Assembly (NCBI RefSeq): GCF_020630935.1
Contig: NZ_JAHDIG010000033.1
Span: 9,708 to 49,913 of the forward strand
DNA from: Bernardetia sp.
GTDB lineage: Bacteria; Bacteroidota; Bacteroidia; Cytophagales; Bernardetiaceae
Reading direction: 5' to 3'
Length of the DNA stretch: 40,206 bases
Both the position numbers and the translations under genes were made by a program. Position 1 is the stretch's first letter. Each line of letters begins with the position of its first letter. The notes beneath the pieces are model-generated. The model saw nothing but the letters and a program-made list of their open reading frames with translations, was not told where the DNA came from and did not search any database. Positions 1-40,206 of this stretch are shown in pieces.

Positions 1-558
1 ATAAATTATGCAGAAGCACAACTTCTTTCTGCTGGTTTGCTCTCACAAGGCAACTATTCTAGAATCCGTAATCTTGAAAATGTTCGTCGTATGGCGTATG
101 GTGCAGGAGGATTTTTAGATATACAGTTCAAAGACCACTGGCATATTCGCCCACAACTTTTCTACAATCAGATAGGAGGAAATATAGGAGACAACAGGTC
201 AAATACAATTCCTCTAAGACTACATTATTTTGAAAATCAGTATTCACTTTCCTATGCTTTTGAAGGAAACTACTGGCACTATCAAGTTTCTACAGCTGTT
301 TCTGCTGCCTATCTTTGGCAAGTAAAATACAACCGAAACCCCACTTATGATTTGCGCTGGGCAACTCACGATTTTGACTTAGGTTGGCTATTAGGCTTTG
401 GCTTACGATATGAAACAGGAGGATGGCGATGGTTTTCAGCAGAACTTCGACATTACTGGGGAAGGAATAGTGTTTTTCTAAACAGATTTGGATTTCCAGT
501 CAGAAATTCTGTTTTTTCACTCCGTCTGGCATATAGTTTTCTTTTAAGAATGCGCTAA
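1..558 (+). CDS. Outer-membrane beta-barrel protein (PorT-like), 5' truncated by window edge
   Basis: The reading frame is open from base 1 to the stop at 556-558, so the true start lies outside the window; the first in-frame TTG at 37 is not a convincing start. The visible 185 residues alternate aromatic and polar residues in short strands (for example HWHIRPQLFYNQIGG and FSLRLAYSFLLRMR), ending in an aromatic-rich last strand, as in the OMP beta-barrel 2 / PorT-like family of Bacteroidota. Such proteins sit in the outer membrane and many are uncharacterised. The next gene starts after its own promoter, so this is a separate transcription unit. Family assignment is by pattern and fairly secure at the level of barrel protein; the function is unknown. 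Confidence 0.65.
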   Translation: MNYAEAQLLSAGLLSQGNYSRIRNLENVRRMAYGAGGFLDIQFKDHWHIRPQLFYNQIGGNIGDNRSNTIPLRLHYFENQYSLSYAFEGNYWHYQVSTAVSAAYLWQVKYNRNPTYDLRWATHDFDLGWLLGFGLRYETGGWRWFSAELRHYWGRNSVFLNRFGFPVRNSVFSLRLAYSFLLRMR

Positions 559-603
559 AAACCAACTTTGTTTTGTTTAACTTTTAATCGCATATATATA
601 ACA

Positions 604-635
604 TTTGGCTTTTAAAATTAAACATTGTATCTTTG
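604..635 (+). promoter_or_regulatory. Bacteroidota-type promoter for the phytochrome operon
   Basis: TTTG at 604-607 and TATCTTTG at 628-635 are separated by 20 nt. This is a very good match to the Bacteroidota primary sigma consensus (TTTG / TAnnTTTG). Transcription would start near 640, giving a leader of about 45 nt before the heme oxygenase ATG at 685. Confidence 0.7.
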
Positions 636-684
636 GTGTTGAGCTAAACATTGCTATTTTTTAAACTTCTTATACTTTTAAATA

Positions 685-1302
685 ATGCCTATTCTTCAAA
701 CTGTTCGTAAGGAAACTCGTTCCCAACACAATCTTATGGAAAACCTTATTGGTTCAGATAGATTGGAACACTTTTCTGTCAAAGATTATGAGCTTTTGTT
801 AGGTACTCATTTTATTTTTCATTCACACTTGGAAGAAGAAATTAGAGTATTTTTGGCAGAAAAAAGTAATCAAGAAGTGTATCAAGAGCTGTTCAAAAAA
901 CTTAGCTTTGAAGAACATATAAAATCAGTTTCTTTAGAAAACGAACTAAAGCAGATATTGCCTCCAGCAAAATTTGATGCACTGAAAGCCATTCCAAATA
1001 CTGTTCGCATTACAGATTATTGTATGCTTTTGGGGCGAATGTATGTGGCAGAAGGTTCTATGTTAGGAGGAAAAATAATGTATAAAATATTTTCTCAGAA
1101 TGCTCAACTAAATTCAGTTACAAAGTTTGATTTTTTCAAGAACTATGAAATAAAAACGCCTCGTCTTTGGAACTCATTCAAAAAAATTGTAGAAGAAGAG
1201 TGTGAAAGTAAAGAGGCTCAGAAGTTGTTTTTAGAAGGAGTAGAATTATCATATTTCTATTTTGAAAAGTCTTTTCATAAGTGCAAAAACATTTTACAAT
1301 AA
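685..1302 (+). CDS. bphO: Biliverdin-producing heme oxygenase
   Basis: The 205-residue length is typical for bacterial heme oxygenases. The protein opens heme to biliverdin IX-alpha, iron and CO in the cytoplasm. The N-terminal helix carries TRSQHNLME with the expected proximal heme-ligand His15. The distal-helix motif LLGRMYVAEGSMLGGKIM (about residues 112-129) matches the LGxxYVxEGSxLGG signature of the BphO group. It lies 51 nt upstream of a bacteriophytochrome gene, the classic arrangement in which the enzyme supplies the biliverdin chromophore. It is the first gene after the promoter at 604-635. Function is assigned with high confidence from motif and context. Confidence 0.92.
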   Translation: MPILQTVRKETRSQHNLMENLIGSDRLEHFSVKDYELLLGTHFIFHSHLEEEIRVFLAEKSNQEVYQELFKKLSFEEHIKSVSLENELKQILPPAKFDALKAIPNTVRITDYCMLLGRMYVAEGSMLGGKIMYKIFSQNAQLNSVTKFDFFKNYEIKTPRLWNSFKKIVEEECESKEAQKLFLEGVELSYFYFEKSFHKCKNILQ

Positions 1303-1353
1303 AAAAAATTATCAAGTAGAAAAGGAAAACATTCATCAAAACTCTATTCCACT

Positions 1354-3759
1354 ATGTCTGCTCTTACTAAAAAAGAACTCAAAACAGCTATTGAAAACTG
1401 TGCAAAAGAACCTATTCATCATTTAGGTCATGTACAACCTCACGGATTTTTGATAGTTTTTTCTGATGATATGAATATTTTGGGGATAAGTGAGAACTTA
1501 GTGGAAAAATCTAAACTAAGTTTTGACGAATTGGTAGGTAAGTGTTTATCTATTTTTTTAGGAGAGAGACAAACCAATTTTCTTGAAAAGAAACTTCAAC
1601 CTCCAAAATCGCAATCGAAATCAGCTTTTTTCAAAACAATAAATCCACTACGTTTATTTTTAGAACTAGAAGGAGAGAAAAAGCCTTTTGATGGCATTGT
1701 TCACCAATCTAATCACGGTTGTATATTAGAACTAGAGCCTATAGACCTAGAAAGTGGCGAGATAAAGAAGGATAATTTTTATCAAATTAGTAAAAAATCA
1801 ATTATTCGTTTCCAACACTCTGATAACTTAAAAGAACTTTACACTGTCATTGTAGAAGAAATTCAGCATATTACGGGGTTTGATAGAGTAATGCTCTACA
1901 AGTTCAATGAAGAGTATGACGGACAAATTGTGGCTGAAGTAAAACTAGAGGAAATGAATCCCTTCTACGATTTGTGGTTTCCTTCTACTGATATTCCCAA
2001 GCAAGCACGAGAACTTTATTTAAAGAATTGGTTGCGCCTTATTTCTGATACGCATTATATACCTTCTCCTATTCTTTTAAAAGACGACATTAAAGATACT
2101 CCGTTAGATTTGACATATTCCACACTTCGAAGCGTTTCGCCAGTCCATATAGAGTATCTCAAAAATATGGGAGTAGAAGCCTCTATGTCAATTTCTATTA
2201 TTGTTGATGGAAAACTTTGGGGACTTGTTTCGTGTCATCACAACTCTGCCAAATATGTAGATTATTCTACTCGCATGACTGCCGAATTTTTTGCTCAACT
2301 GGTATCTTTACAAATAGATAGATTACAAAAAAATGAGCTTCAATTAGATAAATTAGAAAAACAAACTCTTACAGAAGGCATAATCGAATCTCTCAAAGAA
2401 GAAAAAAATGTATATGGAGGAATGATTAAAAAAGGAAAATCTTTTTTGAAACTCTTGGATGCTGATGGTGTGGTGGTTTTGGTAGGAGCAGATAAGAAAA
2501 AAATCTTTAAAGCAGGAATAACTCCCATAGACGAGCAAATCTGGCAAATGAAAGATTGGTTAGAAATCCATCACTCTAAAGATTTGTTTAGCTCTCACTG
2601 TCTTTCTAAAGATGTTCCAGAAATAAAACTAGATGAAACCATCTGTTCTGGCGCACTAAGTGTACCTATTTCAAAGGAAGACGACAGCCGTATTATCTGG
2701 TTTAGGGAAGAACTCCAACAGAGTATCAACTGGGGAGGAAAACTAGAAAAAATAGTTTTAGAAAAAGACAATGAACTGGTTTTAAAACCAAGAAATTCAT
2801 TTGCCAAATGGAATCAGAAGGTAGAATGTCAGTCAAAAAAATGGACACCATCAGAAATAGAAGCTGCCAAAAGCATTCAGTCTAAGATTTTTTATGTTGT
2901 AACACAAAACATGAACGAGTATAGAGAAGAGTTGAGGAGAAAAGAACTAGAACAGCAAGTCAGAATCCGAACCGAAGAACTGACTACTATAAATGAGAAA
3001 TTAGGCATAGAAATAAATGCAAGAGAAGAAATTGCTAAAAAGCTAAAAGAAGGAATGCAACTCTTGGAAGTTACCAACAAAGAGCTAGAACATTTTGCTT
3101 ATGTGGCTTCTCACGATTTGCAAGAGCCTCTGCGTGCTATTGCTAGTTTTAGTCAGCTTTTAGAAAAACGCTACGAAGGGCAGTTAGATGAAAAAGCGGC
3201 TATGTATATTCGCTTCATAATTGAAGGGGCAGGAAGAATGAAAGACCTTATAATGGACTTGTTGGAATACTCTAGGTTACACAGAAATGAAACTCCACAC
3301 AAAGAAGTTCAATTAAATGATACATATCAGAATGCCATTCAGAATCTTACACTCCAAATTGAAGAAACAAAAGCAGAGATAGAAATAGAAAATGATTTTT
3401 CTGATATAAAAATCATGGGCAACTCGTCCAAACTCACACAGCTTTTTCAAAACCTTGTAGGTAATGCAATTAAGTATCGTTCAGAGGCAACGCCTCAAAT
3501 AAAAATTACATACAAAGAAAATAAAGACCACTTTCAATTTACTATTTCAGATAATGGAATAGGTATTGACCCAAGATTTGCAGACCGAATATTTATCATA
3601 TTTCAACGTCTGCATACAAAAGAAAACTATGAAGGAACAGGCATTGGACTTGCGCTCTGCCAAAAGATAGTAGAACAACACAAAGGAAAAATTTGGTTAG
3701 ACCAAGAAAAAAGCCAATCAGGAAAAGGAACAACAATACACTTTACCTTAGGAAAATAA
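1354..3759 (+). CDS. bphP: Bacteriophytochrome sensor histidine kinase
   Basis: An 801-residue red/far-red photoreceptor kinase. Domains in order: N-terminal PAS (about 20-130) with Cys16 placed to bind biliverdin and the following PIHHLGHVQPHG motif; GAF (about 150-325) with the DIP motif (Asp213-Pro215), His265 in SPVHIEYLKNMGV and the CHH around 294-296; PHY (about 340-515) with the tongue motif PRNSF at 479-483; coiled linker; then HisKA with phosphoacceptor His587 in SHDLQEPLRA; and an HATPase with N box (NLVGNAIKYRS), DNGIGID and GTGIGLAL boxes. All chromophore and kinase landmarks are present, so it should be photoactive and catalytic. Light state would control phosphotransfer, most likely to the receiver protein encoded 90 nt downstream. 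It is a member of an apparent four-gene operon with bphO. Confidence 0.95.
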   Translation: MSALTKKELKTAIENCAKEPIHHLGHVQPHGFLIVFSDDMNILGISENLVEKSKLSFDELVGKCLSIFLGERQTNFLEKKLQPPKSQSKSAFFKTINPLRLFLELEGEKKPFDGIVHQSNHGCILELEPIDLESGEIKKDNFYQISKKSIIRFQHSDNLKELYTVIVEEIQHITGFDRVMLYKFNEEYDGQIVAEVKLEEMNPFYDLWFPSTDIPKQARELYLKNWLRLISDTHYIPSPILLKDDIKDTPLDLTYSTLRSVSPVHIEYLKNMGVEASMSISIIVDGKLWGLVSCHHNSAKYVDYSTRMTAEFFAQLVSLQIDRLQKNELQLDKLEKQTLTEGIIESLKEEKNVYGGMIKKGKSFLKLLDADGVVVLVGADKKKIFKAGITPIDEQIWQMKDWLEIHHSKDLFSSHCLSKDVPEIKLDETICSGALSVPISKEDDSRIIWFREELQQSINWGGKLEKIVLEKDNELVLKPRNSFAKWNQKVECQSKKWTPSEIEAAKSIQSKIFYVVTQNMNEYREELRRKELEQQVRIRTEELTTINEKLGIEINAREEIAKKLKEGMQLLEVTNKELEHFAYVASHDLQEPLRAIASFSQLLEKRYEGQLDEKAAMYIRFIIEGAGRMKDLIMDLLEYSRLHRNETPHKEVQLNDTYQNAIQNLTLQIEETKAEIEIENDFSDIKIMGNSSKLTQLFQNLVGNAIKYRSEATPQIKITYKENKDHFQFTISDNGIGIDPRFADRIFIIFQRLHTKENYEGTGIGLALCQKIVEQHKGKIWLDQEKSQSGKGTTIHFTLGK

Positions 3760-3849
3760 AAGTATAATCATTTTAAACAACCCTTATTACCTAATCGTTT
3801 AATAACTAATCATAAAGCACTTATAAAAAAAGAATAATGAAATATTACC

Positions 3850-4290
3850 ATGAAACCTATAAAATTGCTTTTAGTAGAAGACAATTTAGCTGATACGGTT
3901 CTTATACAAGAGAGCCTGCTAGAAAGCAAGTTGCAGCTAGATATTGATGTTGTTACCGACGGAGAAAAGGCAACGGATTACCTTTATCAAAAGTTAGAAA
4001 ACAAAGACGAAAAACTACCCGACCTAATCATTTTGGATTTGAATATGCCTCGTAAGGATGGAAGAGAAGTTCTGAAAGAAATCAAAGGACATCAAGAACT
4101 TTGTCTAATTCCTGTGCTAGTCATGACCACTTCTGAAAATGAGGAAGATATAAAGTTTGCATACAGAAACCATGCAAACAGCTATATTAGTAAACCTGTA
4201 GATATGAACGAGTTTACCAAAATTATTACTTCGATAAATAATTTTTGGCTTACTGTAGTCAAACTACCCAGTTCACAACAAAACCAATAA
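3850..4290 (+). CDS. Rcp1-like single-domain response regulator
   Basis: A 146-residue receiver domain with no output domain. The acidic pocket (Glu10, Asp11), phosphoacceptor Asp63 in LIILDLNMPRKDG, the Thr93-Thr94 switch region and Lys115 in SYISKP are all visible. The sequence style (VLIQESL, DGREVLKEIK, NFWLTVVKLP) resembles the Rcp1 family that accepts phosphate from cyanobacterial-type phytochromes. It lies immediately after bphP, so it is the probable cognate partner. The output could be via protein contacts or onward phosphotransfer. A gap of only 45 nt to the next gene suggests co-transcription. The family call is strong; the partner is inferred from position. Confidence 0.9.
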   Translation: MKPIKLLLVEDNLADTVLIQESLLESKLQLDIDVVTDGEKATDYLYQKLENKDEKLPDLIILDLNMPRKDGREVLKEIKGHQELCLIPVLVMTTSENEEDIKFAYRNHANSYISKPVDMNEFTKIITSINNFWLTVVKLPSSQQNQ

Positions 4291-4335
4291 AAAACACAAA
4301 ACCACTTTACTTTTTACCTTGAGCAACTATTTTTC

Positions 4336-5475
4336 ATGAACTCAAATCTGAATAATATCCACATACTTTTAGTAGAAGATAGCCTTTCTGACCAATTTCT
4401 GATGCAAGAGATATTAGAAAAAACAACTTTCCCTATAAGTAACCTTACTATAACAGAAAGTCTAGCAAGTGCTACTAATATATTGAGTAAAAATAAGATA
4501 GATTTAGTATTTTTAGATTTATCATTGCCAGATAGCCACGGTTTAGAAACCTGTAAGGCAATTACCGAAAACCATTATGGAATACCTATTATTGTCTTGA
4601 CAGGACTCAATGATGTACATGTGGGTTTGGAAGCTATTTCATTAGGAGCAGCCGACTACATTGTGAAAGGAACTCTTGACGAATATGGGATGGAAAGGGC
4701 AATTCTCTATGCTTTACAGCGCAACGAAACCCAAAGGCAAATTACCAAAACGATGGATATGCTTAGAGGCTACAATCAAAAACTAGAACAGTTTGCCCAT
4801 ATTATTTCGCACGACCTTATGTCGCCTATTGTATCAATAAAAGCATCTATTCAACTCTATGAATTAGAAAAAAAACACAACGACCTTACCCAAACTGCCG
4901 AAGAAGTTATGAAAGAAGTGGGAGAAGGCGTAGATAAGCTACATAACAAGCTCAAATCACTTGTAAAGACACTGGTAGAACAGCAAACATCAGGTTCTAA
5001 ATTTGATACTATCCTACTCTCTAGCTTTACAGAAAAAGTTATCAGAGATATGAAAGATATTTATAACCAACCTGATATAGATATTGAAGTAGATTTAGAT
5101 GAAGAACAAAAAATATCCTTTGTCCCAGACCTAATGTATAGCATTATGCAAAACTTGCTTTCCAATGCTATCAAATATCGCTCGCCCAAGCGTTCGCCCA
5201 AAATTAAGATTTGGGCAGAACCACAAGAGGAATATTATTGTCTAAACATAGAAGACAATGGCATCGGAATAGATATGGAAGCTAACAAAAACAAATTGTT
5301 TGGAATGTTTCAACGCCTACACGAAGAAAATACTGATATAGATGGGCGAGGTATTGGACTCCATTTAGTGAGAAACATTGTGTATAGTAATGGAGGCAAA
5401 ATAGATGTAACAAGCCAAGTAGATGTTGGAACAAAATTTAGTATTTTCTTACCCCGAGAGCCAAGATTTATTTAA
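4336..5475 (+). CDS. Receiver-histidine kinase hybrid protein
   Basis: A 379-residue soluble protein with an N-terminal receiver domain (about 8-125; Asp61 in LVFLDLSLPDSHG, Lys111) followed by a HisKA domain with His159 in IISHDLMSPIV and an HATPase domain (NLLSNAIKYRS, DNGIGID, GRGIGLHL). There is no membrane segment or other sensor domain, so its input is likely phosphate at Asp61. As the last gene of the phytochrome operon it could receive signal from BphP and pass it on by its own kinase activity. All catalytic boxes look intact. The gene ends just before a strong hairpin at 5490-5520. Its downstream target is not visible in the window. Confidence 0.9.
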   Translation: MNSNLNNIHILLVEDSLSDQFLMQEILEKTTFPISNLTITESLASATNILSKNKIDLVFLDLSLPDSHGLETCKAITENHYGIPIIVLTGLNDVHVGLEAISLGAADYIVKGTLDEYGMERAILYALQRNETQRQITKTMDMLRGYNQKLEQFAHIISHDLMSPIVSIKASIQLYELEKKHNDLTQTAEEVMKEVGEGVDKLHNKLKSLVKTLVEQQTSGSKFDTILLSSFTEKVIRDMKDIYNQPDIDIEVDLDEEQKISFVPDLMYSIMQNLLSNAIKYRSPKRSPKIKIWAEPQEEYYCLNIEDNGIGIDMEANKNKLFGMFQRLHEENTDIDGRGIGLHLVRNIVYSNGGKIDVTSQVDVGTKFSIFLPREPRFI

Positions 5476-5489
5476 CATTGGATTCAGTC

Positions 5490-5520
5490 GTAGGGTTTTT
5501 GACTAACTCAAAAACCCTAC
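5490..5520 (+). terminator. Rho-independent terminator of the phytochrome operon
   Basis: A perfect 13-bp stem (GTAGGGTTTTTGA / TCAAAAACCCTAC) with loop CTAAC, followed by TTTTA on the + strand. The right arm is also the last codons of metX on the opposite strand, whose stop lies in the loop. Confidence 0.8.
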
Positions 5521-6552
5521 TTTTAAAGATTGGTGCAATATATTCTCTAATAAGATATTACTGAGTTTTTCTCCTTCCAATAAAAAACCATCGTGTCCGT
5601 AGGGAGACTTTATTTCAAAATAACCTGCATTAGGAATATATTTTGCCAAAAGTTTTTGGTCGTCAGAAGGAAACAAGACATCATTCGTAATGCTTACCAC
5701 TACTGTTTTTGCCTTGATTTTGGAAAGTGCATTTTCAATTCCTCCTCTGCTTCTGCCTACATTATGAGAATCCATTGCCTTTGAGAGATTGTAGTAAGCA
5801 AAAGCATCAAAACGCTGTGCTAGTTTTTCTCCTTGATATTTTTGATAAGATTCTGCACTAAAGTTTTGCGTTCGTTGGTCTATATCGGTCTGTGTGAGAT
5901 TGTAAGCCTCATAATTTCGATAAGACAAAAGCGCAATGCTGCGAGCTACTTTCATTCCACCAAGTCCAGCATTTTTATCATTATTTTGCCAAGTAGGGTC
6001 GTTTTCTATGGCTTGACGTTGCGAAGTATTGAAAGCAATTCCCCACGCTGAATGGCAAGCATTTGTAGCAATCAGAGCCAAATTTTCCATCAGATTAGGT
6101 TCTCTTATCGCCCATTCCATTGCCTGTTGTCCTCCCATTGACCCACCGATACACAGCCAAATTTTTTCAAAACCTAACTTTTTCTGCAACTCTTTTCTAA
6201 CCAAATCTATTCCACTAACAATATCACGAATGGTAAAAAATGGAAAATCGTGATAAAACGGCTCTTTTGTTGTAGGATTTTCTGAAAGTGCATTTGTTGA
6301 GCCATAGCATGACCCTAAAATATTAACGCAAATAATAAAATGTTTTTTGGGGTCAATTATTCTATTTTCTCCTACCAAAACATCCCACCATTCCAACGGA
6401 TTACTATTTGCTGTGAGAGCATGACAAACCCAAACGACATTATCCTTTTTCTCATTGAGTTTTCCAAAAGTATGATATGCCAAGCGCAAAGAAGGCAAAG
6501 ACTGTCCGTTTTCAAGGATAAATTCGGAAGAAGAATCAAAGTAATTTAACAT
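5503..6552 (-). CDS. metX: Homoserine O-acyltransferase (MetX family)
   Basis: A 349-residue alpha/beta hydrolase-fold enzyme that acylates L-homoserine, normally from acetyl-CoA, in methionine synthesis. Nucleophile Ser138 sits in GGSMGGQQAMEW; the other triad members are Asp291 (SITNDVLFPSDDQ) and His320 (YGHDGFLLE). The N-terminal HALTANS and the LGSCYGSTNAL segment are hallmarks of MetX. Length is normal for the shorter Bacteroidota form. Acyl donor specificity (acetyl versus succinyl) cannot be fixed from sequence alone. It stands alone rather than with metB/metC-type genes. A palindromic repeat lies just upstream of its start, and its 3' end overlaps the convergent terminator of the phytochrome operon. 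Confidence 0.92.
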   Translation of the reverse strand: MLNYFDSSSEFILENGQSLPSLRLAYHTFGKLNEKKDNVVWVCHALTANSNPLEWWDVLVGENRIIDPKKHFIICVNILGSCYGSTNALSENPTTKEPFYHDFPFFTIRDIVSGIDLVRKELQKKLGFEKIWLCIGGSMGGQQAMEWAIREPNLMENLALIATNACHSAWGIAFNTSQRQAIENDPTWQNNDKNAGLGGMKVARSIALLSYRNYEAYNLTQTDIDQRTQNFSAESYQKYQGEKLAQRFDAFAYYNLSKAMDSHNVGRSRGGIENALSKIKAKTVVVSITNDVLFPSDDQKLLAKYIPNAGYFEIKSPYGHDGFLLEGEKLSNILLENILHQSLKVGFLS

Positions 6553-6595
6553 AGCAGGTGGTTGTTGGTGTAGTTAATTCCTTAGAGATAAGGGT

Positions 6596-6713
6596 GAGCT
6601 TGTTTAAGAATGAAAAAAATTGTTTTCTGTGTCACAGAACACAGATAATAGTTTTATTTTGTTTAGTTTGTCATCTCAATTTTATTGTAAAAACAGGCAT
6701 TCTTAAACAACTT
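6596..6713. repeat. Palindromic dispersed repeat, CATTCTTAAACAACTT family, copy 1
   Basis: Ends form an inverted repeat: TTGTTTAAGAATG at 6600-6612 against CATTCTTAAACAA at 6698-6710. An internal palindrome TTCTGTGTCACAGAA lies at 6625-6639. The right end CATTCTTAAACAACTT (6698-6713) is identical to that of the element at 7710-7854. There is no coding capacity. Confidence 0.6.
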
Positions 6714-6787
6714 CGATATTTAAAATTCTTTTTTAAGTAGGCTATATGCATTTAAAAGATTTATTTTGATATGTTTTCCTACTAAGA

Positions 6788-6837
6788 GCTTGTTTAAATT
6801 TTCTCATTTTCGCTAAAAAACAAAAATTTAAACAAGC
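6788..6837. repeat. Long hairpin sharing GCTTGTTTAA end with the neighbouring repeat
   Basis: A perfect 15-bp inverted repeat, GCTTGTTTAAATTTT at 6788-6802 against its complement at 6823-6837, with a 20-nt loop. No T-run follows, so it is more likely a repeat element than a terminator. Its end GAGCTTGTTTAA is shared with the left end of the repeat at 6596. Confidence 0.5.
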
Positions 6838-6892
6838 CCTAAACTCTAATTGCTTTCTTGACAAAAAAGTTTACTTTTAGAAATAAATCCAG

Positions 6893-6945
6893 TCAAAAAA
6901 ATCCTCACTTTTGCAGCAAAGCAACTAAAGTGAGGATTTTTTTGA
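6893..6945. terminator. Bidirectional terminator behind thioredoxin
   Basis: A perfect 19-bp stem (arms 6893-6911 and 6927-6945, core TCCTCACTTT/AAAGTGAGGA) with A-runs on one side and T-runs on the other, so it reads as a terminator on both strands. It lies 41 nt past the thioredoxin stop on the minus strand. Confidence 0.8.
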
Positions 6946-6986
6946 TTCTTTCAAATACCCTGTTCTCAAAATTTAAGAACTATAAC

Positions 6987-7298
6987 TTATTTTACCAAAT
7001 GAGGTTCTACCATAGAACGCAACCCAGCTAAAGGCATCATTCCAGATTGGCGAGCTACTACTTCACCATTTTTGAAAACAACAAACGTAGGAATACCACG
7101 CACATTGAAGGTAGAAGCAACAGCAGGATTGTTATCTACATTTATTTTGAGAACCTTGACTTTTTCTCCCATTTCAGCAGAAAAATCTTTAATTACTGGG
7201 GTCATCGCTTGGCACGGACCACACCAGTCAGCATAAAAATCTACTAATACAGGAGTTTCTGATTGAATAATGTCTTGGAATGAAGGTTTAACTTCCAT
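6987..7298 (-). CDS. Thioredoxin
   Basis: A 103-residue cytoplasmic thiol-disulfide oxidoreductase without a signal peptide. The active site WCGPC is at residues 25-29 in FYADWCGPCQAM and the cis-proline loop RGIPTFVVF is at 67-75 (Pro70). Length and motif spacing are those of classical thioredoxin. It reduces protein disulfides using thioredoxin reductase, which is not in this window. A TATGTTTG box on the minus strand at 7374-7381, 76 nt upstream of the ATG, is a plausible -7 element. The gene is monocistronic, closed by the terminator at 6893-6945. Paralogues are usual in this phylum, so I do not assign trxA specifically. Confidence 0.93.
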   Translation of the reverse strand: MEVKPSFQDIIQSETPVLVDFYADWCGPCQAMTPVIKDFSAEMGEKVKVLKINVDNNPAVASTFNVRGIPTFVVFKNGEVVARQSGMMPLAGLRSMVEPHLVK

Positions 7299-7906
7299 AA
7301 TATTTTTAATAATTTGAGTTTTAGAATTCAGTTAAAAAAATGAAGGTAATATGTAAAATAACTTGATTTTATACAAACATATCAACATTCTTTCATATAT
7401 ACGCTATTTGTCTGTAAAAAGTTTACATGGTTGTTCTACTTTTATCTACTACTTCTCTCTAGCTAAAACAAAAGTTTACATAACTACTTGTTAGAGCCGT
7501 TTTTCATTATGCGTTAAATCTTATTAAAATAACTTGCAAATAAATTTTATTCTCATCTTTTTGTATAAAGATGAGTTATCTTAGTAGGATTGTGTAGTTA
7601 TATTTTTTGTATTTGTGTAGAGACAATGCGAAAAATGATTTCAAGAGTATTTTGTAAAAAATCTAATAAATTTGCATAATCAAGTAGTAATGTAGCTAAC
7701 TTTTCATTGAAGTTGTTTAAGACCTAAAAGTGAGCAAAGCTAATAGAGAAAAAATAAATTATTTACAGTCTGCTCTAACGAGACTGGCCTAATAGACTAA
7801 GGTCAGACCGATAGGTCAATACCGATAATTGTATAAAACATTCTTAAACAACTTTATTTTTAATTAACTTCGTTCGCCTTCGGGTGTCAATTTTCAATTT
7901 CTTTGT
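7299..7906. other. 608-bp divergent intergenic region between thioredoxin and the S41 protease
   Basis: No gene is visible. It contains a -7-like box for thioredoxin (minus strand, 7374-7381), a 9-bp hairpin at 7552-7575 (CTCATCTTT/AAAGATGAG) and the palindromic element at 7710-7854. The sequence AAGTTTACAT occurs twice (about 7418-7427 and 7470-7481). I could not identify a clear TAnnTTTG promoter for the downstream protease gene. Confidence 0.5.
7710..7854. repeat. Palindromic dispersed repeat, CATTCTTAAACAACTT family, copy 2
   Basis: Perfect 13-bp terminal inverted repeats, AAGTTGTTTAAGA at 7710-7722 and TCTTAAACAACTT at 7842-7854. The last 16 bases (7839-7854) match 6698-6713 exactly. 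An internal hairpin CAGTCT...AGACTG lies about 7768-7788. The element is non-coding and sits in a divergent promoter region. Confidence 0.6.
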
Positions 7907-9655
7907 ATGTCAGATAGTAATTCTAATTCTTCTAATGAGCGTCTTATTTATACACGTTCTATTTCGAAAGAAAATAAAGCCAAAACAAAATCTACAGTTT
8001 CTGCTGCTCAAATCAAATTACCTATTTTTACAGCCATCGCATTAGGAGTAGGACTTATTTTTGGCGCACGTTTTTTTGGTGGAAATACTACTTCTCTTAC
8101 CTCAGCTTTATCTGACCTACAAACACAAGAAAGTGCTTCCGACCAAGCTAAAAAAATGAGACAAGTACTCTCCTATATTGAAGATTATTATGTAGATACT
8201 GTTAATCTTACAGAGATTACAGACCACGCTATAAAAGAGATGCTCTCCAAACTAGACCCACATACGAGCTACATTCCTGCCAAAGATGTAGAAATAATGA
8301 ACTCTCAACTAGAAGGTGATTTTGAAGGAATAGGAGTCGAATTTGTTCTTTTTGATGATACTATTCAAGTGGTAATGCCTGTTGCAAACGGTCCTTCAGA
8401 AAAAGCTGGAATAGAAGCAGGAGACAGAATTATTAAGGTAGATGATACACAAGTAGCTGGTGTGGGTATAGATAATAGAAAAGTTTTTGATGTATTGCGT
8501 GGAGAGAAAAATTCTAAATTAAATCTAACTGTTTTTCGTCCTTATCAAAACAAAGAATTAACCCTTACTGTAGAACGTGGTACAATTCAGACAAACACAG
8601 TAGAAGTGGGATATATGCTCACTTCCACTACTGGTTATATTAAAGTTTCTCGCTTTGGAATGAATACATTTAAGGAATTTGAAACTCAGCTTAGCAAACT
8701 TTTGCGTGCAGGAATGAAAGATTTGGTCTTAGATTTACGTGGAAACCCAGGAGGATATATGGATCAAGCTGTGAAGTTGGTAGATGAGCTTTTGGCAGGC
8801 AAAGAAATGATTGTCTATACCGATGGAAAAAAAGACCGATTTGATAGTGAAGAAAAAGCACATAGAAAAGGCGATTTTGAAGAAGGTGCAGTGGTTGTGC
8901 TTTTAGATGAAGGAAGTGCTTCGGCTTCTGAAATTGTGGCTGGTGCTCTACAAGACAATGACAGAGCCTTGATTGTGGGCAGACGCTCATTTGGAAAAGG
9001 ATTGGTTCAAAAGCCCATTACATTAAGAGATGGTTCAGAACTTCGTCTTACCATTTCAAGATACTACACACCAAGTGGACGCAGCATCCAAAAACCATAT
9101 AGCGACACAACCGATTACAGCCTAGAAATCGTAGAACGCTACACCAACGGTGAACTCTACCAAGCTGATAGTTCGAAAATAGATACAGAAAAAAAATATA
9201 AAACTCTTCATGGCAGAATCGTCTATGGAAGTGGTGGCATAATGCCAGATATTTTTATTCCTAGAGATACCTCATACTTTACACCTTACATAGATTCATT
9301 GTATTCTAAAAATGTTGTTAGAGATTGGACAAGCACCTATTTTAACAATAACAAAGAAAAGCTAAAGCAAATGCAGTTAGAAGATTTTATTTCTAATTTT
9401 GAAATCAATAAAGAAATGGAAAATGATTTTCTTCGTTATGCAAGAGCTAGAAATATAGGTTTTAACAGTGCAGAATATCAAGTTTCAAGAGCATTTATTT
9501 TAAACCAACTCAAATCTAGCATAGCAAAACTAGGCTGGCAAAATGAAGGATATTATCCTATCAGAAATAAAGAAGACAATGAGATTAAAGCAGCCCTAGA
9601 AAATCTTGAAAAAGCAGAAGATTTGAAGAAATATTATTTGAAAGAAAAGGAGTAG
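7907..9655 (+). CDS. C-terminal processing peptidase, S41 family (CtpA/Prc type)
   Basis: A 582-residue envelope serine protease. A cytoplasmic N-tail is followed by a single membrane segment (about 37-58), so the body faces the periplasm. A PDZ domain spans about 135-225 (GIGVEFVLFDD, AGIEAGDRIIKVDD). The catalytic domain carries Ser339 in EGSASASEIVAGALQD and Lys364 in RRSFGKGLVQKP, the expected Ser-Lys dyad 25 residues apart. About 190 residues follow the dyad, longer than minimal CtpA but common in Bacteroidota. Such enzymes trim C-termini of envelope proteins or turn over cell-wall hydrolases; the substrate here is unknown. The gene is isolated in its own transcription unit. Confidence 0.92.
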   Translation: MSDSNSNSSNERLIYTRSISKENKAKTKSTVSAAQIKLPIFTAIALGVGLIFGARFFGGNTTSLTSALSDLQTQESASDQAKKMRQVLSYIEDYYVDTVNLTEITDHAIKEMLSKLDPHTSYIPAKDVEIMNSQLEGDFEGIGVEFVLFDDTIQVVMPVANGPSEKAGIEAGDRIIKVDDTQVAGVGIDNRKVFDVLRGEKNSKLNLTVFRPYQNKELTLTVERGTIQTNTVEVGYMLTSTTGYIKVSRFGMNTFKEFETQLSKLLRAGMKDLVLDLRGNPGGYMDQAVKLVDELLAGKEMIVYTDGKKDRFDSEEKAHRKGDFEEGAVVVLLDEGSASASEIVAGALQDNDRALIVGRRSFGKGLVQKPITLRDGSELRLTISRYYTPSGRSIQKPYSDTTDYSLEIVERYTNGELYQADSSKIDTEKKYKTLHGRIVYGSGGIMPDIFIPRDTSYFTPYIDSLYSKNVVRDWTSTYFNNNKEKLKQMQLEDFISNFEINKEMENDFLRYARARNIGFNSAEYQVSRAFILNQLKSSIAKLGWQNEGYYPIRNKEDNEIKAALENLEKAEDLKKYYLKEKE

Positions 9656-9661
9656 AAAATT

Positions 9662-9706
9662 ATACGTTGTAAATGAATAATTGATTTTATATCATTTACA
9701 ACGTAT
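9662..9706. terminator. Convergent hairpin between S41 protease and apaG
   Basis: A perfect 15-bp stem (ATACGTTGTAAATGA / TCATTTACAACGTAT) with a 15-nt loop between two convergent genes. The T-run is weak on both sides (AATTTT on the minus strand), so it is a probable but not textbook terminator. Confidence 0.55.
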
Positions 9707-9709
9707 CAC

Positions 9710-10114
9710 TCAATTAAACCTCACAGGGTCAATCAGAGAAAAATCTGGAATCTTGACTTCAAAAAGAGAATCGTCGTCCAATCGTTTCATAAGATATTTA
9801 CCATACATTTTTCCTATATCGCTCTTTAAGTGGCAGCCCGAAACGTAATGATGGCTTTGTCCAGATTTCAAAATAGGTTGTTTTCCAATCACTCCTTCCC
9901 CCTCTACTTCTTGGTATGTTCCTTTCGAATCGTAGATATGCCAATGACGGCGCATAAGCTGAACCGTTTGATTACCTGTATTGGTAATAGTAATATGGTA
10001 GGTAAACACAAAGTTGCCATTGCGAGAATGTTTTTTATGAAATTCGGTACGTACACGCACCAAAATACCGTCGGTTATCGCACTGAAGAGTTCTCCAAAC
10101 ATTTTATCAAACAT
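9710..10114 (-). CDS. apaG: ApaG domain protein
   Basis: A 134-residue protein that is essentially one ApaG (fibronectin-like beta sandwich) domain. The diagnostic stretch GEGVIGKQPILKSGQSHHYVSGC matches the family signature (GxGVVGxQPxLxPGxxxxYxSGC), and HWHIYDSKG corresponds to the RxWxIxDxxG strand. ApaG has been linked to cobalt/magnesium tolerance in enterobacteria, but its biochemical role is unresolved. The N-terminus has two possible starts: Met1, and Met5 at 10102. It converges on the S41 protease gene and diverges from ung. Confidence 0.9.
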   Translation of the reverse strand: MFDKMFGELFSAITDGILVRVRTEFHKKHSRNGNFVFTYHITITNTGNQTVQLMRRHWHIYDSKGTYQEVEGEGVIGKQPILKSGQSHHYVSGCHLKSDIGKMYGKYLMKRLDDDSLFEVKIPDFSLIDPVRFN

Positions 10115-10253
10115 TTAGTAAAAGAAAGTGATTTATTACTAAAATGATAATTTTTTTAGAAGTTTGCAAATTTGTACCTTTCTAAAACCCTTTTGTAAAC
10201 CCTTAGGGTTTATTTGTATTTATTCAATTACCAAATTACCTAACCTACTTTTT

Positions 10254-10916
10254 ATGGACGTAAAAATTGCTGATTCTTGGAAAACACATTTGGAAGCAGA
10301 GTTTAGCCAACCCTATTTTGAAAAACTCGCTCTTTTTTTGAGACAAGCCGTACAAGAAGAAAAAATTTATCCCCCTGGAAAACTCATTTTCAATGCTTTT
10401 GAAAAATGTAGTTTTGAAGATACAAAAGTCGTCATTTTAGGACAAGACCCTTATCATGGCGCAGGACAAGCCAACGGACTTAGCTTTTCGGTAAGTGATG
10501 GTGTACGTATTCCTCCATCACTCAAAAATATTTTTCAAGAAATTCACGACGATTTGGGAAAAGAAATTCCTAAAAGTGGCAATCTAGAACGTTGGGCAGA
10601 GCAAGGCGTATTACTTCTCAATGCTGTCTTGACTGTACAGGCTTCCAAACCTGCATCACACAAGAAAAAGGGCTGGGAAGAATTTACTTCGGCTGTTTTG
10701 AAACTCGTTTCTGATGAGAAAGAAAACCTTGTTTTTATGCTGTGGGGGAAAGATGCTCAAAAGCGTGGTGAAATTATAGACAGAGAAAAACATTTGGTAC
10801 TGGAGTCGCCCCACCCTTCACCATATTCTGTGCATACTGGTTTTTTTGGAAACAAACATTTTAGCCAAGCGAATACTTACCTCAAAGAAAAAGGTAAAGA
10901 AGAAATAGATTGGTAA
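10254..10916 (+). CDS. ung: Uracil-DNA glycosylase, family 1
   Basis: I place the start at the ATG at 10254 (protein MDVKIADSW...), giving 220 residues, the family norm; the upstream 30-codon extension begins with TTG and looks non-coding. The enzyme removes uracil from DNA at the first step of base excision repair. Motif GQDPYHG at 63-69 holds catalytic Asp65; HPSPYS at 187-192 is the minor-groove/leucine loop motif with His187; GLSFSV and LLLNAVLTV are further conserved blocks. A hairpin terminator follows directly. Confidence is very high. Confidence 0.96.
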   Translation: MDVKIADSWKTHLEAEFSQPYFEKLALFLRQAVQEEKIYPPGKLIFNAFEKCSFEDTKVVILGQDPYHGAGQANGLSFSVSDGVRIPPSLKNIFQEIHDDLGKEIPKSGNLERWAEQGVLLLNAVLTVQASKPASHKKKGWEEFTSAVLKLVSDEKENLVFMLWGKDAQKRGEIIDREKHLVLESPHPSPYSVHTGFFGNKHFSQANTYLKEKGKEEIDW

Positions 10917-10927
10917 TTCTAAAAGAA

Positions 10928-10960
10928 AAACCCTAAGAATCTTAAAGGTTCTTAGGGTTT
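10928..10960 (+). terminator. Terminator behind ung
   Basis: A 12-bp stem (AAACCCTAAGAA / TTCTTAGGGTTT) with a 9-nt loop; TAGAATTTTTA follows. It sits 12 nt after the ung stop and can also serve the convergent LRR gene. Confidence 0.7.
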
Positions 10961-10989
10961 AGAATTTTTATTCAAAAAGCTATACTTTT

Positions 10990-11805
10990 TTAGAAAAAGA
11001 CAGTACAGCTAGGTTGTTTTTTCTGTAGCGCATTTGCATTTTCTTCACTTACTTTTGTATTCTCACAATAAACGATAGAAAGCATACTCGCTTTGCTAAG
11101 AGGAGAAAGGTCTGAAACTTCAGTTTTAGCAAATACGATTTCTCTTAATTTGGTAAGGTTTGAAAGTGGTGCAAGACTAGAAACTTTAGTTTCTGAAAAG
11201 GTAAGTTCTCCTAAATTAGTAAGGTCTTTTAAAGGTGCAAGACTAGCTACTTTTGTGCGAGCCATATAAAGCACTTCTAAAGATTTGATGTATTTTAATG
11301 GAAAAATATTGCTTACAGGTGTGTTGGAAAAGTCTAACACTCTAAGTTTACGCATTCCACTCAAAGGCGCAAGGTTAGAAATACGAGTATCATAACAATC
11401 CAAACGGCTAAGGTTTGTCATAGAACGCAAAGGCTCTAAGTCACTGACTCCTGTTTCCGAACAGTCTAATTCTTTTAAGTTGGTAAGATTTCTTAAAGGC
11501 TCTAAAGAAGAAATACCTGTGTTTCCATCACACCAAAGTATCTTTAAGTTTTTAAGATTAGCTAAAGGCTCTAAAGTAGTGAGTCCACTTTTCTTGCAAT
11601 CTAGTTTTTCTGCTGCATATATTTTAGCTAGTTCGGCTGAAGAGGGTGAAGCACTCACACCAAACTTTGTCATAAAAACTTGTTGCCATTTTTTATCTAA
11701 TGAGTTCCACCAACTCGTAGAAAGCTGTGCATTGGCTTGTGTTGTTAGGAAAAAACACATACCACAAAAAATGCTTAGGCGAAAAAGAGAAAGCAATTTT
11801 TTCAT
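10990..11805 (-). CDS. Secreted leucine-rich-repeat protein
   Basis: I choose the second Met (11805), giving MKKLLSLFRLSIFCGMCFF and a normal signal peptide that ends near TTQANAQ. The mature part begins with a short domain (WWNSLDKKWQQVFMTKFG) also seen at the start of other Bacteroidota LRR proteins. It continues with about eight or nine 22-residue repeats of the form xxLxPLxxLTNLxxLxCxxTxVS, the bacterial (internalin-like) leucine-rich type, from about residue 65 to 260. There is no sorting domain or membrane anchor at the C-terminus, which ends in CTVFF. A protein-binding role is likely from the repeat; the partner is unknown. It is a single-gene unit. Confidence 0.85.
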   Translation of the reverse strand: MKKLLSLFRLSIFCGMCFFLTTQANAQLSTSWWNSLDKKWQQVFMTKFGVSASPSSAELAKIYAAEKLDCKKSGLTTLEPLANLKNLKILWCDGNTGISSLEPLRNLTNLKELDCSETGVSDLEPLRSMTNLSRLDCYDTRISNLAPLSGMRKLRVLDFSNTPVSNIFPLKYIKSLEVLYMARTKVASLAPLKDLTNLGELTFSETKVSSLAPLSNLTKLREIVFAKTEVSDLSPLSKASMLSIVYCENTKVSEENANALQKKQPSCTVFF

Positions 11806-12060
11806 AAATAATATCATTTTAAAATTCTTAAAAAGGAGTGAATAAAGTTGTTACATACAACTAAAATAAATCTAGTGATGAAGAATGTGTATTGAGGTTT
11901 TGATTTTTCAATCAACGTCAATGCTAAATTTCATATATTTTGATAAGATAGCCAAAATCTAGGACAAGCTCTAGCCATCAACTATATTTTTAGTCTGCAA
12001 TTATTATGCAAAAAGATTTTGAATAGTTATAAATGTAAAATGTAGGAAAAAAATCATCTT

Positions 12061-12636
12061 CTAAGACCTCATTTGATACTCTTCTTTTGTCAGACGATAT
12101 TGTATCACGTCCATATACTCATCTCCTTTTTTATAATGGTCTTTTATATACGCTTCCTTTATCATTCCATTTTTTATCATGACCTTTCCAGATGCAGGAT
12201 TGCTTATAAAGTGGTTTGCAAATATTTTGTTAAGCTCTAAGACTTCAAAACCAAATTTTATCATTGCTCCGACAGCCTCGCTTACCAGTCCTTGCCCCCA
12301 AAAAGGCTCTGCTATCCAATAGCCCAGTTCTGCTTTATTGTGTTTCTTATCTATCATCAGACCAATTCCTCCAATAAAGCTCAATGCTTGGTCTGCCTTC
12401 AAACGAATAGCAAATTTGTAAGCATCTCCTATATCACGTCCTTCATTCGCCATATTTATCCAAAATACAGCATCTCTTTCATGGTAGGGAAAAGGCAAAT
12501 TGAGTAAATTATCTGATACTTTACGGTTTCCTGCATACTCAATAATTTTTGGAATATCTTTATAGGAAAGAGAATTTAGTATTAGATTTTTACTTTCTAG
12601 TTGAATGTTTTCAAGAGCATTTTTTTCGGTATTCAT
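12061..12636 (-). CDS. GNAT acetyltransferase, RimJ/RimL-like
   Basis: The ATG at 12636 (MNTEKNALENIQLESKNLIL) is preferred over a TTG six codons earlier; this gives 191 residues. The fold runs from ESKNLILNSLSYKD (strand 1) through AELGYWIAEPFWGQGLVSEAV, where GYWIAxPFWGQGxxxEA is the acetyl-CoA-binding motif of the Acetyltransf_3 group, to NPASGKVMIKNGM. Members acetylate ribosomal protein N-termini or small molecules; this substrate cannot be named. It is followed on the same strand by nothing closely linked, and the next gene upstream is another, unrelated GNAT 80 bp away, so the two may share a transcript. Confidence 0.88.
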   Translation of the reverse strand: MNTEKNALENIQLESKNLILNSLSYKDIPKIIEYAGNRKVSDNLLNLPFPYHERDAVFWINMANEGRDIGDAYKFAIRLKADQALSFIGGIGLMIDKKHNKAELGYWIAEPFWGQGLVSEAVGAMIKFGFEVLELNKIFANHFISNPASGKVMIKNGMIKEAYIKDHYKKGDEYMDVIQYRLTKEEYQMRS

Positions 12637-12716
12637 AAAAAATAGAGTTATCAAGTATTGAAAAATAGTTATTGGTCTATTGAATACCTTTTTAAGTCTC
12701 TCAAAAGTTCAATTTA

Positions 12717-13154
12717 TTATGCCAAATTTTTCTCTACTTTCATGTGAGCAATACCTACTTCTGTAAATTCTTTCCCTACTTTTTTATAATCCATACTCTC
12801 ATAAAACCCCATAGCAGTCTGCCTAACATTTGCTTCAATGAGTTCGTAATGTTTAGATTTTGCAAAGGTTTCAGCAAACTCAACAAGTTCTTTTCCTATT
12901 CCTCGGCGTTGCCAATCTGTTGCTATCACTACCTGTCGCATTTTTAATTTTTTAGACGAGAGAGGAACAAACATAGCTGCTCCAATTATTTTATGATTTT
13001 CATCGAAAGCTGCAATGTGATAGCTACTATTTTCTAGCTCTAACTCTTCAGAAGAAAAGCGCATTCCTAAAGGCTGGCGCAAGACCAGTTCTCTTAAATG
13101 AACAGTGTCCCAATATTCTTTTGAATTGTGTTCGATAACTTTAAATTCTAACAT
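12717..13154 (-). CDS. GNAT family N-acetyltransferase
   Basis: A 145-residue single GNAT domain. The acetyl-CoA pyrophosphate loop is TDWQRRGIGKELVEFAE (about 79-95, Q/RxxGxG/A form), preceded by the strand KLKMRQVVIA, and the late motif ANVRQTAMGFYESMDYKKVG is typical of small stand-alone GNATs. The N-terminus (WDTVHLRELVLRQPLG) resembles uncharacterised members that modify small molecules or proteins. It is oriented like the neighbouring GNAT gene at 12061-12636 and divergent from frr. The substrate is unknown. Confidence 0.86.
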   Translation of the reverse strand: MLEFKVIEHNSKEYWDTVHLRELVLRQPLGMRFSSEELELENSSYHIAAFDENHKIIGAAMFVPLSSKKLKMRQVVIATDWQRRGIGKELVEFAETFAKSKHYELIEANVRQTAMGFYESMDYKKVGKEFTEVGIAHMKVEKNLA

Positions 13155-13281
13155 AAAAAATAGGTTTAAGGGTAAAAAAATAGGAGGAATATACCAACAA
13201 CTTTTAAATGGGCAAGATAGCTCTTTTCTAATAGTATTGAGTAAAAAATTAGACTAAGAAAACTAATTTTTAGCAAAATAG

Positions 13282-13314
13282 TTGATATAGTTTTAGAGTT
13301 ATTTAGTAGTTTTG
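13282..13314 (+). promoter_or_regulatory. Probable promoter of frr
   Basis: TTG at 13282-13284 and TAGTTTTG at 13307-13314 are 22 nt apart, close to the Bacteroidota consensus spacing. The frr ATG lies 70 nt downstream of the -7 box. Confidence 0.45.
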
Positions 13315-13383
13315 GTATTCAATTTACTAAAAGTACAATCTGAATTAAAATTATTCAAACAATCATTCAAAACATTAGACACT

Positions 13384-13941
13384 ATGCAAGAGGAAATTGA
13401 TATGTATCTTGAAGATGCAAAAGAACAAATGGAGAAAGCTATCAAGCATACTATTTCAGAATTTAGTAAGATTCGTGCAGGAAAGCCAACAGCTTCTATG
13501 TTTGATAGTATAATGGTAGATTATTACGGAACACAAACACCACTTGCACAAGTTGCAAACATTTCTATTCCTGATGTAAAAACAGTAGTGATAAAGCCTT
13601 GGGAAAAAAATATGGTAGCTGAAATTACTCGTGCTATCCGTGAGAGCAATCTAGGTTTCAACCCTATGGGAGAAGCTGATTTGGTTCGTATCAATGTACC
13701 AGCTCTTTCAGGAGAGCGTCGCCAAGAACTTGTAAAGCAAGCCAAAAACGAAGCAGAAGAAGGAAAAATAGGTGTTCGTAATGCTCGTAAAACTACCAAC
13801 AATGCCCTTCGCTCTATTGAAGGAGTTTCAGAAGATTTAGTAAAAGGAGCAGAACATAAAGTACAGGCTCTGACAGACGACTATACAAAGAAAATTGATG
13901 ACCTCTTACAGAAAAAAGAGAAAGACATCACAACAGTATAA
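13384..13941 (+). CDS. frr: Ribosome recycling factor
   Basis: The start is set at the ATG at 13384 (MQEEIDMYLEDAKEQMEKAI), giving 185 residues, the normal RRF length; the 24-codon upstream extension lacks an ATG and is not typical. With EF-G the protein splits the post-termination 70S complex. Conserved segments include the KIRAGKPTASMFDSIMVDYYG stretch, VVIKPWEKN, IRESNLGFNPMGEADLVRINVP and the SGERRQELVKQAK helix. It is usually downstream of pyrH in bacteria but is alone here. A terminator follows 13 nt after the stop. Confidence 0.96.
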   Translation: MQEEIDMYLEDAKEQMEKAIKHTISEFSKIRAGKPTASMFDSIMVDYYGTQTPLAQVANISIPDVKTVVIKPWEKNMVAEITRAIRESNLGFNPMGEADLVRINVPALSGERRQELVKQAKNEAEEGKIGVRNARKTTNNALRSIEGVSEDLVKGAEHKVQALTDDYTKKIDDLLQKKEKDITTV

Positions 13942-13953
13942 ATAACGTTTTCA

Positions 13954-13987
13954 ATAGGGACAGACATTGAGTTGTCCCTATATTTTT
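13954..13987 (+). terminator. Terminator behind frr
   Basis: A 9-bp stem (ATAGGGACA / TGTCCCTAT) followed by a T-rich tail (ATTTTTTAA). It ends at the last codon of the convergent menE gene. Confidence 0.75.
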
Positions 13988-15150
13988 TAATAATTTTCAA
14001 AAATCAGTTCCATACATTTTTTTCTATCTATTTTGTCTGTTTTTGTAAGAACAAATGTTTCAAGATAGAAAAATGATTTGGGAGCGTGATATGGAGGAAG
14101 ATTATTTTTTAGATGTAATAACAATTCTTTTTCAAAAGTTCTTGAGAATGGTACTCCTTCTATTACCAAAATTATTTTTTCTCCAAGAGTTTCATCTGAA
14201 ATAGAAGTTATAAAAAATCGTTTTTTTGTGTCTAACTCATAGAAAGAACGTTCGATAAAACTTTCAACTTTTTCTGGAAAGATTTTTACTCCTCCTGTAT
14301 TGATAACAAAATCTGCACGTCCAAGCCACTCAAATTCGTTCTGACTTTTTATATCTACCAAATCGTTGGTTACAATTTCTCTATCTAATGTTTGTGGGGC
14401 AGAAATGATTAAACAACCTCGCTCATCTGTTTTTATATTTACATGGGGAAGTGTTTTGTAGGTTGCTGAAATTTCTTTTTTTCCTTTTCCATTGAGTCTT
14501 TTTAAGGCAATATGTGTAACTGTTTCACTCATTCCATAGGTGGCATAAATAGGAACTCTTTGAAGCTCTTTTATAGTACGAATTTTTTTCAGTAGAGAAT
14601 AAGAAACAGGCGCACCTCCAACAATAATAGCCTTCATTTGCTTTAAAATCTTTATTTTTTGAGGGGTTTCTTCTAAAATAGCTTGAAGCTGCATAGGTAC
14701 AAAGGCTGCAAAGTCAAACCACGTATTTTCATCAAAATCTTCTAAAGGATTTCTCTTAGGAGGAACAATTACCATTTCTGCATTCAATTCCATCCCACGC
14801 ACAAGCATCATAATACCTGCAATATATTCTGTATTCAAACAAACAAAAAAACGTTCGTTAGATAATAAATTCAATTCCTTAGCTGTTGCTTCAACACTTT
14901 TTTGCATTTGCTCTCTAGTAAGGCGAATAGGCTTAGGGATTCCTGTTGAACCTGACGTATGAACCACAAAATCATTTTTATTACTTTGCCATTCTAAGCA
15001 AAAATCAACAACACGCTTGTTGTAGGAACTACATAAAACAACTTCAGCAAGCTGACTCATCACAACTTTTCTACCCACTCTACCCTCACATACTTCAAAG
15101 GGAAAATAAAGGACAGGTTCAGATGGATATACAGTAATAGATTCTGACAT
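13987..15150 (-). CDS. menE: O-succinylbenzoate-CoA ligase-like AMP-forming enzyme
   Basis: A 387-residue short member of the ANL superfamily, starting at the ATG at 15150 (MSESITVYPSEP); the longer frame would need a TTG. The phosphate loop is HTSGSTGIPKPI (about 65-76), the adenine motif is YATYGMSETVTHIAL, and the ribose-binding Asp sits in NDLVDI/GRADFVINTGGVKIFPEKVE. The C-terminal lysine domain ends LTKTDKIDRKKC. The compact size and the GGVKIFPEKVE motif fit Bacteroidota MenE, which makes o-succinylbenzoyl-CoA in menaquinone synthesis. Other men genes are not adjacent, so a related acid-CoA ligase role cannot be excluded. A TATATTTG box ends only 6 nt before the ATG, hinting at a very short leader. 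Confidence 0.82.
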   Translation of the reverse strand: MSESITVYPSEPVLYFPFEVCEGRVGRKVVMSQLAEVVLCSSYNKRVVDFCLEWQSNKNDFVVHTSGSTGIPKPIRLTREQMQKSVEATAKELNLLSNERFFVCLNTEYIAGIMMLVRGMELNAEMVIVPPKRNPLEDFDENTWFDFAAFVPMQLQAILEETPQKIKILKQMKAIIVGGAPVSYSLLKKIRTIKELQRVPIYATYGMSETVTHIALKRLNGKGKKEISATYKTLPHVNIKTDERGCLIISAPQTLDREIVTNDLVDIKSQNEFEWLGRADFVINTGGVKIFPEKVESFIERSFYELDTKKRFFITSISDETLGEKIILVIEGVPFSRTFEKELLLHLKNNLPPYHAPKSFFYLETFVLTKTDKIDRKKCMELIFENY

Positions 15151-15159
15151 ACGAAACAA

Positions 15160-15675
15160 ATATAATGGATAAGGGATTTTATATCTAAAGACTTATATAA
15201 TAAATCTGATAATTTAACTAAAATAGCTTGAATTTGTTAAAACTAAAACAAGAGTGGTAAAAAAATAATTTATGTAAAATAAGAGGAATATGCATACACT
15301 TAAAGGAGTTTTTTTAAAACAAAAACCAATAACAAATTGATTAATAACAACTTACGATAAAAATTTTACTACATTCTATAAATTTTGAGTATCTTATAAC
15401 TCAAAGCATTTTTATTTAAAGAAGTTATTGAAATCATTTTTTTATTTTTTGTAATTTTCCAACAATATACATAACTTTGCAGAGTTGTTTGATTATTCTA
15501 ATAAAGTAACTTTTATGAGTTTATTTATATCTAATAATCCTCATAAATACAATAAAATTTACTGGATATTTTAGCGATATACTATTAATTGTCTTGTAAA
15601 TATTTTTTAATAAAAAAGGCTTTAAAAGCCATTCAGAGCTATTTTATATTACAAGTTCGTCTAATTATTATTATT
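15160..15675. other. Intergenic region with promoter and long leader
   Basis: The stretch from the menE start to the next ATG has no supported gene. It holds the promoter at 15449-15479, a roughly 190-nt untranslated leader and a small hairpin GGCTTT-A-AAAGCC at 15618-15630. The left half (15160-15440) is plain AT-rich sequence in which I see nothing distinctive. Confidence 0.5.
15449..15479 (+). promoter_or_regulatory. Bacteroidota-type promoter
   Basis: TTG at 15449-15451 and TAACTTTG at 15472-15479 with exactly 20 nt between. This is an excellent match to the phylum consensus. Predicted start is near 15485, about 190 nt before the ATG at 15676. Confidence 0.6.
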
Positions 15676-16176
15676 ATGTTTCTTCCTTTTGAAAAAATGC
15701 CTTCTTATTCTCGCCTTTGGATTTATCAATCTGACAGAGAACTTACAGATAGTGAGGTTTTGGCAATTAAGAATGTTTTAACAAACTTTATCCAAAACTG
15801 GGAAGCCCATGGCAACTCTTTAGTTTCTTCTTTTGAGATTCGTTATCATCGCTTTATTATTTTGTGTGTAAATGAAGAGCTAACAAAAGCAACAGGCTGT
15901 TCTATCGATAAGTCTGTAGAACTAATGAAGGCAATAGAAGATGAGTTTAAAATTTCTCTCTTTGATAGAACTAAAATTGCTTATTACGACGAAAAAAATA
16001 ATATAGAAATAGCTCCACTTTCTAAAATTAAAGAGTTGGTAACTCAGCAAAAAATAAGTTCTGACACTATCATTTTTGATAATCTAGTTCAAATGAAAGA
16101 CCAACTAAATTCTGAGTGGCAGTCAAAAGCATCAAATACGTGGCTCAAACGCTACTTTGCTAATGTACTTTCATAG
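15676..16176 (+). CDS. Conserved Bacteroidota protein of unknown function
   Basis: The start is set at the ATG at 15676 (MFLPFEKMPSYSRLWIYQSDR), giving 166 residues; the upstream extension begins with TTG and encodes an unlikely hydrophobic leader. The protein resembles a family conserved across Bacteroidota with the pattern LPFEK..SRIWIYQ..R.L...E, a central WxxHGxxLxxSFEIRYxxFIIL and a C-terminal NLVQxKxxLxxxWxxxxxxTWLxRYF. Database entries of this family are, from memory, often labelled ABC transporter ATPase, but there is no Walker A or signature motif here, so that label is unsupported. It is soluble, has no signal peptide, and sits alone with its own promoter and terminator. Confidence 0.85.
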   Translation: MFLPFEKMPSYSRLWIYQSDRELTDSEVLAIKNVLTNFIQNWEAHGNSLVSSFEIRYHRFIILCVNEELTKATGCSIDKSVELMKAIEDEFKISLFDRTKIAYYDEKNNIEIAPLSKIKELVTQQKISSDTIIFDNLVQMKDQLNSEWQSKASNTWLKRYFANVLS

Positions 16177-16195
16177 GCAATGCTATTTTGAGCAT

Positions 16196-16234
16196 AAAAA
16201 AACTTCATTATTTCTGAATAATGAAGTTTTTTTT
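16196..16234 (+). terminator. Strong terminator
   Basis: A 17-bp stem (A-run plus AACTTCATTATT against AATAATGAAG plus T-run) with loop TCTG. It lies 19 nt after the preceding stop. The same stem core recurs at 20101-20137. Confidence 0.85.
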
Positions 16235-16558
16235 GACAAAAATTTGCTTTATAGGATTATTCCGTGTTTATTTGTTCTACATTCTAAAACAGAAGAATGT
16301 TTCCCCTACTAATTTTTCTATTTTATCCACAGAAAAATATAAGAATTAGTTGTAAGAATAAAATAAAAATACTCTTTACTTTCCCTTACAAAAGAGTAAT
16401 GTATTTGTAGATGGCTTCCCCTTCCAAAAAGCAAATACAACCTAAGTGAGCAACTTTTTGCATTGGTTGGGTAGGTTATTTTGCTTATCAAAAAATGCTT
16501 TATATATATATTTTATTCACTAAAAACTAAACGATTTAGTTTGGGAAAAACAACCTAT
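16235..16558. other. Intergenic region before the M4 protease pseudogene
   Basis: No gene is supported. There is a weak hairpin ACATTCT...AGAATGT around 16278-16299, and no clear TAnnTTTG promoter for the following pseudogene was found. A reading frame from a TTG at 16481 joins the pseudogene frame, but the ATG at 16559 gives the better signal peptide. Confidence 0.45.
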
Positions 16559-19109
16559 ATGGAACACCTACTAAAGTTTCAAACCCTACTGCGATGTTTT
16601 ATAGCAGTTACATTACTACACACCATTACCTTCGTGTCTTTTGGACAGCAAGCGGGGGGGGGGGGTAATACTGATGAATCTATGAAAGAGATTCTACAAC
16701 CCTACGAAATCAAACTAACCGATGCTATCGGAAACCCTACTTTTATTGATTTTATTTCTACAAAAGTAAAATCAGACGACAAGTCAGTATATGAGTTTCT
16801 CAAAAAAGTATATGGCTTTGATGAAAAAACTACGTTTGTAGAAAAACAAGGCTCTTACCTAGTACAAAATGGCATTCATTCTAAAAAACTATTCCAATAT
16901 TATAAAGGAATAAAAGTAGAGTGGGGACAAATTGTGATTACTTACAAAGATGGTTTCTTACGTAGCGTAAACGGACATTTTACACCTACTACTAATGCTC
17001 CTACCTTTACGCTAATGTCAGCAGTAAATGCTGTAGAACTAACACTTCAAAAAATTGGTGCAACAGAATATGCTTGGCAAAATCCGTTGATGGAAAAGCA
17101 AATCAAAGAAGAAACTCAAAATCCAAAGGCAACACACTATCCTAAGGCAGAACTTCTTTTGATAGACAGAAACATCACAAAAAAAAATACGGATGTCCGT
17201 CTAGTGTATAAATTAGAAATTTATGCGCTGTCGCCAGAGAACCACAAAAATTATTTTGTAGATGCCACTACTGGAGAAATCATCTATGAAGAATCTCTCA
17301 TCATGCATGATAGGAGGTTCAGGAACAACTCGCTATTCAGGTCATCAAAAACTTGAAACACGACTTCACAGTGGTACTTATCGCCTACATAACTACGCTC
17401 GTGGGAATGGCATCATTACGTATGACCTACGAGGAGGACAACATGGAGACCCTGTTTGGGATTTTATAGACAACGATAATCACTGGATTGAACATAACAA
17501 TGCAGCTAAAGACGATGCAGCCTTAGATGCACACTGGGGAGCAGAAATGACTTATGATTATTTCTTAGAAAAACATGGAAGAAATAGTTGGGATGGGAAT
17601 GGTGGAAAGCTAGAGAACTATGTACATTCTAGTATATGAAATGATAAAATAGCTGTTTGGCGAGGTGGTGGACATATGGAATATGGAGATAATAATGGTT
17701 TAGCTCCATGGACTTCTATTGATATCGTTGCTCCTGAGTTCGGTCATGGAGTAGAAATTGCTACTAGCTCCTTACGTGGATACTATCTATACGAATCTGC
17801 TGCATTAAGAGAAGGTTTGTCTGATATTTGGGGGGTAATGGTAAGAAATTATGCTAAACCTAATGATGCTAATGTGTATATAAATGGAGGAGATGTAACC
17901 ACAAATGGAATTCGCAACTTGTCTAACCCTAAAGCAAAAAATCATCCTGATACTTACTTAGGGGATTTTTGGAATGCTGACCCTGATTATTTCCCAGCAC
18001 ATCGCAGAAGTAATATACTTAGTCATTGGTTTTATATTTTAGCCGAAGGAAAAACAGGAACAAATGACTTGGGTAATTCTTATAGTATTCAAGGTATAGG
18101 CAAAGAAAAAGCAGCCCAAATTGTTTATCGTGCAGAAACAGTATATTTTGAATCCAATACCGATTTTCATTTGTCTAGATTATATACTATAAAAGCAGCA
18201 AGTGATTTGTTTGGAGTAGACTCTCAAGAAGCCAAGACAGCTTGTATGGCGTGGTACGCTGTCGGAGTAGGAGGAAACAGTTGTTTTCCTCGTATCATAA
18301 TCATAAGTGGAGGTTTAGGCGATGGAGACCCTACCGACCAACCTGATGAAGTAGATGTTATTTGTGATGAACAAGAAGTAGTGTACTCTCTGTTATTTGT
18401 AGAACCATCTGCAAATATAGTTTGGAATGTTTCTTCAAACCTAGAAAGGCTAGGTGGTGGTATGCTTTCTATTAAAGTAAAAAGTAGAGCAGGAGCAAAC
18501 GGACATGCTTACGTTACTGCAACTGTTGACGGTGTTACTTATCGTAAAGATATTTGGATAGGAGAGCCACAAGTTACATTCCGTTATGAGCAAACTATTC
18601 CTTTCCAAGTCTATGTTTATATAGAAGGACTTAACGGAACAGATGTTACCAAACAGGGCATTACTAATATAGGTTGGCTGCTTAATAACCCCACAGGAAA
18701 CTGTGTCGCTTCTTTAGATGTTTATGCACATAACAACTTTCAAGCCTTAGTACAAGCCAACTGTAACAGATGGTTTGCTACACTTCATGCAGGTGTACAA
18801 AATGAGTGTGGCATAACCAAACTTACCAGAAATGTTACCTCTGATGGATATTCTGGAGGAGGTGATCCTTGTTATAGAGCTATGGAGTATGCTGGACAGG
18901 CTTTCATTTTCCCTTGTGATATATTGTATCCTTCTGCTAGTAAACATCATACTATAAAGCAGTTTACCATCCATAACTACATGGGTGTCCATTATGGCAC
19001 TTACCAAAACACCAATATTTTACCTTTCAAACTTCCTCTAGGTCTTTATTTTATCAAAATATTAGATGAAAAGGGAAATCTTACCACCATAAAATATATA
19101 AAACAATGA
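16559..19109 (+). pseudogene. Broken M4 (thermolysin-family) metalloprotease with T9SS-like tail
   Basis: Intact, this would be a secreted zinc protease: signal peptide (16559 onward, MEHLLKFQTLLRC...SFGQQ), FTP/PepSY propeptide (to about 17290), peptidase M4 N- and C-domains (about 17313-18290), an Ig-like region and a C-terminal tail (LPLGLYFIKILDEKGN...IKYIKQ) resembling a type A type IX secretion signal. Lesions: one extra base near 17312 shifts frame 2 to frame 3; an in-frame TGA at 17637-17639 falls where the family has NAFW; and the zinc motif GHExxHG is APEFGHG (17730-17750), so the first zinc His is Pro while Glu and the second His remain. The later REGLSDIWG motif survives. A 12-G run lies at 16654-16665. 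The stop overlaps the next ATG (ATGA). It is very probably non-functional as a protease. Confidence 0.85.
16654..16665 (+). repeat. Homopolymer tract of 12 G
   Basis: Twelve consecutive G lie just after the signal peptide of the M4 protease pseudogene, coding for an Ala-Gly4 stretch. In this AT-rich sequence it is exceptional and would be prone to slippage. With 12 G the propeptide frame is open. Confidence 0.9.
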
Positions 19110-19492
19110 AAAATCTAATTTTAATTCTTAGCCTCTGTTTTGTTCTTTTTTCTTGTTTTGAGAAAGAAGCTGAAGTAGTTCCAAAAGAGCCTCCTGTAGA
19201 AGGAAACATTATGGAATGTGAAGCTGTAACTGAGTTTATAGATGAAATCAATTCGTATCCTGCTCCATTACCTCAATCAGCAAGAGCAACTATAAATAAA
19301 TATAAATTTGAAAATGAATATGTTTATCTGCTAGACCCTAAAGAGGGCAGTTATTGGTTACATGGTGCTCCTATAGGTATTAACTCAGTCTGCGATACGG
19401 TGTGTTTTTTTTCTTTACTTGAGGAAGAAAATACATGTCCTAATTGGGCAGAAGCAGAATATATTGAAACTATTTGGAAAGACGAGAGGTAA
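19106..19492 (+). CDS. Small lipoprotein of unknown function, copy 1
   Basis: A 128-residue protein with a lipoprotein signal (MKNLILILSLCFVLFSCFEK; lipobox LFSC, Cys17). The mature part is acidic, with VVPKEPPVEGNIMECEAVTEF near the N-terminus and four further Cys residues suggestive of disulfides. I do not recognise a family. Its ATG overlaps the stop of the M4 protease pseudogene (ATGA), so the two were translationally coupled. A diverged tandem copy follows at 19560-20090. Coupling with a secreted protease makes an inhibitor or accessory role conceivable, but this is inference only. Confidence 0.8.
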   Translation: MKNLILILSLCFVLFSCFEKEAEVVPKEPPVEGNIMECEAVTEFIDEINSYPAPLPQSARATINKYKFENEYVYLLDPKEGSYWLHGAPIGINSVCDTVCFFSLLEEENTCPNWAEAEYIETIWKDER

Positions 19493-19504
19493 AACAACCT
19501 AAAC

Positions 19505-19540
19505 AAACCCAGTACATAATTAAAAATCTGTACTGGGTTT
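19505..19540 (+). terminator. Hairpin between the two lipoprotein copies
   Basis: A perfect 12-bp stem AAACCCAGTACA / TGTACTGGGTTT with a 12-nt loop. No T-run follows, so it may attenuate or stabilise rather than fully terminate. Confidence 0.5.
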
Positions 19541-19559
19541 CATCAAAAATCATAAAACA

Positions 19560-20090
19560 ATGAAAAATCTAATTTTAAGTAATTGACGAGTGCAATTTGT
19601 TTCGTAACAACTATTATCAAGGTCTGTTTTTTCTTCGAAAAAGACCATTGACAAAGTTGAAACTAGCTTTTTAGAAAATTGCACTAACATTCAAAAGTAA
19701 CAAAATTGTAGGATATGATTACTTAATTCTTAGCCTCTGTTTTTTTCTTGTTTTGAGAAAGAAGAGGAAGTTGAAGTAGTTCCAAAAGAGCCTCCTGTGG
19801 AGGGAAATATAATGGAATGTGAGGAAGTGATTGAATTTATAGAGGATATGAGAAGCGACCCTGTTCCAGCAGAAGAGGAAGACAGAGCTACCATTGAAAA
19901 ATATACATTTGATGGAAAAGTTGCGTATCTATTGGTTATACCTCCCACCTATTTTACTGACGCTCTACCAAGTGTCATAGACAGCAACTGCAATACGTTT
20001 TGCATGTATTCCCACGTTGATGCAGAAGATACTTGTGATGATTATCAAGAAGTAAAGTTTATAGAGGTTGTTTGGAGACACGATGAATAG
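19560..20090 (+). pseudogene. Lipoprotein copy 2, disrupted by a 144-bp insertion
   Basis: The start (ATGAAAAATCTAATTTTAA at 19560-19578) is identical to that of copy 1 at 19106. The similarity then stops and resumes at 19723 (TTAATTCTTAGCCTCTGT). In between lies the 144-bp element at 19579-19722. A further 7-nt deletion in the signal-peptide region relative to copy 1 shifts the frame. From VVPKEPPVEGNIMECEEV onward the body is open to 20090 and is clearly paralogous (shared RATIxKYxF, YLL, CxTxC and EDTC-type positions). Without its signal peptide it cannot be exported. The GTG at 19797 is an artefactual start. Confidence 0.82.
19579..19722. mobile_element. MITE-like element with TTAA target duplication
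   Basis: A 144-bp insertion defined by comparison with the intact paralogue upstream. TTAA occurs once in copy 1 and on both sides here (19575-19578 and 19723-19726). The ends GTAAT...ATTAC are inverted and followed by an imperfect repeat. AGTGCAATTT at 19589-19598 pairs with AAATTGCACT at 19676-19685, and an internal hairpin spans 19621-19646. It has no coding capacity, so it is non-autonomous. Confidence 0.75.
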
Positions 20091-20100
20091 TAAAACAAGA

Positions 20101-20137
20101 AAAACTTCATTATTACAGAAATAATGAAGTTTTTTTA
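20101..20137 (+). terminator. Terminator after lipoprotein copy 2
   Basis: Stem AAAACTTCATTATT / AATAATGAAGTTTT with a 5-nt loop and a following T-run. The core AACTTCATTATT is the same as in the terminator at 16196-16234. Confidence 0.8.
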
Positions 20138-20185
20138 TTACAACCGATTTCGGTTTTTGGAAGAGAATCTCTGTACAGATTTTTC

Positions 20186-20563
20186 TTACTTGTCTAAGTA
20201 AGAAGATAATTTTTCTACTAAGTCGTCAAAGTTTACTGGTTTTTGCATAAAATCATTGATACCCACAGCTTTAAAGTCTTTAGCTGTATAGTTACGGGCA
20301 TTTCCAGTGATGGCAATAATTGGAATTTGAGATTTTTTAGGGTCGCTCATTTCACGAACTTTCTTAGCACATTCCATCCCATCCATTTTTGGCATATTAA
20401 TGTCCATCAATATAGCATCAAAATCGTCCATTGCCATTGCCTCCAATACTTGCAAACCGTCTTTAGCTGTTTCTATTTCGTAATTTTGAAATTGTAGTAC
20501 TTTGCGAGTAATATTTTGAATTACAGAGCTATCTTCTGCAATAAGAATTTTTTTAGAACCCAT
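20186..20563 (-). CDS. Single-domain response regulator (CheY-like)
   Basis: A 125-residue receiver with no output domain. The acidic pocket is Glu10-Asp11, phosphoacceptor Asp54 sits in ILMDINMPKMDG, Thr86 lies in IIAITGNA, and Lys108 in FMQKPV. The pattern (ILIAEDSSVIQNITRKVLQ...MECAKKVRE) is close to receiver modules of hybrid kinases, so it may shuttle phosphate from a membrane kinase. It has its own promoter and no partner kinase next to it. The membrane protein at 23045-24874, with a phosphoacceptor domain only, is on the other side of dnaG. Confidence 0.92.
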   Translation of the reverse strand: MGSKKILIAEDSSVIQNITRKVLQFQNYEIETAKDGLQVLEAMAMDDFDAILMDINMPKMDGMECAKKVREMSDPKKSQIPIIAITGNARNYTAKDFKAVGINDFMQKPVNFDDLVEKLSSYLDK

Positions 20564-20622
20564 AATAGTGTCATTATAGTGATAAAAGTAGTAAAAAGGC
20601 TAGAAACTAGCTATCTAATATT

Positions 20623-20652
20623 CAAATCTACACTACTTTTAGCAAAATGCAA
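20623..20652 (-). promoter_or_regulatory. Promoter of the receiver gene
   Basis: On the minus strand a TTTTG (complement of CAAAA at 20650-20654) precedes TAGATTTG (complement of 20623-20630) by 19 nt. This matches the Bacteroidota consensus and gives a leader of about 55 nt. Confidence 0.55.
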
Positions 20653-20707
20653 AATTTTTCAGTGGTTTATTTTCAGTCTGAATAAGATATTTTTTATAAA
20701 AATAACC

Positions 20708-22777
20708 TTACTTATGAATCACGATACCTAACTCATTAGCAATTTGAATCTCTTGTGTCTTAAGTTCTTGATAAATAAGCATTAGCTTTTCTATTTCCTC
20801 TTGACTTTGATTATTTGCTTTCTTTATTTTTCTTAAATTCTCTTTCAAAATTCCTTTCAAATATACTCTTTTTAAGTGCAGAATAGTTTGAGGAATAATT
20901 GTAGCCAACCTTTTTTCTTCATCTGGGATGACAAGTTGCATACGCTTTTCCCAATTCGGACTAATCTGTGAAGCATCTGTCAGAAAACCTGTAACTACTT
21001 CTATTAGCTTTTCATCATTTTGAATAAAATCTTTTAACAGTTCTTCATAAGAAATTTTCACTCCATTGATTCGTGCATTTTCATAAATAATTCGAAGCTG
21101 TGCATACAATGGATTGAGCGACGGAATTTCATTTATTTCCTCTAAGATATAATCACAAATATACTCTCCTCCTGCAATGGTTTGATGTCCATAACGAATC
21201 ATAAGGCGTGTGATTTCATCTTCATACTGACGAAAAACTGTTGTTTCTTTTTCTTCTTTCTTCTGAACAGATTGAGGATTTAGAGCAGCTTCCAACTCTG
21301 ATAAATCAATAGCTTGTCCTCCCATCTCTTCATAATGAGGGATATAATTTTCTTCTAAACCTTGTTCGTACTCTGAAAGTGGGGGAATGTAACTACTTTG
21401 ATTATCAGCATTTTGTCTTTTTTCTCTCTCTTTCCTGTTTCGTTCTCTTTCCTGTTCTTTTAGTTTTTGTGTTGCTCTCTGCTGAATGAATTTGTTAGTT
21501 TCTAGAATCACATCTTGCTCACTAATTTCCATCCAATGTGCTAATTCCTTATTTAGAAGAGAACGTTTAAACACGTCTGGCACAACAGCAATTGTCTGAC
21601 AGAGTTCTTTGAGTGCGCTTGCCCTTGCAATAGGGTCATCTTTATCTGGAACTAAAACTTGATATTTGAAACGCAAAAAATTCTGCACTTTGCCTTCCAA
21701 ATAATTTTTAGTTTTTTCTCCTCCTTGCTCATTTACGAAAGTATCTGGGTCGTGTCCTTCTGGCAATACCACAGCCTGCACATCTAAGCCTTGCTCCAAA
21801 GTAATATCAATTCCACGAAGGGCAGCCTTCAAACCAGCCTTGTCTCCATCGAAAAGTAAAGTAACACGGTCTGTAAAACGTTTTAAAAGACTGATTTGTC
21901 CTTCTGTAAGTGAAGTCCCCGAACTTGCCACTACATTTTCAATGCCTGCTTGATGCAATCCTATTACATCAGTGTAACCTTCTACCAAGTAGCAATTTTC
22001 TTCCTTACGAATCGCATTTTTTGCTTGAAATATTCCATAAAGAACATGGCTTTTCTGATAAATTTCTGTCTCTGGACTGTTGAGGTATTTGGGTTGTTGG
22101 TCTTTTTTTAATGCCCTTGCACCAAAACCGATTGTTCTACCCGAAACGTTGTGAATTGGAAACATTACACGTCCACGAAAACGGTCGTATTCTCGGTCTT
22201 CTTTCTTTATTATCAGTCCTGTATCTTCCAAAAATTCTTTGCTATATCCTTTTTCTGTGGCAGCTTTCAAAATAGAATCCCACTCATCAAAAGCATATCC
22301 CAATTGGAATTTCTCTTGTGTTTTTTGAATAAAACCACGTTCTCTGAAATAACTTCCTCCTATAGATTTTCCTTCGTCTGTGTTATTAAGGTTTTCAGAA
22401 TAGAATTTTTGAGCAAACGCCATTACAATCAAAAGACTTTCTCGGTGTTGTTGTTCTTTTTTAGCTTCTTCGTTTGGCTCGTCTTCTTCTGGAATTTCGA
22501 TGTGATACTTTCCAGCCAAATATTTTAATGCTTCTGGATAGCTCAAATTTTCGTGTTCCATTACGAATGTGATACTATCTCCACCTTTACCACAACCAAA
22601 ACATTTGAAAATTCCTTTGCTTGGCGTAACGACAAAGGAAGGCGTTTTTTCTTGATGAAACGGACAACAGGCTTTAAAACTAGCTCCTTGTTTTTTGAGC
22701 GCAACAAAATCGCTCACCACTTCTTCAATGTGTGCGCTATCTCGTATTTGGTCTATAATATGGGAAGGAATGGACAT
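20708..22777 (-). CDS. dnaG: DNA primase
   Basis: A 689-residue primase making RNA primers for replication. The N-terminal zinc ribbon has CPFH (Cys38, His41) and CFGC (Cys59, Cys62). The catalytic core includes the RGRVMFPIHN and GFGARAL segments, and the TOPRIM motifs EGYTDVIGLHQAG and LLFDGDKAGLKAA. A charged linker (about 425-500) leads to a helical C-terminal domain for DnaB contact. All catalytic residues appear intact. It does not sit in an rpsU-dnaG-rpoD operon. The start ATG at 22777 is 30 bp from a 121-bp mobile repeat located in the divergent promoter region. Confidence 0.96.
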   Translation of the reverse strand: MSIPSHIIDQIRDSAHIEEVVSDFVALKKQGASFKACCPFHQEKTPSFVVTPSKGIFKCFGCGKGGDSITFVMEHENLSYPEALKYLAGKYHIEIPEEDEPNEEAKKEQQHRESLLIVMAFAQKFYSENLNNTDEGKSIGGSYFRERGFIQKTQEKFQLGYAFDEWDSILKAATEKGYSKEFLEDTGLIIKKEDREYDRFRGRVMFPIHNVSGRTIGFGARALKKDQQPKYLNSPETEIYQKSHVLYGIFQAKNAIRKEENCYLVEGYTDVIGLHQAGIENVVASSGTSLTEGQISLLKRFTDRVTLLFDGDKAGLKAALRGIDITLEQGLDVQAVVLPEGHDPDTFVNEQGGEKTKNYLEGKVQNFLRFKYQVLVPDKDDPIARASALKELCQTIAVVPDVFKRSLLNKELAHWMEISEQDVILETNKFIQQRATQKLKEQERERNRKEREKRQNADNQSSYIPPLSEYEQGLEENYIPHYEEMGGQAIDLSELEAALNPQSVQKKEEKETTVFRQYEDEITRLMIRYGHQTIAGGEYICDYILEEINEIPSLNPLYAQLRIIYENARINGVKISYEELLKDFIQNDEKLIEVVTGFLTDASQISPNWEKRMQLVIPDEEKRLATIIPQTILHLKRVYLKGILKENLRKIKKANNQSQEEIEKLMLIYQELKTQEIQIANELGIVIHK

Positions 22778-22806
22778 ACTACAAAATTATAAAAAAAATA
22801 GAACTT

Positions 22807-22927
22807 AGAGTACTGGACATGAGATAAAAAGTTGTTGGTGTCGCTATGCTAAAACACCAACGAACGGTGTTTTTTCCCTGTTTTGTGACTCACAGAACAG
22901 CAAATATCTGTTCATGTCCAGAACTCT
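22807..22927 (+). repeat. 121-bp structured inverted-end repeat, copy A
   Basis: Ends AGAGTACTGGACATGA and TCATGTCCAGAACTCT are inverted repeats. Inside are two hairpins: GTTGGTGT...ACACCAAC (about 22834-22860) and CTGTTTTGTG...CACAGAACAG (about 22878-22900). It would fold as a three-armed or cloverleaf structure. It matches copy B (33331-33451, inverted orientation) over the full length with about 13 differences. It has no coding capacity and no clear target duplication at this copy. Confidence 0.8.
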
Positions 22928-23044
22928 CATTCTACTTAATTCTATCCAAAGAAATCGCCCTTCTATCGAATACGTGTACGAATTTCATTATTTATCGATT
23001 TTTTTATTAAATTTATAAACATAGTATTACTTCTACTTACTCCA

Positions 23045-24874
23045 ATGCCTATTTTATATTATTTCATAGAAAAATTGGTTTCCCTAAGAGTGTTATTTTC
23101 CTTTAAAATAATGTTCTTGTTTTTCTGTGTCTTAACTTTCTCACAGGCTTTCGGACAAGAACTATCTTCTTATTACGATTCGGCACGAGTTTATGAAAGC
23201 AAAGACTTAGAACGTCAATCATTTTTTACCAAAAAGCTCATTCAAGAAAGCTTAAAACAAAAAAATGATTCTTTTCTCTTAAAGGGTTATGAGATAAAAT
23301 CTGTTATTTTTTACAGACAAGGAAACGCAGATAGTGCATTTGCTTACATAGACAAAACAATACGTTTATCAGAGAAAACAGATGATCACACAGTAAGAAT
23401 AGATATGCTTCGTTTGAAGAGTTTTGTTTATAAAAATAGGCTCAACAATAAAGATTCAGCAATGTTATATCTCAAGATAGCACTAGAAGAGAGTAAAAAA
23501 ACAAATTATGAGTATGGAGAAATTAAGAGTTTGGAAGCCATTTCTTTTCTTCAAATGGACAAGGGAAAATATTTTGATGCTATACAATTGCTTTTAGAAG
23601 CTAGAGAAATAGCTCATAGAATAGAACATAAGAAAGCTCTTTCTACCCTTGCCAACAACATCGGTCATACCTATTTGGAAATGGAGATGTATGATAAGGC
23701 ACTTTCGTTTTTTAAGGAAGCCAATCGTTATAGAGAAGATAAAAATACAGGTTCTGTAATTCCTCTCAACATTGCTCAGTGCTTACACAAACAAGGAGAT
23801 GATAAAAAGGCTCTTTTTATCATGAATAAAAATGCTCCTCTAGCTCTCAAAACTTCACTTAATACAGCCATACAATATTATTTAGAATATGTAGATATTT
23901 TTTTAGATAGAAATGAGCCTAAAAAAGCATTAGAAAAAATAGCAGTGTTAGATTCTCTTTTCGAAAAGAAAAAATCAAAAAGGCATCATAGTTTATTATT
24001 ATTAAAAGCAAAAACACATCTACAACTCAAAGATACGCTTCAAGCCCATAGTTACATCAAAGAAGTAGAAGAGCATATGCTTCATCAAGATAAAGAAGAA
24101 GATTTTGCCAACCGTCTAACCATGCACGAACTCTTTTCTCATACCTATTCTTTTTTAAAGGATTATAAGAATGCAAATTACCATTCACAGCAATATATTT
24201 CTCTCTACAAAACTACTTATAATAAGAAATTGCAACAAGATATTTATGAGGCAGAAATAAATCAGCGTATTGAATTACAAAAAAAAGAACAAGAACTAGA
24301 AAAAGTAAAATATGCTAATGAGTTGGCAAAAGAACAGCGCAATAAAAATTATTTTTCATTTGGATTAGTTACGCTCTTTCTTATCTCTCTCATTATGGCT
24401 AGAGCATATTGGATAAGTAAAAAATACAGTAAAAAATTAAAAATTACGAATCATAGACTTTCAGAAACACAAGCAGAAATAACACAGCAAAATCAAGTGC
24501 TTCACGAACAGTCTGAAAAACTCATTCTACAAGCTGAAGAACTAAGGTGTTCTCATGAGGAAGTAATAGCTATGAATGAAAATTTAGAAGATATTGTAAA
24601 ACAGCGCAACCAAGAAGTGTTGGAAAAAAATAAAATGCTAGAAGAGTATGCTTTTATTAATGCCCACAAACTGCGTGCGCCAGTAGCTCGCCTTATGGGA
24701 ATTATGCAGATTATAGAACTTTCTAAAGACACTAGCGAAATGGAATTTTATATTCAGCTTTGCAATGAAGAAATAAAAGACCTCAATCGTATTATTTGGG
24801 CTATAAAAGAAGCTATCGAAGAAAAAACACCTTTAGACCGTTTGGAATTGGAAAAGAGAACGCAGGAAAAATAA
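23045..24874 (+). CDS. TPR membrane protein with DHp-like histidine domain, no ATPase domain
   Basis: A 609-residue protein. An N-terminal signal peptide or anchor (to about FSQAFGQ, residue 38) is followed by a periplasmic helical region of tetratricopeptide repeats (about 50-420; for example ALSTLANNIGHTYLEMEMYDKALSFFKEA). A membrane segment lies at about 435-456. A long coiled coil (460-530) then leads to EYAFINAHKLRAPVARLMGI, a HisKA-type phosphoacceptor helix with His541. The protein stops about 68 residues later without N, G1 or G2 boxes, so it cannot bind ATP as a kinase. Related Cytophagales proteins share the NAHKLRAPVAR box. It may act as a phosphotransfer or dimerising decoy, or be phosphorylated in trans. 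It is monocistronic. Confidence 0.82.
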   Translation: MPILYYFIEKLVSLRVLFSFKIMFLFFCVLTFSQAFGQELSSYYDSARVYESKDLERQSFFTKKLIQESLKQKNDSFLLKGYEIKSVIFYRQGNADSAFAYIDKTIRLSEKTDDHTVRIDMLRLKSFVYKNRLNNKDSAMLYLKIALEESKKTNYEYGEIKSLEAISFLQMDKGKYFDAIQLLLEAREIAHRIEHKKALSTLANNIGHTYLEMEMYDKALSFFKEANRYREDKNTGSVIPLNIAQCLHKQGDDKKALFIMNKNAPLALKTSLNTAIQYYLEYVDIFLDRNEPKKALEKIAVLDSLFEKKKSKRHHSLLLLKAKTHLQLKDTLQAHSYIKEVEEHMLHQDKEEDFANRLTMHELFSHTYSFLKDYKNANYHSQQYISLYKTTYNKKLQQDIYEAEINQRIELQKKEQELEKVKYANELAKEQRNKNYFSFGLVTLFLISLIMARAYWISKKYSKKLKITNHRLSETQAEITQQNQVLHEQSEKLILQAEELRCSHEEVIAMNENLEDIVKQRNQEVLEKNKMLEEYAFINAHKLRAPVARLMGIMQIIELSKDTSEMEFYIQLCNEEIKDLNRIIWAIKEAIEEKTPLDRLELEKRTQEK

Positions 24875-25011
24875 CTTACTTTCTTCTGTATTATATTTAC
24901 CAAATAAAACCTTTTTTATCAAAAAATCTCCCTTTTTGTTGAAACATTCCTAAATAGACATAGTTTAAAGCTCAAATATTATCAAACAACTCCTTTATAT
25001 TTGAGTGAAGA

Positions 25012-25419
25012 ATGAAAATAGATATTGCCAAAAATAGCAACTATGAGATTTATGTAGATACTGATAAAAATAGGTCGTACATTAAGGTAATAGGTAAATG
25101 GATGAATAGAAATCAAGTAAAGGATTTTTTTCCAGATTGGAAGAAGGCAGTCAGCTACATGAAACCTAACTTTACCATTTTTGCAGACATTCGCTTGCTA
25201 GGAAGTATGTCTAAAGAAGTTGAAAATCTACACCAAGAAATACAGGCTTATTTAGTAGAGCAGGGCTTACTCCTAACAGCGCAACTCGCTTCTGTTGATG
25301 AACTGGCAGATTATCAAATCCATCGTTCGACGCAGCGTTCGGGTCTTGCTATTATAAAATTCTCCACGCAAGATGAAGCCGAGCGTTATTTGGATGAAGT
25401 AGCTAGTGAAGTGGGGTAA
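25012..25419 (+). CDS. Small STAS/SpoIIAA-like protein of unknown function
   Basis: A 135-residue soluble protein. A short beta segment (YEIYVDTDKNRSYIKVIGKWM) is followed by alternating helices and strands (NFTIFADIRLLGSM, LLTAQLASV, LAIIKFSTQDEAERYLDEV), a layout like STAS or SpoIIAA-like domains seen in many Cytophagales proteins. No catalytic residues are recognisable. It lies 137 bp downstream of the TPR/DHp membrane protein on the same strand and could be co-transcribed with it. A similar layout is seen in the protein at 34584-35105. The family placement is tentative. Confidence 0.65.
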   Translation: MKIDIAKNSNYEIYVDTDKNRSYIKVIGKWMNRNQVKDFFPDWKKAVSYMKPNFTIFADIRLLGSMSKEVENLHQEIQAYLVEQGLLLTAQLASVDELADYQIHRSTQRSGLAIIKFSTQDEAERYLDEVASEVG

Positions 25420-25909
25420 GAATAGTAACCGTCAACGAGGCGTAAAGCCGTCGTTGAGATTTGTTTAGGCTATTTTCCTTTAGTGATATTATCTCCTACT
25501 CTAAAACTTCCCTCAACATTCCCAAAATTGGAGTTTGAAATTACATATTCTTGTTTATCTCATAATGAAATTGAAATTTAGTCCTGTAAGGCCTGTCCGT
25601 TGGTAGCCAAAAAGTAAGTATCTTATAAACCTCTGTAAGAGCGAACCGTTATTAATTGTACACCAGTCTTCCAAACTGGATTAAAAATGCTAAAATTTAT
25701 TTTTATGAATATAAAAATTAGCTATTTCCACCTTGCCGTCAGACTAGAAGTCTGACCTACATGTAAACATATTCAAGAAATTATTTTTTACCTAAAACCC
25801 TTAAAAATCATTCTATCAATCCAGAACTAATTTACTACCTTTGTAAGTTGATACAAACGACACTGAATTTTAAATAAACGAGTTCAGAATACTTTAAAAA
25901 AACTTCAAA
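25420..25909. other. 490-bp intergenic region with several hairpins before miaB
   Basis: No gene is supported. Hairpins: TCAACGA-GGC...GCC-TCGTTGA at 25432-25457 just after the preceding stop; CCAGT...ACTGG at 25663-25679; and GTCAGACT-AGA-AGTCTGAC at 25738-25756. The last two look like remnants of a dispersed repeat. TACCTTTG at 25836-25843 is a plausible -7 box for miaB, although no good TTG lies 20 nt upstream. Confidence 0.5.
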
Positions 25910-27403
25910 ATGAATAAATTAATTGCTGATATAGACATTGTCGATGACAAAAACGCAAATGTAGCTAAACACGAACCTTGCGAAACTGTCAAAAAAACAG
26001 CCAACACAGCCAAAGAAGGACAGCGAAAACTCTACATCGAAAGCTACGGCTGCCAAATGAACTTTGCTGATAGCGAAATCGTCGCTGCCGTAATGCAAGA
26101 ACATGGCTTCGGCACAACCGATAGTGCAGAAGATGCCGATTTGGTATTTCTCAATACATGTTCTATCCGTGAAAAAGCTGAACAAACTGTAAGAAAACGC
26201 TTAGTTCATATTAATGCACTCAAAAATAAGAAGCCAGAAATGATGGTCGGTGTGTTGGGTTGTATGGCAGAACGCTTAAAACACAAATTTTTAGAAGAGG
26301 AAAAAATTGTAGATTTGGTAGCAGGTCCTGATGCCTACCGTGATTTGCCAAAACTTGTTGGTTCGGTAGATGACGGACAAAAAGCTGTCAATGTTTTGCT
26401 TTCAAGAGAAGAAACGTATGCTGATATTGCACCGATTCGTTTAAATTCTAACGGAATTTCTGCTTTTGTGTCGATTATGCGTGGGTGTGATAATGTATGT
26501 AGTTTTTGTGTTGTACCATTTACTCGTGGAAGAGAGCGCAGCCGTCCAGCAGATTCTATTGTGGCAGAAATTAAAGATTTGGTAGCACAAGGCTATAAAG
26601 AAGTTACTTTACTTGGTCAGAACGTAGATTCCTATAAATGGACAAACGTACCAAGAACGATGAAGGCAGAGAATTTTGAGCAAGAAACAGGAGAAAAAGT
26701 AAGAAATGAAAACTTTGCTTCACTTTTAGAATTAGTTGCTCAAATAGACACCAATTTAAGAGTAAGATTTACAACTTCGCATCCAAAAGATATGACAGAT
26801 GATGTGTTGCACGTAATGGCAAAGTATGACAATATTTGTAAATACATTCATTTGCCTGTTCAGAGTGGAAATAGCAGAGTTTTGAAACTGATGAACAGAA
26901 CCTATAGTCGTGAGTGGTATGTTGATAGAGTAGATGCAATTCGTAGGATTTTAGGAGAAGATTGTGCTATTAGTTCGGATATGATAGCAGGCTTTTGTAC
27001 TGAAACAGAAGAAGAACACCAAGAAACTCTGACACTTATGGATTATGTCAATTACGATTATTCGTATATGTTCTTCTATTCTGAACGCCCTGGAACACTT
27101 GCAGCTAAGAAATATTTAGATGATATTCCTTTAGATGTAAAGAAAAAACGTCTGCAAGAAATTATTGAGCTTCAAACCAAGCATTCTTTGGCTCGTAATC
27201 AGCGAATGATAGGCAGAGTTCATAAAGTTTTGGTAGAGGGAGAATCGAAGCGTTCGGATAAAGACTTGCAAGGCAGAACTTCTGAAAATAAAGTAGTTGT
27301 TTTCCCAAGAGAAAATTATGAGAAAGGTCAGTATGTAAATGTGATGGTACACGACTGTACTTCGGCAACTCTTTTTGGAAAGGCTGTGGAATTGGTGGAT
27401 TGA
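25910..27403 (+). CDS. miaB: tRNA-2-methylthio-N6-isopentenyladenosine37 synthase (MiaB)
   Basis: A 497-residue radical-SAM methylthiotransferase that adds the 2-methylthio group to i6A37 in tRNAs reading UNN codons. The N-terminal UPF0004 domain carries Cys48 ([13 protein letters not shown]), Cys84 (NTCSIREKA) and Cys118 (LGCMAE) for the auxiliary cluster. The radical-SAM motif GCDNVCSFC supplies Cys193, Cys197 and Cys200. [21 protein letters not shown] and [18 protein letters not shown] follow, and a C-terminal TRAM domain ends the protein. About 37 extra residues precede the first strand; the ATG at 25910 is the only evident start. The NxDSYxW and ERSRP details favour MiaB over MtaB/RimO. 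Confidence 0.95.
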
Positions 27404-27414
27404 AAAACACATTT

Positions 27415-27442
27415 GTAGGGACAATGCATGCATTGTCCCTAC
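27415..27442. repeat. Perfect 28-bp palindrome between miaB and a convergent gene
   Basis: GTAGGGACAATGCA followed directly by its exact complement. It has no loop and no T-run. It lies 12 bp after the miaB stop and 17 bp from the convergent lipoprotein stop, so it could serve as a shared 3' end structure. Its style resembles dispersed REP-like palindromes. Confidence 0.7.
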
Positions 27443-27458
27443 TTCAATATTATGTCAA

Positions 27459-28796
27459 TTAATTCACATATCCATTTTTTTCCTTCGCCACACGCCATGT
27501 AAATCCTTCTCCTGTATGCTCAACAACAATACGTTGAATATCTCCAGAAGAATAATCTACTGTTCCTTCATATTTTTTTATACCACGTTGTGCCAACATT
27601 ACAGCTCCTACCTTATTCTTATCGCCTATTTTTTTCTGAATACGATAACGAGTAGCCGTAGAAAGTGAGGTAATTGTATTCTCTGGATACCAACCACGCA
27701 TTACATCTATATAAGCCACTAAAGTTTCATTATCCTCTGTTTTGAAAGATAATTTTAGTAAATCGCCTACCACTTCTGTTTCCTTGTGTTCTAAATCTAT
27801 ACTTAATTCACTTTCTATCATTGCTTCGCCCAAAATCTCTCTTGTTTTTTGGTCTAATTCTTTGAAATCTAGTCCTTTTGCTTTAGAATAAGTAGTCAGA
27901 ATTTTTGTTCCATTAGAGAGTGTTGTTTCTCCTTCATAGATAGCACCATCTTGTTTTAAATCTACACTTTCAATAACATTTTTACTATACCTTTTTTGTA
28001 GAGAATACTGAAAGTATGTAGAAACTGATGCCTCATCTTGTTTTGGTAAAAACCCTAATTTGGGGTCTAAAAGAATAGGTAAAGTACTGCCATCTTCTGT
28101 AGTAACAGTTACATCATAAGCATTTCCACCTGTTGGTTTCATCTCTACATTTTTGGCTGGAATACCCATCGTATTATTTAGGTAACGTCTCGTACTAGAC
28201 TCCAATATTTCTGACCAAGCAGGTTGCAAAACTCCTGACTTATCTCTTCCAGCTCTTACGAAAAGAGTAGCAGGAGCTGTTTTTTCAAAATCAACTTCTA
28301 CTAAATATGTCCATTCATCATTTGGAATAGAAGGCATGTTTTGTAATGTAATACGTTTTTTTAAATCTCCCCAATGTTCTTTTTTTAGCGTTAGGTCAGT
28401 AATTTTTTGCTCAAAGTTTTTTTCTATTTGTGGTTGCAAAAGTATTTTTATCTGTTCCTCATCAGATTGAACCTTACTCTTAGGTATATATTTCTGAACC
28501 TTTTCGCCCTTTGCCAACACAAGCGTATCGCCTTTAAAACTAAATGTATAATCATCTGCAATACCAAAAGCTACTACCTTTAATGTGTTTTCATCTAGGG
28601 CATATTCTCTTTCTGTAATATTGTCAAAAATAACCTTTTCATCTGTTATTTCAAGTGTACTTTTATAATCTGAACGCACCCACTCACCCTTAATTTTAGA
28701 TGAATTAGAACAACTACTCAAAAAAAGAAGTCCTGAAAAAAGCCCTGCATAAGCAAGTTTTGAGGAACGAGAAAGACATATATCTTTAAGTTTCAT
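27459..28796 (-). CDS. Large lipoprotein of unknown function
   Basis: A 445-residue protein with a basic N-region, hydrophobic core and lipobox FLSSC (Cys29), so it is an envelope lipoprotein. After the anchor, IKGEWVRSDYKSTLEITDEKVIF...EREYALDENTLKV has the look of a small lipocalin-like lipoprotein domain. The remainder is beta-rich with recurring patterns such as AxxIYEGETTLSNGTKI and KKYEGTVDYSSGDIQRI, suggesting related sub-domains. I do not recognise a family for the whole protein. It is convergent with miaB and divergent from lspA, and is a single-gene unit. Confidence 0.75.
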   Translation of the reverse strand: MKLKDICLSRSSKLAYAGLFSGLLFLSSCSNSSKIKGEWVRSDYKSTLEITDEKVIFDNITEREYALDENTLKVVAFGIADDYTFSFKGDTLVLAKGEKVQKYIPKSKVQSDEEQIKILLQPQIEKNFEQKITDLTLKKEHWGDLKKRITLQNMPSIPNDEWTYLVEVDFEKTAPATLFVRAGRDKSGVLQPAWSEILESSTRRYLNNTMGIPAKNVEMKPTGGNAYDVTVTTEDGSTLPILLDPKLGFLPKQDEASVSTYFQYSLQKRYSKNVIESVDLKQDGAIYEGETTLSNGTKILTTYSKAKGLDFKELDQKTREILGEAMIESELSIDLEHKETEVVGDLLKLSFKTEDNETLVAYIDVMRGWYPENTITSLSTATRYRIQKKIGDKNKVGAVMLAQRGIKKYEGTVDYSSGDIQRIVVEHTGEGFTWRVAKEKNGYVN

Positions 28797-29139
28797 AATA
28801 GATTTTATTTTGAATACATTGTTTTAAAATTACGAATCAACACATCAAATCAAATGTGATTTATCTGTTAAGGCTGCAAAATTACTAAATTTTGAATGAA
28901 TTGAATAGGTTTGTTGGATTCAAAACTTCGTTAAAATTTATCCTCTAAATCATATAATTTATCGTTTTTAGTTTTTTTTGAACAGATTTGATAACTCTAG
29001 TCGCTAAAACTTGTTAAGTCTTAGGAATTAAACGCTGTATTTTTAATAAATTTGCAGTTCTGTTTTTATTTTTCCAACTCTATTATGTTTGGAATACTAG
29101 ATAAAAGCCAAATTACTATTCGAATTTCTAATTAAAACA
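28797..29139. other. Divergent intergenic region lipoprotein/lspA
   Basis: No gene is visible. TAAATTTG at 29047-29054 is a likely -7 element for lspA with a leader of about 80 nt; its -33 box is weak. I see no repeats or strong hairpins. Confidence 0.45.
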
Positions 29140-29859
29140 ATGAAATACTTACCTTATTTTCTCATTGCGCTAGGCGTAATTCTGATTGACCAAGCTCTCA
29201 AGCTCTACATTCATTCTACATTATCTTTAGGAGAAGAAATTCTAATTTTTGGAGACTGGTTCAAATTGCACTATACCCTCAACCCTGGAATGGCATTTGG
29301 AATTACACTAGGTTCGGATTATGGCAAACTTATTCTTACTGTTTTTAGAATATTTGCTGGAATTGGAATAGGATATTTTATGGCTCGTGCTGCGCTACGT
29401 GATGCTCCCAAAGGATTTGTATTTAGTATGGCTCTTATTCTAGGAGGTGCATTCGGAAATATTGTAGATTCTGCTTTTTATGGTGTTTTTATAGAAGGAA
29501 ATGCTGTTCCGATGTATGACAAAGAACCTAGCTTTTATCCATGGTTTCATGGGCAAGTAATCGATATGTTTTATTTTGATATAGCTTCGGGTTATTTCCC
29601 AGAAAACTTGCCTTTTGTGGGTGGCGACCATTACTCTTTCTTTCCTATTTTTAATATTGCTGATGCAGCTATTTTTATAGGTGTTTGTATTATCTTGATT
29701 TGGCAAAGACGTTTTTTTCCAAAAGAAGAAATTGTAGAAACAGAAGTGGAAAAATCCTTAGAAGATGAAATTAGAGATGACAATGCAAATATAGAAAATG
29801 CAGATATTTCTGAATCAAATGAAAACGTATTGAAAGATGAATTGAAAAAAGAAGAATAA
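29140..29859 (+). CDS. lspA: Lipoprotein signal peptidase II
   Basis: A 239-residue inner-membrane aspartyl protease that cleaves prolipoprotein signal peptides after lipidation. Four membrane segments are visible, with the first helix ending in DQALKLYIHS. Catalytic aspartates are Asp110 in GAFGNIVDSAFYG and Asp175 in FNIADAAIFIG; YTLNPGMAFG is also conserved. A 45-residue insertion before the last motif is usual in Bacteroidota. An unusual acidic cytoplasmic tail (about 195-239, rich in Glu, Asp and Asn) extends beyond the core. It serves the lipoproteins in this and other regions. The Rpn-type gene follows 16 nt later on the same strand. Confidence 0.96.
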   Translation: MKYLPYFLIALGVILIDQALKLYIHSTLSLGEEILIFGDWFKLHYTLNPGMAFGITLGSDYGKLILTVFRIFAGIGIGYFMARAALRDAPKGFVFSMALILGGAFGNIVDSAFYGVFIEGNAVPMYDKEPSFYPWFHGQVIDMFYFDIASGYFPENLPFVGGDHYSFFPIFNIADAAIFIGVCIILIWQRRFFPKEEIVETEVEKSLEDEIRDDNANIENADISESNENVLKDELKKEE

Positions 29860-29875
29860 TTTTATTATCAAAATT

Positions 29876-30757
29876 ATGTCCACACAAGAAAGATATATCA
29901 ATCCTTTTACTGATTTTGGATTTAAGAAGCTATTTGGTTCAGATGTTAATAAAGACTTACTGATTAGTTTTTTGAATGAAGTATTGCCCCCCAAAGCACA
30001 GATAAAAAGCCTAACCTATCTAAAGTCAGAAAATTTAGGACGTTCGGCAATAGATAGAAAAGTTGTTTATGACCTTTACTGTGAAAATGAAGAAGGAGAA
30101 CGTTTTATAGTAGAATTACAGAAGGCAAAGCAGAAGTTTTTTAAAGACCGTACTATTTTTTATTCTACTTTTCCTATTCAAGAACAGTCTCAAAGAGGAG
30201 ATTGGAATTTCCAACTCAAAGCAGTTTATACTGTCTCTATCTTAGATTTTGTATGGAATGAAGAAGACGATGAAAGTCCTGTGAAAGAAACAGCCATGCT
30301 TGTGAGTCTAGACACTAAAAAGATTTTTTATGATAAGCTCACTTATGTTTATATTCAAATTCCTTTATTTGATAAAACAGAAGATGAATTGGAAACCTTA
30401 GAGGACAAATGGTTTTATGTAATGAAAAACTTACAAAGTTTTCCCAACCGTCCAGTAGCACTTCAAGAAAGAATTTTTGATAAGGTATTCGAAACGGCAG
30501 AAATAACGCAGTTCAACAAAACCGAAAGAAGTAGGTATGAAGACAGTCTGAAAGTTTATAGAGATATAAAAAACAGCTTAGACTATGCAGAAGAAAGAGG
30601 AGAAACAAGAGGAATCGATATAGGTAAACGTCAAAATCAAATTAAAAATGCAAAAAAAGCTCTTGAGGAAGGTTTATCTATTGAGTTAGTAGCAAAGATT
30701 ACAGAACTAACATTAGAAGAGATACAACAAATCAAAAATGATTTGGAAAATAAATAA
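29876..30757 (+). CDS. Rpn family recombination-promoting nuclease / PD-(D/E)XK transposase-like protein
   Basis: A 293-residue protein that begins with the signature RYINPFTDFGFKKLFG. The nuclease core shows VYDLYCENEEGERFIVELQK with Asp66, Glu80 and Gln82 as the D...ExQ active site of the PD-(D/E)XK fold. The C-terminal third (ERGETRGIDIGKRQNQIKNA...TLEEIQQI) is the helical tail typical of this multicopy family in Bacteroidota. Rpn proteins cut DNA and stimulate RecA-independent recombination in E. coli; many homologues are annotated as transposases. The gene follows lspA by 16 nt and its TAA overlaps the next ATG (TAATG), which suggests translational coupling. Confidence 0.88.
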   Translation: MSTQERYINPFTDFGFKKLFGSDVNKDLLISFLNEVLPPKAQIKSLTYLKSENLGRSAIDRKVVYDLYCENEEGERFIVELQKAKQKFFKDRTIFYSTFPIQEQSQRGDWNFQLKAVYTVSILDFVWNEEDDESPVKETAMLVSLDTKKIFYDKLTYVYIQIPLFDKTEDELETLEDKWFYVMKNLQSFPNRPVALQERIFDKVFETAEITQFNKTERSRYEDSLKVYRDIKNSLDYAEERGETRGIDIGKRQNQIKNAKKALEEGLSIELVAKITELTLEEIQQIKNDLENK

Positions 30758-31494
30758 TGAACTACTCTGATTCCATAGACTTGATAGAAAGACTTGCCTC
30801 TTTAGGCACAGATAACGCACAAGATACCATTTTGTGGGATTCTGATACTAGAAAAGGAGTGTTGTATGGGACAAATAAAGCAGGAGAAAAAATACTAGAC
30901 TTCCGTCTTCCTCTTACTTTTCCTACGCTTCCCAAAAAAGATGAGGAAGAAAATTCGCTTTGTCTTTCAGATTATTCTGACAAAATATCACTTCTACCAA
31001 AACCCTATTTGCTTATTTTGATTCAGGCTGGAGCAGCTTCTTTAGGATATTTTGAAGAGGGTAAACTCATCTACCATAAAGTTATTACAGCGTATATGGT
31101 ACGCAAAAAACAAGGAAAATCACAGATAAAACACCTCAACTCAAAAGGAAAATCTCGTTTAGGCTCTCGCATCAGATTACAAAATACCATTTTATTTTTT
31201 GAAAAAATAAATGCAAAACTCAAAGAGTGGCATCAAAAATCTGCTATCTTTGATAAAGTAGAACGTATTGGACAAAGTGGTTCACCAGACTTATGGCATT
31301 TGTTTTATACTTCAAAAGAAGAAGCTCCTTTTCAGAAAGAGGATTCTCGTCTGCGTAAAATTCCCCTTACAGTTCATACACCCAATTTTGAAGAATTGCA
31401 GCGTGTAAACCATTGGGTCAATCGTGGGGAATTAATCACTTATAAAGACGACTTACCTTGTTTAGATAATTTAGGAGACGTTATTGAATGGTAG
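30757..31494 (+). CDS. Vms1/ANKZF1-like (VLRF1) peptidyl-tRNA hydrolase, putative ribosome-rescue factor
   Basis: A 245-residue soluble protein. The central block has KLIYHKVITAYMVRKKQGKSQ (to Gln123), a KGKSRLGSRIRLQN segment, a helix FFEKINAKLKEWH, and DLWHLFYTSKEEAPFQ followed by LRKIPLTVHTPNFEELQRVNHWV. In order and wording these match the eRF1-related VLRF1 domain of Vms1/ANKZF1, where an RxKxGxxQ motif carries the glutamine needed to release nascent chains from peptidyl-tRNA; Gln123 would be that residue. There are no ankyrin or zinc-finger parts, as expected for bacterial members. It is translationally coupled to the Rpn-type gene upstream. The function is inferred from motif recognition, not search; I consider the family call fairly strong. 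Confidence 0.75.
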   Translation: MNYSDSIDLIERLASLGTDNAQDTILWDSDTRKGVLYGTNKAGEKILDFRLPLTFPTLPKKDEEENSLCLSDYSDKISLLPKPYLLILIQAGAASLGYFEEGKLIYHKVITAYMVRKKQGKSQIKHLNSKGKSRLGSRIRLQNTILFFEKINAKLKEWHQKSAIFDKVERIGQSGSPDLWHLFYTSKEEAPFQKEDSRLRKIPLTVHTPNFEELQRVNHWVNRGELITYKDDLPCLDNLGDVIEW

Positions 31495-31527
31495 TTATCA
31501 GTTATCAGTTATCAGTTATCAGTTATC
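31493..31527. repeat. Five tandem copies of the heptamer AGTTATC
   Basis: Five perfect 7-bp units start inside the TAG stop codon of the VLRF1-like gene. There are no spacers, so it is a microsatellite, not a CRISPR. The next gene begins about 80 bp later. Confidence 0.9.
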
Positions 31528-31605
31528 AAGGCAAAACTATGTTTCTTGAATAATTATTGTCCTTTAAATCAAAAAAATCGTAATTCTAAAATCTAAATTT
31601 GTATT

Positions 31606-32367
31606 ATGCTCGCACTCATTACTGGCGCAACTTCTGGCATCGGACTAGCCACTGCTCAAATTTTTGCAGAAAATAATATTGACCTTATTCTTTGTGGCAG
31701 AAGAACTGAAAGGCTTTCAGAACTAGAAAATCAACTCTCTCAAAAGGTCAAAGTAAAAACACTTGCTTTTGATGTCAGAAGTAGAGCCGAAGTACAAAAA
31801 GCCATTGATTCACTACCAAAGGAGTTTCAAAATATAGATATTCTTATCAATAATGCTGGAAATGCTCACGGACTTTCTACCATTCAAGAGGGAAGTTTAG
31901 ACGATTGGGACACAATGATTGACCTAAACATTAAAGGTCTTTTGTACGTAACGAAAGCTATTTTGCCAAAACTTATGAACGAGAATAGGTCAGAAACCAA
32001 TAAAGGACAAATTATAAATATTGGCTCTATTGCTGGGATAGATTCTTATGCTAACGGAAATGTGTATTGCGCTACAAAATCAGCAGTAGCGATGCTTAGT
32101 GAGACAATGCGAATTGATTTACTCAAAGAAAATATAAAAGTAAGCGAAGTAAAACCAGGATTAGTAGAAACAGAATTTTCAATGGTGCGCTTTAAAAATG
32201 ATGAAGACAGAGCCGAAAAAGTATATCAAAACTATACGCCACTTACAGCTCAAGATATAGCAGAACTGATTTATTTTGTTGTAAGTCGTCCTGCACACGT
32301 CAATATTGCAGATGTTTTGATTTTACCTACCGACCAAGCAAAATCTGCTTTGGTAAACAAGAGGTAG
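31606..32367 (+). CDS. Short-chain dehydrogenase/reductase (YdfG-like)
   Basis: A 253-residue classical SDR. The cofactor loop TGATSGIG is at 6-13, the NNAG motif at 82-85, and the catalytic residues are Ser141, Tyr154 and Lys158 (NVYCATKSAV). Arg32-Arg33 after the second strand (LCGRRTERL) suggests NADP preference. The C-terminal pattern VKPGLVETEFSMVRF...AEKVYQNYTPLTAQDIAELI...VNIADVLILPTDQ matches the YdfG/serine-3-dehydrogenase group (3-hydroxy acid dehydrogenase, malonic semialdehyde reductase). The precise substrate cannot be told. It is a single gene with a following terminator. Confidence 0.9.
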   Translation: MLALITGATSGIGLATAQIFAENNIDLILCGRRTERLSELENQLSQKVKVKTLAFDVRSRAEVQKAIDSLPKEFQNIDILINNAGNAHGLSTIQEGSLDDWDTMIDLNIKGLLYVTKAILPKLMNENRSETNKGQIINIGSIAGIDSYANGNVYCATKSAVAMLSETMRIDLLKENIKVSEVKPGLVETEFSMVRFKNDEDRAEKVYQNYTPLTAQDIAELIYFVVSRPAHVNIADVLILPTDQAKSALVNKR

Positions 32368-32376
32368 TATATAAAA

Positions 32377-32411
32377 AACACCAACAACTTTATTTTTCTG
32401 TTGTTGGTGTT
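32377..32411 (+). terminator. Convergent hairpin between SDR gene and tpiA
   Basis: A perfect 12-bp stem AACACCAACAAC / GTTGTTGGTGTT with an 11-nt T-rich loop. The A-run on its left makes it a better terminator for the minus-strand tpiA. The stem sequence recalls an arm of the 121-bp repeats. Confidence 0.7.
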
Positions 32412-32429
32412 CATAAATGATAATTCAGA

Positions 32430-33200
32430 TTAAAATGACTTTGCGATTTCAATAAAGTCTCTTGATTTGAGAGCAGCTCCTCCTATAAGTCCTCCATCTA
32501 CATCAGCACAAGCAAAGAGTTCTTTTGCATTGCTTGGCTTACAGCTTCCACCATAAAGGATTGGAGTTTTATCAGCAATTTCTTGTCCATATTTGCTTGC
32601 AATATGTTCTCTTATAGCTGCGTGGATTTCTTGAGCTTGCTCACTAGAAGCTGTTTTTCCTGTTCCAATAGCCCAAATAGGTTCGTAAGCAATCACAACT
32701 TTTTCAAACTTAGAAGCAGGTAAATGAAAAAGGCTTTCTGAAATCTGATTCTTGATAAATTCAATGTGGTTTCCTTCTTCTCTTAGCTCCAACGTTTCAC
32801 CACAACAAAAAATGGGTAGCATACCGTTACCAAAAATCAAATCTATTTTTTGAGCAATTTCTTGATTTGTTTCTTTAAAATATTGTCTTCTTTCACTATG
32901 CCCTATAATTACATATTCAACTTGATAAGACACAAGCATTTCTGCTGATACTTCACCTGTATATGCTCCCTCTGCTTGAGAAGCTACATTTTGAGCCCCT
33001 AAGTGAACATTTTTAACATTTTTAAAAAGTGACTTGATAGTAGAAATATGTACAAAAGAAGGACAAAGAATAAGTTTTACCCCATTTTGATTTGTTCCTA
33101 GCTCGTCGTTGCTCATTCCAACGATTTCAGCAGTAAGGCTTTGAGCTTCTTCTTTTATAAGATTCATTTTCCAATTTCCTGCTACAATTTTTTGACGCAT
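32430..33200 (-). CDS. tpiA: Triosephosphate isomerase
   Basis: A 256-residue TIM-barrel enzyme that interconverts dihydroxyacetone phosphate and glyceraldehyde 3-phosphate. Active-site residues are Lys11 (GNWKMN), His101 (IIGHSERR) and Glu173 (AYEPIWAIGTGKTA). The flexible loop AIGTGKTAS and the phosphate-binding segments LYGGSCKPSNA and GGLIGGAAL are intact. Length is normal. It is monocistronic, divergent from yaaA, with a 121-bp repeat in the region between them. Confidence 0.97.
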   Translation of the reverse strand: MRQKIVAGNWKMNLIKEEAQSLTAEIVGMSNDELGTNQNGVKLILCPSFVHISTIKSLFKNVKNVHLGAQNVASQAEGAYTGEVSAEMLVSYQVEYVIIGHSERRQYFKETNQEIAQKIDLIFGNGMLPIFCCGETLELREEGNHIEFIKNQISESLFHLPASKFEKVVIAYEPIWAIGTGKTASSEQAQEIHAAIREHIASKYGQEIADKTPILYGGSCKPSNAKELFACADVDGGLIGGAALKSRDFIEIAKSF

Positions 33201-33617
33201 AGTTGAGTCTGTTTTAATGTTTTGCTTAGAAAAGACAAATATTTTTTATGCTTTTTTGTGCGTATAAATCATATTTATAAAATAATTTCTAAGCTAAATG
33301 AATGTTTTGAATATAGAATTATTTTCCGTTAGAGTACTGGAAATGAACAGATATTTTTTGTTCTGTGTGTCACAGAACAGGGAAAAAATACCATTTGTTG
33401 GTGTTTGAGCGTAGCGAGACCAACAACTTTTTATCTCATGTCCAGCACTCTAATTTTCCGTTTTTTGTTAAAAATGCACAACAAAATTTAATAACTTGTT
33501 TTTAGATTTGCCGTTAGACAAAATACAGCTATAAAATTGTGTATTTTTACAAAAAATATCTGCAAAAATAAGAAAAACTAAATTAGCACTTACCACAAGT
33601 TAATAAAATAAGTATTT
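33201..33617. other. Divergent intergenic region tpiA/yaaA carrying repeat copy B
   Basis: No gene is supported. The main content is the 121-bp repeat at 33331-33451 and its flanking direct repeats. I could not identify a confident TAnnTTTG promoter for either neighbour. Confidence 0.5.
33331..33451 (-). repeat. 121-bp structured inverted-end repeat, copy B, with target duplication
   Basis: It is the reverse complement of copy A (22807-22927) with about 13 differences over 121 bp and no gaps. Ends AGAGTACTGG... and ...CCAGCACTCT are inverted. The hairpin TTCTGTG...CACAGAA lies at about 33361-33377, and a second arm is TTGGTGTTTGAGC...GACCAA. The direct repeat ATTTTCCGTT flanks it at 33321-33330 and 33453-33462, which looks like a 9-10 bp target duplication. 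It is non-coding. Confidence 0.85.
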
Positions 33618-34442
33618 ATGATAACTATACTCTCTCCTTCCAAAACTCAAGACTTTGAAAAACCCAACCGAACAGCGATACATACTCAGCCCGAATTTGT
33701 ATTAGATAGTAAGGAACTTTTAGAGACTCTACAAGAAAAAACAGTTGAAGAATTGCAAGAGGTAATGCAAGTGAGTGAGAGACTGGCATTTCTAAACTAC
33801 AATCGCTTTCAAGACATACAATTTCCCTTTACTCCAGAATATGATAGGCAAGCAATTATTGCCTTCCGTGGTGATGTGTATGATGGTTTGGATGTAGATT
33901 CGCTTACCGAAGATGATTTGTATTTTGCACACGGAAACTTGCGTATTCTTTCTGGTTTTTATGGCATTTTACGTCCCCTTGACCTCATTCAGCCCTATCG
34001 CCTAGAAATGGGAACACCCTTAAAAACCAAAAGAGGCAATAGTTTATACAAATTTTGGGATAAATTCTTGACAGATTATTTCAACACTCGTTATCAAGAT
34101 GATGTAATAATAAACTTGGCTTCCAAAGAATATTCTAAAGCAATCGTAAACAGGCATTTGAAACTAGGTGTGATTACCCCTGTGTTTAAAGAAGAGAAAA
34201 ATGGAGAACTCCGAACAGTCGCTATTTTTGCAAAACGAGCAAGAGGTAAAATGGCTCGTTATATTGTTCAAAATAGAGTTAAGCAGGCAAGCAAATTGAA
34301 AAACTTTGAAGAAGATGGCTATCATTTTGACTCAGAATTGTCTTCTGATACAGAATGGGTTTTCAGAAGAGTACAGCCTAAAAAAATAGATACCAAGCCA
34401 ATTAAGAAGTCTAAAAAAGTAGCTTCTCAAGAAGAAGAGTAA
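33618..34442 (+). CDS. yaaA: Peroxide stress protein YaaA (DUF328)
   Basis: A 274-residue protein. It starts MITILSPSKTQDF, the standard N-terminus (SPAKTLD-like) of the family, and carries YxGLD (GDVYDGLDVDSL), the ILSGFYGILRPLDLIQPYRLEMG block, and NLASKEYSKA, all diagnostic of YaaA. In E. coli this protein binds DNA and limits iron-dependent damage under peroxide stress. The last 25 residues (VQPKKIDTKPIKKSKKVASQEEE) form a lysine-rich extension beyond the usual domain. It is a single gene, divergent from tpiA. Confidence 0.94.
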   Translation: MITILSPSKTQDFEKPNRTAIHTQPEFVLDSKELLETLQEKTVEELQEVMQVSERLAFLNYNRFQDIQFPFTPEYDRQAIIAFRGDVYDGLDVDSLTEDDLYFAHGNLRILSGFYGILRPLDLIQPYRLEMGTPLKTKRGNSLYKFWDKFLTDYFNTRYQDDVIINLASKEYSKAIVNRHLKLGVITPVFKEEKNGELRTVAIFAKRARGKMARYIVQNRVKQASKLKNFEEDGYHFDSELSSDTEWVFRRVQPKKIDTKPIKKSKKVASQEEE

Positions 34443-34583
34443 TGATGATAATTAGCTAGACTTAAAACGTATCTAATACATCTTTTGAAAAATAAACATA
34501 AAATTATTATTTTAGTATCTAATTAATACAGCAATCCGTAGAAATAAATTTATACTTGCTTAATAATAAAAATATTCTTAACT

Positions 34584-35105
34584 ATGATTCATCATGTAAA
34601 TAACGAATTTGGCTCTGTCTGTCTAACTGTAGAGTATGACAAAAAATCTCAATGGGTCTTTTATCAGTGGAAAGGTTTTATTCGCATGCAAGACATCAAA
34701 ACAGGATATAATAAAATTATAGAGCAAGTAGCTGAAAATAATGCGATTGCTGTTTTGGCAGACCATAGCCAAATTGTAGGACCATGGAATGAAGCAAACG
34801 AATGGCTTACAAAAGATTGGACTCCTCGGGCTATTGAGGCAGGAATGTTTTACTGGGCTATCAATACAGGTAATGATTTATTTTCTAATATTTCTTTAGA
34901 AATGTTTTTGAGCAAGAATAGTGAAGGAAGATATAAGGTACAAGTTTTTGAACAGCTTGCTGATGCTAGTAAATGGCTTTCCAACAGAGTTATGTTAGAC
35001 CCTACTCCTAAAAAAGCAGCTCAACTTCCAAATTCATCTCAAAAAGAATTGCCTAATTCATCATCAAAAATAGTAGAGAAAAAAACGATTGGAAAAAGAC
35101 TGTAA
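34584..35105 (+). CDS. Small protein of unknown function, STAS-like layout
   Basis: A 173-residue soluble protein. The first 130 residues show a strand-helix layout (VCLTVEYDKKSQWVFYQWKGFIRMQDIKTGYNKII, IAVLADHSQIVGPWNEANEWL, MFYWAINTGNDLF) similar to STAS/SpoIIAA-like proteins of Cytophagales. The last 35 residues are low complexity (repeated LPNSS and Lys) and probably disordered. No catalytic motif is seen. It resembles the protein at 25012-25419 in general organisation but I would not claim close homology. It stands alone with a terminator after it. Confidence 0.7.
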   Translation: MIHHVNNEFGSVCLTVEYDKKSQWVFYQWKGFIRMQDIKTGYNKIIEQVAENNAIAVLADHSQIVGPWNEANEWLTKDWTPRAIEAGMFYWAINTGNDLFSNISLEMFLSKNSEGRYKVQVFEQLADASKWLSNRVMLDPTPKKAAQLPNSSQKELPNSSSKIVEKKTIGKRL

Positions 35106-35130
35106 CGCCTTTTTGACACAAAAAACTAAA

Positions 35131-35183
35131 AAAACCTTCTCAAAATTAGTTATTATAGACTATTTTGGGAAGGTTTGTTTTTT
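35131..35183 (+). terminator. Terminator between the STAS-like gene and the HNH gene
   Basis: An imperfect stem of about 17 bp (AACCTTCTCAAAATTAGT against ACTATTTTGGGAAGGTT) is followed by GTTTTTTT. The A-run on the left makes it usable on both strands for these convergent genes. Confidence 0.75.
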
Positions 35184-35246
35184 TACAGTAAGAATATATG
35201 CTCTTTTTGAGTAATTTATATTTCATATTATGAGAGCAGAATTAAA

Positions 35247-35750
35247 TTAGGCGTGTTGTAGATACGGTTTCCAATTTTCATCTCCCATTCTTGAAAACTC
35301 ACGCAAAAACATTACAAAAGTAGGCTTAAACGGCTTGTAAGGAAGTGTCATGCCTACATCTTCAAGACTGAAATCACTTTTCTTTGCATTGCAACGCTGA
35401 CAAGCACTTACCAAGTTTGTCCAAGAAGTTTTTCCCCCTTGTGAACGAGGTACAACGTGGTCTAAGGTAAGGTCTTTGGTGCTGTTGCAGTACACACACT
35501 GATTTCCGTCTCGTTTGAAAATGTTTTGACGTGTGAGCATTACTCCTCTGTACGGAATATTGATGTATGAATTTAGGCGAATGACAGAAGGGGCAGCAAA
35601 AGCCTTATTTACAGTTTGGATAAAACCTCCTTGTACGGTATTTACTGTTTCAGCTTTTTGTAGATAGACAAGCAAAAAGGCTTTGGCCACACTACACACT
35701 GAAATAGCACGATAATCTGCATTCAATACTAAAACTTTCCGACTAACCAT
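35247..35750 (-). CDS. HNH endonuclease family protein
   Basis: A 167-residue cytoplasmic protein. The zinc-bound HNH fold shows CVYC (Cys85, Cys88), LTLDHVVPRSQGG with His98, WTNLVSACQRCNAKK with Asn112 and Cys117/Cys120. The N-terminus (RKVLVLNADYRAISVCSVAKAFLLVY) is the conserved lead-in of a housekeeping HNH family widespread in Bacteroidota and Cyanobacteria. Its biological role is unknown, and it is not next to a phage or restriction system. TAATTTTG on the minus strand at 35828-35835 may be the -7 box. It is a stand-alone gene. Confidence 0.92.
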   Translation of the reverse strand: MVSRKVLVLNADYRAISVCSVAKAFLLVYLQKAETVNTVQGGFIQTVNKAFAAPSVIRLNSYINIPYRGVMLTRQNIFKRDGNQCVYCNSTKDLTLDHVVPRSQGGKTSWTNLVSACQRCNAKKSDFSLEDVGMTLPYKPFKPTFVMFLREFSRMGDENWKPYLQHA

Positions 35751-35976
35751 GACTTTAGAATTTTGGATTAATGGAGAAATAAAACAAATGAAATTCTAAT
35801 ATTAGAAATCATATATTTTGTATATGCCAAAATTATGCAAATTAAATTTGCTAAATTATTAAATCTACATAAAATCATAATTAAAATTTTGATTTATACA
35901 TAATCTTGTTATATACTTTTCCAAAACCCAAAGACAATAAATAAAGTTCAAAAAACATCTTTAGTAGTACAAAAAA

Positions 35977-37131
35977 CTACTTATAGTCTTTCATTAGCTT
36001 TTTTATTCTCTCATTGAAATTATTCTCATTGATACCTATTAATTCATCTATAGTTTTCATGTAGTTATCAAATTTTTTCTTTCCCCCTCCACTATTAACT
36101 AGCTCTAATACGCCAATTTTGCCTTTTTTAAGGAGTACTTCATCTACAATAATACTGGAAATAACAGAACGTACTGAAAGGTCATTTGCAATGCTATCAA
36201 AAATGGGATAATCTTCTTTAAATAATTGCCATAATGTGCTATCTTGATTCTGAATAAGATAATTTTCTAGTTCCTTGATTAACCTCTTCTGTGTTACCAT
36301 CTTGCCTTCCTCATCTGTATAATAAGCATTACCTAGCGTATAGGCTACTCCCTCTTCAGCAATCCAATTTCTATCTTCTCTTTTATTGACTAATCCAGAA
36401 TAATAATGAAAAACATCATGTGAAAAGTCCTCATGATTCATAAATATTGTATTGGCTATCACACCATATCCTCCAGTAGCTATTCCATTTGCGCTATACG
36501 AATAATCAAAACCAATCAGTTGCATGATTTCTTTATAGCTATCACACATATAAAAGTCCATTTTCTCAGCTTTTAAACCCATTAAAGTAGCTATTTGAGT
36601 GTTTTTCTTATCAAAGATTATAGCTTGCTCTATATCTAATTTACCTTGATGAAAATAAGTAATGTTTCCAATTTTTGTCTTTTGCCAATATCTAGTTAAA
36701 TAATTTAAGGGAACAGAAAAAGTAATATTCTCTTTTGTGCAGTCTGCTATGAGCGTAAAAATATAAGGCAAAATAATTTGTTCATCTTTCTTATAAAGAT
36801 AAGCAACTGATATGGAATACTGCTGGCTATCAATTGGATAGATATTTATAAGTTGTTTGTCTAATATCAGTTTAGCCACAGAGTCTTTTTTTTGTTCATA
36901 ACGCATAAGCTTATCAATTACTGAAATTGTAAAGTCTCTTTTATTTTTTGAAATTAAGTTCGTATCTAATTTCTGTATAATAATCTGATGCAGTAGAGAG
37001 TCTAGTTGTTGTATAACCTTTTTCTTTTCTCTTCCCTCTATATTTATGTGTTTGGGTATAACTATAAAATCTTGAGCTTGAATCTGTATTGACACCAAAA
37101 TCAATACAAAAGCTATCACATATTTTTTCAT
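35977..37131 (-). CDS. Secreted metallopeptidase-like protein of unknown function
   Basis: A 384-residue protein with a clear signal peptide (MKKYVIAFVLILVSIQIQAQ). The C-terminal half contains FSHDVFHYYSGLV (His238, Asp239, His242) and, 17 residues on, NWIAEEGVAYTLGNAYY (Glu259/Glu260). This spacing copies a gluzincin HExxH...E site, but the catalytic Glu is Asp. The arrangement recalls Bacteroidota envelope proteins with peptidase MA-like domains, but I do not recognise a named family. Activity is uncertain because of the Asp substitution. It follows the DUF1573 gene on the same strand with a terminator between, so it is probably a separate unit. Confidence 0.72.
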   Translation of the reverse strand: MKKYVIAFVLILVSIQIQAQDFIVIPKHINIEGREKKKVIQQLDSLLHQIIIQKLDTNLISKNKRDFTISVIDKLMRYEQKKDSVAKLILDKQLINIYPIDSQQYSISVAYLYKKDEQIILPYIFTLIADCTKENITFSVPLNYLTRYWQKTKIGNITYFHQGKLDIEQAIIFDKKNTQIATLMGLKAEKMDFYMCDSYKEIMQLIGFDYSYSANGIATGGYGVIANTIFMNHEDFSHDVFHYYSGLVNKREDRNWIAEEGVAYTLGNAYYTDEEGKMVTQKRLIKELENYLIQNQDSTLWQLFKEDYPIFDSIANDLSVRSVISSIIVDEVLLKKGKIGVLELVNSGGGKKKFDNYMKTIDELIGINENNFNERIKKLMKDYK

Positions 37132-37160
37132 TTTAAATTTTAATTTTAGTCTAAAAAAAA

Positions 37161-37207
37161 TTACGAATTACAGTACTATAAAACTCCTAGTATTCTGTAA
37201 TTCGCAA
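37161..37207 (-). terminator. Terminator behind the DUF1573 gene
   Basis: A 13-bp stem with one mismatch (TTACGAATTACAG at 37161-37173, complement at 37195-37207). On the minus strand it is followed by a run of eight T. Confidence 0.7.
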
Positions 37208-37222
37208 TTAGAAAATTCATAA

Positions 37223-37603
37223 TTATTCTACCACTTCTCCATTAAAACGTAGTACGATAGGTTTTTCATCACCAGCGACCATTACAGTAACTGTTTTGTT
37301 GAAAGCCCCTACTTTAGCAGCATTGAAAGTTGCCTTTATACTACTCGCTTGCCCTGCTGGAATTGCCTCTTTAGAATATTCCACTCCTGTACAGCCACAA
37401 GAACCTTTTGCAGACTGAATCATAACTGGTTTTTTTCCTGTATTTACAAACTCATAACTTGCTGTTACGGGTTTTCCTTTCTGAATTTTTCCAAACTCAA
37501 TACTGGTTTGTTTCCAGTTGATAGAATTATAAGCTGGAGAAAAAGCGAATAAAAATGAAAGAACAACTAGCGAGAAAATAAAACCAAAAAATTGCTTTTG
37601 CAT
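37223..37603 (-). CDS. DUF1573 domain protein
   Basis: A 126-residue exported protein: signal peptide to about FAFSPAYN, then one Ig-like (MSP/ASH-type) DUF1573 domain. The hallmark strand pattern is present: FGKIQKGKPVTASYEFVNTGKKPVMIQSAKGSCGCTGVEY with the conserved SCGCT (Cys69, Cys71), then IPAGQASSIKATFN and a final LRFNGEVVE. The domain is very common in Bacteroidota envelopes, probably mediating protein contacts; the role is unknown. A TATATTTG box on the minus strand (37671-37678) is a likely -7 element about 70 nt upstream. Confidence 0.93.
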   Translation of the reverse strand: MQKQFFGFIFSLVVLSFLFAFSPAYNSINWKQTSIEFGKIQKGKPVTASYEFVNTGKKPVMIQSAKGSCGCTGVEYSKEAIPAGQASSIKATFNAAKVGAFNKTVTVMVAGDEKPIVLRFNGEVVE

Positions 37604-37670
37604 AATCTTGAAAATTTAAAGTTTATAATGATTGTTAGTAATTAAGTATTCGTTGCAACAAGAACTTATA

Positions 37671-37678
37671 CAAATATA
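37671..37678 (-). promoter_or_regulatory. Likely -7 element of the DUF1573 gene
   Basis: TATATTTG on the minus strand matches TAnnTTTG; the -33 region is poor. Leader length would be about 65 nt. Confidence 0.4.
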
Positions 37679-37818
37679 CGGCAGATGCTTTTTGGTCGCT
37701 GTTAATGACTTTCAAAGGTTTGTTAAGGAGATGTTAATGCGAAAAAGAGAAGCCTCAAAAACCATAAAATCTATTTCCACGTAAAATATACTTTGCTATT
37801 TTCCTCTAAATAATCTCT

Positions 37819-38727
37819 ATGAACATACACAAAATCCAGTCAGATAACCACTTTAACTTCCTACAAGAAAACCGTCAAGACCCTATTACTGGTGACCTTA
37901 TTTCTGATGGAGATGAAGTTGTTTTTTGTGCTGATTGTAAATCTGCTTTCTTAAAAGATACGTGGGAATATTTAGGTAAAACACATTGCAATCAGAGTGA
38001 AACACTAGCCGACTTTCCAGTTCGAAAAGTTTTGGAACTTCGCATTTTGAAAGATGTAAATTCATTACTTTTTCCCCTCAAAGGAACAGAAAATGAAACT
38101 TTTGAGAGTTTTGAAAGTAAATTAGACAATCTTTTTTGGAAAAAAATAGATGTACATTTACGTATAAATGAGCAGACTCAAATACAGATGAGTAATAGCA
38201 ATAGTCCTGTGTTTGAAGATGGAAAAAGTGTAGTCTATGTACTTATGGGATTGATGGTTTTTGTATGCATACTTATTGGGATTTTTGTGGATTTATCTGA
38301 CCAAGCCTATATATTTTTATTTGCAGTTATTGCAGGAACAGTTCTCTTACCACTTATTTATTTGCAAGATGAAGCAGGCAATGCAACCTCTATTAGTGTA
38401 TTTCCAAATATGAGAAGTAAAGTTCTACACTTCAAAGAAGATGGAATTTTAATTTATTTTGATGATTCAAAAAAGGGCTATATCACTGACTACAAAGATG
38501 TTACTCAAATTATTTTTACCTACAACAGCATTACCATTGGTACAAAAAACGGACACCAAAATACATTTAGAATTATAGAAGTTTCAAATAAGCAGTTAGA
38601 AATTATTATTGGTTTTATTTCTCAGTCTTCCCCCTCAACACTTCTCATTTTTAAAGACCAACCCAATATTGTCAAACATTTTGTAAAAGAACTAGATACA
38701 GAACAAAATAATATTTGGATTGAATGA
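37819..38727 (+). CDS. Membrane protein with RING/zinc-ribbon-like N-terminus
   Basis: A 302-residue protein. The N-terminal 60 residues hold DPITGDLISDGDEVVFCADCKSAFLKDTWEYLGKTHC with CxxC (Cys37, Cys40) and a later HC (His56, Cys57), resembling a treble-clef or RING-like zinc finger in which the first Cys pair is missing. Two adjacent membrane segments lie at about 138-185 (VVYVLMGLMVFVCILIGIF and YIFLFAVIAGTVLLPLIYL). The C-terminal part (VLHFKEDGILIYFDDSKKGYITDYKDVTQIIFTYNSITIG) looks like a PH-like beta domain. I do not recognise the family. It is a single gene 165 bp before bioA. Confidence 0.7.
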   Translation: MNIHKIQSDNHFNFLQENRQDPITGDLISDGDEVVFCADCKSAFLKDTWEYLGKTHCNQSETLADFPVRKVLELRILKDVNSLLFPLKGTENETFESFESKLDNLFWKKIDVHLRINEQTQIQMSNSNSPVFEDGKSVVYVLMGLMVFVCILIGIFVDLSDQAYIFLFAVIAGTVLLPLIYLQDEAGNATSISVFPNMRSKVLHFKEDGILIYFDDSKKGYITDYKDVTQIIFTYNSITIGTKNGHQNTFRIIEVSNKQLEIIIGFISQSSPSTLLIFKDQPNIVKHFVKELDTEQNNIWIE

Positions 38728-38892
38728 AAATCAGTTTAGATTTTTAGATTTAGATTTCAGGATGAAATAGCAGATTGTATTGTGTAGGTCAAAAGGTTTG
38801 CCTTTGACAAAAAACATAGCATTAGAAATTATGTTTGTAGTATTTGCTGTTTTATTTTTACAGTAAAATACTAAAAACAGAATACACATAAA

Positions 38893-40167
38893 ATGATAAA
38901 AGACAATATTTGGCATCCCTTTACGCCACTAGCTGAAGGATACGACCCATTAGAAATCGTAAAAGCAGATGGAGTGTATCTTCATACAAAAGACGGACGA
39001 AAAATTTTAGATGCTGTTTCTTCGTGGTGGGTAAATATCCACGGACACGCTAACAAAAAAATTGCAAATGCTATTTCTGAACAAGCACACAACCTAGAAC
39101 ACGTTATCTTTGCAGGGTTTACACATGAGCCTGCCGAAACATTAGCCCAAAGTCTCCTAGAACTTCTACCAACTATGAGCAAGGTATTTTTTTCAGACGA
39201 TGGCTCAACAGCGATTGAAGTAGCTTTAAAAATTTGTTTACAACATTTTCATAATAAGAAAAAAATAGAAGAAAAAAATAGAAGAAAAATAATTGCCATA
39301 GAGGGTGCATACCACGGCGACACATTTGGAGCAATGGCAGTTTGTGACAGAACACCTTTTAATGCTCCTTTTAATCCATTGCTTTTTGAGGTAGAATTTA
39401 TTCCACGTCCAACAGAAAAAAATTGGAATGAAGTAAAAGAAAAATTCAGTAAAATAGTAGAGACAGAAGAAGTCGCAGCTTTTATTTTTGAACCTATCAT
39501 TCAAGGAGCTGGAGGAATGCAAACCTATTCTCCAAAGCATTTAGATCAGCTTATACAACTAGCACATCAAAAAGACACATTCTGCATTGCCGATGAGATA
39601 ATGACAGGTTTTGGCAGAACTGACCATCTTTTTGCTTCTGAATATTTACAAGAAAAACCAGACTTGATTTGTCTTTCAAAAGGAATTACAGGAGGTTTTT
39701 TACCTCTTGCTGTTACACTCTGTACGGAAAAAGTAGCCAAGCCATTTTATGATAACGATATTTTGAAAACATTTTTTCACGGACATTCCTACACAGGAAA
39801 TCCGATTGCTTGTGCTGCTGCCAATGCAAGTTTGGAACTTCTGTTAAGTGATGAATGTAACCAAAATAGAAAACGCATTGCAGAAAAACACATTAACTTT
39901 GCAAAACAAATAAATTGCAACAATAGCATTAAGGATAAAATTTTGGAAGTCAGAACGTGTGGGACAATCTTCGCCTTAGAACTCAAAACCGACGAGCAAA
40001 CTTCGTATTTTAATGAGTGGAGAAAAAATATTTATAGCTACTTTTTAGAAAAAAATATTCTACTCCGTCCGTTGGGAAATGTGATTTATATGATTCCTCC
40101 ATATATTATCACAAATGAAGAACTAGACAAAGTTTATGAAGAAATATTGAGATTTTTAAGTAGTTAG
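38893..40167 (+). CDS. bioA: Adenosylmethionine-8-amino-7-oxononanoate aminotransferase
   Basis: A 424-residue PLP-dependent class III aminotransferase that converts 8-amino-7-oxononanoate to 7,8-diaminopelargonate in biotin synthesis using SAM as amino donor. The N-terminus NIWHPFTPL and the SSWWVNIHGHAN segment are specific for BioA. GAYHGDTFGAM, ADEIMTGFGRT (Asp234) and LSKGITGG (Lys263 Schiff-base lysine) complete the PLP site, with FFHGHSYTGNPIACAAA near 295-311. Other bio genes are not in view. The last three codons and the stop lie after a TTAA and inside a sequence resembling the mobile element at 19579-19722, so the C-terminus may have been remodelled by insertion. Confidence 0.95.
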   Translation: MIKDNIWHPFTPLAEGYDPLEIVKADGVYLHTKDGRKILDAVSSWWVNIHGHANKKIANAISEQAHNLEHVIFAGFTHEPAETLAQSLLELLPTMSKVFFSDDGSTAIEVALKICLQHFHNKKKIEEKNRRKIIAIEGAYHGDTFGAMAVCDRTPFNAPFNPLLFEVEFIPRPTEKNWNEVKEKFSKIVETEEVAAFIFEPIIQGAGGMQTYSPKHLDQLIQLAHQKDTFCIADEIMTGFGRTDHLFASEYLQEKPDLICLSKGITGGFLPLAVTLCTEKVAKPFYDNDILKTFFHGHSYTGNPIACAAANASLELLLSDECNQNRKRIAEKHINFAKQINCNNSIKDKILEVRTCGTIFALELKTDEQTSYFNEWRKNIYSYFLEKNILLRPLGNVIYMIPPYIITNEELDKVYEEILRFLSS

Positions 40168-40206
40168 CTGGTATAATTTTGTTATTTTCAAAAGCTAGTG
40201 CAATTT
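40160..40206. mobile_element. Probable second copy of the TTAA element, cut by window edge
   Basis: After TTAA at 40156-40159, the last 47 bases align without gaps to the reverse complement of the right end of the element at 19579-19722 (about 35 of 47 identical, including AATTTTGTTA and TAGTGCAATTT). Only one end is visible. Confidence 0.5.

Follow-up and report, generated by a model that had tools for sequence, protein, structure and literature searches.

The closest relatives of eukaryotic Vms1/ANKZF1 are the bacterial bVLRF-1 proteins described in 2019 by Burroughs and Aravind (PMC6514570), who defined the VLRF-1 clade, placed the bVLRF-1 family predominantly in Bacteroidetes and in certain Heimdallarchaeota, and proposed that the eukaryotic VLRF-1 family was derived from it. 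The family has been described but is experimentally little known, and in the part of the literature that we covered, we found no experimental study of any bacterial VLRF1. In the same account, the bacterial VLRF-1s are presented as independent of other components of the RQC pathway, and it is against this picture that we compare a locus from a Bernardetia sp. genome, contained in the 40,206-nucleotide stretch of DNA analyzed here (the window).

At this locus, lspA, an Rpn-type nuclease gene, and the bVLRF1 gene follow one another in one row on the plus strand (Table 1). The bVLRF1 ORF is real, and its product contains the motif RKKQGKSQ followed by RLGSRIRLQN, DLWHLFYTSKEEAPFQ, and IPLTVHTPNFEELQRV in the order given in the original prediction, although DLWHLFYTSKEEAPFQ is conserved only in part in the consensus of the homologue alignment. 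The stop codon TAA of the Rpn-type ORF and the ATG of bVLRF1 have one base in common (TAATG), also as predicted. Directly 3' of the bVLRF1 stop, the 7-base unit ttatcag occurs in tandem copies (window positions 31495-31528), and a longer form of this repeat is found at the same place in a congener (G006, locus L068), where the contig ends.

Table 1. Positions in the window of the bVLRF1 gene, its motifs, and the genes upstream of it
Feature	Position	Strand	Basis or remark
lspA (signal peptidase II)	29140..29859	+	PF01252, E=9.5e-34
Rpn-type PD-(D/E)XK nuclease gene, 293 aa	29876..30757	+	PF12784, TIGR01784; judged no part of VLRF1 function
bVLRF1 (Vms1-like release factor) gene, 245 aa	30757..31494	+	PF18826; PDB Vms1 matches
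Catalytic-loop motif RKKQGKSQ, residues 116-123	31102..31125	+	R116/G120/Q123 = Vms1 R288/G292/Q295 in alignment to 5whg
RLGSRIRL, residues 134-141, with the conserved arginines that follow the catalytic loop	31156..31179	+	Residue conservation

The assignment of the protein to the VLRF1 family, which the original prediction had made from the letters of the DNA, is borne out by profile comparison. The protein matched PF18826 (bVLRF1, with the Pfam title 'Bacteroidetes VLRF1 release factor') with an E value of 1.6e-31 and a score of 109.6 bits, the cut-off being 27. In the PDB, the single bVLRF1 sequence found yeast Vms1 over residues 104-217 (E=7e-5, next match 0.15), and a profile of 40 homologues found it with an E value of 1.2e-11 (next match 0.35); with either query, Vms1 entries were the only PDB sequences with an E value better than 0.1. 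Judged by these comparisons, the resemblance to the VLRF1 family is not a matter of chance. No other Pfam family was matched at E<=1 anywhere in the 245 residues, and residues 1-84 had no Pfam match, which makes this a stand-alone protein with no stop-codon domain, Pelota domain, or eukaryotic additions as far as Pfam resolves. The expectation that such a protein would go unlabelled in routine annotation held only in part, as no NCBIfam model matched it but Pfam names it. The identification of the enzyme is supported by sequence, yet the family was already known (Pfam; PMC6514570), and nothing sets the window copy apart from the known bVLRF-1 family, with which it shares the profile match, the GxuQ loop, the conserved arginines, the stand-alone architecture, and a distribution mainly in Bacteroidota.

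The catalytic domain of the eukaryotic family members, yeast Vms1 and human ANKZF1 (PDB 5whg, 6r84, 6r86, and 6r87), can be aligned with residues 104-217 of the window protein. In contrast to these proteins, the window protein has no zinc finger, ankyrin repeats, or VIM (going by the Vms1 domain list in PMC6514570), and its ribosomal partner would be the bacterial 50S rather than the 60S subunit. In the profile-based alignment, the Vms1 segment RRKQGGSQ sits under RKKQGKSQ, and counting back from Q295 places R288, G292, and Q295 of Vms1 opposite R116, G120, and Q123, each of which is present in 121/121 homologues. The reading of Gln123 as the catalytic glutamine of the GxxQ motif, and as a residue conserved among orthologues, agrees with both observations. 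The loop also follows the GxuQ definition of PMC6514570 (a glycine, and a tiny residue before the glutamine), with G120-K-S122-Q123 in the window protein and, at position 122, S or A in 119 of the 121 homologues and F in 2. Further residues found in all 121 are H107, Y113, L127, G131, K132, and S133 and, after the catalytic loop, G136, S137, R138, R140, and L141; in a 40-row alignment, the 15 invariant columns all fell within residues 107-148. Arginines of the RLGSRIRL kind are given a role in contacting large-subunit rRNA in section 2.3 of PMC6514570. In yeast, Vms1 R288A and G292A/G293A lost hydrolysis activity, and release was strongly impaired by Q295L, G292A, and the deletion of S294, but an H279 mutant was indistinguishable from the wild type and a Y285 mutant had a partial phenotype (PMC5989216). 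By the same count, H279 and Y285 correspond to H107 and Y113. Since the counterpart of the invariant H107 is dispensable in yeast, conservation is no proof of a catalytic need at each site.

The AlphaFold2 model of the protein, built from a shallow 5-row alignment of the window and four related loci, had a mean pLDDT of 35.8. Because this model is worthless, we infer the RNase H/eRF1 domain-2 fold from the sequence homology to Vms1 (5whg, E=1.2e-11).

We consider it likely that the gene encodes a stand-alone release factor of the bVLRF1 family, one that would most likely cleave stalled peptidyl-tRNA on 50S subunits without a strict dependence on RqcH. By analogy with Vms1, the catalytic loop would be inserted into the A site of a peptidyl-tRNA-bearing large subunit, bringing Gln123 to the tRNA 3' end and freeing the nascent chain with no stop codon being read. 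Because no second domain was found, the protein probably acts on split 50S subunits as a single-component factor for rescue, and would do so beside RqcH where RqcH is present.

The chemistry of this step is disputed, and with it the label 'peptidyl-tRNA hydrolase' given to the protein in the original prediction; nothing in the sequence decides the matter. An endonuclease activity of Vms1/ANKZF1 on the 3' CCA end of the tRNA has been described (PMC11317155, where the enzyme is called a dedicated tRNA endonuclease, and PMC11880988), and the window protein could in the same way act on the same substrate by cutting the tRNA at its acceptor end, so that the chain would leave with the CCA nucleotides attached and no ester would be hydrolyzed. 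Set against this are the argument that the GxuQ motif is sufficient for peptidyl hydrolysis (PMC6514570, section 2.3) and the Q295-dependent tRNA hydrolase activity of Vms1 (PMC5989216). Endonucleolytic cutting is a variant of the explanation that we favor and is compatible with a rescue role, and we regard it as a serious possibility from which we lean only slightly away.

The protein might also have no catalytic role. For the baeRF-1 families, most of which have no glutamine, section 2.3 of PMC6514570 proposes a part in ribosome shutdown or dormancy, and the window protein could by analogy be a non-catalytic ribosome-binding paralogue comparable to Dom34 or to most of these families. The conservation of the active site makes this very improbable, as Gln123 is kept in every homologue and position 122 is almost always S or A, and the surroundings of the gene argue against it as well. 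Genes within six of VLRF1 were clustered at 80 of the 121 loci (at the other 41, the scan covered just Rpn and VLRF1), and the commonest clusters were present at 19, 19, and 17 of these 80, synteny being seen at the family level only. One member of each of these top clusters was scanned, giving an HrpB-type helicase (PF08482), a protein without a Pfam family, and a HEAT-like match below the cut-off, and no ribosome hibernation factor was found among the six neighbor proteins, a subset of the clusters, that were scanned or read as families. With the best cluster in only 19/80 loci, no fixed operon partner of VLRF1 was seen at the loci clustered.

The genome of the window encodes a protein that matches both NFACT_N and NFACT-R. 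Residues 259-538 of this protein align to solved RqcH structures (PDB 7aqc and others), and its first 143 residues matched weakly or not at all. Across the order sample, NFACT_N was found in 329/390 genomes (326 above the cut-off). No more than four NFACT candidates were scored in each genome, so that absences outside nine rechecked genomes may be misses. Genomes with VLRF1 had an NFACT match in 112 of 121 cases, and those without it in 217 of 269 (Fisher p=0.0024, uncorrected for shared ancestry). An association of this kind, together with the RqcH-like protein of the host, is what would be expected if bacterial RQC in the order had VLRF1 as its dedicated terminator, which would act with RqcH to end alanine tailing on 50S subunits. 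We nevertheless view such a dedicated role as rather doubtful. Nine VLRF1 genomes have no NFACT match. A full-length RqcH query (from genome G513) also found nothing in these nine, although it matched the four NFACT-positive genomes searched with them, one of these being its own source. Three of the nine are fragmented assemblies (G521, G532, and G549, which are 95, 86, and 79% complete, respectively), but the other six (G407, G560, G635, G641, G686, and G745) are 99% complete and belong to one genus. In the VLRF1 tree, these six species fall together as a clade with support of 100/97, next to two species that have RqcH, and they have kept Gln123. A single loss of RqcH in this genus is suggested, because the six genomes make up one clade of the VLRF1 tree while two congeners have the gene.

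In the phylum sample, NFACT was found in 289/395 genomes (284 above the cut-off) and VLRF1 in only 6, from which it appears that RQC works without VLRF1. Together with the carriers that have no detectable RqcH, this means that RQC can do without VLRF1 and that VLRF1 does not strictly depend on RqcH, and a strict linkage between the two can be rejected. Furthermore, the release of alanine-tailed chains in Bacillus subtilis RQC has been attributed to Pth (Svetlov et al., as cited in PMC11317155), which also speaks against a dedicated terminator. Compared with the independence of bacterial VLRF-1s from RQC components given in PMC6514570, our sample shows an NFACT match in the great majority of carriers, which does not necessarily amount to linkage.

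A wider proposal joins both observations: in this order, bVLRF1 might be the missing dedicated bacterial release factor of RQC, ending RqcH alanine tailing on the 50S subunit, and, once RqcH had been lost in some lineages, might have continued there as an RqcH-independent clearer of 50S-peptidyl-tRNA. We think this unlikely. If it were true, eukaryotes would have taken over the Vms1 step from a bacterial enzyme that was already doing the same job. Natural material for a test exists in one genus, in which VLRF1 is kept by species that have RqcH and by species that do not.

Among other rescue factors, the genome of the window has one Pth, one SmpB, and two proteins with an RF-1 domain. Pth resembles bVLRF1 in its proposed job, the freeing of chains from peptidyl-tRNA, but belongs to another Pfam family (PF01195) and is present as a copy of its own in the same genome. 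RF-1-domain matches were counted in an order sample of 271 genomes, two matches being taken as RF1 plus RF2, that is, as no ArfB. Exactly two were found in 11/11 genomes of the host family (G000-G010), two of which have no VLRF1, and three were often found in VLRF1 genomes of other families. By these domain counts, ArfB seems to be absent from the host family whether VLRF1 is present or not. In these counts, VLRF1 as a replacement for ArfB does not appear as a clean swap.

The novel part of the original prediction, namely the pairing with the overlapping nuclease gene and a possible shared role of the two, does not survive comparison with relatives. The upstream ORF is a clear member of its family (PF12784 PDDEXK_2, E=1.2e-67; NCBIfam TIGR01784, Rpn family, E=8.7e-32), and it fits the NCBIfam model of the recombination-promoting Rpn nucleases (PMC10327210 and PMC5350276), whereas the E. 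coli Rpn proteins have been studied as PF04754 and the window gene is PF12784 in Pfam. We compared 121 VLRF1 loci, taking flanks of at most 6 kb for 80 of them and at most 4 kb for the remaining 41 (shorter where a contig ended), and searched them with the window Rpn protein, a profile of full-length copies, and tblastn, a combination that very divergent members could escape. An Rpn homologue was found near VLRF1 at 4/121 loci, all from one genus, and was intact and adjacent at only 2/121. Besides the window, these are a locus with an adjacent gene after a 6-nt gap (G001), one with an adjacent but decayed copy (G004), and one with Rpn about 2.3 kb downstream of VLRF1 on the opposite strand (G002). 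The TAATG overlap is missing at the two other loci with an adjacent copy or remnant, where the gaps are 6 and 8 nt. In G003, G005, and G006, three of the seven genomes of the genus, the VLRF1 locus has no Rpn. The upstream genes differ in G002, G003, and G006, with a gene for a C25-family peptidase (PF01364 in the copy scanned) one or two genes off. In G005, VLRF1 starts 6 nt after the stop of an apparent lspA tail (LKDDFKKEE, compared to LKDELKKEE in the window), and no remnant of Rpn is seen. The nuclease is also a multicopy gene in six of the seven genomes of the genus, with PF12784 matches numbering 5, 1, 2, 6, 12, 8, and 2 in G000 to G006, partial ones counted, and thus 5 in the genome of the window.

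A functional pair, in which for example the nuclease damages nucleic acid and VLRF1 rescues the ribosomes that stall as a result, would be in keeping with the one-base overlap in the window, the intact adjacency in one further species, and the adjacent decayed copy in another. The rarity of the arrangement, the congeners without it, the many Rpn copies elsewhere in these genomes, and the G005 locus all count against such a pair, and we find it barely credible. Absence from relatives was also the outcome that the original prediction had named as refuting a joint role. Because Rpn occurs at so few loci, the upstream genes vary, and Rpn is multicopy, we regard the pairing as a local arrangement within one genus: Rpn is an unrelated gene that lies between lspA and VLRF1 in part of the genus, and it appears to be a recent, chance neighbor. 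The E. coli Rpn proteins are reported to be toxin-antitoxin, anti-phage proteins (PMC10327210, a preprint), and by analogy a role of this kind would suit a neighbor that comes and goes.

In the decayed Rpn of G004 (L066, positions 5411-5737), the middle is gone, and what can still be matched corresponds to residues 6-47 and 199-290 of the window Rpn; the best-kept part is the C-terminal one, the E. coli counterpart of which acts as an antitoxin (PMC10327210). In G005 (L067), very roughly 130 bases seem to be inserted in the lspA tail; they contain the inverted repeat TAGGGAAAAGGC / GCCTTTTCCCTA and displace the lspA stop.

VLRF1 itself is patchily distributed. PF18826 was found above the cut-off in 121/390 genomes sampled from the host order and in 6/395 genomes of the phylum sample, all six from the host order, and the gene is therefore dispensable. 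It was recovered as an ORF at all 121 loci. In a tree of these 121 proteins, which has a midpoint root only and in which the bootstrap had not settled, the grouping of the proteins for the most part followed the families of the order to which the hosts belong; the exceptions were one family (f19) that fell into several groups and another (f22) placed inside a third (f14). A mobile or phage origin of VLRF1 finds no support: neither the 50,697 phage records nor the 72,556 plasmid records searched contained a match, and in viral contigs, 19 stretches fitted the search pattern but none encoded a relative. A homologue with 45% identity to the window protein is present in Candidatus Uabimicrobium amorphum (L004, positions 5001-5567), a lineage that does not figure among the hosts of the bVLRF-1 family in the sections of PMC6514570 drawn on here, and horizontal transfer is possible.
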